Assembly (NCBI GenBank): GCA_029251525.1
Contig: JAQXDE010000029.1
Coordinates: forward strand, 1 to 64,000
Direction: 5' to 3'
DNA: 64,000 bases
DNA from: Saprospiraceae bacterium
GTDB lineage: Bacteria; Bacteroidota; Bacteroidia; Chitinophagales; Saprospiraceae
Part shown: piece by piece, positions 1-64,000 of the stretch
Numbering within the stretch: the first letter of the stretch is position 1
Layout of the letters: each line of letters opens with the position of its first letter
The notes under the pieces: generated by a model
The model's input: only the letters and a program-made list of their open reading frames with translations
The model's database searches: none
What the model was told of the DNA's origin: nothing
Program-made: the position numbers and the translations under genes

Positions 1-314
1 TGATCAAAGAAATCAAACTTTGGGAGCTCTTGAATTAACGCTCGCATCATTTTTTCTTGCTGTTTAAGGGAGCGAAATTTTTTAGTAAAATAAGGACCTA
101 AGTAAGGAGTAATTAACGGCATCCGAGAAAGTGAAAAACCAAATTTGTTTTTCTTTAGAATAGGCATGGTTGCTGCTACTTCATTCCCTTTTTTTATCAT
201 CAAAATATCCCAACCTTCTTCACCACAAACTACATCCAAATACCAAGGTTTCGAAAATAGAGGAATCTCACTTTCTTTTTTGCAAAATAAAATATAAGCT
301 TCTTTATTAGTCAT
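1..314 (-). CDS. FemAB-like GNAT-type acyltransferase, N-terminal part only (cut by window edge)
   Basis: Reading leftwards from the ATG at 312-314 there is an open frame of 104 codons with no stop before the window edge. It begins MTNKEAYILFCKKESEIPLF and continues with a region reading FSKPWYLDVVCGEEGWDILM. This opening is typical of the FemAB/BioF2-like acyltransferase proteins of Bacteroidota polysaccharide clusters, often labelled GNAT or 'peptidoglycan bridge formation' proteins. These transfer an acyl or aminoacyl group from a CoA- or tRNA-linked donor. The neighbouring amino-sugar genes suggest that a surface glycan is the acceptor, which is inference. The catalytic C-terminal half lies outside the window, so the substrate cannot be judged. 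It lies about 200 bp downstream of wlbA on the same strand. Confidence 0.72.
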   Translation of the reverse strand, partial: MTNKEAYILFCKKESEIPLFSKPWYLDVVCGEEGWDILMIKKGNEVAATMPILKKNKFGFSLSRMPLITPYLGPYFTKKFRSLKQQEKMMRALIQELPKFDFFD

Positions 315-512
315 TTAAAATAAAGTGAAGAATAAATAATTCGAGTTTTGATTTTAAAAAATTTAAACAGAGGTTCGTTCTTAATGGGATTATGAAAAAT
401 TGTGATGCGTAAATCTAATGATTTTCCAATTTAGAATTTACTTTGATGATTATTTATAGTATAGATAACTCATGAAATTGCTTCCTTGGTTATCTTTATT
501 TTTATCGAATGC

Positions 513-1481
513 TTAACTCCTATTGAATGGATGTTTTGCTAATGAAATTTTAGCTAAAGGATGATAATCTCCGACCAGTCCAATTGGTGTTTTGTGTCGA
601 ATATCATAAACTGTTTCAATAGCTTTTCGTGCTAATCCAATTCTAAATCCATTGCCTTTTAAAATTTCTTCATAACTACGAGTATGCAACTCCGTAAATC
701 CGCCGCTGAATTCAAATTCTTGATTTTCAATTTGAATAGATCGATAAGTTCTTAGTCCTTTTTCTTTGATGTGTTCTGGAATCAAGTCATAATTAATTCC
801 CAAAAACCATCTAACATTAGCTCTTTCCAATTCTAAAAAACCAGCTGCTCGGTCATGCTCATGCACATGCACCGTACTCTTTTTTACATCTCCAAAAATC
901 CAAGAGAGCATGTCATAAAAATGTACTCCAATATTCGTTGCAATTCCTCCAGATTTACTTTTATCTCCTTTCCAACTGGCATAGTACCAGTTTCCACGAG
1001 AGGTCAAATAAGTTAAATCAATATCGAATATTTTATCCTTTGGAGCTTTGTCCACTTGTTCTTTTAGTTCGATAACACTTTTATGCAAACGCAGCTGCAG
1101 GATATTATAAATTTTTTGTCCGGACTCTTTTTCGGATTCTTCGAGCGCATCAATATTCCATGGATTAAGGACGATCGGTTTTTCACAAATCACATCTGCT
1201 CCATTTCGCAAGCCAAATCGAATATGGGCATCATGTAAATAGTTAGGAGAACAAATACTGACATAATCGACGGCATCTCCTTTTCTTTTTAGTTTTTCTA
1301 AATGCCGATCAAAGCGTTCAAATTCAGTGAAAAAAGCAGATTTTGGAAAGTAACTATCTATTACTCCAACCGAGTCAGAAGTATCCAAAGCTGCTACTAA
1401 ATTGTTATTAGTATCTTTTATTGCGCGCATATGTCGAGGGGCGATATATCCTGCTGCACCAATCAATGCAAAATTTTTCAT
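513..1481 (-). CDS. wlbA: WlbA/WbpB-type UDP-N-acetyl-2-amino-2-deoxyglucuronate 3-dehydrogenase (Gfo/Idh/MocA family)
   Basis: This 322-residue protein has an N-terminal Rossmann fold ([20 protein letters not shown], residues 4-23), the sugar-dehydrogenase signature [13 protein letters not shown] near residue 99, and the C-terminal dehydrogenase half with [17 protein letters not shown] near residue 178. Family members oxidise C3 of UDP-GlcNAcA with NAD+ on the route to UDP-2,3-diacetamido-2,3-dideoxyuronic acids of O-antigens. It overlaps the upstream acetyltransferase gene by four bases (ATGA at 1481-1478), so the two are translationally coupled. The other pathway enzymes (WbpA-type dehydrogenase, WbpE-type aminotransferase) are not in the window and probably lie to the left. 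The family is sure; the exact substrate is inferred from the partner gene. Confidence 0.87.
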
Positions 1482-2062
1482 ATAATTACTTTTGTTACTT
1501 TGTTATCTTTGAGTTGATAGTTTTCTCCATTTCCAGGGCAAGTTGCGATGCCATTTTCGTTAAAAGTTAGTCGCTCGCCATGTTCACTTATCCAGCCTAT
1601 TTGTCTAGCAGGAACACCAACCATGAGAGCGTAATCTGGTACCTCAGTTTTGATGACTGCACCTGCACCTATAAATGCATATTGACCAATATTGTTGCCG
1701 CAAACGATTGTGGCATTGGCTCCAATAGAAGTCCCTTTTTTAACGATAGTTTTTCGGTATTCGTCTTTGCGAATAACACCACTTCTAGGATTATAAACAT
1801 TGGTAAAAACCATCGATGGGCCAAGGAAAACATCATCTTCACAAAACACACCTTCGTAGATTGAAACGTTATTTTGTACTTTGACATTATTACCTAAAAT
1901 GACTTTGGAAGCGATGAACACATTTTGTCCAAGGCTACAATCTTTTCCTATTTTACAATTGGGCATTATGTGGCAAAAGTGCCATATTTTAGTTCCTTCT
2001 CCAATTTCGCAACCGTTATCGACATAGGCAGATTCGTGAGCGAAGTAATTTTTATCTGGCAT
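1478..2062 (-). CDS. wlbB: WlbB/WbpD-type UDP-2-acetamido-3-amino-2,3-dideoxyglucuronate N-acetyltransferase
   Basis: This 194-residue protein is of the left-handed parallel beta-helix family, with hexapeptide repeats over most of its length (for example [50 protein letters not shown]). The histidine in KIWHFCHI and the segment TNVYNPRS are usual in WbpD/WlbB proteins. The enzyme uses acetyl-CoA to acetylate the 3-amino group of the UDP-linked uronic acid, directly after the dehydrogenase/aminotransferase steps. It is the first gene of a minus-strand pair with wlbA (four-base overlap). The length matches the family, and the start at 2062 directly precedes the typical opening of the family. 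A -7-like promoter element lies about 80 bp upstream. Confidence 0.88.
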
Positions 2063-2141
2063 TTATTGAATTGGATTTGAGATTTAAAATGAGAACCTTA
2101 AAATGGCCTAGTTCGACCGTTTTAATTGATTTCTATTTTTA

Positions 2142-2149
2142 CAAAAGTA
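2142..2149 (-). promoter_or_regulatory. Candidate Bacteroidota -7 promoter element for wlbB-wlbA
   Basis: On the minus strand the octamer TACTTTTG matches the Bacteroidota -7 consensus TAnnTTTG. It lies about 80 bases upstream of the wlbB start at 2062. No clear -33 TTTG is seen at the usual 17-23 base spacing, so the call rests on one element. Confidence 0.35.
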
Positions 2150-2217
2150 ACATAAAACGATAAAATATCTAGCTGATACTAAGAGGCATTTACTAAGAAG
2201 TACTTATTTAAAAAAAT

Positions 2218-3558
2218 CTACTCTCTCATAATTACTACCTTCTCCGAAATACTCAATTTCTCATTCGATATTTTCACTAAATAAATCCCTTCATAGATCG
2301 TCTGAAGATCAAAATAAGCAATCGTACTTCCTTCTCTTATTTGCGAAGAGCTCACCAGTTTTCCAGAAATATCAAATAACTCAACTTCTAATTTTTCATT
2401 CACTAAACCTGCAACTTGAATCGCAATCAAATCAGTTGCTGGATTTGGGAAAATAGAAATATTCAAGTTACCAAATCTCGTTTCTGAAAGACCTGACGTT
2501 CCATTGTAAACTGTTGTTATCTCACTAATAATATTTACTTTTCGATTTTCAGAAACTCCATAAAAAGTTGGCCCAACTACATATGGATAAGTAGAATTCC
2601 AATTTTCATCGACTGTGGCGAAATAAGCATAAGTACCGTCAGGATACTCGGGAGTCACACAAAGTCTTCCATTGTGTTCATCTAAGTGATCTTCCCCAGT
2701 AGAAACAATATATTCATAATCTTCTCGGAAGTAGCCTAAATGGTAAGTTGCATCAACATCTGGCCCATTAGCTCGAGTAGAGATATTTTTTAATTGGTAG
2801 CTAGATTTTATTCGAGTGATTCCATTGGATCCATCAGCATTTTTGTAACCATAAGCGCCATAAATTGGAAAACCATCATAGGCGAACCCAATCAAAGGAG
2901 AATGTTGGTTAGGGTCTATCGCATATAAACCCTCTGCATCATATAGATTACAAATATCTGATATAATATCTAAATCCAATTTGAAGGCGGATGGATTTTG
3001 ATGGTGATGATAATTTCCCATGGCAGGGTGTGCTTTGGAACAATCGAATCCGTCCATCTCTGCTGGTACAGCGTCTCTGTTCCAATCATTTTGAGCCATT
3101 GGGCCGCCCGGGCAAGGTGGGTTACCTGGTCCACCACAAAGTGCATTTGTATTTGGATTCCACGCTACACCATCTCTATAATCAAAGAGTGCGACCCCAT
3201 TGATAAATACTCCGATATTTCCTCCAGTGGTAGAAATAGGAGTTCCGGTATTCTCTTGAGGAGCTAATGGAATTTTAAAAATGGCATCTTGATCGGTAGC
3301 TTGAGAGGGATTTCCATCTAAAAAGGGACCAGTTGGATAAGCAGGAATTCCTTTAGTTGAAACATAAACAAAATCTGCTGAATATTCTACTTTTTGGCAA
3401 TTGTATAAAATACCATTATCGATTGAAGTGGAGTTGCCTTGCATATAATAGCTCCCCGTTTCGGTGGTGTTTTGTAACCAAGAAGTTACTGCGGGGCTTT
3501 GTGCTACAACCATTATTGTTAAACTAAAAAGATAATTGAAGAGGATAATTTTTTTCAT
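2218..3558 (-). CDS. Secreted YHYH-domain protein with T9SS C-terminal sorting domain
   Basis: This 446-residue protein has a signal peptide (residues 1-20, ending MVVAQ), a YHYH-type domain over roughly residues 70-330, and a C-terminal T9SS type A sorting domain (FPNPATDLIAIQV... GIYLVKIS). The domain shows the histidine-rich segment AMGNYHHHQNP and the regions GFAYDGFPIYGAYG and HLDEHNGRLCVTPEYPDGTYAYF. The family has no proven biochemical role, but its histidine-rich, often metal-linked context suggests metal binding. It lies downstream of, and on the same strand as, an MbnP/MbnH-like pair and shares a 17-base upstream motif with mbnP, so a role in copper or another metal at the cell surface is a reasonable inference. 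Confidence 0.8.
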   Translation of the reverse strand: MKKIILFNYLFSLTIMVVAQSPAVTSWLQNTTETGSYYMQGNSTSIDNGILYNCQKVEYSADFVYVSTKGIPAYPTGPFLDGNPSQATDQDAIFKIPLAPQENTGTPISTTGGNIGVFINGVALFDYRDGVAWNPNTNALCGGPGNPPCPGGPMAQNDWNRDAVPAEMDGFDCSKAHPAMGNYHHHQNPSAFKLDLDIISDICNLYDAEGLYAIDPNQHSPLIGFAYDGFPIYGAYGYKNADGSNGITRIKSSYQLKNISTRANGPDVDATYHLGYFREDYEYIVSTGEDHLDEHNGRLCVTPEYPDGTYAYFATVDENWNSTYPYVVGPTFYGVSENRKVNIISEITTVYNGTSGLSETRFGNLNISIFPNPATDLIAIQVAGLVNEKLEVELFDISGKLVSSSQIREGSTIAYFDLQTIYEGIYLVKISNEKLSISEKVVIMRE

Positions 3559-3826
3559 TTTTAATATTGTTTGTATTTAACAGATGACCTTATTGAAAAC
3601 AATAGTATTATAAATTCTAATATGTATTAGAAGTCAGTTTGTTTAAATACTTGTGGTATTTTTCTAGATTTTTTTATTCTTTAGAGATTATTGGTTTAGT
3701 GAGATTGTTACTTTTTTATTGAAAAAACTAACAAAATACGTAGTTCAAGAAAAGCCTTCGTATCCTCATTTTTTGCTAATCTTTGCCTACTTTTTATTAT
3801 CCAAAGTTTTTTCAAATTAGTGTTAT
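3559..3826. other. Intergenic region between the mbnH-like and YHYH genes
   Basis: No gene is seen. It holds the 17-base motif at 3641-3657 that is shared with the mbnP leader, and an A/T-rich segment at 3716-3774 that loosely resembles 29699-29760. Confidence 0.5.
3641..3657. promoter_or_regulatory. 17-base motif shared with the mbnP upstream region
   Basis: GTTTAAATACTTGTGGT lies 83 bases upstream of the YHYH gene start. The same motif with one change (C for T at position 14) lies at 5549-5565, 20 bases upstream of mbnP, in the same orientation relative to transcription. It could be an operator or part of an intergenic repeat. Confidence 0.35.
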
Positions 3827-4846
3827 TTATTTTAATATCTCTCTGGGGAATTGATGTTTATGGTCGAAGACGAATTTTTTATCGTTCAGAGTAAGTAAGA
3901 AAGCAATCAAATCTGATTTTTCATTTGGAGTTAATACAGTACTTTTTTCTAAATCGTTGAATTTATTTTGGCTTGTGATAATTCCTTTATTGTAATGATT
4001 TAAGACTTGATTTAATTTCTGAAATCTACCATCGTGCATATAAGGATGGGTGTAAGTCAAATTTCGTAAGGAGGGAATTTTGAATTTTAAACTATCGGAA
4101 CTTTGTTTAGTAATCATCCATTTTCCAAAATCATTTAAAGTTGTATCAATAGGAAGTCCGTTATTAGCAAATTTTTGATTTGAGAAAAGAGGTTCAGTAT
4201 GGCAGGAGTTACAGTTTTTTTGAAATAATAGGTAACCTTTTTTTTCTTGGTGAGAAAATTGTGCAATTCCTTTTTGAACGTCATCATATTTTGAGGTAGC
4301 TGAAACTAATGTTAATTGAAATTGGGCAAGTGCTTTAAGTATGTGCTCGCCTGTAATCAAACTATCTTTAAATGCTTGATAAAAAAGAGATGGATATATC
4401 CTTTTATTTTGTAATTTTTTAACGACGTTCTTCAAATTTTCATTCATCTCTTTCGGATGACTAATTGGAGCAAGTGCCTGCATGTCTAGATGATTAATTG
4501 CACCATCCCACATAAATGTTTTTTGCCATGCAAGATTAAAAAGTGGAGGAGCATTTCTAGTACCAATTTGATCATTAATTCCGTGACTCAAATCATGATC
4601 GGTATGAGCAAAAGCATTATAAGGCGAATGACAAGAGGCACACGAAATGGTATTGTCTTTGGATAGAACTGGATCATAAAAAAGAACTCTACCAAGCTCT
4701 TTTATTTCTTTTGTGAGTCTATTGCTATTAAAATCGTAAGCTGGTTTTGGAAAATGGTTCGGGGGGTTAAAATAAGAGATTTGCTCCGAAGAAAATGCGA
4801 ACCAACTAATAGTCAAAAAAAGGAAAAAGAAATTTTTTAGGCTCAT
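3827..4846 (-). CDS. MbnH/MauG-like di-haem cytochrome c peroxidase family protein
   Basis: This 339-residue secreted protein has a signal peptide (residues 1-20) and two haem c attachment motifs, CASCH at 69-73 and CNSCH at 212-216. It also has family segments such as TRNAPPLFNLAWQKTFMWDG and PYMHDGRF. Members of the CcpA/MauG superfamily use two c-type haems for peroxide reduction or, as in MauG and MbnH, for oxidation of aromatic residues on a partner protein. The gene overlaps mbnP by four bases (4843-4846), the arrangement expected of an MbnH that converts a tryptophan in MbnP to kynurenine to build a copper site. Cytochrome c peroxidase activity proper cannot be excluded from sequence alone. 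It is presumably periplasmic. Confidence 0.83.
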   Translation of the reverse strand: MSLKNFFFLFLTISWFAFSSEQISYFNPPNHFPKPAYDFNSNRLTKEIKELGRVLFYDPVLSKDNTISCASCHSPYNAFAHTDHDLSHGINDQIGTRNAPPLFNLAWQKTFMWDGAINHLDMQALAPISHPKEMNENLKNVVKKLQNKRIYPSLFYQAFKDSLITGEHILKALAQFQLTLVSATSKYDDVQKGIAQFSHQEKKGYLLFQKNCNSCHTEPLFSNQKFANNGLPIDTTLNDFGKWMITKQSSDSLKFKIPSLRNLTYTHPYMHDGRFQKLNQVLNHYNKGIITSQNKFNDLEKSTVLTPNEKSDLIAFLLTLNDKKFVFDHKHQFPREILK

Positions 4847-5529
4847 GTTGAAATAGAAAATAGGGAGGCAATTAATTTTGCCATGTTAACAGAGGATTGA
4901 TTTGGACTCATTATTTCATAGGTTTCTTTAAGATTTATTTTTTCTAAGAGTTGCTCTATTGGTAACTGGATGATAATATTCTTTTTATCAAGAATGACTA
5001 ATTCAATGGATTGTACCATTGAAAATGGTGCTTGGTAACCACCAAGGTGAAATTGGAAAAAATTTTTTCTAGCTGGACAACTTGGTGTGACCCCTTCCAA
5101 TTTGAAATTAATATATCCACTCTGCCAAGTCCAATACATTCCATTGGTTGGATCAAGGTCTCCACCAAAAGCTCCAGAAACATTTGTTAAACTATCAATT
5201 CCAAGATCAAACTTTATTAAATTATAATTTTGTTTGGTATTCTTATCGAAATTTATAATCAACGATTCAGGATTTCCCAAATCAATAAGGTGATGCTTTT
5301 TTTCTAAAGAAAAGGCAAATGCTTCCTCTTGAAAAAACTGAATATTGGAAATATAAAACCTGATAACATCAAAACTGATACTATCTGAAGTGGTGTGATT
5401 AAAATATTTGTTACCTACAGCTATAGAATTATGATTAAAAGAGAGCTTGAATTGGATTGTTTCATTTGATTGTTGGGCAAATGAAATGAGTGAAAGAAAT
5501 AGGAAAACAAGAATAGTGTAAAATTTCAT
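4843..5529 (-). CDS. MbnP-family copper-binding protein
   Basis: This 228-residue protein has a signal peptide (residues 1-19, ending SFAQQ) and the MbnP family core: GIDSLTNVSGAFGGDLDP (110-127), then NGMYWTWQSGYINFKLEG with W133 and W135, a cysteine at 151 (PSCPARKNF), and FHLGGYQAP at 160-168. In characterised MbnP a tryptophan is oxidised to kynurenine by the di-haem partner MbnH, giving a high-affinity periplasmic copper site. The conserved WTW segment and the translationally coupled di-haem gene fit that scheme. Which tryptophan is modified here is not known. No methanobactin precursor is seen nearby, so a general copper role is more likely than methanobactin handling. Confidence 0.83.
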   Translation of the reverse strand: MKFYTILVFLFLSLISFAQQSNETIQFKLSFNHNSIAVGNKYFNHTTSDSISFDVIRFYISNIQFFQEEAFAFSLEKKHHLIDLGNPESLIINFDKNTKQNYNLIKFDLGIDSLTNVSGAFGGDLDPTNGMYWTWQSGYINFKLEGVTPSCPARKNFFQFHLGGYQAPFSMVQSIELVILDKKNIIIQLPIEQLLEKINLKETYEIMSPNQSSVNMAKLIASLFSIST

Positions 5530-5548
5530 TTGTTTTAGATAGCAAGAT

Positions 5549-5565
5549 GTTTAAATACTTGCGGT
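5549..5565. promoter_or_regulatory. 17-base motif upstream of mbnP, second copy
   Basis: GTTTAAATACTTGCGGT matches 16 of 17 bases of the motif at 3641-3657 upstream of the YHYH gene. A shorter related stretch, CTTGCGGTCCTTATT, occurs at 29808-29822 outside any copper context, which weakens a purely copper-specific reading. Confidence 0.35.
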
Positions 5566-5601
5566 CATTATTTTAATAACGAAACTAATGTAATCTTTAA
5601 T

Positions 5602-7944
5602 TTATAAAGTAACTGTTAGGTTTCCTGATATTTGAATAACCTCCCCATCTAAATATTCAATTTCCGCCATCCAAATATAAACTCCTGGACTAGCTAATTT
5701 TCCTTTAACAAATCCATTCCAACCGTAGCTAAAATCATTGGGTGGTAAATTATTTCCTTCAAAAACTACTGCTCCCCAGCGGCTAAAAATGCTCATATTC
5801 TTTATTAATGAAACTGATTTGTTAGCATTGATAAAGAAATAATCGTTAGCGCCATCACCATTTGGAGAAAAAGCATTAGGGATAAAAACGTCTCGAATTT
5901 TATTTACAAAAACATTAATTGAATCGCTCGTAGAACAATCGTCGATGGAGGTTACCGTTAAAAAATAAGAAGCATTATTAAGCGGTGCAACTATTGGCCG
6001 AAGGCAATTATCACAATCTATGGTATAGTCTGTACTAGTCCAAATTATGTCAATTAGGTTTGTATTATTGGTTGTGACTGGGATCAAAATATCACAACCT
6101 AAGTCCACCTCTAAATCTGGCCCCATAAAAAGAACTGGAATATCTGGAGCTGTTAAAGTTCCGCTGTTAGTTGTTTCACAACCATTATCGTCTATGATAG
6201 AAATATTATAAGTGCCAGAAGCGAGGTTTTGATAAACGTTTGCTGGACTAAATATACCATTTCCCATGGCAGTCTGGTAAGATGGTGTCCCACCCCAAAT
6301 TGAATCTATTTGAACCAAACCGGTTTCGAATCCATCACAATTGGGATCAATATAATTGATTAAAAATTCAATTGGAGTTGGTTCGGTTAAAGTAATATTA
6401 TTCGTTTGCACACAACCATTATTATCGGTAATACTGACTGAATAAAATCCTACAGCTAGATTATTGGCTTGTTCTCCCGTTTGCATTTGTCCATCGCTCC
6501 AAGCGAAAGAGTAGGGAGGAACTCCACCAATTCCGGTTGCCAAAGCGGTTCCATCCATTCCACCATTACAATTCAAATTAAATCCGTCAATATCAATTGC
6601 ATCAGTTGCCACAGCTAAAATAGAGGGCTCAGTTACTTCTTGAAATAGGACCACATTATTTCCAAAATCATCCATTATATTGATTTCATAAATTCCTGCT
6701 GGAACATTGGAGATTTGATTATTATCGAATAAAATAGTGTTTCCTGATCCGAAAATAGTAACATCAGTAATGTGTTCCCAAACGTAGGTGAAAGGAGGTG
6801 TCCCATTTTGCACAGAGAAAACCAAAAAGCCATTTGCATCTCCATTACAAACCGGAGGGATGAAGTCAGTCGATCCAATAATTTCACATTCGACCATAAA
6901 TAAATCGAGTGTCACTATACTATCGCAAGCTGCCGCAGTCAAAATTGTATCCACAAAAATGCCAGTAGATAAATAAGGTGTTGAGCCGATGAGAAATTCC
7001 TCGCCCACACATAAATTAATATCAACTACTTCTTGTGCCTGAGGTAAAACAGTCAAATTTAAAAATATTAAACTATCACAACCATTTGGAAGGGTGATTA
7101 CGAAATCATAAATACCTGTAACGCAAATATTCTGACCTGCAACATCATAGCAGTCATTATCACAGATCTCTTCTACCAAGTTTAAAGTTCCTGGAGTCAC
7201 AACATCGACTATCACACAACTTGGTGGAGCATTATCACAAACATTAGCAGCAGTTACACATAACTCATAAGTTCCATCGGCAGGAAAAGTAATATCAACA
7301 GTTTGTGTTGTTCCACCAGCAGGATTTCCATCTACTGTCCAATAAAAAAGTGCTGCACCTACATCACCAGTTGTAGAGTAGGAGGTAGGCATATTGGGGC
7401 AAGTTTGTGATAATCCACTGATATCTCCTGATGTAGTTAATTGTCCAACAGCTGTACTCCCAGTCAGTACATCAAAAGTCCAATCGCAAATAGTTCCGTT
7501 CGAACCATCCATTACTAAATAGTAATGTTGACCAACAACCAAAGGAACGGTATTAGAAAAAATCACTGATGCATTAGAGGGTATATCTGTATCACAAAAG
7601 GTAACTGCAGAAAAATTCTCACAGTCAAAGCTTTCAAAAATTCCAACTTCCAAACCCGAAAAACCCATACAATTAGTTACAGTAACCTGTATTTCTAAAT
7701 CTTCTGTTCCTGCTATAAAAGCAATATATCCCATTCGGTTATATTGAGTTGTGCAAAATTCATTGAACCCTTGGCCTCCTTGGGAGGTATTATTTGTACC
7801 AGTGAATCCATCAATATCGCAAATTGCACAGGCCTCCAAACAGGTAGAAGTAGTTGCTGGATTCGGCCCACAAGGCTCTGGTTGAGATATAGCCAAAATA
7901 CAAGTCAACATAAAAAGGAGAAGCCAAAATATTCTTAGTACCAT
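5602..7944 (-). CDS. Large secreted SprB-repeat protein with gliding motility-associated (CHU_C, T9SS type B) C-terminal domain
   Basis: This 780-residue cell-surface protein has a signal peptide (1-20, ending AISQPEPCG) and an N-terminal cysteine-rich domain (about 25-165). A PKD-like segment follows (about 170-250), then repeats of LNLTVLPQAQE type, then three SprB-type repeats beginning near residues 365, 460 and 530 (CNGDANGFLVFSVQNGTPPF, CNGGMDGTALATGIGGVPPY, CDGFETGLVQIDSIWGGTPS). The C-terminal 95 residues carry the gliding-associated domain (FIPNAFSPNGDGANDYF ... FSRWGAVVFEG ... SPGVYIW). Such proteins are exported by T9SS and may act as adhesins or gliding filaments. Multiple cysteines fit an extracellular, disulfide-bearing protein. 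It has its own promoter (7960-7988) and is probably monocistronic. Confidence 0.88.
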   Translation of the reverse strand: MVLRIFWLLLFMLTCILAISQPEPCGPNPATTSTCLEACAICDIDGFTGTNNTSQGGQGFNEFCTTQYNRMGYIAFIAGTEDLEIQVTVTNCMGFSGLEVGIFESFDCENFSAVTFCDTDIPSNASVIFSNTVPLVVGQHYYLVMDGSNGTICDWTFDVLTGSTAVGQLTTSGDISGLSQTCPNMPTSYSTTGDVGAALFYWTVDGNPAGGTTQTVDITFPADGTYELCVTAANVCDNAPPSCVIVDVVTPGTLNLVEEICDNDCYDVAGQNICVTGIYDFVITLPNGCDSLIFLNLTVLPQAQEVVDINLCVGEEFLIGSTPYLSTGIFVDTILTAAACDSIVTLDLFMVECEIIGSTDFIPPVCNGDANGFLVFSVQNGTPPFTYVWEHITDVTIFGSGNTILFDNNQISNVPAGIYEINIMDDFGNNVVLFQEVTEPSILAVATDAIDIDGFNLNCNGGMDGTALATGIGGVPPYSFAWSDGQMQTGEQANNLAVGFYSVSITDNNGCVQTNNITLTEPTPIEFLINYIDPNCDGFETGLVQIDSIWGGTPSYQTAMGNGIFSPANVYQNLASGTYNISIIDDNGCETTNSGTLTAPDIPVLFMGPDLEVDLGCDILIPVTTNNTNLIDIIWTSTDYTIDCDNCLRPIVAPLNNASYFLTVTSIDDCSTSDSINVFVNKIRDVFIPNAFSPNGDGANDYFFINANKSVSLIKNMSIFSRWGAVVFEGNNLPPNDFSYGWNGFVKGKLASPGVYIWMAEIEYLDGEVIQISGNLTVTL

Positions 7945-7959
7945 TCTGCTAAATTTTTA

Positions 7960-7988
7960 CAAATATAAATCAATATTCAGTTTACAAA
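7960..7988 (-). promoter_or_regulatory. Bacteroidota-type promoter (TTTG-N17?-TATATTTG) of the SprB-repeat gene
   Basis: On the minus strand TTTG (7988-7985) is followed after 17 bases by TATATTTG (7967-7960). This matches the Bacteroidota -33/-7 consensus with ideal spacing. The ATG at 7944 follows 15 bases later, which implies a very short leader. Confidence 0.55.
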
Positions 7989-8197
7989 GAACGGAATTAT
8001 TAAATGTTATGTCTAACCATTATCAAATAATTAATTTAATCATTCAATAATAATAAGACAGCCAAAGAAAAAAAGAATAGGGTGTAGTAAAACGCTTATT
8101 TTTGTTTACTTTTTTGTCCACGGCTAGTAAAAGTTATATTGGAGAGAAATGGAAATGATTGGTTGTTAAATTGACCCATCTTTTTGTAGAAAAGAAG

Positions 8198-8225
8198 TTA
8201 GCGGTCTACCAATGTAGACCGCTAA
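8198..8225 (-). terminator. Strong hairpin downstream of the CotH-kinase gene
   Basis: A perfect 12-bp stem, TTAGCGGTCTAC/GTAGACCGCTAA with loop CAAT, lies just beyond the stop of the minus-strand gene at 8237. The T-run after the stem on the minus strand is interrupted by cytosines, so it may be a weak terminator or an mRNA-stabilising hairpin. Confidence 0.6.
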
Positions 8226-8236
8226 GTATTAATTTG

Positions 8237-10510
8237 TCAGTTGACCACTATTTTTAAAAATGAGTTATTAACTCTTAAGATGTACATTCCTGCTGCCCAA
8301 TTATGAGTATAAATAAATTTATTTTTGAAAATAACATCTTGATGTATAATAATACCGTTTAAATTATAAACATTAATATTTAATTTTTCTCCTTCTTTAC
8401 CATTTACTTCCAAAAAGAAATGATCATCTGCTGGATTTGGTGTTGCTTTCAATTTAAACGCTTCCAAAGGTGTATTTGAAATACTCGTTGATCCCATATT
8501 TTCAGCATTGAAAGTTGGGTTCATTATTTGAAAATTGCCCACACCATTTGGGATCCGACCAAAAGAAATATCGGAGGTTTGTTCCACAAAACTTACTTCA
8601 TCGATAATTGTCCCAGCAGTGTTTGATAAAAAGATAGACTCTGCTGCTGCTGATAATTTAAAATTGGCATGTAAACCAGTTTGCGTTTCATCGTTATCTG
8701 CCCAGACGATAGCGTAACTATTTCCTTCAATAACTGCCCCTGGGAGAAAAGCCCATTTTTGTAAATCGTTTGCATCATCTGAGAGGTAATATCCCTCCAA
8801 GTCAATTGTTGTAGAACTATTGTTGTAAAATTCTATCCAATCATCAAACTCACCATCTTGATCAGCAACGGTTGTATTATTTGAAGCCATAAATTCATTG
8901 ATCACTAGGTCTCCAACGATCGGATTGGAAGTGGTCGCAGTTAAAGTATAATATTCATATTGAGCACGTTGGGGCGAGAATTTACCAGAAGTATTATTTT
9001 CTGCGTAGATGTAATATTGTACAAAGGCATCAGTTATCGTTAAGTCTTGTCCATAAATACCGTCACCAGCTATACCATCATTATGTGCACCATCATCGAA
9101 CATTTCTAATTTGGTAAAAGGCGCTCCCATCTCAGTTCGGTATCCAAAAGTAACATCGTTAGCGTTTGTAATAACTGCAGTAATGGAAATAGTCTCATTG
9201 ATTAAAGGGGTAGAATTGGAGACAGATATATTTGAAATAGTAGGATCAGTTTGTGTGAAATCTGACAAGCCTAAAAGGTAATCATTTCTTCCATCCATTA
9301 AGTTTGTAATACCAGGGGTTACTCCTCCACCTGGACCACCACCACTATTAATATCAGAATTTAAATTAGATGTAAAGTTGGCATAAGAGAAAAATTTATT
9401 GTTGTCAGCTTGCACGTCTGCGTCGATCAAAGTTTGTAATGTTTCCGCAGTTGTGATATAAGATTCATTATCAAAATTCTCCAAAAGCATTGTTTTCATA
9501 TGGGCGAGGTACATCCTCTTATAAGTTGGTATGCTTAACAGTTTTTGGATTAATGGAAAATCCCCATCATTGATATGAAGTAGGTGATCCATTTGTTGTT
9601 TTGCTGTGGTACTATTTAAATTGTTTCCAATTCCTCCAGCCATACTGAATCGGCCAAAAGACTCATTCAGATCCCAAACGACTGAGAGAAATCGGCCATA
9701 ATTGTCTCGATATAGATAGTAATTTTGCGTAAATCCGCCAGAATAACTATCCAAGTTAACAAATACATTATTGAAAGCTAACATCCATAATGCTTTATCT
9801 ACGTCTAAAATGGCTTCAATATCATTAATGTTATTCGCTAAGGTATCACAGAGATTGATTAATTCTTCCCAACCATAATCAGATTTAATTTCATATGAAT
9901 CATAATAGTTTACGCTGTCTTGTCCCAAGTAAAATAGGTTTGGATAATCACTGGTGCCAGGCCCTGCTCCAGCAGGTGGATTACATTTGACAAATGTATT
10001 TTTCTTGGAATAAAAACGGCTATTGACAAATTTTTTTGAAACTGCTTCCGAGTTACTGTACAATCCAATTAAGGTACCGTTGACATATACATTGGCAAAA
10101 TTAGAAAGTGGAGCATTCATATATTGCCTCAAGATTTGATAAGATAAAACCTCTCTCAAGAATGAGGGATCTTTCGCTACGTTACTCAATTTGATATCTG
10201 TATAGGCTTCATATTGATGATCTTTGTAAGTATCCAATTCGATATGAAATGGATTTTTTATTTGATTAGGTTGGTAGGTACTATTACCTTTGTATTTTAC
10301 GCCGACACTATCGAAAACTTCACCGTTAATGGTAACATTTTCGGCCAAAATATAATTGCCTGTTGAGGCATACTCATTATCAAGTAATTGATCCCAATTT
10401 GTTTGAGAAAAAGTAATTTCAATCGTTTGAATTGTATTGAGATTGTAAAAATCTTGACTTAAGCCCAAGGTTGTGATTAGAAGGAAAAGGTAAGTTAAAA
10501 TATTTTTCAT
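8237..10510 (-). CDS. Secreted CotH-kinase family protein with lamin-tail domain and T9SS sorting domain
   Basis: From the ATG at 10510 (MKNILTYLFLLITTLGLSQ, a clear signal peptide) the protein is 757 residues; an upstream in-frame ATG at 10552 would place 14 polar residues ahead of the signal and is less likely. Residues about 30-370 form a CotH-kinase domain (VGVKYKGNST, DPSFLREVLSYQILRQY, SVVWDLNESFGRF). A beta-rich region with a conserved GIAGDGIYGQDL stretch follows, then a lamin-tail domain (about 535-660, beginning GDLVINEFMASNN) and a T9SS type A tail (ATPNPADDHFF ... GMYILRV). CotH in Bacillus phosphorylates a coat protein. Secreted CotH/LTD proteins are widespread in Bacteroidota, but their substrates are unknown. 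Confidence 0.85.
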   Translation of the reverse strand: MKNILTYLFLLITTLGLSQDFYNLNTIQTIEITFSQTNWDQLLDNEYASTGNYILAENVTINGEVFDSVGVKYKGNSTYQPNQIKNPFHIELDTYKDHQYEAYTDIKLSNVAKDPSFLREVLSYQILRQYMNAPLSNFANVYVNGTLIGLYSNSEAVSKKFVNSRFYSKKNTFVKCNPPAGAGPGTSDYPNLFYLGQDSVNYYDSYEIKSDYGWEELINLCDTLANNINDIEAILDVDKALWMLAFNNVFVNLDSYSGGFTQNYYLYRDNYGRFLSVVWDLNESFGRFSMAGGIGNNLNSTTAKQQMDHLLHINDGDFPLIQKLLSIPTYKRMYLAHMKTMLLENFDNESYITTAETLQTLIDADVQADNNKFFSYANFTSNLNSDINSGGGPGGGVTPGITNLMDGRNDYLLGLSDFTQTDPTISNISVSNSTPLINETISITAVITNANDVTFGYRTEMGAPFTKLEMFDDGAHNDGIAGDGIYGQDLTITDAFVQYYIYAENNTSGKFSPQRAQYEYYTLTATTSNPIVGDLVINEFMASNNTTVADQDGEFDDWIEFYNNSSTTIDLEGYYLSDDANDLQKWAFLPGAVIEGNSYAIVWADNDETQTGLHANFKLSAAAESIFLSNTAGTIIDEVSFVEQTSDISFGRIPNGVGNFQIMNPTFNAENMGSTSISNTPLEAFKLKATPNPADDHFFLEVNGKEGEKLNINVYNLNGIIIHQDVIFKNKFIYTHNWAAGMYILRVNNSFLKIVVN

Positions 10511-10552
10511 GTTAAAATTTGGATGTATTTTATTTTTTTGCAAAATAAGCAA

Positions 10553-11160
10553 AAAGAGACGACTCCGTAAATTGAATAGTCTTTTTTAATGGGACAACTG
10601 AATTTTGAAATAATCGACTTTATTTTCAATAATAATTGTGGTTAGAATTTTCCAAAACCCTTTAATTATTCTGTATCTCTCTATGCACGAGTAATTAGAT
10701 GTCAGGCTAATTAATTAATTGCGGTATTAACTCAATAATTTTTGTTCACCATCAAAATAAGAAAACTTAAAGTCACATATTTTTTTTAACAAATCAATCA
10801 ATTTTCCTTTCGTTTTTCAGCCCTTATTACTGCAAAATATATTCCTAAAAAAAATGCTGGTAATTAGGATACATTCTATAGGTATTATCGTTGCATATCA
10901 TCCCTAAAATTGCTACGATTGATTGTAGCGTAAGAACTAACCAAAATTTTTTTCTTCTTTTTTCAAAAAAAATAATGTTTTTTTGAAAAAAAGTAGCTTA
11001 GTAAGTTGTTGTAAGTCAATGACTTATGTTTAATTATTAGTTGATGTAACTATTTTTTCAATTATTGAAACCAGTCTACCTAAAGAATTTTATTTCTCGA
11101 TCTATATTTACATCGAACATACAAACACATTAATTTTACAAACACTTAAAAAACAAAAAG
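10553..11160. other. 608-base A/T-rich intergenic region
   Basis: I see no gene here. It contains a long T/A inverted repeat (10958-10991), a smaller GCTAC/GTAGC hairpin near 10910-10928, and the leader of the small peptide gene at 11161. No convincing TAnnTTTG promoter at correct spacing was found for the peptide; TATATTTA at 11103-11110 is the nearest candidate. Confidence 0.5.
10958..10991. repeat. 14-bp A/T inverted repeat
   Basis: TTTTTTCAAAAAAA and its exact reverse complement are separated by six bases (ATAATG). With T/A homopolymers on both sides it could act as a weak bidirectional terminator between the CotH gene and the peptide gene. Confidence 0.5.
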
Positions 11161-11307
11161 ATGAATAATATTTCAAAATTCGCAAGCAAATTAAATGCAA
11201 CACAAGTAATTAACAAGAAAAGATTAACTAGTATCAAAGGCGGTGCGAGCGATCCACCACCATTTGGTTTAGGAGTGAAAAGTGATCCACCACCATTCGG
11301 ATTATAG
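11161..11307 (+). CDS. RiPP-like small peptide precursor with double-glycine leader and repeated SDPPPFGL core
   Basis: This 48-codon frame is MNNISKFASKLNATQVINKK, then RLTSIKGG, then the tail ASDPPPFGLGVK plus SDPPPFGL and TAG. A lysine-rich leader ending in IKGG is the hallmark of double-glycine leaders and of the Bacteroidota 'natural product precursor' families, cleaved after GG by C39-type peptidase transporters. The 20-residue tail holds two copies of SDPPPFGL separated by GVK. The DNA of the two copies differs at three bases, all silent in this frame. They are also silent in the overlapping minus-strand frame, so this does not prove the strand. A-rich leader (AAAACAAAAAG) and a strong terminator at 11368-11396 bracket a small monocistronic unit. 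No modification enzyme or transporter is adjacent, so it is an orphan precursor. Its function is unknown. Confidence 0.68.
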   Translation: MNNISKFASKLNATQVINKKRLTSIKGGASDPPPFGLGVKSDPPPFGL

Positions 11308-11365
11308 ATTACAAAAAAAGTAAGAAGGATCAACTTAGACAAATCATCAAAATCAGTTGATTTTA

Positions 11366-11397
11366 AAAATCCTACTCATTTGAGTAGGATTTTTTTA
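11366..11397 (+). terminator. Rho-independent terminator after the peptide gene
   Basis: ATCCTACTC pairs with GAGTAGGAT around loop ATTT (11369-11390), preceded by an A-run and followed by a seven-T run. It sits 60 bases after the peptide stop, isolating that gene from the downstream subtilase. Confidence 0.88.
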
Positions 11398-11554
11398 TGT
11401 ATAATGATTCCATCTTGAATTTGTCATCTGCTCTACAACCTGCCCAATTATTCTTTACTATTCTAATATAGTTTCCTACTTTTACTCACTTATCATAAGA
11501 AATCCTAGAGCTATTATTTTATAAATTGTTTTAATCGTTTGGAAAAAATTAATT

Positions 11555-14506
11555 ATGAAGAAAATTAATACAATTCTATTTTTTTTAATTCTATTTTTTG
11601 CAAATTTATCAGCACAGCAAGACTATCAAATTTTATTCTCAACTGGAACGATAACTCCAACTGAGAATGTAAGGGATTTTGTTGCTAATGCAGTCATCAG
11701 TGCTAATGAAAATTATGGTGGTTATTATTATCGAATGGTTCAATTTTATGATATTCCAACAAATGCTCAGCATCAAGAGATCCAACAAAATGGAATTGAG
11801 TTATTAGAGTATCTGCCTCATCGAGCATATATAGTTGCAATTCCTAACAGTTTAGATCCACAAAAATTAATTGATTTAAATGTTCGAGCAATATTGGATA
11901 TAACACCTGATTTTAAGATTGCAAATAGTCTTCAACAAAAGCCATTTGGATATTGGGCAGATCGAGGAGATCGAGTGTTGGTTCAAATTAAATATTATAA
12001 AAATATTGAGCAAAGACATTTATTGCCTCATCTAAAAGATGATGGAATTGAGGTGGAAATGGCAAATGGATATAATAATTTTTTGCAAGCGACTATTGAG
12101 AAAGATAAGGTGGATGAAGTTGCGGCGTTACCTTACATCTCTTATTTGGAATTAATTCCTATACCGGGGGAAGCAGAAGATGATAAAGGAAGGTCACTTC
12201 ATAGAGCCAATCTTTTAGATGCCTCTTATGTGGGAGGTCGCTCATACGATGGAGAAGGAGTTAGTATTTTAGTTCGAGATGATGGAATAGTAGATGAACA
12301 TATTGATTTTCAAGGTAGGTTAAGACAGGAATTTGTTACTGATTTTGATGATGGTACTCATGGAGAAGGGGTTGCAGGAATTCTAGCTGGAGCTGGAAAC
12401 TTTAACCCGAAAAATAGAGGAATGGCAGCTGGAGCTGAAATTCATGTACTGGATTATCAAGCGAATCATTTAGATGAAACAATGAGTTTGCATTTTAATG
12501 ATGATGTTATTGTTACTAATTCCTCTTACAGTAATGGATGTGGAGCTGGCTATACTACTATTGCTCAAACGGTTGATCAACAAATCTTTGATAATCCAAC
12601 GTTGCTGCATGTTTTCTCAGCTGGAAATTCTAATAACGAAGATTGCGGATATGGAGCTGGCGATCAATGGGGAAATATTACTGGAGGACATAAGCAAGGA
12701 AAAAATGTAATTGCCACTGCCAATTTAGAAGCTGATGGAGACCTTACAAACTCAAGTAGCCGTGGTCCTGCTACAGATGGAAGAATTAAACCAGATATAT
12801 CGGCTAATGGAACAAACCATGTTTCTACTAGTCTAAATAATGGTTACCAGTCTTTTGGTGGAACTTCGGGAGCTGCTCCAGGCATTGCAGGAGTCATTAC
12901 TCAGTTACATCAAGCTTATCGAGAAATGAATGGAGGGACAACTGCCAATTCTGCATTACTTAAAGCAGTAGTTTTAAATACTGCAAATGATCTGGGAAAT
13001 GTTGGTCCTGATTATAAATTCGGTTGGGGGCATATTAACGCTTATCGTGCCATTAGACTATTGGAACAAGAACATTATTTTGCTGCATCAGTTGCACAAG
13101 ATTCAATTCAAATACATGATTTAGTCATTCCTGAGAATGTTCGACAAGCCAAAATAATGATTTATTGGTCAGATCATGAAGGCTCTACATTTTCTGCAAA
13201 TGCATTAGTGAATAACCTAGATGCAAGGTTAGTGGATACCTCCGGAAATGTTAGTTTCCCTTGGGTGTTAAATTCATTTCCAGATCCTGACTCATTGGAT
13301 CTTCCTGCAACAACCGGGATAGATGATATAAATAATGTAGAACAGATTGCGATTAATGATCCCGTTGCTGGAACATATACCATTGAAGTAAAAGGAATGG
13401 AAGTTCCATTTGGAACACATGATTATTATGTAGTTTATGAATTTTATTATGACGATATAAAATTAACTTACCCCGTTGGAGGAGAGGGATTTTTTCCGGG
13501 TTTAGAAGAAAGAATTCATTGGGATGCTTTTGGAGATTCTGGATCATTTACATTGGAATATTCTATTGATGCTGGTATAAATTGGGATACGATTACTACT
13601 TCTGTGAATCCAGATAAAAGAATGTATGATTGGAGTGTGCCAATTGAATTTACTGGACAGGCAAGAGTGAGAGTCTCTCGAGATACCATAGCAAGTATGA
13701 GTGAGGCTAATTTTTCTATTGCTAGGCATCCAGTTGGATTGCAAGTTAAAAATGTTTGTGAAGATCATATTGAGTTAAGATGGGGAGGAGTTGTAGGAGT
13801 AACAAAATATAGAGTATTTCAGTTAGGGGAAAAGTATATGGAAGAAATAGGAACGACAACTGAGAAGACTTATCGAGTGTATGTAGATCCTGCGACTGTA
13901 ACAGATTCACGATTTTTTGCAGTATCGGCGAGTGGCGAAAATGGACTAGAATCCAGACGTTCTACAGCGTTAATTTATAATGGTATTTATCCAGTTGATG
14001 ATCTGACTGAAGCTAGTTTTGATTTTGAGCCGTTGAATGATTTCGGTATTGATTTCATCAACAACTCTCTAGAAGGGGATGATTATTTTTGGGATTTTGG
14101 AGATGGAAATATAAGTACCGATGAAAATCCAACTCATGCTTACTCCTCAGCTGGATCTTTTGAAGTAATGCTTATTTCCATCAATCCTTGTGGAAGTGAT
14201 ACTACCTTTCAAATTGTTGATGCTGTTTCAACGTCTATTTTTGATATAAAAACTTCTTTTGATTTATCTATCTCTCCTAATCCAAATGAGGGTGTTTTTG
14301 AAATCGTTATTGAAACAAATGAAAGTGATGAGTTAAATTGGAACCTATTTAATTTGCAAGGAAAATCCCTGCAAAAAGGTAAGTTATGGGTATCACCAGG
14401 AACTTCTCGGAAAGAAGTTGAGGAAGAAAATCTACCCTCTGGAATTTATTATTTGAAAATACAAAATGAGACTGGTTCTCAAATCAAAAAAGTAGTTGTC
14501 CTGTAG
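11555..14506 (+). CDS. Secreted S8 (subtilisin-like) serine peptidase with PKD and T9SS sorting domains
   Basis: This 983-residue protein has a signal peptide (1-20, ending LSAQQ) and an N-terminal pro-region-like segment (about 25-215). The S8 catalytic domain (about 225-500) has the expected triad: D242 in VRDDGI, H269 in THGEGVAGILAG, and S438 in GGTSGAAPGIAG. The oxyanion asparagine is in VFSAGNSNNEDC. Beta-sandwich domains follow, one fibronectin-like segment near 730-815, a PKD domain near 825-900 (YFWDFGDGNISTDENPTHAY), and a T9SS type A tail (ISPNPNEGVFEI ... GIYYLKIQ). It is probably a cell-surface or secreted protease for nutrient proteins. It stands alone between a terminator and a convergent gene. 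A role in processing the upstream peptide is possible but unsupported. Confidence 0.9.
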   Translation: MKKINTILFFLILFFANLSAQQDYQILFSTGTITPTENVRDFVANAVISANENYGGYYYRMVQFYDIPTNAQHQEIQQNGIELLEYLPHRAYIVAIPNSLDPQKLIDLNVRAILDITPDFKIANSLQQKPFGYWADRGDRVLVQIKYYKNIEQRHLLPHLKDDGIEVEMANGYNNFLQATIEKDKVDEVAALPYISYLELIPIPGEAEDDKGRSLHRANLLDASYVGGRSYDGEGVSILVRDDGIVDEHIDFQGRLRQEFVTDFDDGTHGEGVAGILAGAGNFNPKNRGMAAGAEIHVLDYQANHLDETMSLHFNDDVIVTNSSYSNGCGAGYTTIAQTVDQQIFDNPTLLHVFSAGNSNNEDCGYGAGDQWGNITGGHKQGKNVIATANLEADGDLTNSSSRGPATDGRIKPDISANGTNHVSTSLNNGYQSFGGTSGAAPGIAGVITQLHQAYREMNGGTTANSALLKAVVLNTANDLGNVGPDYKFGWGHINAYRAIRLLEQEHYFAASVAQDSIQIHDLVIPENVRQAKIMIYWSDHEGSTFSANALVNNLDARLVDTSGNVSFPWVLNSFPDPDSLDLPATTGIDDINNVEQIAINDPVAGTYTIEVKGMEVPFGTHDYYVVYEFYYDDIKLTYPVGGEGFFPGLEERIHWDAFGDSGSFTLEYSIDAGINWDTITTSVNPDKRMYDWSVPIEFTGQARVRVSRDTIASMSEANFSIARHPVGLQVKNVCEDHIELRWGGVVGVTKYRVFQLGEKYMEEIGTTTEKTYRVYVDPATVTDSRFFAVSASGENGLESRRSTALIYNGIYPVDDLTEASFDFEPLNDFGIDFINNSLEGDDYFWDFGDGNISTDENPTHAYSSAGSFEVMLISINPCGSDTTFQIVDAVSTSIFDIKTSFDLSISPNPNEGVFEIVIETNESDELNWNLFNLQGKSLQKGKLWVSPGTSRKEVEEENLPSGIYYLKIQNETGSQIKKVVVL

Positions 14507-14689
14507 AAATTTTCTTATGTCACCCAAGTATAACTGAAAAGTCTTTGCTTCCTGTGTGTTTAGTTAAGGGAAATCCATAAACTTCTCCCTTTTCTGTTGA
14601 CTAAGGATTTTTTCTCGTTTAAAGAAAAACTTAATTAATTGATAAAAGGTTATTATTTATTTTTTTAACTCCTTTCATTGCTACATCGA

Positions 14690-15349
14690 TTATGTTCTTA
14701 ATTTTTCCATGTCAGAAAGCAATTCTGCTAATTTTTCCATCAAATTTCCATACACTACTTTTAAATCTAACAAGTACATTTTTTTGGAAAAGAACGAAAT
14801 CATTACTGTTATTATAATAACTACAATAATTCCATATAGGGGAACTCCGCTGAGCAAAATAGTATTAGGAAACTCCTCCTTAATCCATTTCGTTACGATG
14901 TGTCCGAGGAAACCTTTGTCGCCAACATCCAAAAACCAAAAGCCAAAAACCATTGATAAAAAGATCAACGGGTAAACCACCGTATATACTTTTCCGATTG
15001 CGGTAATTTTCTCATTTAACCATCCATCATAGGATTTCAGATATTGATAACTACTTTGGGTTTTGTCGATACTTTTTAAAGACTCAAAATGTTTTTTACT
15101 GATAAGTACTAAAATATTAAAAATAAAAAAAATCGGAATTCCCATATATTTCATTCCTATAGAAATAGAAATAATCAAAATAAAAAATGAGAAGCCGACT
15201 AAGAAAATTAAGTTCCATTTATACATTTTTTCAAACTTATCCAATAAGTGAATTGATTTTTGATTGTATAAATCATTTAACTTTGGTGCTACCAATGCAT
15301 CGTCTTTTAAAAAACCTTCTTTCCAAATTAATTCGATTGACTTATCCAT
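14690..15349 (-). CDS. Membrane protein of unknown function, co-transcribed with ECF sigma factor
   Basis: This 219-residue protein has four or so hydrophobic segments (about 45-65, 67-88, 120-140, 170-190) and charged, probably cytoplasmic, N- and C-terminal regions rich in lysine and glutamate. Its start overlaps the end of the ECF sigma factor gene by eight bases, so the two are translated together. Proteins placed like this are often anti-sigma factors or membrane partners of the sigma factor. No zinc-binding anti-sigma HxxxCxxC motif is visible, so this role is inferred from position only. Confidence 0.68.
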   Translation of the reverse strand: MDKSIELIWKEGFLKDDALVAPKLNDLYNQKSIHLLDKFEKMYKWNLIFLVGFSFFILIISISIGMKYMGIPIFFIFNILVLISKKHFESLKSIDKTQSSYQYLKSYDGWLNEKITAIGKVYTVVYPLIFLSMVFGFWFLDVGDKGFLGHIVTKWIKEEFPNTILLSGVPLYGIIVVIIITVMISFFSKKMYLLDLKVVYGNLMEKLAELLSDMEKLRT

Positions 15350-15845
15350 GTATTTTATTTTTTAAGGTTAATAATTTTTTGAGTCGAGTTTTGATTCGTT
15401 TAATTCGGACGCCAATGTTATTTGGGTTTGTACCAATGATATCTGCAATCTCTTGATAAGATTTCTCTTCGAGGTAAAGCAAAATGACAGCTCGATCAAT
15501 TTTTGATAATTGTCGGATAGCATTGTATAATTGATTTAAAGATTCATCTGAAAAAGTATGATTTTCAACCGACTCTTTATTTGGTAATTCATCAGCATTA
15601 AATTGTGATTGCTTTTTCTTTTTATCTTTTTTCATCAAGGTCAAACAAACATTTAGAGACAACCGGTAAATCCAAGTGGACCATTCTGATTGTTCCTTGA
15701 AGTTGTCTTTCGTTCGCCAAATCTGCAAACAAACCTCTTGGTAATAATCCTCAAAATCTTCTTGCGTATTAGTGTACGCCTTGCAAATCTTGATGATGAT
15801 TGCGGAAAAAGGTAAAATTGATAATGTGTAAAAATCGCTACTCAA
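15342..15845 (-). CDS. ECF-type RNA polymerase sigma factor
   Basis: This 167-residue protein has region 2 at about 20-85 (EDFEDYYQEVCLQIWRTKDN, then WSTWIYRLSLNVCLTLMKK) and region 4 at about 105-160 (LSKIDRAVILLYLEEKSYQE, IADIIGTNPNNIGVRIKRIK). The layout and length are those of sigma-70 ECF factors. A polar lysine-rich linker lies between the two regions. It is followed by an overlapping membrane protein that may regulate it. The target promoters are not known. Confidence 0.9.
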   Translation of the reverse strand: MSSDFYTLSILPFSAIIIKICKAYTNTQEDFEDYYQEVCLQIWRTKDNFKEQSEWSTWIYRLSLNVCLTLMKKDKKKKQSQFNADELPNKESVENHTFSDESLNQLYNAIRQLSKIDRAVILLYLEEKSYQEIADIIGTNPNNIGVRIKRIKTRLKKLLTLKNKIHG

Positions 15846-16022
15846 ATTTGTGTTTTAATAGTTAGTGGTGGAAATTGAAAATTATTACACCCTGTGAAAT
15901 ATTTTTATTTGATGTCTTCTGTTTTAAATAGCGACGGTCAGACACATTCTAGTAAAACAGCTTTTTGTACTTTTAAAATAAGTCTAAATAATGTACATTG
16001 CGGCGCAAATTAAAGGTAAATC

Positions 16023-17870
16023 ATGGAAGAAAATAAAATGCTAATCTTTATTAGTAATCTAATAGAAAATATGCCCGCTGACTGGTTGAATTTAACAACT
16101 CATCGGTTAGATATTTATGATGAAAAATTGGCTAAAAGCCAGTTTCTAGAATATTTTGAAACTTTATTTAATGATAATAATTGGACATCAACTGCACTAC
16201 AAGAGTTGCCCACCGCTTACGATTATATTCGGTTAGGACATCCATTGTCCTGCGTACTTGAATGGGTAATTGCTAATCTAAATAATCTTAATCCAGAAAA
16301 TGTAATAAGTTTTTCATCAAAGACAACGCCTATTCTGGCTGTTCTAAGAAAAAATTTACTAGATAATAAAAGAACTCAAATCGTTTGTACTGAAGAGTTG
16401 CCTAATTTTTTTGATGTTGAAATTATCCAAGATATTTATGGTTATAATTTTGATATAAAAAGAGTTCAGAAAATTGAAGAGGTTTCCGAGTTTGACGGTA
16501 GTACCATTTTTATCTCACAAAGGGATGAAATTTCTAATTTTAGTCTTACTCAGGATATTGACTTTTATATGAATACTTCAACTCATCTTGGGAGTGTACT
16601 GCTAATTAATGGCGAGCAAAATAAAAATTATATTCCGGCTATTCAGCATGTAAGAAGAAGAGAGACAATTGCAATGACGCCAGCAAATTGTCTAATTGCC
16701 TTAAAGTCGTTTATAGGAAAATCTTCTTTTGATTATAATAAAGGAAAAGTCGAATCCGAAAAAGCCTTGGTTTCAGATTCTATAGCAGACATATCTGGTA
16801 CTAACACAAAATCATTAGTTGGTTCAAGTGGTCTTTCTATTCAATATGCGATTATGATGGGATTAATTCATGATGCATTTGAAAATTATAAGAGTAAGGC
16901 AATCAAATTTATTGTTCCTCCAAATTGTTACGGTGGAACCAATGACCAAGCTAGGCGAGTGGCTGCTACTCTTGATAATGTAGAAGTAGTAGATCTGCCG
17001 GTAGATGGTGATAATGATATGGTTCAAGGTATTGATTTTGTTTTGGATGAAATTGCTAAACAAGATGCCATTCCTTATATCATCGCAGAGATTCCAACCA
17101 ATCCTAGAGTTGAAGTTCCTGATTTATTAAAATTGAAAGCTGTTTTAAATAAGGATCGTAAAACAGCTGCGGGAGAATTGGCTGTTGATCCAGTTTTTAT
17201 TTTAGATCAAACATTTTGTCCCAATGTACATTTCTTAGGAGAAGGTGAAATCCTTTCAACGATAAGAACTATCTCTTATGCGAGCGGATCCAAATTTCCA
17301 AGTGGTGGATTATGCACTGCGGGTTATTGTGTAGGAAATAAGAAAACGAAGGCCTTGATGGATAAAATAGAAATTCATTTAAGACTTTGTGATAATGAGG
17401 CTACTGATTTTCAAATTGAGATACTAGCCAAACAGTTACCTTCTATGAAACAAAGAATTCAAGAGGCTTACCAAAATACACGTGAGTTCGTCAACTTCAT
17501 TCAAGATACTTTTCCAACTGCAAAAATCAATTTTGTTTCAGAAGAGTTAGCCGAACAAGGATTTACACCATCTGTGTTTTCGTTAGATCTTCCTACAAAA
17601 GGTGATACAGAAGAGAGGAAAGAATTTTATAAAAGAGCTTTAAATCATCGCCTTATCAAGATGATGATTACGGAAATTCCCAATGAAAGTAAATACTGTG
17701 TAAGCTATGGTCAGTTAAAAGGATGTTATTGGACGATACCAGCAACCTCTACGCAAGGGACAACAAAAGAAGGAGATAAAGATTATATTGCAAGAGTCGC
17801 CGTTTCACCTGAATTGGATCTTGAGCGGCATAAAAAAGTTTTTTTAGATTTTGTTGAAGCAGTTAGATAA
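16023..17870 (+). CDS. Cys/Met-metabolism PLP-dependent enzyme, long form
   Basis: This 615-residue enzyme shows the fold-type I signature of the Cys/Met metabolism family: EIPTNPRVEVPDL (the E.P.NP..EVPD motif), a catalytic aspartate in FILDQTFCP, and the PLP lysine K424 in SYASGSKFPSGG. An SGLSIQYAIMMGL segment fits the cofactor phosphate-binding loop. The N-terminal 240 residues are extra compared with about 400-residue cystathionine lyases or synthases. This long form occurs in Bacteroidota but its substrate is not settled; transsulfuration or O-acyl-homoserine sulfhydrylation is the likely chemistry. The ATG at 16023 has A/G-rich sequence (AAAGG) upstream. A Crp/Fnr regulator gene follows 42 bases after its stop. 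Confidence 0.8.
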   Translation: MEENKMLIFISNLIENMPADWLNLTTHRLDIYDEKLAKSQFLEYFETLFNDNNWTSTALQELPTAYDYIRLGHPLSCVLEWVIANLNNLNPENVISFSSKTTPILAVLRKNLLDNKRTQIVCTEELPNFFDVEIIQDIYGYNFDIKRVQKIEEVSEFDGSTIFISQRDEISNFSLTQDIDFYMNTSTHLGSVLLINGEQNKNYIPAIQHVRRRETIAMTPANCLIALKSFIGKSSFDYNKGKVESEKALVSDSIADISGTNTKSLVGSSGLSIQYAIMMGLIHDAFENYKSKAIKFIVPPNCYGGTNDQARRVAATLDNVEVVDLPVDGDNDMVQGIDFVLDEIAKQDAIPYIIAEIPTNPRVEVPDLLKLKAVLNKDRKTAAGELAVDPVFILDQTFCPNVHFLGEGEILSTIRTISYASGSKFPSGGLCTAGYCVGNKKTKALMDKIEIHLRLCDNEATDFQIEILAKQLPSMKQRIQEAYQNTREFVNFIQDTFPTAKINFVSEELAEQGFTPSVFSLDLPTKGDTEERKEFYKRALNHRLIKMMITEIPNESKYCVSYGQLKGCYWTIPATSTQGTTKEGDKDYIARVAVSPELDLERHKKVFLDFVEAVR

Positions 17871-17912
17871 TATCTTGATTGTCTTTTGTAATCAAAGAAT
17901 TAGAAATAAGCA

Positions 17913-18488
17913 TTGAGAGATTTAATTGAAAAAATAAAAAGTAGTTTAGATTTAAGTCCGGAAGCTGAGGAATATCTTTATTCTATTTCAGCGAAAAGAA
18001 CCTACTCTAAAGGAGAAGTTTTGATCCAACAAGGACAAAATGTCAACAAAGTATTTTTTATTCTAGAAGGTTGTCTAAGGTCATATTGTATCGACAAAGG
18101 TGGTAAGGAACATACTTTGCAATTAGCTATTAAGAATTGGTGGATAAGTGACTATATCGCAATTCATAATAATGAATCCGCAACACTAACTATAGAATGT
18201 CTCAAAGAATCCTCAGTAATTGAATTTGATTCTAAAAAACTAAATAATATATTTATTCCATTTCCTGAATTTGAACCCTTTCAAAGGAATCTTTTAGAAC
18301 GACATGTGGTCAGTTTGCATCAAAGAATTTTGAATCAATTGCAATTGACTGCTGCAGAGCGATATGATTTATTTTTAGAGCAATATCCTGATATTGAACA
18401 GTTTATTCGTAATTATCACATCGCATCTTATTTAGGAATTACCCAAGAGAGTTTGAGTCGTATTAGAGTTGAAAAAAATAAAAAATAG
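17913..18488 (+). CDS. Crp/Fnr-family transcription regulator (TTG start)
   Basis: This 191-residue protein has a cyclic-nucleotide-binding-type beta-roll (about 20-115; GEVLIQQGQNVNKVFFILEGCLRSY) and a C-terminal helix-turn-helix (about 160-188; YHIASYLGITQESLSRIR). No cysteine cluster for an Fnr iron-sulfur centre is seen. The only start that gives the usual family N-terminus (MRDLIEKIKSSLDLSPEAEE) is TTG at 17913. Such Bacteroidota regulators usually control an adjacent stress or redox gene. Here the next gene is a PfpI protein and a nitroreductase lies further down, both downstream of the same promoter motif. Confidence 0.88.
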   Translation: MRDLIEKIKSSLDLSPEAEEYLYSISAKRTYSKGEVLIQQGQNVNKVFFILEGCLRSYCIDKGGKEHTLQLAIKNWWISDYIAIHNNESATLTIECLKESSVIEFDSKKLNNIFIPFPEFEPFQRNLLERHVVSLHQRILNQLQLTAAERYDLFLEQYPDIEQFIRNYHIASYLGITQESLSRIRVEKNKK

Positions 18489-18492
18489 TTTC

Positions 18493-18536
18493 TTACCATA
18501 CATCAATTTTTATTCTGTTGATATCACCTACTTTTG
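18493..18536 (+). promoter_or_regulatory. Promoter with 19-base upstream element, copy 1 (pfpI)
   Basis: TTACCATACATCAATTTTT (18493-18511) is followed by 17 bases and then the -7 element TACTTTTG (18529-18536). No good -33 is present. The same 19-mer, with the same 17-base spacing to TACCTTTG, recurs at 20408-20451. It is a candidate activator-dependent promoter. Confidence 0.65.
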
Positions 18537-18577
18537 TGCTAGATTTAAAATTTAATAATACAAAAGTTTATTTAACG

Positions 18578-19489
18578 ATGATGAAAAAAATATTAATTGG
18601 TTTAGCCGTTTTATTTCTCCTTGCCATTACAACTTTCTATTTTGTATCTCAACCCACAGCTACTGAAGATGGCGCTTATATTCCATCTCCATTTGCATTA
18701 AAATTGGCTACATCTCCTACAACAAATTTTGATAATACTACTTACGATAATCCTCACACAGGGAGTAAAAAAGTGTTAATGGTTTGTACTGAGGAAAGAA
18801 ATATGACTATGGCTAATGGTAAAAAGTTTTCAACAGGAAATCATCCTGTCGAAATGTTATTACCAATATTACACCTAAAGAATGCAGGCTTTGATGTAGA
18901 TATTGTAACTCCTACAGGAAAACCAGTCAAAGTTGAAATGTGGGCAATGCCACAGGAGGATAAGAATATAAAAGATATTTATTCAGAATTCAAGAATAAA
19001 ATTGAGCATCCCGGGAAGCTCTCAGAATTTGTTCAAAATTCAATGACTGATAGCTCAGACTATGTAGCAGTTTTTATTCCAGGAGGACATGGAGCTATGC
19101 TTGGCTTACCTGAAAATAAAGATTTAAATAAATTGATTCATTGGTCACATGATAATGATATGCATATGCTTGCTATTTGTCATGGACCGGCAGCATTGTT
19201 GGCTGCAAGTTTAGAGAACGACAAAGATTCATATCTCTATAAAGGGTACAAAATTGCTTCGTTCCCTGATGCTGTTGATGCGCAAGGACCAATGATCGGC
19301 TATACACCAGGTGATATGCCTTGGATATATGGTGAGCGATTAAATGAATTAGGTGTTACGATTATTAATGAAGCAGCTGATAATACGGTCCATATGGACA
19401 GGAAATTAATTACGGGAGCAAGTCCTCAAGCTGCAAACGATTTTGGGAAATTAGCTGCTACCGAGCTTCTTAAAGCAGTAAACAAATAA
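18578..19489 (+). CDS. DJ-1/PfpI family protein (type 1 glutamine amidotransferase-like), membrane-anchored
   Basis: From the ATG at 18578 (MMKKILIGLAVLFLLAITTF) the protein is 303 residues. An in-frame TTG at 18518 lies inside the promoter and is rejected. It has an N-terminal hydrophobic anchor or signal, then a DJ-1/PfpI domain with the nucleophile elbow AICHGPAAL and the preceding glycine loop AVFIPGGHGAMLGL, as in Hsp31-like glyoxalase III/deglycase proteins. The histidine after the cysteine is conserved. Likely roles are removal of reactive carbonyls or protein repair. It lies just downstream of the Crp/Fnr gene, and a broken second copy lies at 20472-20531. A second full PfpI protein is encoded at 44959-45816. 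Confidence 0.83.
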   Translation: MMKKILIGLAVLFLLAITTFYFVSQPTATEDGAYIPSPFALKLATSPTTNFDNTTYDNPHTGSKKVLMVCTEERNMTMANGKKFSTGNHPVEMLLPILHLKNAGFDVDIVTPTGKPVKVEMWAMPQEDKNIKDIYSEFKNKIEHPGKLSEFVQNSMTDSSDYVAVFIPGGHGAMLGLPENKDLNKLIHWSHDNDMHMLAICHGPAALLAASLENDKDSYLYKGYKIASFPDAVDAQGPMIGYTPGDMPWIYGERLNELGVTIINEAADNTVHMDRKLITGASPQAANDFGKLAATELLKAVNK

Positions 19490-19501
19490 TTAACTATGTG
19501 T

Positions 19502-19550
19502 AAAAGAAATAGCGGTTTGAATTTTTAATTCAAACCGCTATTTCTTTTTT
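19502..19550 (+). terminator. Rho-independent terminator after pfpI
   Basis: A 22-bp stem (left arm from 19502, GAAATAGCGGTTTGAATT; right arm AATTCAAACCGCTATTTC to 19548) with a three-base loop is followed by a T-run. It lies 13 bases past the pfpI stop. Confidence 0.92.
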
Positions 19551-19573
19551 CCTGGTCAATATAAATAGAATGT

Positions 19574-20350
19574 ATGTTTAAGATTAAATATATACCCACC
19601 TTTTTTTTTATAGGATTACTTTTGACAATCTTTCCATCTTATGGTCAAAGCCAAAAAGATTCATTGGAATATAAAGTAGATGTAAATTTTTCAGGAAGAA
19701 GAATTTCAGGAACCTTTAGCCAAGTGGTAGCTGGAGGTGGAGTCAATGTAAATTTACGTTACAAAAATTGGCATCTAGAAAATACTACTACTTATAGATA
19801 TAATAAAACAAATACAAGGTTAATTGAAGATAATTGGTATAACCTAGTTAATCTTAAATATTATCTAACTGAAAACAAGAGACTATACCCAGGTGCCTTT
19901 TATTTTTTTGAAAATAATTTAATCTACAGAGTGAAAGGTCGCCATAACTATGGAATAGGGTTGGGTTCTGTATTAGACAAGGGCGCTATGAATTTATCTA
20001 TACTAGGGGCTATTGTCCAAGAAAAGTCAACCTTTAATGGTTCCGAATTCGTCAATAGTGAAAGAGATTTTTCTAATCGAAAAAATGGTTTATTTTTATT
20101 TAGAATAGATAATGGATATTCTTTCGCCAAAAATAAAATCAATTTATTTTATCAATTTTTTTACTTTCAATCACTTAAAGAAGGTGCGGATTATGATCTT
20201 CGGTTAAATTCTCGGATTAGCTTTAAATTATTTAAAGGTTTATCCTGTTTTGTTGTATATAATTATCGCTTTGAAAATGTTCATTTAGAAACTTTATCCA
20301 ACTATAATGATATTGTTTTGTTTGGTTTTAATTGGGCATTACGAGGATAA
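19574..20350 (+). CDS. DUF481-like outer-membrane beta-barrel protein
   Basis: This 258-residue protein has a signal peptide (1-25, ending SYGQSQ). Alternating hydrophobic/polar strands rich in aromatic residues follow throughout (KNWHLENTTTYRYNK, YYFTEN-like, KINLFYQFFYFQS) and it ends in FGFNWALRG, as expected of an outer-membrane barrel. The pattern and length resemble DUF481 (YdiY-like) proteins; no enzyme motif is seen. It stands between two copies of the pfpI promoter region, 24 bases after a strong terminator, so it needs its own promoter, which I could not identify. Confidence 0.7.
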   Translation: MFKIKYIPTFFFIGLLLTIFPSYGQSQKDSLEYKVDVNFSGRRISGTFSQVVAGGGVNVNLRYKNWHLENTTTYRYNKTNTRLIEDNWYNLVNLKYYLTENKRLYPGAFYFFENNLIYRVKGRHNYGIGLGSVLDKGAMNLSILGAIVQEKSTFNGSEFVNSERDFSNRKNGLFLFRIDNGYSFAKNKINLFYQFFYFQSLKEGADYDLRLNSRISFKLFKGLSCFVVYNYRFENVHLETLSNYNDIVLFGFNWALRG

Positions 20351-20407
20351 TTCAAATCTGAACACTAGTCCTTAGGGGGTCTAATCTGAATAAATAATAA
20401 TAATTTT

Positions 20408-20451
20408 TTACCATACATCAATTTTTCTAACTATTTTGATTATTACCTTTG
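20408..20451 (+). promoter_or_regulatory. Promoter with 19-base upstream element, copy 2
   Basis: TTACCATACATCAATTTTT (20408-20426), 17 bases, then TACCTTTG (20444-20451): the same element and spacing as upstream of pfpI. It now stands before a pfpI remnant and, about 130 bases on, the nitroreductase gene, which it may drive. Confidence 0.65.
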
Positions 20452-20471
20452 TGTCTTTATTTTGTAATTTC

Positions 20472-20531
20472 TCATCATATTTAGCGGTATTTGTACCAGT
20501 TGGACATGGTGCTAGGTTGGGTATTAAATAG
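20472..20531 (+). pseudogene. Remnant of a second pfpI gene (internal fragment)
   Basis: The frame from 20472 reads SSYLAVFVPVGHGARLGIK and then stops at 20529-20531. This matches the internal segment SSDYVAVFIPGGHGAMLGL of the full PfpI protein upstream. No start codon, N-terminus, cysteine region or C-terminus remains. The remnant directly follows a copy of the pfpI promoter, so it is the residue of a tandem duplicate that lost most of its coding sequence. Confidence 0.72.
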
Positions 20532-20581
20532 TTGTAGCGTTTGGAATTTTGAAAATATAAATATAAAATATTTAAATAAAA

Positions 20582-21214
20582 ATGGAATTAATAGACAAAT
20601 TAAAATGGCGTTATGCCACTAAAGCCATGACTGGCGAAAAAGTACCTCAAGAAAAAATTGATAATATTATAGAAGCGATATCGCTTGCACCTACCTCAAG
20701 TGGGTTGCAACCTTTTGAGGTCTTTGTCATTACTAATCAAGAGGTAAAAGAGCAAATTAAACCAATTGCTTGGAATCAATCCGTGATTACAGATTGTTCA
20801 CATTTATTAGTTTTTGCCGCTTGGGATACTTATACTGCTGATCGAATTAATAAAATGTTTGATTTGACTAATACAGTGAGAGGATTTAAAAATGAGGGTT
20901 GGGAAAATTATCGTCAAATGTTATTGGGCAGTTATCCTCAAAAGGATGCCGAAGTAAATTTCAATCATGCGGCTAAACAAGCATATATTGCTTTTGCACA
21001 TGGATTAGTTGCTGCTGCATTTGAAGAAGTAGATGCTACTCCGCTTGAAGGTTTTGATCCAGCAGCTTTAGATAAAATTTTAGGTTTAAGAGAAAAGGGA
21101 TTGAGAAGTTGTGTAATACTAACTTTAGGTTATCGAGCGACTGAAAAGGACTGGTTAGTGAATCTTAAAAAGGTGAGAAAACCTAATGAAGATTTAATCA
21201 AAGAAATTGTGTGA
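20582..21214 (+). CDS. NAD(P)H-dependent nitroreductase-family oxidoreductase (NfsB-like)
   Basis: This 210-residue protein is of the flavin nitroreductase family. MELIDKLKWRYATKAMTGEKVP is the typical N-terminus, APTSSGLQPFEVFVI (36-50) is the FMN-binding loop, and GLRSCVILTLGYRATEKDW closes the fold. Members bind FMN, form dimers and reduce nitroaromatics, quinones or other electrophiles with NAD(P)H. The length matches NfsB-type enzymes. The gene may be driven by the duplicated pfpI-type promoter at 20408-20451, which would place it with PfpI in an electrophile-stress response; that is inference. Confidence 0.88.
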   Translation: MELIDKLKWRYATKAMTGEKVPQEKIDNIIEAISLAPTSSGLQPFEVFVITNQEVKEQIKPIAWNQSVITDCSHLLVFAAWDTYTADRINKMFDLTNTVRGFKNEGWENYRQMLLGSYPQKDAEVNFNHAAKQAYIAFAHGLVAAAFEEVDATPLEGFDPAALDKILGLREKGLRSCVILTLGYRATEKDWLVNLKKVRKPNEDLIKEIV

Positions 21215-21233
21215 CATTAATCTAATTGTAAAT

Positions 21234-21275
21234 AAAAAAGGTGAATAAAATGATATGGTTTTGTTCACCTTTTTT
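21234..21275. terminator. Bidirectional terminator between convergent genes
   Basis: AAAAAAGGTGAA (21234-21245) pairs with TTCACCTTTTTT (21264-21275) between the nitroreductase gene and the minus-strand gene ending at 21295. The A- and T-runs allow termination in both directions. Confidence 0.82.
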
Positions 21276-21294
21276 GATTCTGTTTCATTGTTAT

Positions 21295-22131
21295 TTAATT
21301 ATCTATCTCAATCAGAATGGGAAGGTGGTCTGAAATACAAAGATTATTTTTTCTTCTATCGTCTAAATGTCGATAGCTTAGTACTTCTATATTTTTAGTG
21401 AAAATATAGTCAATCCTCTTTTCCATGATTAATAGATGGTCAAAACCACTAAATGTACCTTGAGGGCCATAAAATCCTTTCTTAGATTTAATTTTTCCAT
21501 CATCCAATAAGGATTTAAATATTAAAATTGGTTCATCATCAGGGATACAATTGAAATCTCCCATGACAATTATTCTTTTTTTATTTATGTTTAATTCTAT
21601 TATTTTTTTAAGGATTAATTGAGCAGATTCCTTTCTAGATTCTTTTCCTCTATGATCAAAATGTGCATTGAAAACATAAATAATTGCATTGGAATTTTTA
21701 TTTTTAAAAACACCATAAGTACAAATTCTTTCCATGGAAGCATCCCAACCAATTGAGACCTTATCTGGTGTTTCTGATAGCCAAAAAGTATTGGATGTTA
21801 ACAATTCAAATTTTGTGCTGTCATAAAATATAGCGGTGTATTCTCCTTTTTCTTTTCCATTGTCCCTTCCAACTCCGATGTAAGTATATTGTTTTATTTT
21901 TTGGTCAATAAATTTCACTTGATGATTTAAACCTTCTTGGATTCCAATAAAATTAGGATGGTAATAATCTAACATTTGAACCAATTCATTTTTCCTATTT
22001 CCCCACCAGTTCTCCCTATCATTTTTATTATCGTATCTGATATTATAAGACATGGCAGTCGTCTGACTTTCCATTTGTGTGAAAGTGAAGATGATTAAAA
22101 AACAAAAGAGGTATTTTTTTGTATGTATCAT
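21295..22131 (-). CDS. Secreted endonuclease/exonuclease/phosphatase family protein
   Basis: From the ATG at 22131 (MIHTKKYLFCFLIIFTFTQ, a signal peptide) the protein is 278 residues; an in-frame ATG at 22167 would add 12 residues ahead of the signal. It carries the family motifs in order: MSYNIRYDN, GIQEG, GEYTAIFYD, NAHFDHRG, VMGDFNC, RIDYIF and SDHLPILIEI. These are the metal- and phosphate-binding residues of the DNase I/sphingomyelinase/inositol-phosphatase fold. Secreted Bacteroidota members of this shape are usually phosphodiesterases or phosphatases of unproven substrate. It stands alone and is divergent from the DUF4249 gene. Confidence 0.86.
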   Translation of the reverse strand: MIHTKKYLFCFLIIFTFTQMESQTTAMSYNIRYDNKNDRENWWGNRKNELVQMLDYYHPNFIGIQEGLNHQVKFIDQKIKQYTYIGVGRDNGKEKGEYTAIFYDSTKFELLTSNTFWLSETPDKVSIGWDASMERICTYGVFKNKNSNAIIYVFNAHFDHRGKESRKESAQLILKKIIELNINKKRIIVMGDFNCIPDDEPILIFKSLLDDGKIKSKKGFYGPQGTFSGFDHLLIMEKRIDYIFTKNIEVLSYRHLDDRRKNNLCISDHLPILIEIDN

Positions 22132-22287
22132 ATTATATCGATTTATTAACTTTTTAAACGAGTGCAAAAAAGCGTGTTAATTTTTAGATAAAAAATCTAT
22201 ATTTTAGCAAATTTAATTGCAACCAAAATACTATTACTTTAAATTAAGTAGAAACAAATATCTTTTTTATTAAAAACTTAATTCTTT

Positions 22288-23409
22288 ATGAAGATACCAA
22301 AAATGTTTTTTTCTTTAATTGGATTCTTAATGTTGATTCCAATATATCAAGGCTGTGTAGAACAAGTGGATGCAGAATTTGATTTGCAATCGGATATTAT
22401 TTTTGTTGATGGTTATGTCCTGACGGAACCTGGTACTTCTTCAGTTACAATTTCAAAATCCACTTTCCAAAATCAAACTACTTATCAAGTGGTAAATGTA
22501 CTTAATGCCAGCGTTCAAATAGAAAATATTAATACAGGTGAGATTATTGAATTCATAGAAGATGTTTCTGGTATCTATGGATGCCCATCTAATTTTGCTG
22601 CATCAACAGGGGAGGAGTGGAAATTATATGTTGAACTTGAAGATGGTAGGCGAATAGAGTCCAACTCTCAAATAGTTACTTCACCCGTTTTAATAGATAG
22701 TGTTCATGCGGTATATTCTCCTGAAATTGAATTTAATACTCAATTTGACAGGTTGGTTCCAGGACATCGGTTGAGTATTGATTGGCAAGATCCTGCAAAT
22801 GAGGAAAATTTTCAATTGTGGAAATATAGAACATTTGAACCATTATTTGTTTGTAAAACGTGCCAACGAGGAGTTCTTCGAAATGGAGAATGCGAACCAA
22901 CTGGATTAAATTGGGGCCCAGACTATTATAGTTATGTTTGCATTCCCGATTGTTGGCAGATAAATATCGGAAAAGAACTGCCTATTTTTAACGATCGATT
23001 AGAGGATGGAGAAATGATAACCGAAAGGGAAATTGCTATTCTCCCAATGTATCAAAAACCAAGTATTTTAGTTGAAGTTCAGCAATTTTCTTTGGACGAA
23101 TCAGCCTACGAATATTTTAAAGTTGTCAATAGTCAAGTAAGTCAAAGTGGAGGGTTGAATGCTCCTCCACCTGCTGCATTACTTGGAAATCTATTTAATC
23201 CAAATGATGCTTCTGATTTAATATTGGGTAACTTTACTGCAGCCGGAATTTCTACAAAAAGGTTGTTTATTGATCGTTCTCAAATAACAGAGTATGCAAT
23301 TACTTCACCTGATCCAATTATTTTGGAGAACTGTCCTACCTGCCCAACCTCTTACCCATGTATGGAAAGCTTTACTAGAACTGGAATAAAACCAAATGGT
23401 TGGCCGTGA
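22288..23409 (+). CDS. DUF4249 family lipoprotein
   Basis: This 373-residue protein has a lipoprotein signal (IPIYQGCVEQ, lipid-anchor cysteine at 23) and the DUF4249 fold: an N-terminal VDGYVLTEPGTSSVTISKS region and a beta-sandwich. Cysteine pairs are seen at CKTCQRG, in the YVCIPDCWQI segment, and near the end (NCPTCPTSYPC). DUF4249 proteins are partners of TonB-dependent receptors in Bacteroidota, and such a receptor gene follows 128 bases downstream on the same strand. It is probably a surface-exposed or periplasmic lid or substrate-binding subunit. The substrate is unknown. Confidence 0.84.
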   Translation: MKIPKMFFSLIGFLMLIPIYQGCVEQVDAEFDLQSDIIFVDGYVLTEPGTSSVTISKSTFQNQTTYQVVNVLNASVQIENINTGEIIEFIEDVSGIYGCPSNFAASTGEEWKLYVELEDGRRIESNSQIVTSPVLIDSVHAVYSPEIEFNTQFDRLVPGHRLSIDWQDPANEENFQLWKYRTFEPLFVCKTCQRGVLRNGECEPTGLNWGPDYYSYVCIPDCWQINIGKELPIFNDRLEDGEMITEREIAILPMYQKPSILVEVQQFSLDESAYEYFKVVNSQVSQSGGLNAPPPAALLGNLFNPNDASDLILGNFTAAGISTKRLFIDRSQITEYAITSPDPIILENCPTCPTSYPCMESFTRTGIKPNGWP

Positions 23410-23537
23410 TATAATTTTATTAAAAATAACCGCTTTGTAATAGGCTATCAATCACAAGTTCATTACTTGCGAGTATTGATCTAGGGTTAGTCCGCTAAGT
23501 GCCTGTGGTTTAGAAAATTTAGTGTTTATATAAATTC

Positions 23538-25955
23538 TTGAAAAAAATGATTATTCAAAGATATTTTTTTTTAATATGTAGTGTCTTAGCAGCAATTAAT
23601 GTTCAATCACAAATAAACGAACTTACCGTAGAAGTCAGGGATAATACAGCTTCTACTTTAATGGAGTTTGCTAATATTTTTATTGTGCAATGTTCATGCG
23701 GAGGCACAACAGAAAGGGCAGGTATATTTAAAATAAACTTAGAAGAGAATGAATATAGCATCATTACTTCAATGATTGGTTATGAGAACGATACTACAAC
23801 TATTTTTTTAAATGAGAAAAAATTAATTAAAGTTAAGTTAAGCCCTACTGGATATCTATTAGAAAATATTACGGTTACAGGTGAACAATCGAAAGATAAT
23901 ATTAATAGAACCGTAATGGGAGTCCAACGATTGTCTTCTGAAAAAATGCGATTATTGCCTACAGCAGCAGGAGAGGTAGATGTATTATCTAGTTTATCTA
24001 TGTTGGCTGGGGTAGGTTCGGCAGGTGAAGCAAGTAATGGACTTTCTGTTAGGGGAGGATCTTTAGATCAAAATTTAGTGTTGATGGATTATGCACCAAT
24101 TTTTAATCCAACTCATTTATTTGGATTGTTTTCCATATTTACACCCGAGGCAGTAGGCAGTGTAGATTTGTATCGATCTAATATGCCTTCTAGGTATGGT
24201 GGTAGAATATCGTCTGTCGTTGATGTCAAAGTTAAAGATCCCAATGCAGAACAATTAAACCTTTCAGGTGGAATTGGATTTGCATCTACTCGATTTTCGT
24301 TAGAGACTCCGATCATCAAAAATAAATTAACTATTCTTGCTTCCACTCGATTTTTTTATAATGATTTTTTATTTTCAGCAATTGATGAATTAAAAAATAC
24401 AAAAGCGAATTTTATTGATGGAACCATAAAATTAAAATATTTACCTAACGAAAAAAATAGCTTTTTTTTTACGGGATTTTTCAGCAATGACTTTTATCAA
24501 TTAGATATTAGTTCAAAAATAAATTCAATTACCTCATCAAGCAATCAGTATGATTATACGACTATTAATGGAACTTTAAATTGGTTACATACTATAGGGA
24601 CCAAGGCATCGATTAGAACTACTTTGGTCAATAGTGATTATTCGCCCAAAATTTTATTTCCTCAAGAAGGTAATAATAATGTAATTACATACGAATCAAG
24701 AATTCAATATCGAAGTTTACAATCTGAATTTGCTAAAGAAATAAATGTTAACTGGAAATATTTAACAGGTATACAGATTGATCAAACGATACTTTCTCCG
24801 GGAGCATTATTACCTGGAACAGCAGAGGGAATCGAGGAGAAAAAACTTGCAAATGAAAATGGTTTAGAGCTCTCTTCATTTGCTAATGTTGATTGGGTAC
24901 CTTCCGAAAAGGTGTCTTTATCGTTAGGTTTAAGATATACTCGTTTTATATTGTTAGGTGCATATGAAGAGGCGCAATATGATGGTCTAGAATCTGAAGA
25001 AATTGTTTCTATAAATTCTTTTTCAAAAGGAGAAGTAGTAAAAACTTATGGAGGACTAGAACCAAGATTTGGAGCAAGGTGGAAAATCGCAGCTAGTACT
25101 TCAATCAAAGGAAGTTATTCCTTAACTAGACAATATTTACAAAATATTTATAACAGTACTACTCCGTTACCTACTTCTCGATGGAAAACCTCAGATAAAT
25201 ATATCACTCCTCAAGTTGGTCAAACTTACAGTTTAGGTATTTATCAAAATTTAAAAAATGATAATGTTTCTATTAGCCTGGAAGGATATTATCGATCAAT
25301 TGAAAATGTATTAGACTTTAAATCTGGCGCAGATTTTTTCCTCGAAAAGTTTATTGAAAAAGATGTGGTTCAGGGGAAAGGAAAAACTTATGGATTAGAA
25401 TTTAGTTTTGCAAAACCTAAAGGAAAGATCAATGGATGGTTTAATTATACTTGGTCAAAAAGTTTACGAAAATTTGAGGCCATAGAACTCAAAAATAGAA
25501 TCAATAATAATAATTGGTTTAATTCCGACTTTGATCGTCCACATGTTTTTAACGGGACAATCAATATCGAATATAATGAATTTAATACTTTCAGCTTTAA
25601 TTTTATTTATCAGACTGGAAAACCTTATACGATTCCAAATGCAATTTTTGCAGTAAATAGTGTTGCTGTTCCAATTTATTTAGAAAGGAATAATTCAAGA
25701 TTACCCGATTATCATAGGCTTGATTTTTCATGGCGAATTCATAATATTACTACCAAAAAACAAAAGCGATGGAAGGGAGATTGGATTGTAACAGTCTATA
25801 ATTTGTATGGAAGAAATAATGCGTACAACAAATATTTTAAAGCTAAACAAGCGGGTGGTTTAACAAATGTTACCCAAGGAGCTTTAGGAGCTTATCAAGT
25901 TTCTATTTTTAACTCCGCCCTAGTTTCATTGACTTATAGCTTTAAGTTCCAATAA
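23538..25955 (+). CDS. TonB-dependent receptor with carboxypeptidase-like regulatory domain
   Basis: This protein is about 805 residues. The frame opens with TTG at 23538 (MKKMIIQRYFF); the ATG at 23547 is an alternative. After a signal peptide (ending NVQSQ) comes a CarboxypepD_reg-like/SusC-type domain (about 27-110) and a plug domain with GLSVRGGSLDQNLVLMDYAPIFNPTHLFG and the plug motif GRISSVVDVKVKDP. A 22-strand barrel follows, ending in the aromatic residue of TYSFKFQ. It imports a ligand across the outer membrane using TonB energy. The DUF4249 lipoprotein gene directly upstream is the usual partner, although the order lipoprotein then receptor is the reverse of the more common one. Confidence 0.88.
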   Translation: MKKMIIQRYFFLICSVLAAINVQSQINELTVEVRDNTASTLMEFANIFIVQCSCGGTTERAGIFKINLEENEYSIITSMIGYENDTTTIFLNEKKLIKVKLSPTGYLLENITVTGEQSKDNINRTVMGVQRLSSEKMRLLPTAAGEVDVLSSLSMLAGVGSAGEASNGLSVRGGSLDQNLVLMDYAPIFNPTHLFGLFSIFTPEAVGSVDLYRSNMPSRYGGRISSVVDVKVKDPNAEQLNLSGGIGFASTRFSLETPIIKNKLTILASTRFFYNDFLFSAIDELKNTKANFIDGTIKLKYLPNEKNSFFFTGFFSNDFYQLDISSKINSITSSSNQYDYTTINGTLNWLHTIGTKASIRTTLVNSDYSPKILFPQEGNNNVITYESRIQYRSLQSEFAKEINVNWKYLTGIQIDQTILSPGALLPGTAEGIEEKKLANENGLELSSFANVDWVPSEKVSLSLGLRYTRFILLGAYEEAQYDGLESEEIVSINSFSKGEVVKTYGGLEPRFGARWKIAASTSIKGSYSLTRQYLQNIYNSTTPLPTSRWKTSDKYITPQVGQTYSLGIYQNLKNDNVSISLEGYYRSIENVLDFKSGADFFLEKFIEKDVVQGKGKTYGLEFSFAKPKGKINGWFNYTWSKSLRKFEAIELKNRINNNNWFNSDFDRPHVFNGTINIEYNEFNTFSFNFIYQTGKPYTIPNAIFAVNSVAVPIYLERNNSRLPDYHRLDFSWRIHNITTKKQKRWKGDWIVTVYNLYGRNNAYNKYFKAKQAGGLTNVTQGALGAYQVSIFNSALVSLTYSFKFQ

Positions 25956-26380
25956 TTTAGTTGCTATATTTCTAAAATAATATTAATTCTGGTTCAGAAA
26001 AATAGTTTACAGAGCATATTTTCACCTACCCAGTACCTTTTCTATTTATTTGAATAAGTTAAAACAAATCCAGTTAATCAAATTTTATATAATTAAACTG
26101 GCTTGTAACTATTTGTGGTGATCCACAACCAGAATTTCGTCTTTGGTCTCCAGGGCAACTTCATTAAGTCCAGCAACTTCGGCGTTCGTTCGTTACGGGC
26201 TTTTTAACTATTTATCAATTTAACCATTTATAGAAACTACGTAAGCGGTCGAGAATAATTATAGAAATGGTTTTGAACGACGACTTACTAATATTAAAGG
26301 AAGTGTATCAATTGATCTTGGGTTTATATGATAGCTGTAACAAAAACAAATAAATTAGATGTAAAATATAATTTAAATAG

Positions 26381-26413
26381 AAAGGTCTTCAACTCTCGTT
26401 GAAGACCTTTTTT
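26381..26413 (+). terminator. Rho-independent terminator
   Basis: AAAGGTCTTCAAC pairs with GTTGAAGACCTTT around loop TCTC, followed by T's. It lies 425 bases after the TonB receptor stop, so a transcript may run well past that gene or a lost gene may once have ended here. Confidence 0.85.
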
Positions 26414-26544
26414 CCATTATTAACTGAATTAGCGATAACGTTATATGATATTGGTGTGTTGTTTAATCGGTAGATTAGGGGATTAAATTCGTTGGTTCGG
26501 TAAGTACTTAGAAAAGTAAAAATCAAATCTGATAAAGTTGTCAT

Positions 26545-26652
26545 TTAAAGCTTAAAATCTGCGGGCAGCAATATTTTTCCATTTTTAATTTCATATTCCG
26601 TATGTTTGTCTAGGACGAGGAGACTGTCGAAAATCCTAAATAGAGTAGGCGA
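26545..26652 (-). pseudogene. Probable C-terminal remnant of an unidentified gene
   Basis: On the minus strand, 35 open codons end at a stop (26547-26545) and read SPTLFRIFDSLLVLDKHTEY followed by EIKNGKILLPADFKL. The composition looks protein-like rather than random, but there is no start codon and it abuts the promoter region of the next gene. The parent family was not recognised. Confidence 0.3.
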
Positions 26653-26671
26653 AATAAACAAATAAGATAAA

Positions 26672-27385
26672 ATGAAATCCATCAAATTTGCTACAATAGT
26701 TTTTACATTTTTTGTAACTGGATCTAGCTTTCTAACCCAATCTTGTGGAGTAACTCAACAATTAAAACTAAGTGATTTTGCTAAGGATAAAATTGCTGGA
26801 GAAAAGGAATTAGACTTTTTGTTTGATGGATTAAAAACTGGGGAAAATACTAAGCTAAAGAAATTGGTTTATTATTTAGATCGTCCACTAATGATTTCAA
26901 ATAAAAATGATTTTACCCTTGATGGGAATGGCTGTACTTTTATTATGAGGGATAAAAGTGAAGATGTTTTAGTTGTTGAAAATAGTAAAAATATTACACT
27001 AAAAAACTTTAAGGCCACTCATATAGAACCTAATGGGCCTATTGGCTGTACTGGAAGTGTAATACAAGTAAGAGAAAATGAAAATGTATTGATTGAGAAA
27101 TGTGCATTGAATGGAAGTGGTATAATTGGAGTGACTTCTTATAATACAAAAAACTTGAGCGTAGTTGAAAACTATATTTATAATAATAGTGAATACGGAA
27201 TTTTGTATGATTTGGAAACTTCAATTGAGATCAAAGGCAACAAATTTGAGGATAATGGAACAAGTGGAAATGACCATGTGGTAAAAGCGTTGAATGGCTC
27301 TCTTAGCGAGGTAGAACCAATAAAAAAGGGTATGAATCAAGAAGGGTTAAAAATGTCAAATAATATTTTCAAATTGAAGAAATAG
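26672..27385 (+). CDS. Right-handed beta-helix repeat lipoprotein
   Basis: This 237-residue protein has a lipoprotein signal (SFLTQSCGVTQ, cysteine at 25) followed by parallel beta-helix coils rich in asparagine ladders: NDFTLDGNGCTFIMRD, NSKNITLKNF, NENVLIEKCALNGSG, NTKNLSVVENYIYNNSEYG. The fold is that of pectate-lyase-like/NosD-type proteins, which often bind or cleave polysaccharides, but no catalytic arrangement can be identified. It is shorter than most helix enzymes. It ends 100 bases before a clear terminator. Confidence 0.75.
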   Translation: MKSIKFATIVFTFFVTGSSFLTQSCGVTQQLKLSDFAKDKIAGEKELDFLFDGLKTGENTKLKKLVYYLDRPLMISNKNDFTLDGNGCTFIMRDKSEDVLVVENSKNITLKNFKATHIEPNGPIGCTGSVIQVRENENVLIEKCALNGSGIIGVTSYNTKNLSVVENYIYNNSEYGILYDLETSIEIKGNKFEDNGTSGNDHVVKALNGSLSEVEPIKKGMNQEGLKMSNNIFKLKK

Positions 27386-27485
27386 TTTTCTAATATGAAC
27401 TATGTTTTAAGGTATAGGATGAAAACTATATATAAACTTTGAAACTTATTTTGTAAAGAAAAGATAAAATACTACCAAATATATT

Positions 27486-27527
27486 AAAGCCTGATAGTCG
27501 TGGCATCGCGCAACTGTCAGGCTTTTT
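27486..27527 (+). terminator. Rho-independent terminator after the beta-helix gene
   Basis: AAAGCCTGATAGT pairs with ACTGTCAGGCTTT (one G-T wobble) around a 14-base loop, followed by T's. Confidence 0.85.
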
Positions 27528-27537
27528 AGAATGAAGC

Positions 27538-27601
27538 GGGTCAATTATTTTGCTATAGACTTTCGATTTTGATAAGCAAGGCGCTTAAAGTAATTTGACC
27601 C
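27538..27601. repeat. Imperfect inverted repeat flanking a Tm-1-like gene remnant
   Basis: GGGTCAATTATTTTG (27538-27552) and AAAGTAATTTGACCC (27587-27601) are near-complementary, with one indel and one mismatch, around 34 bases. It may be a long hairpin or the end of a small non-autonomous element. Confidence 0.4.
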
Positions 27602-27618
27602 TATTTTTTTATAAAAAT

Positions 27619-27728
27619 TTAATCCCTTCCAACACCTTCAATCAACCCTATCAACAGATCAACCGCCTCCCTCACAAACTCAGGATTTTCTGCATTGGCT
27701 TCTCTTTCCAAAACAATAATATTTTCTC
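27619..27728 (-). pseudogene. 3'-end remnant of a Tm-1-like (UPF0261) gene paralogue
   Basis: On the minus strand the frame reads ENIIVLEREANAENPEFV, then REAVDLLIGLIEGVGRD and stop. This is clearly related to the C-terminus of the intact gene at 28323-29549 (ENIIVLERETYAEDPEFV, KEAVDLLIELIEDTE). Upstream of the fragment (beyond 27728) similarity ends abruptly. Divergence is mostly at third codon positions or in conservative changes, which suggests the paralogue was once functional. The small barrel gene at 27821-28285 lies between the remnant and the intact gene. Confidence 0.78.
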
Positions 27729-27777
27729 ACAGACTATCGGCGGATTATTGGTCGAAATCATATTGTTTTTTTGTAAC

Positions 27778-27785
27778 TACCTTTG
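27778..27785 (+). promoter_or_regulatory. Candidate -7 element of the small beta-barrel gene
   Basis: TACCTTTG fits the TAnnTTTG consensus and lies 35 bases before the ATG at 27821. No well-spaced -33 is present. Confidence 0.45.
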
Positions 27786-27820
27786 TAGCTTGAAACTCTT
27801 TAATTAATAAGATTCAAATT

Positions 27821-28285
27821 ATGGGAAAACTAGCTATTTTGATTCTTTTATTTGCTTTTTTTTCTTTTCAAGCTTTAACAGCTCAAAAAAACAATGTATT
27901 CTATGCTGAATTTTTAGGAGCAGGATTAATGCTTTCTTTGAATTATGATACTAGACTTTCGAAGCAGACAGATGGATTAGGGATGAGAATCGGATTGGGA
28001 GTTTATGAACTTCCTTATACTGGTGATACGGGTTTAAATATTCCATTTCAAATTAATTATCTTTTAGGAAAAGGCAATCATAAAATAGAAGTGGGTTTTG
28101 GAGTAACCTATTCAAAACATTTAATCGCTCCTTCAAGTGCTATTATGTATAGATATCAATGGAAAGGAAGGCCAGCCTTCTTTAGGTTTGGTTTATCACC
28201 TTTATATATTGCCAAACCTAAAAATGTGAGATATTTCATTCCAGAATACCTCCTGCCTGGAGTTTCATTTGGGTTTAGATTCTAA
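27821..28285 (+). CDS. Small outer-membrane beta-barrel-like protein
   Basis: This 154-residue protein has a signal peptide (1-21, ending LTAQKN), then about eight amphipathic strands (NNVFYAEFLGAGLMLSLNYD, GMRIGLGVYELPY, HKIEVGFGVTYSKH, PAFFRFGLSPLYI). It ends GVSFGFRF with the terminal phenylalanine typical of outer-membrane barrels. No family name is certain. It stands between the intact Tm-1-like gene (convergent) and the remnant of its paralogue. Confidence 0.7.
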   Translation: MGKLAILILLFAFFSFQALTAQKNNVFYAEFLGAGLMLSLNYDTRLSKQTDGLGMRIGLGVYELPYTGDTGLNIPFQINYLLGKGNHKIEVGFGVTYSKHLIAPSSAIMYRYQWKGRPAFFRFGLSPLYIAKPKNVRYFIPEYLLPGVSFGFRF

Positions 28286-28322
28286 GGATATTTTTAGACT
28301 CAATTAAAAAGATTCTTTAAAC

Positions 28323-29549
28323 TCACTCAGTATCCTCAATCAACTCAATCAATAAATCAACCGCCTCTTTCACAAACTCAGGATCTTCCGCATAAGTCTC
28401 TCTTTCCAAAACAATAATATTCTCAGGCATCTTCTCCTTTAGTCGATTAAAAAATGCTGCGTCAGATGCTTTGTCTTCCAACACGCCACCTTCGTAAGAA
28501 TATCTTCCCACGCCACCTTTTGGAATCATAAAATAGGCTTTGTCTTTGGTGTGTTGCAATCGTTGGCAAATGTCGTCAGCCACTTTTATAATTTCTTCTT
28601 CATTCAATCGAGGCACAAAAACGACTGGACTATGAAAAACAAGTTGATGATTTTTAAATTCCTCCGGCACTTCATTGGGCGGAACTAAAATACCTAAATG
28701 CTCCGCACCACCTGGACATAAAACTTGCGGCAAACCTAACTTCCCTGCAACTGTCAATCGCTCTGGACCACCTGCTCGCAAAACTCCCCAAACATCATCT
28801 GCAATCTCGCCCATCGCATAATCGAAGACTGCTCCGATGATTCCTTCCTTCATCATTTGTTCCATCGCTCGACCTCCAGATCCGACGGCATGGAATACAA
28901 TTACTTCATAGCCTTTGGCTTCAATATGTTTGATCGCCTCCATGGAACCGTTGGTCAAAACACCTAAGTTGGACATTCCGATCAATGGTTTGTCTCCTTT
29001 TTCCATGACGAATTTAGTTTCTACTGCTGCCATTCCGCAAGCTGCAGCAGCTGCGTTCGCAAGGATTTTTCGAGTGAACGGATTTAGTTTTAAAATATCA
29101 CTTACTGAAAACATCATGGTGATGTCTTTGATTCCGACGAAGCCGGAAGTGTCTCCAGAGGCAATCGTCGAAACCATAATTTTTGGAAAACCATAGGGTA
29201 GGGCTTGCATGATTTCACAGCAAGTGGAAGTTCCTTGTGTCCCTCCTAAACCTAAAACGGCATGCACTTCATTCGAGGTGATTTTTTTATTTAAAATATC
29301 GATACAACCTTTTACTACGAATGGATTCGATTTTTCTCTAGTCGGGTCTTTTAAAATTTCGATGATGGAACCGCCGCCCTTTTCGATGACTTCTGCGCGA
29401 GAAATATCTGCTTGAATTCCTGCTTTGCCTATCACTCCAATATCTATTAATAAAGCTTCATGTCCAATGGCTTCAATTTGTTCTTTTAAAAATTGGGCTT
29501 CTTGATCTTTGGTATCAAGGGTAACTAAAAGTGCAATGGTTTTTTTCAT
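28323..29549 (-). CDS. Tm-1-like ATP-binding domain (UPF0261) protein
   Basis: This 408-residue protein matches the UPF0261/Tm-1-like family over its full length: the N-terminal MKKTIALLVTLDTKDQEAQF, a nucleotide-type loop in LGLGGTQGTSTCCEIMQALP, the segment KIMVSTIASGDTSGFVGIKD, and the C-terminal VPRLNEEEI region. In plants (tomato Tm-1) this domain is fused to a TIM-barrel domain like the one encoded by the next gene upstream (29900-30763). In bacteria the two are separate neighbours. The biochemical role in bacteria is unknown; metabolism of a small sugar acid is suggested by the adjacent aldolase/dehydrogenase. A degraded paralogue fragment lies at 27619-27728. Confidence 0.86.
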   Translation of the reverse strand: MKKTIALLVTLDTKDQEAQFLKEQIEAIGHEALLIDIGVIGKAGIQADISRAEVIEKGGGSIIEILKDPTREKSNPFVVKGCIDILNKKITSNEVHAVLGLGGTQGTSTCCEIMQALPYGFPKIMVSTIASGDTSGFVGIKDITMMFSVSDILKLNPFTRKILANAAAAACGMAAVETKFVMEKGDKPLIGMSNLGVLTNGSMEAIKHIEAKGYEVIVFHAVGSGGRAMEQMMKEGIIGAVFDYAMGEIADDVWGVLRAGGPERLTVAGKLGLPQVLCPGGAEHLGILVPPNEVPEEFKNHQLVFHSPVVFVPRLNEEEIIKVADDICQRLQHTKDKAYFMIPKGGVGRYSYEGGVLEDKASDAAFFNRLKEKMPENIIVLERETYAEDPEFVKEAVDLLIELIEDTE

Positions 29550-29899
29550 CTTTATAAATAGTTTATGATCCTAAAATTTTGAACCCATAATTCTTAAATA
29601 CTAAGTTACTCACAATGAATTGAAATCTCTTTGTTCTACTTTTGAAGTTCACGTTAAATTCGGAATGATGGTGGTTGAATTTAGCATAGTTCTTTTTTTT
29701 ATTGAAAAAAAAACCAAAAAATAGCTTGACTCAAAACAGGCCCCTGCTCCCTCATTTTTATTTTCCACCCGCTCTTTGATTCACAGAATCAAGCTGCACA
29801 GGATACTCTTGCGGTCCTTATTACTCATGGGTTTTCCTCCAATTTCAAGTTTGCTAATTTTTTCAAATGTAGTGAGATTGGTTAATCATAGATTCATGA
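29550..29899. other. 350-base intergenic region
   Basis: No gene is seen. The segment 29699-29760 resembles the A/T-rich block at 3716-3774, and CTTGCGGTCCTTATT at 29808-29822 resembles the mbnP motif. It breaks the otherwise tight spacing of this three-gene group. Confidence 0.45.
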
Positions 29900-30763
29900 T
29901 TATTTTTTAGTAGGAAAACGCAAATCCGCAAATTCCTTTGCAGTTGAATAAACTGCTTTTTCAATTGGAATCCGTTCGGTGGATGATCCCGTCCAAATAC
30001 CATCACAACTCGTGTGATTTAAAATATACTGCGCATCAATTGGATTTTCTAAAGCCGCACCGTGAGCAATCAACATCACATCAGGTTTTATTTTTCGTAA
30101 AATAATATTGGCTTCTTCCGTTCTTGCTGCGGTTTGTTCAATCGTTTCTCCAGAATCGTATCCTTTCAATCCTCCTTTGGTCGTCCCTGCATGGAAACAG
30201 AAAATGTCAGGTTGTGCTTCTTTCATGATACGAATACTATCTTCCATATTAAAAGCTAAACCAATCGAAACCATATCCATTTCTTTAGCTAATTTAAGTA
30301 ATTCGATTTCGTTATCAAGTGTTATTCCACTCTTGGTCAACACCTTAAATATTTCACTATCCTTATCGACATAACTAACTGATGGTCCAATGTTTGAGAC
30401 GGATTCTACACCCATTGCTTTACACTCGTTTAATACCATTCGCATATCTTTTAATGGATCATTTGCATTAAGGCAAGCACAAATAAAAGAATCACCTTTG
30501 ATCGCTGGCATAATATCTTCACGCGTGTAATCTAAGGTTTGTTTATTGGAATCCAAAATGGGCCAGAGCATCGACATCGTTCCCATTCCATTTGCTCTTA
30601 GTCGAGCGCCTGAAAAAGTATTGATACAATCTACTCCAGCCTTTTCTAGCAATTGAGCGACTAGACCACTCCCAGCGCTGGCAATAAAAAGTGGAATTCT
30701 ATCTTCTATTTTTTTTCTGAGTTTTTCTAAAATTTCTTTTCTTGAAGTTCTAGGTGTGATCAT
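29900..30763 (-). CDS. PEP-hydrolase-family TIM-barrel protein (Tm-1 C-terminal-domain-like)
   Basis: This 287-residue protein has the PEP_hydrolase/TIM-barrel family pattern: ITPRTSRKEILEKLRKKI, then IPLFIASAGSGLVAQLLEKA, CINTFSGARLRANGMGTMSM, and near the end VMLIAHGAALENPIDAQYIL with GIWTGSSTERIP. The family is homologous to the TIM-barrel half of plant Tm-1. Lyase or hydrolase chemistry on a phosphorylated or keto-acid substrate is likely but unproven. It lies 45 bases after the aldolase/dehydrogenase gene on the same strand and before the Tm-1-like gene, so the three probably act in one pathway. Confidence 0.84.
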   Translation of the reverse strand: MITPRTSRKEILEKLRKKIEDRIPLFIASAGSGLVAQLLEKAGVDCINTFSGARLRANGMGTMSMLWPILDSNKQTLDYTREDIMPAIKGDSFICACLNANDPLKDMRMVLNECKAMGVESVSNIGPSVSYVDKDSEIFKVLTKSGITLDNEIELLKLAKEMDMVSIGLAFNMEDSIRIMKEAQPDIFCFHAGTTKGGLKGYDSGETIEQTAARTEEANIILRKIKPDVMLIAHGAALENPIDAQYILNHTSCDGIWTGSSTERIPIEKAVYSTAKEFADLRFPTKK

Positions 30764-30808
30764 AAGTTGATTTTATTTAGTTTCTATAAAGTGTAAATAC
30801 AAAATATT

Positions 30809-32776
30809 TTAAATTACACGATCATTTCCTCCATCAATTGGAACTTGTGCGCCCGTAATTTTTCCAAAAGTATTTCCTAGCATCGCTATTGCTAGGTTCG
30901 CTACATCTGTGGAGGTAACTTCTACTTTTAATAAATTATTCGTTTTGTATTTTTCAATCGTTAATCCATAATTTTTCGCTCGTCTGCTCAAAACTTCCTC
31001 TGTCCAAATCGCTGTATCAAAAACTGCATTCGGGTGAATCATATTGACTCGGATTCCTTTTTCTCCTAATTCCATTGCCGCAATTCGTCCCAATTGAGTC
31101 AAGCCAGCTTTTGCAACTGAGTATGCTGCAGCACCTGGTCCAGGAGCAGGAACATTTTTGGAGGCAATCAAAACGACAGCTGCATCATGGCCTAATTCTA
31201 AAAATGGCGTACACATTTTTAATAAGCGCTGGTGACTCGTCAAATTGATATCCATACTTTTCTGCCATGTTTTTTCATCCATGTCTACAATCTTTGAAGA
31301 CGGTGGAAAAGTACCTGCATTGCTCACCAATAAATCTATTCCGCCAAAATGTAGGACCGCTTGTTCGATTACTTTTTCTATTTGTTTTGAATTGGTTACA
31401 TCACATTGAATGCCTACAACTTCTTTTTGGGAAAATGTAGATTGGATAGACTTTACAATATCGAGTGCGACAACTGCCGCTCCTTGAGCCACCAAACTTT
31501 CCACACATGCTTTTCCAATTCCACTTGCTGCACCAGTTACTAGCGCCACTTTTCCTTGCATGGATTTTGGTGTACCAGCCTTCGATAATTTAGCTTGTTC
31601 TAAACTCCAATATTCCACTTCAAATAAATCAGCTTTCCCCAAAGCCTTCCAACCACCTAATTGTTCCGCTTGGAAAATTGCTTTTTTTGTGTGCCGGGTG
31701 ATGTCTTCAATAACTCGAAGATGCTTTGGTGTTGGACCAAAAGATAGCGTCCCTTCTTTTGGCAAAACTGCCCAACGAGGTGCTTGGTCTAATAATTTTT
31801 CCCCTTGATTATGAGCTTTAAAATAGGCTTTATAATCAGTTACATATTTTTCTAAATCTCTTTCTAAATTTTTAGAAAAAACAATTGGAGTTCGTTTCGT
31901 TCGGATAATATGATCAGGTGTTAATGGACCTCGATTAGTGATTTTTTTCACATTAGGTAAATGGCTAAATGCAACTGACGCAGCCGAGTCATCTAGTCGA
32001 GTCAAAATAGGTGCGCCCCAAGTAGTAGAAATTTGTTTTCTAATTTTGGCAATATCTAGCGCATTCACTTTTCCTTTTTTTGCTCCTTTGATTGTTGCCG
32101 CTTTATTTTTCTTTAAATAATTTTCAGCTTTGGTAACGATGTCAATCATATTTTCATAAGCTCGTTTTGGATCATGGTCAAAAGTGAAGACACCATGACT
32201 CATCAAAATCATTCCATCCAAAGTATCCCAATTAATATTTTTAGTCATTTCATAAATCGTCTTAGCTAAAATAAATCCGGGCATCACGTAAGGAACGATT
32301 AACATATTTTTTCCATAAATTTCTTGAATGCGACTTTTGCCTCCGGGTGTATTCGTGATAATCACCACAGCATCCGCATGAGTATGATCGACAAAAGTGT
32401 AGGGGATAATTCCATGTAAGATAGTTTCAACGGATGGATTTGGGGCAGAAGGATTGGTCATTGCCATGCGTTGGTATTTCACCATATCTACATCGGTCAA
32501 AGTAGGTAACTCTGCCAATTTTAATAAAGCACTCAACTTTACGGGAGAAAATCCTTGTTCCTTAATTGTACCCAAATCCCAACCACTTCCTTTTACATAC
32601 AGGATCTCTTCTTCTTCTCCAAAAATATTCTTCTCTTTGATTTTGACGGAAGTGTTTCCTCCGCCATGCATGACCAAATCTTCGTTGTTGCCTAATAATT
32701 GAGAGGTGTAAACTCTTAATTTTAATAAATCACCTTTTAGCTTTTTCGCCTCTTCGTTTTTCCAATTGCTTTTCAT
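30809..32776 (-). CDS. Bifunctional class II aldolase / short-chain dehydrogenase
   Basis: This 655-residue protein has an N-terminal class II aldolase domain (about 20-240) with HGGGNTSVKIKEK and the metal-binding HTHADAVV, plus MSHGVFTF. The C-terminal SDR domain (about 425-655) has GKVALVTGAASGIGKA, VSNAGTFP and the catalytic YSVAK (AAAYSVAKAGL), and ends GAQVPIDGG. The arrangement matches the family annotated as bifunctional rhamnulose-1-phosphate aldolase/short-chain dehydrogenase. It would cleave a ketose phosphate or sugar acid and reduce or oxidise the aldehyde product. It is the first gene of the three-gene minus-strand group. The true substrate is not known, as no rhamnose isomerase or kinase is nearby. 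Confidence 0.86.
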   Translation of the reverse strand: MKSNWKNEEAKKLKGDLLKLRVYTSQLLGNNEDLVMHGGGNTSVKIKEKNIFGEEEEILYVKGSGWDLGTIKEQGFSPVKLSALLKLAELPTLTDVDMVKYQRMAMTNPSAPNPSVETILHGIIPYTFVDHTHADAVVIITNTPGGKSRIQEIYGKNMLIVPYVMPGFILAKTIYEMTKNINWDTLDGMILMSHGVFTFDHDPKRAYENMIDIVTKAENYLKKNKAATIKGAKKGKVNALDIAKIRKQISTTWGAPILTRLDDSAASVAFSHLPNVKKITNRGPLTPDHIIRTKRTPIVFSKNLERDLEKYVTDYKAYFKAHNQGEKLLDQAPRWAVLPKEGTLSFGPTPKHLRVIEDITRHTKKAIFQAEQLGGWKALGKADLFEVEYWSLEQAKLSKAGTPKSMQGKVALVTGAASGIGKACVESLVAQGAAVVALDIVKSIQSTFSQKEVVGIQCDVTNSKQIEKVIEQAVLHFGGIDLLVSNAGTFPPSSKIVDMDEKTWQKSMDINLTSHQRLLKMCTPFLELGHDAAVVLIASKNVPAPGPGAAAYSVAKAGLTQLGRIAAMELGEKGIRVNMIHPNAVFDTAIWTEEVLSRRAKNYGLTIEKYKTNNLLKVEVTSTDVANLAIAMLGNTFGKITGAQVPIDGGNDRVI

Positions 32777-32909
32777 AGGTAGGTTTTAATTTTTTTGCTA
32801 AAAATAAGTAATTGTTTAAACTTATTTAATGGAACTTGGAAGTGGTTTAGAATAATTGGAATGTGAATATTTTTTAAACGTTCTTTCGAGGGTGTTTAAC
32901 TTCATTTTA

Positions 32910-32917
32910 TATCTTTG
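32910..32917 (+). promoter_or_regulatory. -7 promoter element of the GH20 gene
   Basis: TATCTTTG matches TAnnTTTG and lies 21 bases before the ATG at 32939. This argues that the in-frame TTG at 32915, which sits inside the element, is not the start. Confidence 0.5.
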
Positions 32918-32938
32918 GTTAAACGAAAATCAACCTTT

Positions 32939-35257
32939 ATGAAAAAACGAAATTTATACCTCATCTTATTTACCCTAATCTTAGGATCATGTTCAATACC
33001 TGTCGAAAATATGGAAGATGGAATCGTTTCCATTATTCCAAAACCTAATAATCAAAAAGTTGGTGAAGGGTTTTTTTTACTCAATAAAAAATCAACTATT
33101 GTTGTCCAAAGTGAAACACAGTCAAAAATTGCCAATCATTTTTTATCCTCTCTTAATGTAGCTGAAGATTTAAAACCTGCGATACAAGAAGGATATGTTA
33201 ATGGTAATATCATTTTTGAAACCAAAGAATCTATTCCCAACGAAGGTTATATTTTGGATATTCAAAAAAGTGAAATTAGTATTCAAGCAAGTTCCGATGC
33301 TGGTTTTTTCTATGCTATACAAAGTTTAAAACAAATGATGCCTGTCTCTTTTTTTGAGAAAAAAGAACAAAAAACAACTACATGGAGAATACCTTTAGTA
33401 AAAATTGAGGATGCGCCTGCATTTGGCTGGCGAGGATATATGTTAGATGTATCTCGTCATTTTTTTGAGGTAGAAAAAGTAAAAGAAGTATTAGATTTTA
33501 TGGCGGAACTTAAACTTAATCGTTTTCATTGGCACCTTGCAGATGACCAAGGATGGCGCGTGGAAATAAAAGCATATCCAAAATTGACAGAAATTGGCGC
33601 GTGGAGAATGGACTACAAAAATATAGATGAAACGAAATCTGATTGGTGGGGAAGGCCTACTCAAAAGGAAGGAGAGAATGCAACTTACGGTGGGTTTTAT
33701 ACCCAAGAAGAAATCAAAGAAATTATTGCTTATGCCAAGGAGCGATACATAGAAGTCATTCCTGAGATAGATATGCCTGGTCATGCTCAAGCGACTATTG
33801 CGGCTTATCCAGAAATCGGTTGCCTCAATGCTAGCAAGTTTGTAGCTACAGGTGGAGTTTTTCAAAACAATACTTACAACCCTGGAAAAGAAAAAACTTT
33901 TGAATTTGCAGAAACAATGTTAAACGAAGTCATGGATTTATTTCCTTATGAATATGTACATATTGGTGGAGATGAATGCAATAAAAATCAATGGAAGATT
34001 GATCCTGATGCTCAACGAAGAATGAGAGAAGAGGGATTAAAGACGGAAGAAGAACTGCAAAGTTATTTTATCAAACGAATTGAGAAAATGATTAATGCAA
34101 GAGGTAGAATTATGATTGGTTGGGATGAAATCTTGGAAGGAGGATTGGCTCCGAATGCCGTCGTGATGTCATGGCGAGGGGAAGAAGGTGGAATTACTGC
34201 TGCTAAAGCAGGACATGAAGTTATCATGACACCGAATAAATACTGTTATGTTGATCTTAAGCAGGGGCACGATGATTTGGAACCTAACTTGGGCTATTCT
34301 CGCTCGTTGTTATCTGACGCCTATAATTACCAATTGATTCCCGAAATACTTAAAGATGAAGAGAAAAAACTCATCAAAGGAATTCAAGCTAATATGTGGA
34401 CCGAGTCGATTAGTGACTGGGGAAAATTGACTTATATGACTTTCCCTCGATTGTATGCCGTGGCTGAAAATGGTTGGACCAAACAAGAAAATAAAAGTTG
34501 GGATAATTTTACTGAAAGACTATCGCTACAAATGAAACGATTGAATGCGCAAGAAGTGCGCTATGCTATAAGTTCATTTAGTCCATGGATTGATCATAAA
34601 GGAAATGGTGAAACTATTGAGGTGACACTAAAAACGGAAGTAAATAATTTAAATATTTATTATACCTTGGATGGAAGTGAACCAACAACCAACTCTATGC
34701 TTTATAACAATAAATTTACGGTTGATAAAAGTATTCAACTAAGAGCACAAGCATTCAAAGATTCAGTAGCAGTTGGTTATCTTTCTGCTTTAGATTTTCC
34801 AATTCATATGGCAGCAAATAAAAATGCTACTGATAAAAATGGGAAACCTCTTCCAAAGATGACAGATTTGAACTATGGTCGAAATACTTCAGCTGATAAA
34901 GCTTGGCATCGATTTAAAAATGATGCAGAAATTATTTTATCATTTGAGAAACCAGCTTCGGTGAAAGAAATTGACTTTAATTCTTTGAGATATACGATTC
35001 TTGGAATTTATGCTCCAAAAAAAGTAGAAGTGTGGGGGAGTGAGAATGGAAAGAAATTTAGTTTACTGGGAGGAATTGAGGAGCTAGAGAAAAGTTTAGA
35101 ACAAGGGAGAAACAAGGTGAGAAGTAAAATCTCTTTTTCGCCAACGATGGTCAAAAAATTAAAAGTTAAAGTATTTTCGCATCGTCCGTTAGGAAAAGGG
35201 CATCATCGAGTAGGGGAGAATAGTATAATTGCGATAGATGAAATTGTAGTGCACTAG
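32939..35257 (+). CDS. GH20 beta-N-acetylhexosaminidase lipoprotein
   Basis: This 772-residue protein starts at the ATG at 32939 (MKKRNLYLILFTLILGSCS, a lipoprotein signal with cysteine at 18). It has a GH20b N-terminal domain (about 25-150) and a GH20 barrel (about 155-500). The catalytic pair D345-E346 is in HIGGDECNK, and the barrel also has FHWHLADDQGWRVEIKAYP and IPEIDMPGHAQA. A chitobiase C-terminal Ig-like domain (YYTLDGSEPTTNS, about 560-620) and a discoidin-like carbohydrate-binding domain at the end follow. It removes terminal GlcNAc or GalNAc from chito-oligosaccharides or glycans at the cell surface. Complete, with no missing catalytic residue. Confidence 0.93.
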   Translation: MKKRNLYLILFTLILGSCSIPVENMEDGIVSIIPKPNNQKVGEGFFLLNKKSTIVVQSETQSKIANHFLSSLNVAEDLKPAIQEGYVNGNIIFETKESIPNEGYILDIQKSEISIQASSDAGFFYAIQSLKQMMPVSFFEKKEQKTTTWRIPLVKIEDAPAFGWRGYMLDVSRHFFEVEKVKEVLDFMAELKLNRFHWHLADDQGWRVEIKAYPKLTEIGAWRMDYKNIDETKSDWWGRPTQKEGENATYGGFYTQEEIKEIIAYAKERYIEVIPEIDMPGHAQATIAAYPEIGCLNASKFVATGGVFQNNTYNPGKEKTFEFAETMLNEVMDLFPYEYVHIGGDECNKNQWKIDPDAQRRMREEGLKTEEELQSYFIKRIEKMINARGRIMIGWDEILEGGLAPNAVVMSWRGEEGGITAAKAGHEVIMTPNKYCYVDLKQGHDDLEPNLGYSRSLLSDAYNYQLIPEILKDEEKKLIKGIQANMWTESISDWGKLTYMTFPRLYAVAENGWTKQENKSWDNFTERLSLQMKRLNAQEVRYAISSFSPWIDHKGNGETIEVTLKTEVNNLNIYYTLDGSEPTTNSMLYNNKFTVDKSIQLRAQAFKDSVAVGYLSALDFPIHMAANKNATDKNGKPLPKMTDLNYGRNTSADKAWHRFKNDAEIILSFEKPASVKEIDFNSLRYTILGIYAPKKVEVWGSENGKKFSLLGGIEELEKSLEQGRNKVRSKISFSPTMVKKLKVKVFSHRPLGKGHHRVGENSIIAIDEIVVH

Positions 35258-35305
35258 AAGTTGTTTTGAAACTTATTCAAATAATTTCTAGATTGAATAC
35301 TCCAA

Positions 35306-35842
35306 TTATATATTCATGAAGATGGTAACTTTATTTTCTAAACCAAGGCCATCATTTGTTTTACTAGTAATCGTAAAAGTATATTCCTGGTTTTCAAAAG
35401 TTACTTTATCTAAAAAAGATTTTTTAAAATGTAATTCTAAAAAGTTAGTATAAAATTGTTGAAAATTAATTTTTAACTCTCCCAAATGCGAAAAATTAGA
35501 ATGAGCGGAAATAGTATTTCCATTAAAAATAAAATCTTGATCACAAGTAATTTGAACTGAGATAGTATCGATTGTGTTGGTAAATTCTTCAGCACAGGAG
35601 GTTGCCATAGCCGATGAAATGATACTAAAATCTCCTAATCCAGAAAATGCTGTTTCATATTCGTTTCTTAAAATAAATTCACCTTTAATCGTATCAATAG
35701 GAATATAAATTTCGTCAATTGAGTAGGCTCTTAAAGCACCATTACCTATAATGGTATAAGTGTTTGTACAACATCCGTGGATAATTATAGAAATGGTGAA
35801 GAGGGAGAAATAAAATAAAAATGCTTTTTGTAAATTTTGCAT
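35306..35842 (-). CDS. Putative lipoprotein of unknown function
   Basis: This 178-residue protein has a hydrophobic N-terminus ending in IIIHGCCTNTY (lipid-anchor cysteine at 24 or 25). Beta-rich sequence follows, with two further cysteines (C83, C100). I do not recognise a family. It converges with the GH20 gene, 48 bases away, but nothing links the two functionally. Confidence 0.6.
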   Translation of the reverse strand: MQNLQKAFLFYFSLFTISIIIHGCCTNTYTIIGNGALRAYSIDEIYIPIDTIKGEFILRNEYETAFSGLGDFSIISSAMATSCAEEFTNTIDTISVQITCDQDFIFNGNTISAHSNFSHLGELKINFQQFYTNFLELHFKKSFLDKVTFENQEYTFTITSKTNDGLGLENKVTIFMNI

Positions 35843-36516
35843 AAAACTAACGTGTTAATGGTTTTAAACAGATTAAAGAATCAGTAGTGATAGTCATCTA
35901 GGAATACGAAAAATTGCGATAGAAGGTTGGGTGAAATAAACTTATAAATAATAAAACTACTTTTCTTAGACCTCTTTAGGCCAATCGATTAGTTCTTTTT
36001 CAACTTCTTTCCATTCCTCCAATGGCTTGCCTATTTTCTCAGGCATACTGTGCTGATCATTGTTTATGGTACTTTAGGCATGATATTATTTTCAACTTGA
36101 AAACTTTAATATAAAATTAATTAATAGTTGGTCAATTTTTTCAAAAAACAATCCAAAATCTTACCTATCTTTCCCCTTTGGACTTCGGTTAAAATCTCAT
36201 TTCTAAATTATATCCGGGAGCTAGCGGAATAGATTACTTTTTAAATTTTAACAAGTCAATAAGTTGGTCAAACGCTAATGACAAAACAAAGGTTTATAAG
36301 TAAACCAAAAGAGTTTTGATGCAATAGAATTATAAAATACATTGAATCCGTGACTGACTCAATAACTCTTCGCTGAGAGGTTTTATAAAATCCTTTTTAG
36401 GATGTTCTGTGTTAAATCCATTTTTGGTTGATTGCACGATAGATAACCCTGCGTGCACATATCAGGTCTTTTGGAGAAATTTTATTCGCCTTTGTTTTAC
36501 AAAAATGTAAATTAAA
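35843..36516. other. 674-base intergenic region with a short DUF4287-like remnant
   Basis: No complete gene is supported. A minus-strand 26-codon frame at 35966-36046 resembles the start of DUF4287-type proteins (next entry). The rest is A/T-rich sequence without recognisable coding, hairpin or repeat structure. Confidence 0.45.
35966..36046 (-). pseudogene. Possible DUF4287-type N-terminal fragment
   Basis: From the ATG at 36046 the frame reads MPEKIGKPLEEWKEVEKELI, DWPKEV and stops. The pattern 'EKTGK(S/P)LEEW' is characteristic of the start of DUF4287 domain proteins. Only about 26 residues remain, so it is either a remnant or chance. Confidence 0.28.
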
Positions 36517-37110
36517 ATGGATAATAATATATTGTACGAAAAAGTCATTGAAGATCTCATTAATAATAATTATGCTCAAGTAGATGGTTTTTTTACAGAG
36601 TCAACTTGTATTGGTTTAAGAGATCTATTATTGGAAAAAGAACAAGATGGTGTTTTTAAAAAAGCGAATATTGGTAATAAAGTGAATGCAAAAGAAGCAC
36701 TCGCAATTCGCTCTGATAAAATTTCATGGATAGACAATGAGTCAGAAAATGAATTTGAAAAATCTTTCAATTTTCAAATTGATGATTTTTGTACCTACCT
36801 CAATCGTACTTGCTATACAGGAATTAAAGATTGGGAATTCCATTATGCACTTTTCGAAAAAGGCGCATTTTATAAAAGACATATCGACCGATTTAAAAAT
36901 GACATCAGTCGAAAATACTCTATCGTCACTTATCTCAATCAAAATCGACAAGCAGATGATGGTGGGGCATTAATGATTTATACAAACGAGGGAGCCATTA
37001 CGATTTTGCCAGAGTGGGGGAGAACAGTTATTTTTAAAAGTGATTTATTGGAGCATGAAGTAATGGTTAGTAAGAAGGATCGGTTGAGCATTACAGGATG
37101 GTTGAAGTAA
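36517..37110 (+). CDS. 2-oxoglutarate-Fe(II) oxygenase (prolyl-4-hydroxylase-like)
   Basis: This 197-residue protein has the iron-binding facial triad H122-x-D124 (KRHIDRF) and H180 (LLEHEVM), and a 2-oxoglutarate-binding R189 (DRLSITGW). The order and spacing are as in the P4Hc/SM-20 family of Fe(II) dioxygenases. DDGGALMIY is the typical strand between the two halves. It is a cytoplasmic hydroxylase of an unknown protein or small-molecule substrate. The neighbouring genes give no clue. It is complete at about 200 residues. Confidence 0.86.
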   Translation: MDNNILYEKVIEDLINNNYAQVDGFFTESTCIGLRDLLLEKEQDGVFKKANIGNKVNAKEALAIRSDKISWIDNESENEFEKSFNFQIDDFCTYLNRTCYTGIKDWEFHYALFEKGAFYKRHIDRFKNDISRKYSIVTYLNQNRQADDGGALMIYTNEGAITILPEWGRTVIFKSDLLEHEVMVSKKDRLSITGWLK

Positions 37111-37223
37111 GCTTCAAGTCATTGTTTCATAGGGCTCTTCTGCTATTTCAAGTTTAGTAACAACTTAACTCTAATTAATTTTTGTCTTTTGTCTTTTTCA
37201 TGAATAATTGTATTGATTAAAAT

Positions 37224-37439
37224 TTGATTATTGAGTCTGAATTAGTAATCACATCAAGTGTTCACAAAAAAGGTTGGAAGAAAATTATTATAACTAGAAA
37301 TGGATCAAAGTTGGATAAAGGATCAATTAGAAAAATGAAAAAAGAAGCTAGTCGCTACAATGTAGATGCAATTATTTTTAAAGAAGCCAGAGAGGAACAT
37401 CTGGAATCAGTTATCGGACACTTTATAGGTATCCGATAA
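37224..37439 (+). CDS. Small hypothetical protein (TTG start)
   Basis: A 71-codon frame opens at TTG 37224 (MIIESELVITSSVHKKGWKK) and ends GHFIGIR. The composition is lysine-rich and protein-like. No in-frame ATG is available because an upstream ATG frame stops before it. It may be a real small gene or the remnant of a longer one. No family was recognised and no role can be assigned. Confidence 0.35.
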   Translation: MIIESELVITSSVHKKGWKKIIITRNGSKLDKGSIRKMKKEASRYNVDAIIFKEAREEHLESVIGHFIGIR

Positions 37440-37451
37440 TTGATTATGCCA

Positions 37452-38894
37452 TTATTTCACAGGCACCACAAACGGAATTTTCCATTTCCCATCCAACACT
37501 TCTTGTTTCGGCCAATACAATCTTAACGTCAAATAAAATGGCCCATTTGATGGAATTGGTAACCAATTTTGTGTTTGATCCCCGCTTGGCTTATTTGTTT
37601 GAATGTATAAATCCAACGAACCATCTTCATTGAATTTTAAATCATCTCGATCTCCTAATGCAAATCGATTCAATTCATTTTTTACCAAAAATTCATCTTC
37701 ATTATAAGCGGTTAAAGACCAAAAAGCATTAACAGGGGGAATCTGGTCAGCTTCAAAATGTATCGTATATTTATTATTGGCATCCAGAGGATTTCCATTT
37801 TTGTCAAAGGAACAATTTGGATAAACGGCATCCTCAGGAATACATGCTCCCAGGCCAATAAAGTCAATATATGCTCTTCGTAAAAAATCTGTTCCGTACG
37901 TACCAATTCCTTCACTAACTAACATCCAACCATTATTCAAAAGTGCTCGATCTGGTTCAGCTCGGCGATCTTCAAATTTTTTATGGATAAAGTCTGGGAG
38001 TTTGCTAAGTTTAGTTTTTAAAATAAAATTATCTGTACTCACTCCAAATGGTTGTCCTGGAATTAAACCAATTCTTGCCATCTTTTTAATTATTACAGAA
38101 TCGGCAGGAGCAGGCGGATTCTTTACCATTAATTCTGAGAGGCGACTTAAGTAAGTATTGACATTAAATTCACGAATAGTTTTTACAGGAATGATACTTT
38201 GGTTTTCGACTTTTACCATGCCAGTTGGAGGTGTGTAATCTTCATTACTAAACTCACTAAGCGGAACTAACCGCATTGCATCTTGAATTTTTTTTACTGT
38301 AGTCGCTCCATCTTCAGGACTATTTACTTGAATCCTTCCGAGCAACCAAGTCATTTGAGTAGGCGATTGAATTAAACTCATTCCTTCTGGTGTTTCACCT
38401 TTCCAATTCGGTCCAGCAATCAAAAGAAATTGTGCATCAGTTCCTGTAGTACGAGTTCCTGGTGAGGCAAAAACATTAGAGTAGGCATCATAAAACGGTA
38501 ACAAATAATATCGTTCTGTGGCAGGCATGAATAGCACTTGTGGTTCTTTTTCCAAGTCAAACCAAGCGATAGAATAATAGGTATCGACATTAGGTTTAAC
38601 AATTGCCGTTAAAGTATGATCTGGAAATTTTCTAAAATGTCCTAATTGATTGACTGGTGCAATCGGTCGATTAGGATGAGGTGATTTTATATTAGTAGAT
38701 ACTTTTTTTGTGAGATCCATTAAAACTAATGGATAACCATATGCATAACTAGCACCAATCGTTTGGAGTAATTCATCAGTGGAGATTTCTTTTTCTCCTT
38801 CAGAAGTCGTGACCTTTGTGGTGTCGCTCTGGCAAGAGGAGATGAATAAAAAACCGATAAGTAAGAATAGCTTTGTCCTTTGATAATTCACCAT
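37452..38894 (-). CDS. DUF1254 family lipoprotein
   Basis: From the ATG at 38894 (MVNYQRTKLFLLIGFLFISS then CQS, a lipoprotein signal) the protein is 480 residues; the longer frame from 38957 adds an unlikely hydrophobic stretch ahead of this signal. It matches DUF1254 in its N-terminal part (YAYGYPLVLMDLTKK, NVDTYYSIAWFDLEKEP) and the linked DUF1214-type C-terminus (FWSLTAYNEDEFLVKNELNRFALGDRDDL ... LTLRLYWPKQE). These proteins are common in marine bacteria. Their function is unproven, although an enzymatic role is often suggested. Confidence 0.86.
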   Translation of the reverse strand: MVNYQRTKLFLLIGFLFISSCQSDTTKVTTSEGEKEISTDELLQTIGASYAYGYPLVLMDLTKKVSTNIKSPHPNRPIAPVNQLGHFRKFPDHTLTAIVKPNVDTYYSIAWFDLEKEPQVLFMPATERYYLLPFYDAYSNVFASPGTRTTGTDAQFLLIAGPNWKGETPEGMSLIQSPTQMTWLLGRIQVNSPEDGATTVKKIQDAMRLVPLSEFSNEDYTPPTGMVKVENQSIIPVKTIREFNVNTYLSRLSELMVKNPPAPADSVIIKKMARIGLIPGQPFGVSTDNFILKTKLSKLPDFIHKKFEDRRAEPDRALLNNGWMLVSEGIGTYGTDFLRRAYIDFIGLGACIPEDAVYPNCSFDKNGNPLDANNKYTIHFEADQIPPVNAFWSLTAYNEDEFLVKNELNRFALGDRDDLKFNEDGSLDLYIQTNKPSGDQTQNWLPIPSNGPFYLTLRLYWPKQEVLDGKWKIPFVVPVK

Positions 38895-39162
38895 TTTAGC
38901 GTTTATTGATTTTAGTAAACTTAAGAAAAATAGTTGACTAAAATATATAGAAAACATACTCTTTTCCAGAGTATTAATTTAGGATTGAAATAGGAAGAAT
39001 TAAACTCCCATAAAAGGGTAAAATAATATGATTTTTTATTTTTATATGTATATTTAACTAGGCTCAGAGAATAACGAATCTAAATTCTAAAAGCTTCCAA
39101 TTTTTTTTTTCAATATATATATCCAAATAAACTTGAATTGATCCTTTAATCGTATAAATAAA

Positions 39163-40302
39163 ATGAATGATTTAATTGAAAGCATCGTAGAATATCGTGA
39201 AATTGCCATTTTTGTAATTGGTTTGTTATTGATTATTGGTGCAATTACCAAAGGCGGTATATCTTTGGGATCTTTTGAAATTCCAAAAATTGAAACGAGT
39301 CAAGCGAAGTTGTTAGGTGGATTAGGTTTTTCTTTAATCATCTTAGCACTATTTATAATTATAAGACCTGAAGCAAAAAATAATCCTCCAACCGCATCTA
39401 ATTACTCAAAAACTATCACAAAGGGAGAAACCTTAACTATCTCAATATTGGATCATGTTGAGGATAAAGATGATCTTGATTTATTAAAAGTATCAATCGT
39501 TGATGATGCAGATCTTGGATCGACATCCTTAATTAATAATAATTTAAAATATACAGGAAATGAAATTGGAAAAGATTTGATTACTTATCAAGTCTCAGAT
39601 GGTAATGGGGAAAGAGATACCGCTAACTTGGAAATTACTATAAAATCGCCCCCCTCAAAAATTATAACTCATAATGGAAGATTGATCAATATTTTTGGAA
39701 AGCCGAAAAAGGGAACCTATAAAACAGATTTAGAGAATAAAAAGAAATCACCAGCAGAAAAATTGATCACCGCAAATGAAGAAGGAGAATTCGATATAAA
39801 AACTAATGAAGAAAATGACATTTGTAAAATATTTATAGCAGAGGGCGTTGCAGATTTTTTTCTGAATTATAGCGAAGAAATTAAAACAGTAGAGTATAAC
39901 CCTCTAGATACAATTGAAATAGTTTTTTGTAATGGCTATAATAAATTGGAAAGGAAACCTGACTCCACAATTTTTAAGAATCGATTTAAAATTCCAATTA
40001 GCCAATTAAATATTTCTACTGTACCACATGGCAATAATAAGACGTTGAATTATGGTGAATTATTTTTAGCGGTAAAATATTATGGATCCTATTCTAAGGA
40101 TAACAAAGGGAAATTAGATTTTCATTTCATTCAAAAATCTGGGGATAAAACTGTTTATTCTCCTGTAGAAATTCCTTCTAACTCTAGCCCAAATGGTTGG
40201 AGATCTTACGTGAAAAAGAAATTATTGAAAGGAGAGTATGATTTGGTCATCAAATCTAAAAATGGAACAGAACTTGAAACAATCGAATTTGAAATAATCT
40301 AA
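39163..40302 (+). CDS. Membrane-anchored protein with cadherin-like domain, function unknown
   Basis: This 379-residue protein has two transmembrane segments (about 13-33 and 48-66), then an extracytoplasmic Ig/cadherin-like domain (about 72-160; NNPPTASNYSKTITKGETLTISILDHVEDKDD ... VSDGNGERDTANLEI, broken here for length). The beta-rich C-terminal half, about 170-379, carries no recognised motif. No signal cleavage site is obvious, so it is likely an inner-membrane protein with a periplasmic part. Neither neighbour is functionally related. Confidence 0.62.
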   Translation: MNDLIESIVEYREIAIFVIGLLLIIGAITKGGISLGSFEIPKIETSQAKLLGGLGFSLIILALFIIIRPEAKNNPPTASNYSKTITKGETLTISILDHVEDKDDLDLLKVSIVDDADLGSTSLINNNLKYTGNEIGKDLITYQVSDGNGERDTANLEITIKSPPSKIITHNGRLINIFGKPKKGTYKTDLENKKKSPAEKLITANEEGEFDIKTNEENDICKIFIAEGVADFFLNYSEEIKTVEYNPLDTIEIVFCNGYNKLERKPDSTIFKNRFKIPISQLNISTVPHGNNKTLNYGELFLAVKYYGSYSKDNKGKLDFHFIQKSGDKTVYSPVEIPSNSSPNGWRSYVKKKLLKGEYDLVIKSKNGTELETIEFEII

Positions 40303-40377
40303 GAAATTTGAAAAATATAATGAAGGCTTCAATATTCTACAATAAATAAATCTTAATCATGCGGGATTCAAAGCTAT

Positions 40378-41025
40378 TTATATGATGATGAATTTTCCTT
40401 GAACCATTTTGGGTATTTGTTCCTTCCAATCATAATACAATCCTTTTCCTTTTTTAGTCAAATACAAAAAATGCATTTCCAAAACGGCTAAAACTGCATC
40501 ATCTAAACTCACTTTTCTATTTCCCAAAACTTCTCGTTTTGTTAACCAGGAATGTAAAATCGCCCATACATTTTGGACAAATAAATTATAATGACCTTCG
40601 TGAGGTTCTTTAATCATAAATCCTTTTTGAATAGATAAGTTGATGGCCTTTTTATTAAAATTAATTACATCTTCAATTTGCTTTTCAAAGTGCTTTTTTG
40701 CACTTGGTACCAAATTGATGATTTCTAAAATATCTCTAAAAAAAAATCGACACCCGATTTGTAACCGCAAATAATTAGTAATAATTCCAACCACATCTGT
40801 AGTTACTATCAATGATTGCATGGTACTTTTCACTTCCGCCCGTTCCGTTTTCATGTAAGACAAAACGGCTTCCATCAAATCCTTTTTTGTTTTATAATGA
40901 TATGAAATATTACCTTGACTTATCTCTGCTTGTTCGGCAATATCTTGTAATCGGACATTACCTACACCTCTTTTGTTAAACAAATCAATTGCAGTATTCA
41001 CAATCTTCTTTTGTGTTTTTTTCAT
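40378..41025 (-). CDS. TetR/AcrR family regulator divergent from the dehalogenase-sulfatase operon
   Basis: This 215-residue protein has an N-terminal helix-turn-helix (about 8-52; TAIDLFNKRGVGNVRLQDIA, then EISQGNISYHYKTKKDLMEAVL). A larger alpha-helical ligand domain follows. It is transcribed away from the nine-gene operon starting at 41145, with 119 bases between the two starts and a palindrome at 41084-41101. This is the standard layout for a TetR repressor of an adjacent catabolic or efflux operon, relieved by its substrate. Confidence 0.87.
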   Translation of the reverse strand: MKKTQKKIVNTAIDLFNKRGVGNVRLQDIAEQAEISQGNISYHYKTKKDLMEAVLSYMKTERAEVKSTMQSLIVTTDVVGIITNYLRLQIGCRFFFRDILEIINLVPSAKKHFEKQIEDVINFNKKAINLSIQKGFMIKEPHEGHYNLFVQNVWAILHSWLTKREVLGNRKVSLDDAVLAVLEMHFLYLTKKGKGLYYDWKEQIPKMVQGKFIII

Positions 41026-41083
41026 ATTTGATAAAATTTCATTAAACCAAATTTAGAAAATAAAAATCGTTTTATTTTAATTT

Positions 41084-41101
41084 TTAGGTATTAAAACCTA
41101 A
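41084..41101. promoter_or_regulatory. Palindrome TTAGGT-N6-ACCTAA, candidate TetR operator
   Basis: A perfect 6-bp inverted repeat, TTAGGT and ACCTAA, is separated by ATTAAA. It lies in the 119-base interval between the divergent tetR and dehalogenase genes, 44 bases before the latter. The size and symmetry fit a TetR-family operator. Confidence 0.5.
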
Positions 41102-41144
41102 TTTCATCTTATTCAATATTATTAATGCTTTAAAAGGTCGATTC

Positions 41145-42287
41145 ATGAGTTTTATAAAAAAACTAAAAAAGGTTGCTGCTAATTTTATTCCATCTCCTAT
41201 AAAAATTGACTTCCAAAAAGGAGGAAGTAGCTCTGTTCAAGAAATAGCACCTTATCCAAAGGAAGTATTTTGGGACAGTTCTGTTCCTGTGCATAAAACC
41301 GATTCAGGTTTAGAATTTGTTCGTACACCTACGGACCGATTTAAAAATTTATCCGGCTATACTTTTGTGGAAAATTATATAGATATCAATGGTTTACGAA
41401 TGCATTATGTTGATGAGGGACCAAAAGATGGGCAGATAATTTTAATGTTGCACGGTCAACCAACATGGTCTTATCTCTATCGAAAAATGATTACAGGTTT
41501 AGTTGAAAAAGGCTATAGATGTATCGCACCTGATTTGATTGGAATGGGGAAATCAGACAAACCAATTCATGAAAAATATCATTCTTATGATCAACATTGC
41601 CTAAACATTTTGGTATTTATCCAAAAATTAGACTTACTGAATATTACCACTTTCGTTCAAGACTGGGGAAGTTTGATTGGAATGAGAATAGTTGGAGAAA
41701 ATCCAAATTACTTTGCCCGTGTGATCTTAGCGAATGGAGATTTACCTTCTTTTAAAACAGACAGTAACCCATTTTATATTCCAAATCCAGTCGTTGTCAA
41801 TCCAAAAATAAACTTACTCAAACCTGCTGTTGCAAAATACGCACTTAAAGGAATGGATTATTGGTTTCAGTCATGGATACTTTTTTGCCTCAACAATATG
41901 AACACATTTGTAGGAGAAGTGATGAATCTTTCAACGGAAGTAAATTTGACTGAAGCTGAAACTGCCGGTTACCAAGCCCCGTTTCCATCTTTTATTTTTA
42001 TGGCTGGACCTAGAACATTGCCCTCAATGAATGCCGGTATTCGAGGTCAACAAAAAGTAGCTATAGAAGGTTTGAAAAAGTTTGAAAAACCATTTTTGTC
42101 TTTAATTGGATTAAAAGATAGATTACTCGGTAGACGTTCGATTCAAAAAAAATGGATTGCAATAGTACCTGGAGCCAAAGGCCAAAATCACGAACAATTT
42201 GAAAATGCTAACCATTTTATTCAAGAAGATATCGGAGATATAATGGCTGATCGGACACATCAATTTATTTTAAATAATCCAATATAA
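41145..42287 (+). CDS. Haloalkane-dehalogenase-like alpha/beta hydrolase
   Basis: This 380-residue protein shows the HLD pattern: HGQPTWSYLYRKMI, DLIGMGKSDKP, and the nucleophile motif VQDWGS with D173 and the adjacent W174 (halide-stabilising position). The catalytic histidine H357 is in NHFIQEDIGD, the close counterpart of HFLQED in haloalkane dehalogenases. An aspartate rather than serine nucleophile separates it from esterases and allows dehalogenation or epoxide hydrolysis. The N-terminal 60 residues are an extra extension. First gene of the TetR-controlled operon. Halide-pocket identity cannot be proven from the sequence alone. Confidence 0.83.
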   Translation: MSFIKKLKKVAANFIPSPIKIDFQKGGSSSVQEIAPYPKEVFWDSSVPVHKTDSGLEFVRTPTDRFKNLSGYTFVENYIDINGLRMHYVDEGPKDGQIILMLHGQPTWSYLYRKMITGLVEKGYRCIAPDLIGMGKSDKPIHEKYHSYDQHCLNILVFIQKLDLLNITTFVQDWGSLIGMRIVGENPNYFARVILANGDLPSFKTDSNPFYIPNPVVVNPKINLLKPAVAKYALKGMDYWFQSWILFCLNNMNTFVGEVMNLSTEVNLTEAETAGYQAPFPSFIFMAGPRTLPSMNAGIRGQQKVAIEGLKKFEKPFLSLIGLKDRLLGRRSIQKKWIAIVPGAKGQNHEQFENANHFIQEDIGDIMADRTHQFILNNPI

Positions 42288-42299
42288 TTTTTTCATTAG

Positions 42300-43751
42300 A
42301 TGAATACAACTCACTTTGATACATTAATTATCGGTGCAGGAATCTCAGGCATCAGCGCAGCACATTATATGCAAGCAGATTGTCCTAATAAAACCTATGC
42401 TATTTTAGAAGGGCGAAAAAATATTGGTGGTACTTGGGATCTATTTCGTTATCCAGGCATTCGATCTGATTCTGATATGTACACTTTTGGATTTGCTTTT
42501 CGCCCTTGGACAGATGCAAAGACAATCGCTCCACGAGAGGCAATTATCGAATACTTGGAAAAAACAGTCAAGGATGAAGGGATCGATCAACATATTTTAT
42601 TTGAGCACAAAGTCAACAAAGCATCATGGTCTTCAAAAGAGTCGCTGTGGACAATTACTACAAATACTCCTAATTCCGATCATTCAAAAAAATTTACTTG
42701 CTCTTTTTTATCACTTTGCACAGGATATTATAATTATGAAAATGGTTTCACACCAAATTTCAAAGGAATTGAAAATTTTAAAGGACAAATAATTCATCCT
42801 CAAAAATGGACTGAGGATATCGACTACTCCAATAAAAAAATTATTGTTATCGGAAGTGGTGCAACTGCAATTACATTAATTCCAGCCTTAGCCAAAAAAG
42901 CAACACATGTAACAATGCTTCAACGAAGTCCAACATATATTGCAATTCAGCCATCTTATGATCAACTAGGACAATGGCTCTATAAAATATTACCCATCAA
43001 AACAGCTTTTAAAATTAATCGTTGGCGGAAAATTCGCTGGCAACAATTTTCGTATTATCTATGTAGAACCTATCCCAATTTTATGAAAAAAGCACTAATG
43101 AAAGGAGTGGAAAAATCGTTAGGATCAGAATTTGATATTAAAACCCATTTCAGTCCTAAGTATGCTCCATGGGATGAGCGCTTATGCTTAGATCCAGATG
43201 GAAATCTTTTTCTAGCAATCAAAAAAAAGAAAGCTTCTGTTGTAACAGATCATATTGACTCCTTTTCAAAGAACAGAATTCAACTAAAATCTGGAAAATC
43301 TATAGAAGCTGACATCATCGTAACTGCAACTGGTTTGAGCCCAACAATAGTTAGTAACTTCGATATTGAAGTAAACGGCTCCCTTGTTGATTTTTCTGAT
43401 ACTGTATCTTACAAAGGATGCATGTTTAGTAATATTCCAAATATGAATTTAGCATTTGGTTACACTAATGCATCATGGACCCTAAAATGTGATATGGTCA
43501 GTCAATATATTTGTAGGTTGATTAATTATATGGACAAAAATGATTTTAAGCAATGTTGCCCAAAGCAAAACGATCCCAATTTAACATTAGAACCCTATAT
43601 GGATTTCACACCAGGTTATATTGCGAGAGTATTGGATCGTCTACCTAAGACAGGTTCAAAAGTACCTTGGCAAGTAAAGCAAAGTTATTTTTATGATAAA
43701 GAAATTTTTGAAAAAGGTGCTTTAGATGATGGAATTATTGAATTTAAGTAA
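42300..43751 (+). CDS. Flavin-containing/Baeyer-Villiger-type monooxygenase
   Basis: This 483-residue protein has an FAD-binding GAGISGISA at 12-20, followed by GGTWDLFRYPGIRSDSDMYT. The class B monooxygenase signature FKGQIIHPQKW fits FxGxxxHxxxW near residue 161. An NADPH-binding GSGATA is near 184. These features define class B flavoprotein monooxygenases, which insert oxygen next to ketones or oxidise amines and sulfides. The RSDSDMYT segment is typical of cyclohexanone/4-hydroxyacetophenone-type members. It follows the dehalogenase by 12 bases, so the two are very likely co-transcribed. Confidence 0.88.
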   Translation: MNTTHFDTLIIGAGISGISAAHYMQADCPNKTYAILEGRKNIGGTWDLFRYPGIRSDSDMYTFGFAFRPWTDAKTIAPREAIIEYLEKTVKDEGIDQHILFEHKVNKASWSSKESLWTITTNTPNSDHSKKFTCSFLSLCTGYYNYENGFTPNFKGIENFKGQIIHPQKWTEDIDYSNKKIIVIGSGATAITLIPALAKKATHVTMLQRSPTYIAIQPSYDQLGQWLYKILPIKTAFKINRWRKIRWQQFSYYLCRTYPNFMKKALMKGVEKSLGSEFDIKTHFSPKYAPWDERLCLDPDGNLFLAIKKKKASVVTDHIDSFSKNRIQLKSGKSIEADIIVTATGLSPTIVSNFDIEVNGSLVDFSDTVSYKGCMFSNIPNMNLAFGYTNASWTLKCDMVSQYICRLINYMDKNDFKQCCPKQNDPNLTLEPYMDFTPGYIARVLDRLPKTGSKVPWQVKQSYFYDKEIFEKGALDDGIIEFK

Positions 43752-43763
43752 GTCAAAATAATA

Positions 43764-44597
43764 ATGCAAGAACTATTACCGAACATTGAATCCTTAGCTA
43801 GTTTCCAAAATAGAACAGTTCTCTTTTATTTTTTTAAATTAAAAAATAAATATGATAAGGGACATTCAATTAAAAAGCAATTTGCCTTGTTTCAAGGAAA
43901 ATGCAATTTTTGGGTGAACTGCGAATATACTTTTATTGGAGCTGAAGATGATTACTGGACTCACGCTGCAATTATTGAATTTCCAAATTTCGCAGCAATA
44001 GAAAATGCAGTAAAAAATAAAATCAAGAATGAGGCAGTTGAGCACTTACAAGTATTTGCCGTTCGCAAAACAATACCTCCAAAATTTATTCTTTTTCTAT
44101 TTAAATTACTCCGACCGTTTGCATATTTTTTTAGTAGTTCATCAGAAAAATTATCTCTGAATAAGGTGTTGGTACCTTTCAAAACTGAAGGCGGTATTGC
44201 ACCTACAAAAAACCAAGTTGCTCGCCATCTATCCAACACCCGAACATCAAAAGCATATATGATTAATCTTTTGCAGTCCTATAAAAAGGCAAAATATGCT
44301 GACCAGCAATCTAATATAACAGGTGCAACAGCTTATTATAAACGTTATGGGTTGGTAGCTATGCGAAGTGTAATTATGATTGGTGGAAATTTAATTTTAG
44401 CAGGAAAAATGGGTAAACCAATTCTCGAAACTGCCGCTCCGAAGGCAACCAAAGGTTCATGGGAAGGCATCGGCATCATGGAATACTCCAATCCGTTAAA
44501 AATATTTTCTTTGGAAAAAATGCCTGGCTACATAGAGGCATTAAATCATCGAAGAGCAGGATTGGAACGAACCGCTTTAATCATCTCAAAACGATAA
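43764..44597 (+). CDS. DUF1330-like dimeric alpha/beta-barrel protein
   Basis: This 277-residue protein ends in a DUF1330-type domain (TGATAYYKRYGLVAMRSVIM, then WEGIGIMEYSNPLKIFSLEK and GYIEALNHRRAGLERTALI). The N-terminal half (about 1-110) has a similar alpha/beta pattern with HAAIIEFPNFAAIENAVKNK, suggesting a second related barrel half. Such ferredoxin-fold domains often act as small isomerases, oxygenases or stabilisers in degradation operons. Its role in this pathway is unknown. Spacing of 12 bases upstream and 3 downstream ties it to the operon. Confidence 0.62.
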   Translation: MQELLPNIESLASFQNRTVLFYFFKLKNKYDKGHSIKKQFALFQGKCNFWVNCEYTFIGAEDDYWTHAAIIEFPNFAAIENAVKNKIKNEAVEHLQVFAVRKTIPPKFILFLFKLLRPFAYFFSSSSEKLSLNKVLVPFKTEGGIAPTKNQVARHLSNTRTSKAYMINLLQSYKKAKYADQQSNITGATAYYKRYGLVAMRSVIMIGGNLILAGKMGKPILETAAPKATKGSWEGIGIMEYSNPLKIFSLEKMPGYIEALNHRRAGLERTALIISKR

Positions 44598-44600
44598 AAC

Positions 44601-44948
44601 ATGAAATTATTTATTTTAATCACAGGATTTGGTGAGATCTTAATTGGGTTAGTTTTCTTATTAAAACCTAGCTTGCTTCCTCATCTAAAAAAAGGATCTG
44701 CCGCAGCACTCACAGCTGCACGAATGTATGGCGCAGCTGCTATTTCCATTGGAACATATGCAGCAATTGTTGGGCTACATTTCGACATGCCCGAATTGCG
44801 ACATCCGTTCCTAATTGTCTTTTTAGTTTTTCATTCATTGGTTGCGCTAGCAATTATTATTTCAAATTTTGCAGGAGAAAAAGCGGATACTAAAATTGCC
44901 ATTTTACATTCAGTCCTAGCTTTGATTACAACCTATTTTTTATTCTAA
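44601..44948 (+). CDS. Small integral membrane protein
   Basis: This 115-residue protein has four hydrophobic helices (about 3-20, 40-58, 70-88, 95-113) and short loops (HLKKGSAAALTAARMYGA, DMPELRHPF). It resembles DUF4345-type or similar small membrane proteins, but the family is not certain. It starts three bases after the previous gene and ends ten bases before the next, so it belongs to the operon. It could take part in uptake or membrane tethering, which is inference. Confidence 0.62.
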   Translation: MKLFILITGFGEILIGLVFLLKPSLLPHLKKGSAAALTAARMYGAAAISIGTYAAIVGLHFDMPELRHPFLIVFLVFHSLVALAIIISNFAGEKADTKIAILHSVLALITTYFLF

Positions 44949-44958
44949 AAAAAATCAA

Positions 44959-45816
44959 ATGAGTCTTAAAAAGAAAATCATAACAATAGCAGCAATCATT
45001 TTCGGTATCCTAATAATTTTCGCAATAGCATTGCCTTCCATTTTAAAGGCTGTAGGATTGCATCCCAGCTATGCTAGCAAACAATTTAATCTAGAAAATA
45101 AAAAAGCATTAATCATAACTACGAGTCATGGGATTCTAAATGCTCCTGGAAAAACAACGGGAAAAGCGACAGGAGTTTTTGCCTCCGAAATGACCGTTCC
45201 ATATTATGAATTTTTAGATGCAAATATGGATGTCGATGTCGCTAGTATTAAAGGTGGAAAAATACCCATCGACCCAATGTCTTTTTTATATATGATAAAA
45301 ACAAAAGCAGATACTCGATACCTAAAGGATAAAACGTTTCAACAAAAGGTAAATAATTCTTTAATAATTGATGACATAGATTTTACGAAATATGACGCGA
45401 TTTTTTTAGCAGGAGGATGGGGAGCCGCTTATGACTTAGGTTACTCCAAACAACTAGGTGAAAAAATTAGTGAAGCTTATTATGCGAAAACACCAATTAT
45501 CGGAAGTGTATGTCACGGTGCATTAGGATTGATTCAAGCTCAAGACACAACAGGTAACTTACTCATCAAAGGAAGAGAAATAACTGGTGTAACTAATAAG
45601 CAATTAGAAGAATTAGGCATCACCATTACTCCTCAACATCCAGAAGCAGAATTAAAACAAGCAGGTGCTATCTATAAAAGTAATTCTGGTTTTAGAGATA
45701 TGTTTCAAAACTTAACGGTCATTGATAAAGAGAAAAGATTTGTCACAGGACAAAATCAAAATGCAGGACATGAGACTGCTCAAAAAATCATGAAAATTAT
45801 TTTAGATAATTCTTAA
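44959..45816 (+). CDS. DJ-1/PfpI family protein, N-terminally membrane-anchored
   Basis: This 285-residue protein has an N-terminal transmembrane segment (about 5-25) and a PfpI domain with FASEMTVPYYEF, AIFLAGGWGAAYDLG and the nucleophile elbow SVCHGALGLI. It resembles the other PfpI protein in the window (18578-19489) in layout, with the same anchor and a conserved cysteine-histidine pair. Related proteins are glyoxalase III-like or chaperone-like. Within the operon it may protect against reactive carbonyl products of the pathway, which is inference. Confidence 0.82.
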   Translation: MSLKKKIITIAAIIFGILIIFAIALPSILKAVGLHPSYASKQFNLENKKALIITTSHGILNAPGKTTGKATGVFASEMTVPYYEFLDANMDVDVASIKGGKIPIDPMSFLYMIKTKADTRYLKDKTFQQKVNNSLIIDDIDFTKYDAIFLAGGWGAAYDLGYSKQLGEKISEAYYAKTPIIGSVCHGALGLIQAQDTTGNLLIKGREITGVTNKQLEELGITITPQHPEAELKQAGAIYKSNSGFRDMFQNLTVIDKEKRFVTGQNQNAGHETAQKIMKIILDNS

Positions 45817-45834
45817 ACCAGAATAAACAAAACG

Positions 45835-46740
45835 ATGTCACCACAATTATCAACTTGGAAAAATTCAGGCGAATATATCTTTTACAGTTCTTTCCAACAT
45901 CAGCTTTTTGTCAAACAATTGGGCAACTCAAATGCCTCTACTGAAAAAACCTTGTTGCTAATTCATGGCTTTCCTGAATCCTCCTATTCATACCATGCAG
46001 TTGTAGATGGATTGTTAGAAAAATTTGATCGCATCATTTTGTTTGATATGTTGGGGTATGGGTTGAGCGATAAACCAACTAAAAATTATACCTATTCACT
46101 TTTCGAACAAGCAGATACTGTCTTTGAGGTTTGGAAACATTTCAATATCAAAGGAGGACATCTTCTTTCTCATGATATGGGGGATAGTGTATCAACGGAA
46201 ATTGTTGCTCGCCATGAGAATGGATTGATGCCCGCATGGTTTTCAGAGGGATTACAAAGTTTGACATTTACGAATGGGAGCATGGTTTTGAAATTAGCGA
46301 GTTTAAGAATTACGCAAAAAATCTTGTTGTCTAATTATGGTTACCTAATGAAAAATTTATCCACGTTTACAATATTTAATCAACAAATTCGAAGTGCACA
46401 TGGCAATGAAAATCTATCTGCTGACGAAATCAATATTCTTTGGGAAGCTAACACTTTACAAGATGGACATAAAAAATCTTACCTCACGATTAAATATTTA
46501 AATGATCGAAAACGATTTGAAAAAACGCGTTGGTTACCAGCTCTTGCGCAAACCAAGTTACCTATTCATATCTGTTGGGGAAATGAAGATGCAGTCGCAA
46601 AAGTTGAAATGGCACATTATCTAAAAGAAAAAATTTGTAAAAATGCCACGCTGACGATCATGGAAGGCTTAGGTCATTTTTGTCAATTAGGCAGTCCTGA
46701 AAAATGGGTAAAATATGTAAGTAATTTTTATAAAAATTAA
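45835..46740 (+). CDS. Alpha/beta hydrolase, epoxide hydrolase/dehalogenase-like
   Basis: This 301-residue protein has HGFPESSYSYHAVVDGLLEK, FDMLGYGLSDKPTKNYTYSL and the nucleophile elbow SHDMGDSVSTEI, with an aspartate in the nucleophile position. The catalytic histidine is in EGLGHFCQLGSPEKW. An aspartate nucleophile suggests epoxide hydrolase or dehalogenase-type chemistry rather than ester hydrolysis. It is the second such hydrolase of the operon, 18 bases after the PfpI gene. Confidence 0.82.
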   Translation: MSPQLSTWKNSGEYIFYSSFQHQLFVKQLGNSNASTEKTLLLIHGFPESSYSYHAVVDGLLEKFDRIILFDMLGYGLSDKPTKNYTYSLFEQADTVFEVWKHFNIKGGHLLSHDMGDSVSTEIVARHENGLMPAWFSEGLQSLTFTNGSMVLKLASLRITQKILLSNYGYLMKNLSTFTIFNQQIRSAHGNENLSADEINILWEANTLQDGHKKSYLTIKYLNDRKRFEKTRWLPALAQTKLPIHICWGNEDAVAKVEMAHYLKEKICKNATLTIMEGLGHFCQLGSPEKWVKYVSNFYKN

Positions 46741-46839
46741 AAACTCTAAATTCATAAACAATCCATTTCTTATCTTTTATAAAGAAAAATGATTTCACTA
46801 TTTTTTAATTTGGTGATCAGAAGGTTAAAAAACAAAACG

Positions 46840-48600
46840 ATGAAAAAATCAATGTTTATCATTCTAAGTTGCATCCTGCCTTTAACTCTAGTTGCACAAA
46901 GAACAATCAAAAAAGATTCAATTAACCAACAACCCAACATCGTTCTCATTCTCGCAGATGATGTTGCCTTGATGGATTTTGGGGCCTACGGAGGAGAAGC
47001 TTCCACTCCAAATATTAATCGATTGGCGAACCAAGGAATGATGTTTACTAATTATCATGCTTCCCCTATGTGCGCTCCTTCTCGAGCTATGTTGATTACA
47101 GGAAGTGACAGTCATTTGACTGGTGTTCCAAACCTACCCATTTTTTTACCACCTGAATATATTTCCAAACCAGGATATGAAGGCATACTAAATAACAAAG
47201 TTCAAACTATCGCCACTCGATTAAAAAATAATGGCTATCGAACTTATATAACTGGAAAGTGGCATTTAGGACATACTGAAACAACTTTACCAAGCAAGCG
47301 AGGATTTGATCGTACATTTATCCTAGATGCCTCAGGCGCTGACAATTGGGAGCATAAACCCTACCTTGCCACACAAGAGGCAAAACCACCTTGGTATCAA
47401 GATGGAAAACTCGTTGACTTACCCGATGATTTTTACTCCTCCAAAACTTACGTGGATAAAATGATCTCTTTTATGAATGAAGAGCCTAAAAAAGAAGAGC
47501 CATTTTTTGCCTTCCTCTCATTTCAAGCAATTCATATTCCGGTGCAAGCACCAAAGGAATTTGTAGCAAAATATAAAGGAGTTTATGATGCTGGCTGGGA
47601 AGAAATGAAGCAGCGACGTTTTAAAAAAGCAATAGAGCTAGGAATCATTCCTGCCGATGCAAAACAAACAGAAATTTTATCTCGATTTGAACAATGGGAA
47701 AATATTATGGAGGAAGAAAAACAGATTGCCTCTAATGATATGGCAGTAAATGCTGCTATGTTAGAAGCCATGGATTTTCACATCGGTCGGTATTTAAAAT
47801 ATTTAGAAGAAAATGGGATGATGGAAAATACTATATTTATCGTTACTTCCGATAATGGACCAGAGGGAAGCGATCCATCACTTTTGACTGGATCAAAACA
47901 ATGGATGTGGTATAACGAGAATCATCGCGATCAAAATAGGCTAGGGGAGAAAGGATACTTTGGATTTATTGGCCCACAGTTTGCAAGTGCTGCAGCTGGT
48001 CCAAGTTCATTTTTCAAATTCTATGCAGGAGAGGGTGGGTTGCGTGTACCATTAATTTTTTCTGGAAAAAATATTCCTCAAGGAAAATCAAATGCCTTTT
48101 CCTTTATCACAGATATCGCTCCGACTATGTTGGATCTTGCCGGGATTAATTCACAAAACAATACATCTACAAACTTGATTACAGGTCATAGTTTGTTCCC
48201 CATCATCCAAAAAGATACGAATCAAATTTATGCACCTGACGAAACAATTGGTATGGAAGCAGCAGGACAAGCTGCTCTTTTTAAAGGAGATTATAAATTA
48301 GTGAAAAATGGGAAACCCTATGGAGATGCCATTTGGAGAATGTATAATTTAAAAAAAGATCCTGGAGAAACAAAAAACTTGTCCAAATCTAACCCTAAGT
48401 TATTTAATGAGTTAAAAGTCGATTATAAAAATTATGTTACTAAATATAATGTTTTAGAAATGCCCGATGATTACGAAACCCTTGAGGAGATAACCAACAA
48501 AGTGCGGCGATCACTCATTCCTTGGTTGATTGGTTTTATAATTTTCATAATTGGATTTTTTATATTGTTAAGGAAAATGTATCGAAAAAATAATACTTAA
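46840..48600 (+). CDS. Arylsulfatase-type sulfatase with C-terminal membrane anchor
   Basis: From the ATG at 46840 (MKKSMFIILSCILPLTLVAQ, a signal peptide) the protein is 586 residues; the longer frame from 46789 is unlikely. The formylglycine motif is C78-A-P-S-R82 in SPMCAPSRAML, and TGKWHLGHTE and the metal-binding ADDVALMDFG fit a type I sulfatase. A final hydrophobic segment (LIPWLIGFIIFIIGFFILL) anchors it, probably to the inner membrane facing the periplasm. It removes sulfate from an alcohol or phenol ester. It is one of two sulfatases in this operon. Confidence 0.9.
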   Translation: MKKSMFIILSCILPLTLVAQRTIKKDSINQQPNIVLILADDVALMDFGAYGGEASTPNINRLANQGMMFTNYHASPMCAPSRAMLITGSDSHLTGVPNLPIFLPPEYISKPGYEGILNNKVQTIATRLKNNGYRTYITGKWHLGHTETTLPSKRGFDRTFILDASGADNWEHKPYLATQEAKPPWYQDGKLVDLPDDFYSSKTYVDKMISFMNEEPKKEEPFFAFLSFQAIHIPVQAPKEFVAKYKGVYDAGWEEMKQRRFKKAIELGIIPADAKQTEILSRFEQWENIMEEEKQIASNDMAVNAAMLEAMDFHIGRYLKYLEENGMMENTIFIVTSDNGPEGSDPSLLTGSKQWMWYNENHRDQNRLGEKGYFGFIGPQFASAAAGPSSFFKFYAGEGGLRVPLIFSGKNIPQGKSNAFSFITDIAPTMLDLAGINSQNNTSTNLITGHSLFPIIQKDTNQIYAPDETIGMEAAGQAALFKGDYKLVKNGKPYGDAIWRMYNLKKDPGETKNLSKSNPKLFNELKVDYKNYVTKYNVLEMPDDYETLEEITNKVRRSLIPWLIGFIIFIIGFFILLRKMYRKNNT

Positions 48601-48601
48601 T

Positions 48602-49639
48602 ATGAAAAAAATCCTTCGTCATATTTTAACCTTGGTTGTAATCGTCTTTACATTTGGTTGGATAGTAATAACTTTTTTTCCAGAAAAATTAGTCCCATTT
48701 CTGCTCGATCAACAACTAAAACGAACCACTCCGTCTAGTGAATTATTGGACGACAAAAAGGCTATAACTGTTTTTACTGTCGGGACTTCTTCTCCCTTGC
48801 CTGGTGAAAGAGCGCAAACAGGAACCGCTGTTTTTGTTAATGGACATTTTTTTATGTTTGATGTTGGAGCAGGTATTGTTCAAAAATCAGAAAATATTCA
48901 ACTGCCTTTAGACAAAATTGATGCTATTTTTATTACGCACTATCATTCTGATCATTTTATGGATTTACCTAATTTGATTAATCGTTCTTGGGTGCTTGGC
49001 CGGACAAATGATTTGCATGTATACGGACCAGATGGGTTGGATACTTTGATGAAAGCGGTGGATCAATTTTTATATATTGAAAATCAACATCGTGTCGATC
49101 ATCATGGTGCTGAGTTAATGGATATTTCTAAAGCAAGAGGTATTTCCCATGAATTTGAAAATGTACAAAATGGGAAAGAAATCGTTTTCCAAAAAGATGG
49201 AATTACCATTACCGCCTTTGATGTCAATCACGAACCTATTGAACCAGCTGTAGGTTATGCAATTGAATATAATGGAAAAAAAGTAGTCATCAGTGGTGAT
49301 ACTAAAAAAAATGATATGGTTTTGGAAATGGCTAAAGATGCCGATCTGTTGCTGCACGAAGTATTACTAGTTTCTTTGTTAAAACAACTAGAAACAAAAT
49401 TAGTAGAAACAGGCAATAGTAGAAATGCAAAAATTATCCACGACATTCAAGACTATCACACTACTCCAAAAGAAGTAGCGGAATTGGCTAATGCAGCCAA
49501 TGTGAAAAAATTGATTTTACATCACTTTGCGCCACCACCTGATTTCCGAGTAATTAAAAATTTATACAAAAAAGAATTGTCGGAATTCAATGGATCTATT
49601 CATTTTGCCAATGATGGCGATATGTTTATCGTAAAATAA
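48602..49639 (+). CDS. RNase Z-like metallo-beta-lactamase-fold hydrolase, membrane-anchored
   Basis: This 345-residue protein has an N-terminal transmembrane segment (about 8-26), then an MBL fold starting VFTVGTSSPLPGERAQTGTA. The metal ligands HYHSDH are at 113-118, and further ligand motifs are VISGDTKKND and LLHEVLL. It is similar to RNase Z/arylsulfatase-like MBL proteins, but the membrane anchor and the operon context argue against tRNA processing and for a phosphodiesterase or arylsulfatase activity on the pathway substrate. It starts two bases after the upstream sulfatase stop. Confidence 0.85.
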   Translation: MKKILRHILTLVVIVFTFGWIVITFFPEKLVPFLLDQQLKRTTPSSELLDDKKAITVFTVGTSSPLPGERAQTGTAVFVNGHFFMFDVGAGIVQKSENIQLPLDKIDAIFITHYHSDHFMDLPNLINRSWVLGRTNDLHVYGPDGLDTLMKAVDQFLYIENQHRVDHHGAELMDISKARGISHEFENVQNGKEIVFQKDGITITAFDVNHEPIEPAVGYAIEYNGKKVVISGDTKKNDMVLEMAKDADLLLHEVLLVSLLKQLETKLVETGNSRNAKIIHDIQDYHTTPKEVAELANAANVKKLILHHFAPPPDFRVIKNLYKKELSEFNGSIHFANDGDMFIVK

Positions 49640-49708
49640 ATACCTAGCTATTCACGAGACGACTGCTAATTAACTTGTAAATAATTGATAGATACAACAA
49701 AAAAGGAC

Positions 49709-51634
49709 ATGAAAAAAAATATCCTCACTCACTTCTTCACCCAGATAATCACCTTCGGAATCGTTACTCTTTTTGTAGGATATATTCTCCTACTGACAGC
49801 ACCACTAAAACATATTCTCCCTTTGTACTTTTTGTTTTTAGGGGTGCTCGGAGGCATTATTCAATTTTCAGATAAAATTTCATCATCAAGAAACTGGCAA
49901 CCAATCATTTCTATTTTACTCGTAGCAACTCTTGGAGCGATAGCAGCTTGGTTTTTTCAATTAATCGAGTTACGAATTCATACTTGGCGTACAGGAAGTA
50001 TATTTAATGCAGGGTTATTTGCAGATGAATTTACCAAGGCATATACTTATCTTTTCCCAACTCTTATTATTGGTGAATTGATGAGACGATTGCCCAATAA
50101 AATAATTGTAGCGAGTGGAGTAGGTTCTTTTACGAGTTTGTTGTTTTGGTTTTACACCGGGATTGATCAATCAGAGATAACTTCTGCCCAAGTCCTAAAA
50201 TCAGATAAAGATCATCCAAATGTAATTGTCATTTTAGCTGACGATTTAGGATTCCATGATTTGTCCATGAATGGAAATCAATTAATCCAAACCCCTCACA
50301 TTGATCGTATTGCAGCCATGGGAGTTAATTTTACAAGAGCTTATGTAACTGCTCCAGTTTGCGCAACAAGTCGTGCGGGGATGTTGACAGGACGCTATCA
50401 AAACCGTTACGGCTTCGAAGCATTGCCCGATCCATTCCCTTGGGTTTACAGGATGCGGCTTGAGGATTTTGAAAATGGTGGAAATCAACGCGAAGAATAC
50501 CCTTGGTATAATACCACAAGAATTAGCAGACGAGGGCTTCCTTCGAATGAAATTACACTCGGAGAAATTTTAAAAAACCAAGGTTATGCAACTGCGCTAA
50601 TTGGAAAATGGCATTTAGGAATGCACCCCAATTATCGACCCGCCCGACATGGCTTTGACTATCATTATGGCTTCTATAATGGAGCATCATTGTATGCAGA
50701 TATTGGGGATACAACAATGGAAGAGGCTCATCTAAATCAATATTTGGATGATATGCAATGGCAGCAATTAAATTATGATATTAGAGAAAATGGAATAAAA
50801 CAAGATGTAAAAGGTCATCCGTATCAAACCTCGTTGTTTGGAAATAAAGCAGCAGAATTTATTGAAACAAATAAAGAGAATCGGTTTTTTTTGTATGCTG
50901 CATTCAATGCACCTCATGCGCCTATTCAAGCGCCAAAAAAATATTACGATGAGTTATCTCATATTGAAAACCATAGTCAACGAGTTTATTATGCTATGAT
51001 AAAATCATTAGATGATGCTGTTGGAACAATCACTAAAAAATTACAAGAGCTAGGTTTAGAGGAAAATACGATCATTTATTTTACTAGTGATAACGGTGGT
51101 GCATCATACACTAAGTTGATGGATAATACACCATTCAAAGGTGGAAAGATTACCCATTTCGAAGGTGGTCAAGTGGTTCCATTTTGTATGCAATGGAAAG
51201 GTCAGATTCCACCGCAGCAAGTTTTTGAAAAGCCGATTAGTTTAATGGACATTTTTACCACTTCTGCAGTTGCAGCGCAAGCTGAGTTGCCAAAGAAAAA
51301 AATCGATGGCGTCGATTTACTTCCTTTTGTAAAAGACACTTTACAAAATAATTCCCCTCATGAAATCTTATTTTCAAGAAGTATTTATGCGAAGTTTATC
51401 CGAAAAGGAGATTATAAATTAGTCCTCAATCCTAAATCAAATCATCAACATTTATATGACATAAGAAATGATTTTCGAGAACAAAATGATCTTTGGAATC
51501 AACTGCCTGAAAAAGTCCAAGAGTTGCAAAATGACTTAGCCAAATGGGAAGAAGAATTAGCACCACCACTTTGGGAAACATTTAGCCATATTGCAGTGGA
51601 TGTGGATGGAGAGGTATATTATTTTCCCAACTAA
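49709..51634 (+). CDS. Sulfatase with N-terminal multi-pass membrane domain and CATSR active-site motif
   Basis: From the ATG at 49709 (preceded by AAAAAGGAC; the frame also extends to a TTG at 49685) the protein is 641 residues. The first 150 residues contain about five membrane segments, followed by a sulfatase domain (NVIVILADDLGFHDLSMNG, IGKWHLGMHPNYRPARHGFD). The active-site motif is C218-A-T-S-R222 (APVCATSRAGML), where T replaces the usual proline or alanine. All other sulfatase features are intact, including TSDNGGASYTK. It closes the operon, 69 bases after the MBL gene. Confidence 0.85.
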   Translation: MKKNILTHFFTQIITFGIVTLFVGYILLLTAPLKHILPLYFLFLGVLGGIIQFSDKISSSRNWQPIISILLVATLGAIAAWFFQLIELRIHTWRTGSIFNAGLFADEFTKAYTYLFPTLIIGELMRRLPNKIIVASGVGSFTSLLFWFYTGIDQSEITSAQVLKSDKDHPNVIVILADDLGFHDLSMNGNQLIQTPHIDRIAAMGVNFTRAYVTAPVCATSRAGMLTGRYQNRYGFEALPDPFPWVYRMRLEDFENGGNQREEYPWYNTTRISRRGLPSNEITLGEILKNQGYATALIGKWHLGMHPNYRPARHGFDYHYGFYNGASLYADIGDTTMEEAHLNQYLDDMQWQQLNYDIRENGIKQDVKGHPYQTSLFGNKAAEFIETNKENRFFLYAAFNAPHAPIQAPKKYYDELSHIENHSQRVYYAMIKSLDDAVGTITKKLQELGLEENTIIYFTSDNGGASYTKLMDNTPFKGGKITHFEGGQVVPFCMQWKGQIPPQQVFEKPISLMDIFTTSAVAAQAELPKKKIDGVDLLPFVKDTLQNNSPHEILFSRSIYAKFIRKGDYKLVLNPKSNHQHLYDIRNDFREQNDLWNQLPEKVQELQNDLAKWEEELAPPLWETFSHIAVDVDGEVYYFPN

Positions 51635-51692
51635 ATATTTTCATTTAAGAAAAGTTAAACCCTCTTTTAAGAAAAGACATGCTATTAATTTT

Positions 51693-52898
51693 TCATTCTT
51701 CCGAAATTGTATCTAATTCACTTTGAATTATTTTCAATATGGCGTCACTCACTTTTTGGTGTCCTGATACATTAATATGGTCATCAATGATAAAATAATC
51801 ATCTTCATTCAATATTTTTGAGAAATTAATTAGCTTTATTTTCTCCAAGTGATTATTTTTTAAGTAATTTTTAAAAGCTAAAAAATACTTGTCCGTTGTC
51901 TTATTCGATTCTAAATTAAAAATGATGATCTCTCCTGCGAAATCTTCTTGAAGTAATTTTACAATAGAAAAAAAATTATTGACTTGCTCACTAATTTCAA
52001 ACTTCGGTTGATTCTTAAACTTATTCCGACCTTTTATTCTTCTAAATTGATGAGCAAATATTTCAAAACTAAATTTAAAAGGATAGTAACTCGCTTGAAT
52101 AAAATTTCTTTTGCAAACAAATTCATATCCTTCCTCTGATGATACTTTAAGTTGATTTCCATTTTCTAGGAACGATTGATTCTCTAGCATATCGTTCGCA
52201 CAGTATTGCCATATAACCGTTTTACAAGAATCATTTTTTACTTTACTAAACATTAAATACTCTCGAGCACTACCATAAGATGCAATACCAGTATTTAATA
52301 CTTTCTTTTTTATCTGTTGCTCAAGTAAACTAGAAAATGTCCTATTCTGATTCACTCCCCAACCCATCGAATGAGAATCTCCTAAAACAATTATCTCTGG
52401 AAAATTAAGAGAGAATTCATCATCTCGAACACCAAGAGAATTAATTTTATATGTATTTGAAAATTCAATATTCGCGTTAATCACATAATCCAAATTATTA
52501 TCTGAAATATTCGGTTTAAGTGTATAAAACAAGTCAGTATCGTACTTTCCAAGGCCTGACTGGTAAGCAGGAATACTACGTAAATAACTCGTATAAAAAC
52601 TCCGACATTTTTTTATTAAAGAAGGAGAAGTAATTTGATCATTTTTAATTGCTTGAATTGAAAGGAAAATACCAATCTCGCAAAGTCCTGCTAATAGAAA
52701 TACGTAGATAGGATCTATACTACACATTTTAGCAAGAAAACAAATACTAATACTTACACCAATTAGTATTAAAAGCATATAAAATAAAACAGAAAACCAC
52801 CCTCCGTTAAAATTTTTGTCAAAAAATATAGGTAAAATGAGTAAAACTAATCCTCCAAGAAATCCGAAGAGATTATATCGAGAAAAATTAAATTTCAT
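51693..52898 (-). CDS. SGNH/GDSL-family hydrolase with N-terminal membrane segments
   Basis: This 401-residue protein has three hydrophobic segments in its first 95 residues and then an SGNH domain. The nucleophile block is EIIVLGDSHSMGWGVNQNRT and the catalytic DxxH is DDHINVSGHQ near the C-terminus. Membrane-bound SGNH proteins of this kind commonly acetylate or deacetylate polysaccharides. It follows directly (no gap) the glycosyltransferase gene at 52899-54206, so it likely modifies the same glycan. Its stop converges with the sulfatase operon. Confidence 0.8.
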   Translation of the reverse strand: MKFNFSRYNLFGFLGGLVLLILPIFFDKNFNGGWFSVLFYMLLILIGVSISICFLAKMCSIDPIYVFLLAGLCEIGIFLSIQAIKNDQITSPSLIKKCRSFYTSYLRSIPAYQSGLGKYDTDLFYTLKPNISDNNLDYVINANIEFSNTYKINSLGVRDDEFSLNFPEIIVLGDSHSMGWGVNQNRTFSSLLEQQIKKKVLNTGIASYGSAREYLMFSKVKNDSCKTVIWQYCANDMLENQSFLENGNQLKVSSEEGYEFVCKRNFIQASYYPFKFSFEIFAHQFRRIKGRNKFKNQPKFEISEQVNNFFSIVKLLQEDFAGEIIIFNLESNKTTDKYFLAFKNYLKNNHLEKIKLINFSKILNEDDYFIIDDHINVSGHQKVSDAILKIIQSELDTISEE

Positions 52899-54206
52899 TT
52901 AAACTTGTTTTCCAAGGTAATTTAAAAATTGTCTCATTTGATCATCCCAACGATATTTTCGCAATTCTTCAGACTTTATTGAATGAGTTATGGTTCCTTT
53001 CTCTAACCACTCTAGGTAATATTTTAAAATAAAGTCTTCCACTTCTTTTTGAAAATCAGCATTATCATAAGCAACAAGACCTGCTTGCAAGTCATCAAAT
53101 ATTTTCTCAAATTCAAAATCCTTTGACCCTTTAATAATTAGTAAAATTGGATTTTGCGCAGCGAGGTACTCATAAAATTTTGCAGTCAGAATACCTTGTT
53201 GCCCTTCACTGGCCCAGCTTAGTAATAAATTGAGATGGCTTTTTTGCTGAATCATTTTTGCCTCTTGCATAGAGACATTTCCATGTATTACATTTATTTC
53301 TTGTAAATTAAAATTATTCACCCATTGCATCCAAATGGCTTCTTCCTTTCCAGCATAGTTGAGTTGGATTTTTTCTTTATCTATTTTTTCCTTGGAAATT
53401 AAATTCGCCAAAGCCTTAAAAAGTAATTCCGCAGAACGTAAATTCGCGTAAATGGAACCGGTATATGAAATTGAAAATTTCTTAAAATGATCTGTCGATT
53501 CAACTTGCCCATTAGTAGATACAATAGCATTTCTTAGAACAAAAATTTTGGAGTGATATGCTTGTAAGTTTTTTGTCAAACCTTGTGAAACAGTAGTCAC
53601 TGCGTTTGCCTTTTTCAAGACCGTTCGATTAAACCAATGTTGTAATTTTGGAAAATAAACATTTCCTCTAATTTCATCTACATGTAAATCACGAAAATCT
53701 GCTATCCAGATTAATTTCGGATTCCATCTTTTTAATAGATAGCAAATCAAATGATTGGAGTATGGTTTAAATGATGAAAAAATGACCTCAATTTCATTAT
53801 CCTGAATCATTTTTTTTCCCTTAAAAAATCCTCCAAGGATAAAAGTAATCCCACCGTCAGCAAGAACAAGATTAAAAGGAAAAGAGTAGGCCAACTTGGA
53901 GATAAATTGTACTAATCGATTTTTCTTGATTCCTTCATTAATACTTGCAGATCCACTATCTTTTTCACTTAAAAAAGTACGTAAATCATAGGTCCAAACT
54001 TCTGTGGTATTAGCGATAGCGCTATCATCCAAAGGAAAATCATCTTTTGGGAATAGTTGACGATTAGAGGTCGTCAATCCAAAAACTGAAGCAAAATATT
54101 TTTGTGCTTCAAGATGAAAATTATAAATACGAACCGTCGCCACCGTTTTGGTAGGAGGGAAGTAGTAGGAACAGATCAATATTTTTTTATTGGAAAAATT
54201 TTTCAT
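52899..54206 (-). CDS. Glycosyltransferase family 4 (GT-B) protein
   Basis: From the ATG at 54206 (MKNFSNKKILICSYYFPPTK) the protein is 435 residues; a longer in-frame start at 54254 would add 16 mostly hydrophobic residues. The opening 'ILICSYYFPP' and the C-terminal nucleotide-sugar-binding segment (LLLSWASEGQQGILTAKFYE, then YLAAQNPILLI) fit GT-B-fold family-4-like enzymes. It transfers a sugar in surface glycan assembly; the donor is unknown. Co-transcribed with the SGNH gene downstream. Confidence 0.83.
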   Translation of the reverse strand: MKNFSNKKILICSYYFPPTKTVATVRIYNFHLEAQKYFASVFGLTTSNRQLFPKDDFPLDDSAIANTTEVWTYDLRTFLSEKDSGSASINEGIKKNRLVQFISKLAYSFPFNLVLADGGITFILGGFFKGKKMIQDNEIEVIFSSFKPYSNHLICYLLKRWNPKLIWIADFRDLHVDEIRGNVYFPKLQHWFNRTVLKKANAVTTVSQGLTKNLQAYHSKIFVLRNAIVSTNGQVESTDHFKKFSISYTGSIYANLRSAELLFKALANLISKEKIDKEKIQLNYAGKEEAIWMQWVNNFNLQEINVIHGNVSMQEAKMIQQKSHLNLLLSWASEGQQGILTAKFYEYLAAQNPILLIIKGSKDFEFEKIFDDLQAGLVAYDNADFQKEVEDFILKYYLEWLEKGTITHSIKSEELRKYRWDDQMRQFLNYLGKQV

Positions 54207-54302
54207 AATCAGTTTCAGCAACCAAAAGTAAGAACTTATTATAAAAAAAATCAAGATTCAATTTTTTCATTTGCTAAAAGTATATTTGTAAAAACAAACA
54301 AT

Positions 54303-56015
54303 ATGAAATTTCATTTCAATTTACTCCTTTGTCTTCTATTTCTTTTTTCCTGTCAAACGAAAAAAGAAAATATTACTTTTGAAAAACCAATTTCCTCTGT
54401 TGATGATTTAAAAAAGCATTCTGAAGAATTTATTACTCCAGAGATTATTGAAGTAGTCAAAGGAGTCCATGTTGCCATTGGATTCGGATTGGCTAACTCT
54501 ATTTTGATTGAAGGTAAAAATGGAAATATCATTGTCGACTGCATGGAAAGTAATGAGTCGGCGGCAAAGGTGAAAGCAGAATTTGATAAAATTAGTAATA
54601 AGCCAATCAAGGCATTAATCTATACTCATAATCATGCAGATCATATTTTTGGTGCAGGAACAATGGCAGGGGAGGACAACCCTGAAATTTATTCTCATGA
54701 GTTAACCAACTATTATATCGATCGATTATTGAATGTGGTAAGACCAATAATTAGCCAAAGAAGTACTAGAATGTTTGGGACAAGTTTAGATAATGACACT
54801 CATGTCAATTGCGGTATTGGTCCAAGGTTAGATGCCAATGAAAATACGACACGATCCTTGTTGCGACCAACCATTACATTTAAAGATGAGTTGGAAGTTG
54901 AAATTGAAGGCATTAAAGTAAAAATGGTTCATGCCCCTGGAGAAACGAATGATCAGTTGTTTGTATGGATAGCAGATCGAAAAATCTTGCTCCCTGGTGA
55001 TAATATTTACAAAGCTTTTCCCAATCTCTACACCATTCGAGGAACCTCTTATCGAGATGTAAAAATGTGGTCAACAAGTTTAGATAAAATGCGTTTTTTG
55101 AAACCAGAAGTTTTAATTCCAAGCCATACTCGCCCGATTAAGGGAGTTAATAATATTCAAGGAGTTTTACAAGACTATCGAGATGCGATTCAGTTTGTGC
55201 ATGATCAAACAATTCGAAATATGAATAAAGGTTTGACACCTGATGAATTGGCGGAGAAAGTTATTTTGCCAGAGCATTTAAGTTCATCACCATATCTACA
55301 AGAATTTTATGGACGAGTAGATTGGTCCGTAAAAAGTATCTTCAATGGTTACCTCGGTTGGTTTGATGGCAACTCCGCTCAATTACTTCCGCTACCTGTA
55401 AAAGAAAAAGCCGAAAAAATGGCAGCCCTAGCAGGTGGAAAAAAACAACTATTGGAAAACACCATTATGGCTGTCGAAAAAAAAGAATACCAATGGGCTT
55501 TGGAACTAGCTGACTACCTCAAACGATTGTCGCCCGATAATATAAAAATTGATGAATTGCGTAGTGCCTGTTTAATAGGTTTAGGAGAAAAACAATCCAA
55601 CCCAAATGCTAGAAATTATTACTTGAGTCAAGCATTAGAAACAAAAGGAGAATTAACTAGAATAGATGGAGAGAGATCTTTAAACATGATTCATCAAATT
55701 CCCTTAGAAGCGATGTTCAATTCTATGTCAGTAAGATTGATACCTGAAAAGAGTATGGATTTTGATAAAAAAGCAGTTTTTAATTTTACCGATATAGGTG
55801 AAAAATGGTCGATACATATTCGAAGAGGCATTGCTGAGATTCAACCATTTGCTTTGGATAATCCAGATTTAACTGTTTCGACTACGGCTATTATTTGGAG
55901 AGAAATTGTGGCGAAGATTAGAAATGCTAAATTGGCGATGGTAAAAGGAGATTTGAGTATTGAGGGAGGGATAAGTGACTTTGGAGAATTTATGGGAATG
56001 TTTTCAGAGGAATAA
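54303..56015 (+). CDS. Alkylsulfatase-like metallo-beta-lactamase lipoprotein with SCP2-like C-terminus
   Basis: From the ATG at 54303 (MKFHFNLLLCLLFLFSCQT, a lipoprotein signal with cysteine at 17) the protein is 570 residues. The open frame extends upstream to 54102 but overlaps the divergent glycosyltransferase and lacks a signal there. The MBL ligands THNHADH (108-114) are followed by HVNCGIGPRLDANENTTRSL, APGETNDQLFVW and PSHTRP. These features and the alkylsulfatase dimerisation region are those of SdsA/BDS1-type alkylsulfatases. The C-terminus (VFNFTDIGEKWSIHIRRG on) is SCP2-like. It hydrolyses sulfate esters of alkyl chains. Its last 121 bases are duplicated at 56915-57035. Confidence 0.9.
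   Translation: MKFHFNLLLCLLFLFSCQTKKENITFEKPISSVDDLKKHSEEFITPEIIEVVKGVHVAIGFGLANSILIEGKNGNIIVDCMESNESAAKVKAEFDKISNKPIKALIYTHNHADHIFGAGTMAGEDNPEIYSHELTNYYIDRLLNVVRPIISQRSTRMFGTSLDNDTHVNCGIGPRLDANENTTRSLLRPTITFKDELEVEIEGIKVKMVHAPGETNDQLFVWIADRKILLPGDNIYKAFPNLYTIRGTSYRDVKMWSTSLDKMRFLKPEVLIPSHTRPIKGVNNIQGVLQDYRDAIQFVHDQTIRNMNKGLTPDELAEKVILPEHLSSSPYLQEFYGRVDWSVKSIFNGYLGWFDGNSAQLLPLPVKEKAEKMAALAGGKKQLLENTIMAVEKKEYQWALELADYLKRLSPDNIKIDELRSACLIGLGEKQSNPNARNYYLSQALETKGELTRIDGERSLNMIHQIPLEAMFNSMSVRLIPEKSMDFDKKAVFNFTDIGEKWSIHIRRGIAEIQPFALDNPDLTVSTTAIIWREIVAKIRNAKLAMVKGDLSIEGGISDFGEFMGMFSEE
55894..56014 (+). repeat. 121-bp direct repeat, copy 1 (end of the alkylsulfatase gene)
   Basis: This stretch, the last 40 codons of the alkylsulfatase gene and most of its stop codon, is repeated at 56915-57035 with three differences: ATG to ATA, GGA to GGG, and TAA to TAG. 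The copies are 1021 bases apart. Confidence 0.9.
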
Positions 56016-56317
56016 ACTAGTAGCTTAAATAGGATATTTATTGGTATAACCCAACTACTTAAAAAATGGAAGGAGCTTTTTTTGGTAACTTATTTTACCT
56101 ATATTACCATATAATTATTGAAAATAATGAAATAACCTTTTATAAATCTGTAGACTAAGATTCTTATACTTTTCTCTTTCTTATCTCCCCATAAACTATT
56201 GCACAAAAAATAAATAACAATAACAATGTAAAATCATTGTTATAAGTAGTAAAACTATATAGTTCTAAAAATCCAACATAACCTACTTTCTAAACAACAA
56301 TATTAAAAAAAATCATT
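56016..56317. other. 302-base A/T-rich intergenic region
   Basis: No gene is seen. A 30-codon ATG frame at 56066-56158 lacks support. A small hairpin (ACAATG/CATTGT) lies near 56222-56245. Confidence 0.45.
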
Positions 56318-56785
56318 ATGAATTATTTTAAAATACTTGCATTGCTGCTATTTAGTTCCGTCATATCTTTCTATGCGTGTAATGACAATTCTACCATTAA
56401 AAAAGAAGCTAGAGAATCACTAAAAGTTTCCGATTCACCTACAAACTCAAATTCGGCTACCCCTGAACCTGCTCAAAATACACAAGGTGTTTGGCATTAT
56501 ACGTGTAACGCAGGATGTGCTGGAGGAGCAGGTGCTGCTGGTACTTGTAATACTTGTGGTGGTGTTTTAGCCCATAATTCAGCCTACCATTCCAATACTA
56601 ATAATACGCCGACAAACACTAATATGATGACTCCGCCTGCCACACCTCCTACTACGGAACCTGCTCAAAATGTAGATGGTATCTGGCATTATACCTGTAA
56701 CACAGGGTGTGCTGGAGGAGCAGGTGCTGCTGGTACCTGTAATACTTGTGGTGGTGCCTTAGCTCATAATTCCGCTTATCATTAG
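56318..56785 (+). CDS. Lipoprotein with two Cys/His/Gly-rich repeats, putative metal-binding
   Basis: This 155-residue protein has a lipoprotein signal (VISFYACNDNS, cysteine at 21) and two nearly identical 42-residue repeats joined by an Asn/Thr/Pro linker. Each repeat reads EPAQN..G(V/I)WHYTC, N(A/T)GCAGGAGAAGTCNTCGG, (V/A)LAHNSAYH. The cysteine spacing C..GC..C..C with nearby histidines suggests two small metal (probably zinc) or disulfide modules. Repeats of this kind are found in other Bacteroidota lipoproteins, but their function is unknown. It lies inside the 1.0-kb segment flanked by the 121-bp direct repeats. Confidence 0.8.
   Translation: MNYFKILALLLFSSVISFYACNDNSTIKKEARESLKVSDSPTNSNSATPEPAQNTQGVWHYTCNAGCAGGAGAAGTCNTCGGVLAHNSAYHSNTNNTPTNTNMMTPPATPPTTEPAQNVDGIWHYTCNTGCAGGAGAAGTCNTCGGALAHNSAYH
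56465..56590 (+). repeat. 126-bp intragenic tandem repeat, unit 1
   Basis: This encodes the first Cys/His/Gly module; unit 2 is at 56657-56782 (192-base period). The units are highly similar at DNA level, indicating a fairly recent duplication. Confidence 0.85.
56657..56782 (+). repeat. 126-bp intragenic tandem repeat, unit 2
   Basis: Second copy of the module-coding repeat, of the same length as unit 1, ending just before the stop codon. Confidence 0.85.
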
Positions 56786-56914
56786 CGTAATGGAAGATCT
56801 TATAATTTAATCTAGTAATTAAATAAATCGAAAGAACTTTTCTGTTGGTGAGTCTTGATGGTAATCAAAGTACTAGAATTAATACTTCCTTTGATTAAAA
56901 TATAAAACTACAAT

Positions 56915-57035
56915 TTTGGAGAGAAATTGTGGCGAAGATTAGAAATGCTAAATTGGCGATGGTAAAAGGAGATTTGAGTATTGAGGGAGGGATAAGTGAC
57001 TTTGGAGAATTTATAGGGATGTTTTCAGAGGAATA
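56915..57035 (+). pseudogene. Duplicated 3' end of the alkylsulfatase gene (121 bp)
   Basis: This differs from 55894-56014 at only three positions and keeps an open frame to the TAG at 57033-57035. Before 56915 similarity stops. It has no start and is a non-functional duplicate of the gene's last 40 codons. The very low divergence points to a recent event or to ongoing gene conversion. Confidence 0.88.
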
Positions 57036-57060
57036 GATAGAAATTTCGGTAAATTATAAT

Positions 57061-58251
57061 TTACTCACTTTCTATATAGTTTAGATTCATGGATAAATTT
57101 TTCTTTAAAATATCAAAAGGTGTACTATTCAAAATACTATTGACAATATTTATATAATCTTTTACTATATATTTTTCATCAAACTCATTAACTGCTCTTT
57201 TATAACTTTTTTCTCCCATAGCTAATTTGCGATACTCGTTCAGATGGTAAAACTCTTCCATCCGAGCAGCTAAATCTTTAACATTTTTTATTGGAGTCAA
57301 ATAGCCATTCACACCTACCTCAACTGTCTCTCTGCACCCAGGAGTATCTGTAGTTATTATCGGCCTTCCCATAGCCATTCCCTCAAGAACGACTCGAGGC
57401 ATGCCTTCTCGATAGGAAGGAAGAACAATGCAATCAGAATTTTTTATAAATCTTCTGATATCCTCAGTTACTCCAAAGTATCGGATAATTTTATCGTCAA
57501 TCCAATTCAGTAAATGAGTTTTTGGAATAAAAGATGGGTTCTCAACATCTATATCTCCAACCACATGAAATGCTACATTAGAAAATTTTTCTTTTAATAT
57601 TTTAGCCGCTTCAACAAACTCCACTATTCCTTTATCATAAAGCAACCTTCCTATAAATGTAAAAACAATACTATCTTTATATTTTTGTTTTGGAAGAGGT
57701 CGGAATCTATTTAGGTTAACGCCACATCCCTTTACCGCAATACATTTTTCAGCCGCAGCAATTTTCGAATCAATAAAAAGTTGTGTATCATCTTTATTCT
57801 CAAAAACAACTTTGTTGCTATACTTAAATGAAAAACGATAAAGAGCAATTGTAATTTTTTTAATCCAACCATCCTTTAAAAAAGAATATCCCAAGCCAGT
57901 TACCACACAAACAGATGGAATCATACAAACTTTTGCAGCAAGGTTCCCAAAAATATTTGGCTTGATCGTATAATGTATTATTAAATCCGGATTTTCCTTT
58001 TTATAGATTCTCCTTAGTTCTCTAAAAAGAAAAATATCCTTAATCGGATTAGTACTTTTTCTCGATAATCTTTGAATCGGAATATGTCGAATACCTGAAG
58101 TATAATTAAGGTAAGTGATGTACTCATCGATTGGAGCAATCACAACCACTTCAAAACCCTGCTTTATAAAGGCTTTAAGAAGTACTAACCTAAAATTGTA
58201 GATATTCCAAGTTGAGTTGGCAACAAATGCTATTTTTTTCCTTTTCCTCAT
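57061..58251 (-). CDS. Glycosyltransferase family 4 protein (capsule/EPS)
   Basis: From the ATG at 58251 (MRKRKKIAFVANSTWNIYNF) the protein is 396 residues; the longer frame from 58278 overlaps the manC end by 20 bases. It has a GT-B fold with FIGRLLYDKGIVEFVEAAKI, VVGDIDVENPS, and the donor-sugar-binding LPSYREGMPRVVLEGMAMGR (PSYREGMP...E motif). ITTDTPGCRETVEVGVNGYL completes the family-4 signature. It is similar to transferases that add GalNAc or fucose-type residues to undecaprenyl-linked glycans. The acceptor is unknown. Seven bases after manC. Confidence 0.88.
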   Translation of the reverse strand: MRKRKKIAFVANSTWNIYNFRLVLLKAFIKQGFEVVVIAPIDEYITYLNYTSGIRHIPIQRLSRKSTNPIKDIFLFRELRRIYKKENPDLIIHYTIKPNIFGNLAAKVCMIPSVCVVTGLGYSFLKDGWIKKITIALYRFSFKYSNKVVFENKDDTQLFIDSKIAAAEKCIAVKGCGVNLNRFRPLPKQKYKDSIVFTFIGRLLYDKGIVEFVEAAKILKEKFSNVAFHVVGDIDVENPSFIPKTHLLNWIDDKIIRYFGVTEDIRRFIKNSDCIVLPSYREGMPRVVLEGMAMGRPIITTDTPGCRETVEVGVNGYLTPIKNVKDLAARMEEFYHLNEYRKLAMGEKSYKRAVNEFDEKYIVKDYINIVNSILNSTPFDILKKNLSMNLNYIESE

Positions 58252-58258
58252 TTGATTA

Positions 58259-59335
58259 TTAGAGAACAGAGTCATCATTCAAACCATTTCTCACAGATTT
58301 GATTTCTTGTTCTTGGTCTTTTGGATAAATCAAAAGGACATCTCCTTCGTCAATAACAATCATATTTTTTAATCCTTTAATCACTGCTTTTTTAGTTCGT
58401 GGTAATCGAACAAAATTATCTTCACAATCTTCCGCACTTAAAATAATCCCTTGCATCACATTGTCCTTCTTATCTTTTTCCAAATAAGCATGCAACGAAT
58501 TCCAAGTGCCTAAATCACTCCAACCAATATCGGCAGGAATCGTATACACATTATTGGAACGTTCCAATAGGGCATAATCAACAGATATTTTCTCCGTATT
58601 GGGATAAACTCGATCAATATATTCTTGCTCTTCAGTAGTATTATATTTTGAAACATCTTCACCCAATACTTCAAGAATGGAAGGTGCATTATTTTGAAAT
58701 GCTGCAGTTACTGCTTTTACACTCCAAATAAAAATACCGGCATTCCAAAAATAATTTCCTGCATCCAAATAACTCTGAGCCGTTGTTAAATCTGGCTTTT
58801 CTTTAAATTGTACCACCTTTTCTATCGCTTGAGCACCATCTTTATGATTAACTTCAATATATCCGTATCCTGTATCAGGCCGTGTTGGCTGAATACCTAA
58901 TGTCACTAGTGACTCTCCTTTTTCAGCATAGGAAAAAGCTAAATTCATCTTAGTTTTGAATTCTGCCTCTTTTAAGATTACATGATCAGAAGGCCAAACA
59001 GCAAAAGTGGAATCAGGATTTTGATTGGCTATTTTTAAAGCCAAATAGGCGATGCAAGGCGCCGTATTATTTCGAGAAGGTTCTAATAATATTTGATTAT
59101 CAGAGATATCAGGAAGGTGTTCGTTAACTAATTCTTTATATCTTTTATTGGTAGCGATTAGAATATTTTCTTTTGGAACCAATTGTAACGCTCGATCATA
59201 AGTCAGTTGAATCAAAGATTTCCCAACTCCTAAAATATCAAGGAATTGTTTAGGTAAAGATTCTCGGCTTGCTGGCCAAAAACGAGAACCTACTCCTCCT
59301 GCCATGATCGCGATGTATTGATTTTTATTTTCCAT
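58259..59335 (-). CDS. manC: Mannose-1-phosphate guanylyltransferase
   Basis: From the ATG at 59335 (MENKNQYIAIMAGGVGSRFW) the protein is 358 residues; five extra codons to an upstream ATG at 59350 add little. It has the nucleotidyltransferase signature GGVGSRFWPASRESLPKQFL, EPSRNNTAPCIAYLALK, VWPSDHVI and FKEKPDLTTAQSYL, and VDYALLERS. It makes GDP-mannose from mannose 1-phosphate and GTP. It supplies the substrate of Gmd encoded at 60713-61825. The isomerase half of bifunctional ManC proteins is absent, so this is the short form. Confidence 0.92.
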   Translation of the reverse strand: MENKNQYIAIMAGGVGSRFWPASRESLPKQFLDILGVGKSLIQLTYDRALQLVPKENILIATNKRYKELVNEHLPDISDNQILLEPSRNNTAPCIAYLALKIANQNPDSTFAVWPSDHVILKEAEFKTKMNLAFSYAEKGESLVTLGIQPTRPDTGYGYIEVNHKDGAQAIEKVVQFKEKPDLTTAQSYLDAGNYFWNAGIFIWSVKAVTAAFQNNAPSILEVLGEDVSKYNTTEEQEYIDRVYPNTEKISVDYALLERSNNVYTIPADIGWSDLGTWNSLHAYLEKDKKDNVMQGIILSAEDCEDNFVRLPRTKKAVIKGLKNMIVIDEGDVLLIYPKDQEQEIKSVRNGLNDDSVL

Positions 59336-59780
59336 AAAGACTTTTTTCAAAGAAGTTTTACCAAAAAAAAGACGCTTTTAACCAAAATTAATTTTCAAAC
59401 AAGATCTAACTTTTACTAAAAAAGCTACAAACCAAGAACTAATCTCCCGCTTCCCTATTTTTTTGCTCTTAAATTGGAAAAGCGAAAGATACTATTTACT
59501 TTTCGGCCTTATTCTTTTTAAGAAAATTGGATTCATAAGGGCGTTAAAAATAGTTTACTGACTGAGACCGACTTAGAAAATCTATCCGACGAAGGAGGAG
59601 TTAAATTTTCTAAGTTGGGGGAGTTTAAACTGTTTAGCTTTTATGAATTCCATTTTCCGCTAAAAAAAGAATACAGCCTTGATTTTTTTATGCCGCCATA
59701 TCCAGTCGGTATGTCTTGCCTATTTTTGATCAAGCAAAAAAAGTAGGGAATCGAGAATTGATAAGATATGCTTAGATGGT
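59336..59780. other. 445-base intergenic region with a coding-like remnant
   Basis: No complete gene is seen. An open frame without start codon lies at 59522-59746 (next entry). The region separates manC from the fcl-gmd group. Confidence 0.4.
59522..59746 (+). pseudogene. Possible coding remnant, 74 codons without start
   Basis: On the plus strand an open stretch reads ENWIHKGVKNSLLTETDLEN, LSDEGGVKFSKLGEFKLFSF and continues to IKQKK and TAG. It has a natural-looking composition but no start codon, and it runs against the strand of its neighbours. No family was recognised. It is either a remnant or chance. Confidence 0.22.
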
Positions 59781-60713
59781 TTAGTACCAATCTTTAGTTT
59801 TTAACCCATCATATACCATTTCTATTCCTTCATTTAAAGAAATCGAAGCAGTCCATCCAGCATTAGACAATTTATCTACATTCATTAACTTTCGAGGTGT
59901 TCCGTCAGGTTTCTCTAAATCATGTTTGATCTCCCCTTCGTAACCAACAATATTTTTTATAGTTAAGGCAAGATCCTTAATGGCAATATCTTCCCCTGTT
60001 CCTATATTCACTAATCCAGGTTCATTGTAAGTTTGCATTAGATAAAAACAAGCCGCTGCCAAATCATCTACATGCAAAAATTCTCTTTTTGGCGTTCCTG
60101 TTCCCCACATCATCACGTGAGGTACTTTATTCTTTTTTGCTTCGTGAAATTTGCGAATTAAGGCAGGTAACACATGTGATTTTTCTAAATCATAATTATC
60201 ATTTGGCCCATATAGATTTGTAGGCATGACTGATATGAAATTTGAACCATATTGAGCACGATAAGCGTCACACATTTTTATCCCTGCAATTTTTGCTATT
60301 GCATAAGGCTCATTAGTTTGTTCTAATTCACCAGTCAATAGATACTCTTCTTTCAACGGCTGTGGCGCTAATTTTGGATAAATACAGGAGGAACCCAGGA
60401 ACATTAATTTCGTGACTCCAGCTTTATGCGCTGAATCGATGATGTTAGATTGGATCATCAAATTATCATATAAGAATTCTGCTCGATAAGTATTATTGGC
60501 TAAAATACCTCCAACCTTTGCTGCCGCTAGAAAAACATAATCTGGCTTTTCCTTTTGGAAAAAATCTGAAACAGCTTGCTGATTTCGTAAATCTAACTCG
60601 CTTGAAGTGCGAAAAATAATATTTTCAAACCCTTCCGCATTTAACTTTCGAATGATCGCAGAACCCACCATTCCACGATGACCAGCGATGTATATTTTTG
60701 CATTTTTTTCCAT
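59781..60713 (-). CDS. fcl: GDP-L-fucose synthase
   Basis: This 310-residue SDR-type epimerase/reductase has an NADP-binding [14 protein letters not shown] (12-25), the catalytic YAIAK motif ([10 protein letters not shown]) and [14 protein letters not shown]. It epimerises C3 and C5 and reduces C4 of GDP-4-keto-6-deoxymannose to GDP-L-fucose. Its start overlaps the gmd stop by one base (TAATG), so the two steps are encoded in tandem. The length matches the family. Confidence 0.94.
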
Positions 60714-61825
60714 TACTCAAACTCATTTTTTACATCAAATCCAGCGGATCGAAGTACTTGATCTCTTTTAAATAATTCCAAATCACTTTGAACCATTTCA
60801 CTACAAAGTGCTTGGAGATCATACTTTGGTTCCCAACCTAACTTTGCTTTAGCTTTGGCTGGATTTCCAATTAACAATTCTACCTCTGTTGGTCGATAAT
60901 ACTGTGGATCAACTGCTACTATTTGGGTACCAACTGCGATTGGATATTCCGCATTATTAGAGGAAACAACAGTCCCTACCTCTTGCTCTCCCTCACCTGT
61001 AAACTCTAATTCTACTCCAATTTCCCTAAATGACATTCTCACAAAATCTCTTACGCTTGTTGTTACTCCCGTTGCGATAACAAAATCCTCTGGTTCCTCT
61101 TGTTGTAAGATTTTCCACATACATTCGACATAATCTTTAGCATGTCCCCAATCTCGTTTGGCATCCATATTTCCTAAGTACAATTTGTCTTGCAACCCTA
61201 AACCGATTTTAGCAGCTGCTCGAGTAATTTTTCGAGTAACAAACGTTTCTCCTCTATGCGGACTTTCATGATTAAAAAGGATTCCGTTGCAGGCATACAT
61301 ACCATATGCTTCCCGATAATTAACCGTTATCCAATAAGCATACATTTTAGCCACCGCATAAGGGGAACGTGGATAAAAAGGCGTCGTTTCTGACTGAGGT
61401 ACTTCCTGCACCAATCCATATAACTCAGAAGTAGAGGCTTGGTAAATCTTTGTTTTTTCTTTTAACCCTAAAATTCGCACCGCTTCCAAAATCCTCAATG
61501 TTCCTACACCATCTACATCTGCTACATATTCTGGCGTATCAAAACTTACCTTGACATGCGACATCGCACCAAGGTTATATATTTCATCTGGTTGAACTTC
61601 TTGAATGATTCGAATCATATTAGTGGAATCAGTTAAGTCTCCATAATGTAAGATAAAGTTCCGGTTATCAATATGTGGATCTTGGTATAAATGATCAATT
61701 CTGCTAGTATTAAATGAAGAGGATCTTCGCTTTACACCATGAACTTGATATCCTTTTTCTAAAAGAAATTCGGAGAGGTAGGCGCCGTCTTGACCGGTAA
61801 TTCCTGTTATTAATGCTTTTTTCAT
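60713..61825 (-). CDS. gmd: GDP-mannose 4,6-dehydratase
   Basis: This 370-residue protein carries [20 protein letters not shown] at the N-terminus, the arginine-rich loop [17 protein letters not shown] typical of GMD, STSELYG and the catalytic YAVAK ([13 protein letters not shown]). It converts GDP-mannose to GDP-4-keto-6-deoxymannose, the first committed step to GDP-L-fucose. It overlaps the upstream glycosyltransferase gene by four bases and fcl by one base, so the three are one tightly packed transcript. Confidence 0.95.
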
Positions 61826-63099
61826 TTAGATTTAATTTTTAATTTTATACTAGAAAAAGTATCATCTATTGAATCAGAATTTGATTTGACTTCTTCGTAT
61901 TTAAGAATATGCAACATTTGCTCCGCTAAATTATCCCGATTAAAATCCATTGCTAAATTTTGACATCCTTTCATATACGAAGAATAAAGTAAGGTGTTTT
62001 CAAATAAGGTATCAATCGATTCTATAAATTCTAATTCATTCTCTGGTTCAAAACAAATTCCTGCATTATATTTTTCAATAATCCCCTTCGATTCGCCTTC
62101 CACCCCTAATAGAATTGGTTTTTTCATCGCTGCATTTTCAAAAATCTTTGATGGAATAACTGTCTTAAATGTATCCGATTTTTTAAGATTTACTAGGGCA
62201 ACATCGAGAATGCTTATATAGCGGGTAATTTCACTTTTTGCAACAAAAGGAAGCATAGTAATATTCGTCAGCATAAGTTCATCCTTTAATAATAATAGTT
62301 TTTTCTTTTCAGCCCCGTCCCCTAAAAGGATAAAATGGATCGATTTATTCTTAATTTTTTGAGCACTCTGTAAAACAAAATCTAATGCATGAGCCATTCC
62401 ATGAGTACCTATATAACCAATAATAAATTTTCCATGCAAATTTAGTTCCTTTAAAAGTGTCTTGTCTTTTTCTATCGGTTTAAATTTATCTAACCGAACT
62501 CCATTTTTTATGACAAAAATTTTCTTCGCATCAATTCCTTTCTCAACAATTATTTTTTTAAATGTATCCGTGACCACTACAATTTGTCGAGCACTTCGAT
62601 ACATTGACATTTCCATTTTCTCCAGCATTCGATACCCAAAAGAATCTCCACTCATCGCACCTACTGCTTTGATCGATTCTGGCCAAAGATCTCGGACTTC
62701 CATGACCCAAGGAGTATGTTTAAAAAAAGAAAGCCATCTTCCTGCAATTGCTGTAAAAAACTGAGGCGAAGTTGCCACGATTAAATCAGTCTTGATAAAT
62801 AATCCAACACAAAATGCCATAAATGCGTAACTCACAAAATCAATTGATCTTTTCAGAAACCCTTTATTCGCAGAAATATAACTCCACACTCGAATGACTT
62901 TAATTCCCTCTACCTCTTCCCGTTGAATAAATTTATTTTTATATCCATCATAAATTCGGCCTTGTGGAAAATTAGGATTACAAGTAATCACCGTGACTTC
63001 CACTCCTTTTTTTACCCACTCCTTGCAATGTTCAAAAGTACGCGTTGCAGGTGCATTTACTTCAGGAGGAAAATTGTCAGTTAAGAAAAGGATTTTCAT
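61822..63099 (-). CDS. Glycosyltransferase family 4 protein (WbuB-like)
   Basis: This 425-residue protein opens [20 protein letters not shown], typical of WbuB-like fucosaminyltransferase relatives. It has APQFF-type [27 protein letters not shown], and the GT-B core [20 protein letters not shown] and [11 protein letters not shown]. It adds a sugar, possibly fucose or a fucosamine-type residue, during polysaccharide assembly. It overlaps both neighbours by four bases (61822-61825, 63096-63099). Donor specificity is inferred from the fcl/gmd context. Confidence 0.87.
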
Positions 63100-64000
63100 A
63101 TCGTTATGTTCGTCAATAATTTATCAGAAAAAATAATGGTTGCTTTTTGTGCGGGTATACAAGTGTTGAACTCAGGAGCGAAATTATACTTTTCTAATTT
63201 TATTTCAAAAGTTCCTTCCAATTCTATATTGCCTAAATCTGTTTTAATCTTATTCTTATCCAACTCAATTTGACGATCTGGATGAAAGTGAATAAATGCT
63301 TTACTTCGTTTTTCAATATTTTCACTCCCAAGTATCTCGTCTTGAATTATGATATCTTTTTCATGAAATTCAAAATGCCGTCGATGAGAAATATTCATAT
63401 TAGCATAGCCATCATGTTTTGCACTAACTGAATTATTAGTCTCTTTTTCAATAATTACCTTAGCTCTATCCGCCACCCTAAAACTTCCCCAAATTTCGGA
63501 TTGCTCTTTTCCATTTATTTCGACTGTATTATGAGCCGAAGTCGAACGCTCTTGATGACGCATTGAGGTTGCATTATAAGTTGAAGTTCCAGAATCAATT
63601 ATCCAAGGTTTCCCTTGAGCATAGATCACGAAATTAAATGTATCACAATGTGCATGTCCTGGAATATAATCAGGTCCAATTTGGCCAATATCGATAATCG
63701 CTTCATAAGCTTTATTGGAAAAAAAGCGATACCCAGAAGATTTCAAAGGAACATTTTTTTTCAAAACACCTAAGCGATTGGCGTAATCAAAAATTTCTAA
63801 AGTCGTTGGATTAATTCCAAAAGCACAATCATTTAAAAGGGGAATATCTCCTTGGGAAAAGGTAATTTGTTCAAGCCACCCCAACATGATAGCTGCTTTC
63901 TTTTTCAAAAAAGGTAATTTGTCTTTTGGGAAAAATGAATTATTATCAACCACATTAATACAATCCAAAACTCGATACAACATCAATTGATGATACATTG
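63096..64000 (-). CDS. Heparinase II/III family protein, C-terminal part (cut by window edge)
   Basis: At least 301 residues of the C-terminal part are present; the frame runs off the right edge. It has the heparinase II/III beta-sandwich segment GHAHCDTFNFVIYAQGKPWI, IDSGTSTYN, HQERSTSAHNTVEINGKEQS and EIWGSFRVADRAKV. The conserved His of AHCDTF is the metal-linked or catalytic residue region of this fold. In polysaccharide clusters such proteins are usually uronic-acid lyases or accessory proteins of glycan assembly. It overlaps the next gene by four bases. The catalytic alpha-barrel half is largely outside the window. Confidence 0.85.
   Translation of the reverse strand, partial: MYHQLMLYRVLDCINVVDNNSFFPKDKLPFLKKKAAIMLGWLEQITFSQGDIPLLNDCAFGINPTTLEIFDYANRLGVLKKNVPLKSSGYRFFSNKAYEAIIDIGQIGPDYIPGHAHCDTFNFVIYAQGKPWIIDSGTSTYNATSMRHQERSTSAHNTVEINGKEQSEIWGSFRVADRAKVIIEKETNNSVSAKHDGYANMNISHRRHFEFHEKDIIIQDEILGSENIEKRSKAFIHFHPDRQIELDKNKIKTDLGNIELEGTFEIKLEKYNFAPEFNTCIPAQKATIIFSDKLLTNITI

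Follow-up and report, generated by a model that had tools for sequence, protein, structure and literature searches.

The gene studied here lies on the forward strand at positions 11161 to 11307 of the window, the 64,000-nucleotide stretch of Saprospiraceae DNA that was analyzed, beginning with an ATG at 11161 and ending with a stop codon at 11305-11307. Direct reading gives the 48-aa product as MNNISKFASKLNATQVINKKRLTSIKGG / ASDPPPFGLGVK SDPPPFGL, the whole precursor being the leader part MNNISKFASKLNATQVINKKRLTSIKGG joined to the core ASDPPPFGLGVKSDPPPFGL. Of the 24 bases in each SDPPPFGL unit, 3 differ between the two copies (AGC/AGT, TTT/TTC, GGT/GGA), and every difference is silent, as the first-pass annotation of this DNA had noted; each unit holds a single Ser, and the core contains neither Cys nor Thr. 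The ORF is closed by its own terminator, also as previously described, and no downstream gene lies within its unit. A similar hairpin follows the locus-A peptides in the congener G004. The neighboring genes encode a CotH/LTD protein and an S8 subtilase, both with T9SS sorting tails, and these two flanking genes give no hint of a function in peptide maturation. The features of the locus are as follows.

10868-10894, reverse strand: distal inverted copy of the bipartite site, GATAC...GTTGC, 22-nt period; degenerate and weak in the window, tentative
11046-11072, forward strand: bipartite direct repeat GTAACT-N15-GAAACC, 21-bp period; candidate site of the TPR-AraC regulator
11076-11092, forward strand: CTACCTAAAGAATTTTA block, conserved in both loci of the window's genome and in congeners
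11103-11110, forward strand: TATATTTA, probable -7 element, invariant in all five window-genus promoters aligned
11161-11307, forward strand: precursor gene, 48 codons plus stop; paralogue at G000:C38:248460-248606, intact copies in two congeners
11161-11244, forward strand: double-glycine (GG) leader, M1-G28, ending in SIKGG; K-GG conserved in 25 diverse relatives
11248-11271, forward strand: core repeat 1, SDPPPFGL, by direct reading; PPP invariant in 25 relatives
11281-11304, forward strand: core repeat 2, SDPPPFGL, by direct reading; relatives carry one to three repeats
11365-11394, forward strand: intrinsic terminator, 13-bp stem and T tail; shuffles give 0.2

Coding strand and promoter

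Several lines of evidence indicate that the ORF at 11161-11307 is a real coding gene, beyond what chance would yield. Ten copies in three species of the window genus preserve the start, leader, GG, core, and stop, and pN/pS across these copies is 0.198 in the plus frame. The first-pass annotation had warned of an overlapping minus-strand frame, with good reason: the antisense ratio is equally low at 0.167, and so substitutions alone cannot choose the strand. The minus frame, however, neither starts nor ends at any conserved position, and a minus-strand gene was rejected on this ground despite its substitution ratio. The plus-strand assignment made in that annotation is upheld by the conserved promoter block, the ATG context, the terminator, the tandem copies with their own starts, and the conservation of KGG...PPP across genera.

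Loci A and B share a conserved region upstream of their peptide genes, which is also maintained across species; its landmarks are GTAAC[CT]-N15-G[AC]AACC (21-bp period), CTACCTAA[AG]GAA, and TATATTTA, the last of which we take to be a probable -7 element of the Bacteroidota type TAnnTTTG. The bipartite site is positioned 114-119 nt before the ATG in the window genus and 124 nt before it in the genus g118, where it reads GTTACC-N15-GCAACT and has a second copy upstream; clear GTTAC...GTTAC versions of the distal copy are present in the congeners. Within the 5.25-Mb genome of the window, perfect copies of the extended motif are confined to the two peptide loci, and all remaining matches carry 3 mismatches, equal to the reversed control. 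Instances of the promoter motif are few, and its pattern was broadened after the g118 site was seen. With a 70-column matrix, six peptide promoters reached 85-101 bits, five of which had built the matrix, the sixth being that at G004 C5; nothing else in the loci scanned rose above 17. The bipartite core alone was discarded as a regulon marker: its 18 matches in the window's genome compare with 16 in the reversed control, so that only the extended promoter, and not the short motif by itself, is specific. What appears to be an extra promoter at G004 C5:57048 lies at a contig end and is most likely part of a broken locus A whose array opens contig C93.

A family of double-glycine peptides in Saprospiraceae

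A search of 61 related genomes for homologues of the window peptide found, within the window's genome, a paralogue 85% identical on a different contig (G000:C38). Copies 70-94% identical occur in two congeners, often as tandem arrays: G004:C33 and G004:C93 hold two each, G001:C169 three, and G001:C289 two. The congeners carry one to three tandem copies with two to three core repeats each, one G004 copy having three (ASDPPPFGLGIKSDPPPFGLGVKSDPPPFG). The leader search that the first-pass annotation had suggested thus returned homologous leaders, both in congeners and in other genera. Its description of the gene as an orphan proved wrong at genome scale, since the paralogue locus adjoins a TPR-AraC hybrid sensor and a promoter block is common to both loci. 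A degenerate extra SDPP..FG unit occurs right after the stop codon in G001 copies (L029:300-360, L030:5626-5650), a remnant of a longer repeat; losses as well as gains have therefore probably shaped the repeat number. A conserved 106-aa lipoprotein-like gene with no Pfam match follows the locus-B peptides in two species (L027:10139-10459, L030:6100-6420) and seems degraded or absent in the window's genome.

Beyond the genus, a profile built from nine diverse peptides had matches in 54 of 298 Saprospiraceae genomes and 30 of 112 genera; the peptides found have a GG leader, and most of them a [DEC]PPP core. In an alignment of 25 diverse members, neither GG nor PPP varies and the K that precedes GG hardly does, in agreement with the double-glycine leader proposed at first reading; members were partly collected by similarity to a PPP query, a choice that favors PPP. 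The loci fall into four groups by their neighbors. In group a the peptide directly precedes a non-hybrid TPR histidine kinase and has a core of DPPPW with an acidic tail, or CPPP; related peptides with KRKDRP-type cores also belong here. Peptides of group b lie beside TPR-AraC hybrids, those of group c beside a 156-189-aa protein (mostly KGG..CPPP), and those of group d beside a protein of roughly 500 aa; the scanned members of the group c and group d partner proteins had no Pfam match. In G001 a group-c leader bears the core SDPPPFGHQEN, identical to that of group-b peptides on other contigs, as would be expected if the core were a species-specific message. The genus g118 (G122:C188), found with the sensor region rather than the peptide as query, has a tandem pair of TPR-type AraC hybrids and, after them, two peptide genes of the GG-CPPPCC kind with the core GIGGNSCPPPCC; Pfam does not call the TPR of these hybrids, and their sensor parts share only about 24% identity with the query. 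Outside the Saprospiraceae family, a phylum-wide profile scan gave only weak leader-like matches; one of these, L206, was set aside, its core being different and Cys-rich.

Two protein types recur beside these peptides. The first, of 156-189 aa (IKPLEEVLAYKN...), accompanies many KGG..CPPP peptides (L032:8924-9457, L034:10071-10586, L165:1812-2369, L166:7879-8385, L167:530-1021, L174:5487-6056, L183:9103-9579, L184:9055-9525) and is possibly a second kind of partner; one member scanned alone had no Pfam match. The second, of about 470-540 aa, lies beside GG peptides ending in PPPP..IIDG-like cores (L035:677-2293, L178:755-2248, L179:8056-9504, L186:9954-11438, L187:7961-9379, L194:9555-11084, L203:8316-9839), again with no Pfam match in those scanned.

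The window peptide itself has no match in Pfam or NCBIfam, where no family passes its cut-off. Against curated RiPP models (TIGR04149, the class I lanthipeptide leader, and the pinensin leader) a few relatives match weakly and the window peptide not at all. For TIGR04149 one relative reaches E 8.6e-4, and the relative for which a score is given attains 11.3 bits against the curated cut-off of 25; relatives reach up to 13.8 of 20.4 bits for PF03047 (ComC) and 16.4 of 25 bits for PF14406 (Bacteroid_pep), relative to the gathering cut-offs. Like the peptides of TIGR04149 and PF14406, those described here have short lysine-rich GG leaders in Bacteroidota; they differ in scores that fall below the cut-offs where shown, in having a kinase partner, and in that no radical SAM gene was seen among the 25 most frequent of 76 neighbor families. 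The window peptide belongs to a previously unnamed Saprospiraceae family tied to TPR sensor kinases.

Sensor kinase partners and probable export

The partner at locus B of the window's genome (G000:C38:245349-248060) is a sensor of about 900 aa with a signal peptide, TPR, TM, HisKA, HATPase_c, REC, and AraC-HTH. In three species (G000:C38, G004:C33, G001:C289) the sensor and the peptide genes of this locus share a strand, and the peptide genes follow the sensor at a distance of 400-468 nt downstream, the interval being 400 nt for the G000:C38 paralogue; the window's own copy does not adjoin a sensor. The promoter data make good but not conclusive the case that the neighboring AraC-type hybrid binds the bipartite site, for which it is the candidate regulator. 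Across the family a TPR histidine kinase lies within 1 kb at 18 of 47 peptide loci, against 0.34 expected from the 2 TPR-HKs that the remaining 567 kb of these regions contain, a count that is mildly circular in that the three detection queries came from TPR-HK-paired loci. With g118 counted, 12 genera show the pairing. The other 29 of the 47 loci have no nearby TPR-HK, and some of them adjoin the two other protein types.

The association follows kinase ancestry. In a tree of 53 TPR kinases, a quick tree with some long branches, the peptide-linked kinases form a block of 15 of 17 in the non-hybrid lineage and another block in the hybrid lineage, and the peptide-link label requires 4 changes versus 15.9 when shuffled (0 of 500 shuffles as low). 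KRKDRP peptides pair with one kinase subclade (five loci, two genera), the CPPP loci L034 and L191 with another, and DPPPW peptides with the remaining ones. Generic TPR-HKs resembling the sensor mostly lack GG peptides, which indicates a clade-specific association and not a general trait of TPR kinases. In a class-wide kinase search beyond the family, the five full-length matches inspected were not accompanied by GG peptides, a weak control in that most other matches covered the kinase domain only.

A signal peptide and a single TM are predicted in the sensor, placing its TPR domain outside the inner membrane. Residues 1-365 of the G004 orthologue, modeled from a two-sequence alignment, form a predicted TPR solenoid running into a long helix (pLDDT 80). 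The top PDB matches of this model are TPR superhelices, several with bound peptides (KLC1/2, LGN), and RapF ranks 33; since TPR folds are all alike, the match is consistent with peptide binding and no more.

In all likelihood the peptide is exported. The first-pass annotation was right that no C39 transporter lies nearby, and no exporter is linked; its suggestion that the maturation machinery is encoded elsewhere is supported for export by two intact C39-ABC exporters on other contigs of the same genome (G000:C48, C57), each followed by a gene that by inspection resembles an HlyD-type adaptor. Strong C39 matches occur in 33 of 34 peptide-positive genomes versus 10 of 20 peptide-negative ones (p = 7e-5), a difference to which the unequal genome sizes of the two groups may contribute.

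The window's genome has a further TPR histidine kinase, related to the peptide-linked clade, at a contig end (L275:5900-6284, G000:C49). The contig terminates about 280 nt upstream of the kinase in a terminator-like hairpin, and so the assembly may lack a peptide gene at this place. Protease genes of an HtrA/DegP-like type (Trypsin_2 plus PDZ) lie near group-a peptide and kinase pairs (L033:8262-9404, L169:6553-7725, L170:11890-13062, L171:10545-11156, L177:7816-8970), possibly with a peptide-processing or regulatory link.

A proposed pheromone circuit and its alternatives

That many relatives adjoin a dedicated membrane sensor kinase suggests that the peptide is probably a message between cells. 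Of the roles first offered for it, signal, toxin, or metallophore, the genomic context favors the signal and ranks the other two lower. We consider it probable that the peptide is a pheromone exported by way of its GG leader, that TPR receptors in the periplasm sense it, and that it feeds back on the promoter of its own gene. Cleavage after GG and release of a proline-rich core of roughly 20 residues (ASDPPPFGLGVKSDPPPFGL) would fall to a C39 peptidase-ABC exporter whose gene lies elsewhere; the core may be trimmed further into single SDPPPFG units. The periplasmic TPR solenoid of the dedicated hybrid sensor (G000:C38:245349-248060) would bind the peptide, and the phosphorylated sensor would then bind the GTAACC-N15-GAAACC direct repeat before both peptide loci and drive them; the 21-bp period of this repeat is that expected for an AraC-type dimer. 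Peptide-driven expression of both loci would close a positive feedback loop, and in other Saprospiraceae a non-hybrid TPR histidine kinase would serve as the partner of this peptide type.

Known systems provide partial parallels. Like the ComC/BlpC pheromones of Gram-positive bacteria (receptors ComD/BlpH), the peptides described here combine a GG leader and short core with a C39 exporter in the genome, a neighboring dedicated histidine kinase, promoter direct repeats about two helical turns apart, and tandem or paralogous peptide genes. The ComC/BlpC receptor, however, is a polytopic HPK10 kinase with LytTR output, whereas an extracytoplasmic TPR solenoid with one TM and output through REC and AraC HTH is predicted here; the Gram-negative Saprospiraceae setting, the unlinked exporter, and the multi-repeat PPP core also differ. 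Autoinduction by the mature peptide, as in ComC-like systems, is a putative parallel to which the shared promoter site lends indirect support. RRNPP systems (Rap, NprR, PlcR, Rgg) likewise pair a peptide with a TPR-domain protein, and RapF is among the structural matches of the modeled sensor. Their receptors are cytoplasmic and the peptide is re-imported, whereas the TPR domain here is predicted to be periplasmic and is fused to a histidine kinase, and the peptide has a GG leader. The locus-B partner, as distinct from the peptide, has the HTCS composition of HisKA, HATPase_c, Response_reg, AraC HTH, N-terminal sensor, and TM. The well-known HTCS of Bacteroidota sense glycans through other sensor domains and are located in PULs; unlike them, the TPR sensor adjoins the gene of a putatively secreted peptide. 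A survey of putative Bacteroidales RiPPs found TPR genes in two clusters and an HK/RR pair in another and suggested signaling (PMC10352776); in its excerpted text the clusters carry PCAT and modification enzymes, and neither a GG-PPP family nor a TPR-kinase fusion is described. Excerpts from the open-access literature contain no description of a GG-PPP peptide/TPR-kinase pair, this survey being the nearest, and an earlier report elsewhere is possible.

The main alternative is that the peptide is output only, an effector (bacteriocin, morphogen, or host-directed) switched on by the TPR hybrid and not its ligand. The predicted regulon of the hybrid in the window's genome, the two peptide loci only, is equally expected for an effector, and near-identical tandem copies would raise its dosage. 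We nevertheless regard this as unlikely: no recurring immunity-like gene was seen near the peptide loci, the cores are very hydrophilic or acidic (DPPPWPEDDDD), and the non-hybrid kinase, though it has no DNA-binding domain, keeps its linkage to the peptide gene and follows it in phylogeny, for which a ligand-receptor pair is the better fit. A more improbable variant keeps the ligand within the envelope, the peptide staying periplasmic or at the surface and reporting export capacity or envelope state to the TPR kinase. The HtrA/DegP-type genes near the peptide in four group-a neighbor sets (L033, L169/L170, L171, L177) would suit this variant but were not seen at window-genus loci, and core repeats and species-specific cores on unlinked loci (SDPPPFGHQEN, two G001 leader classes) resemble instead a species-specific message.

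Maturation into a modified RiPP (lanthipeptide, rSAM-modified, or graspetide-like) by distant enzymes is very unlikely. The leader does resemble Bacteroidota GG leaders, and one relative has the TIGR04149 match given above, but the RiPP-like label of the first-pass annotation finds no support: the window peptide matches no curated model, no tailoring enzyme or radical SAM gene occurs among the 25 most frequent of the 76 neighbor families, and the window core has one Ser in each unit and lacks Cys and Thr. Least credible of all is a translation sensor acting in cis, in which the PPP that is invariant in the diverse relatives aligned would stall ribosomes, as polyproline does without EF-P, since the window ORF has its own terminator and no gene downstream in its unit, the leader is conserved as a GG leader, the copies are in tandem, and GG peptides beside the same kinase clade carry KRKDRP and not PPP.

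A broader extension of the pheromone reading, which we advance tentatively and at somewhat less than even confidence, is a lineage-specific modular network of [DEC]PPP peptides exported by way of GG leaders, in which the repeat cores are species-specific and can be exchanged and every leader class has a partner of its own; the TPR-AraC hybrid, the TPR histidine kinase, the protein of about 170 aa, and that of about 500 aa would be these partners. If so, the TPR kinases would provide the first case of a peptide pheromone recognized by a TPR receptor outside the cytoplasm, and the circuits would be the first in Bacteroidota to combine a GG pheromone with a two-component system. Cell-to-cell signaling in this phylum is poorly understood, and its TPR sensor kinases are numerous, most without known ligands. 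The family offers a concrete guess at a ligand and receptor that links a widespread sensor type to a mechanism and is open to testing with one purified domain and a synthetic peptide of 20 residues. It also exemplifies multi-repeat GG precursors in an environmental group of Gram-negative bacteria.

Elsewhere in the window, a minus-strand ORF pair at 14690-15845 appears, by inspection, to encode an ECF-type sigma factor (15342-15845) and a membrane protein (14690-15349).
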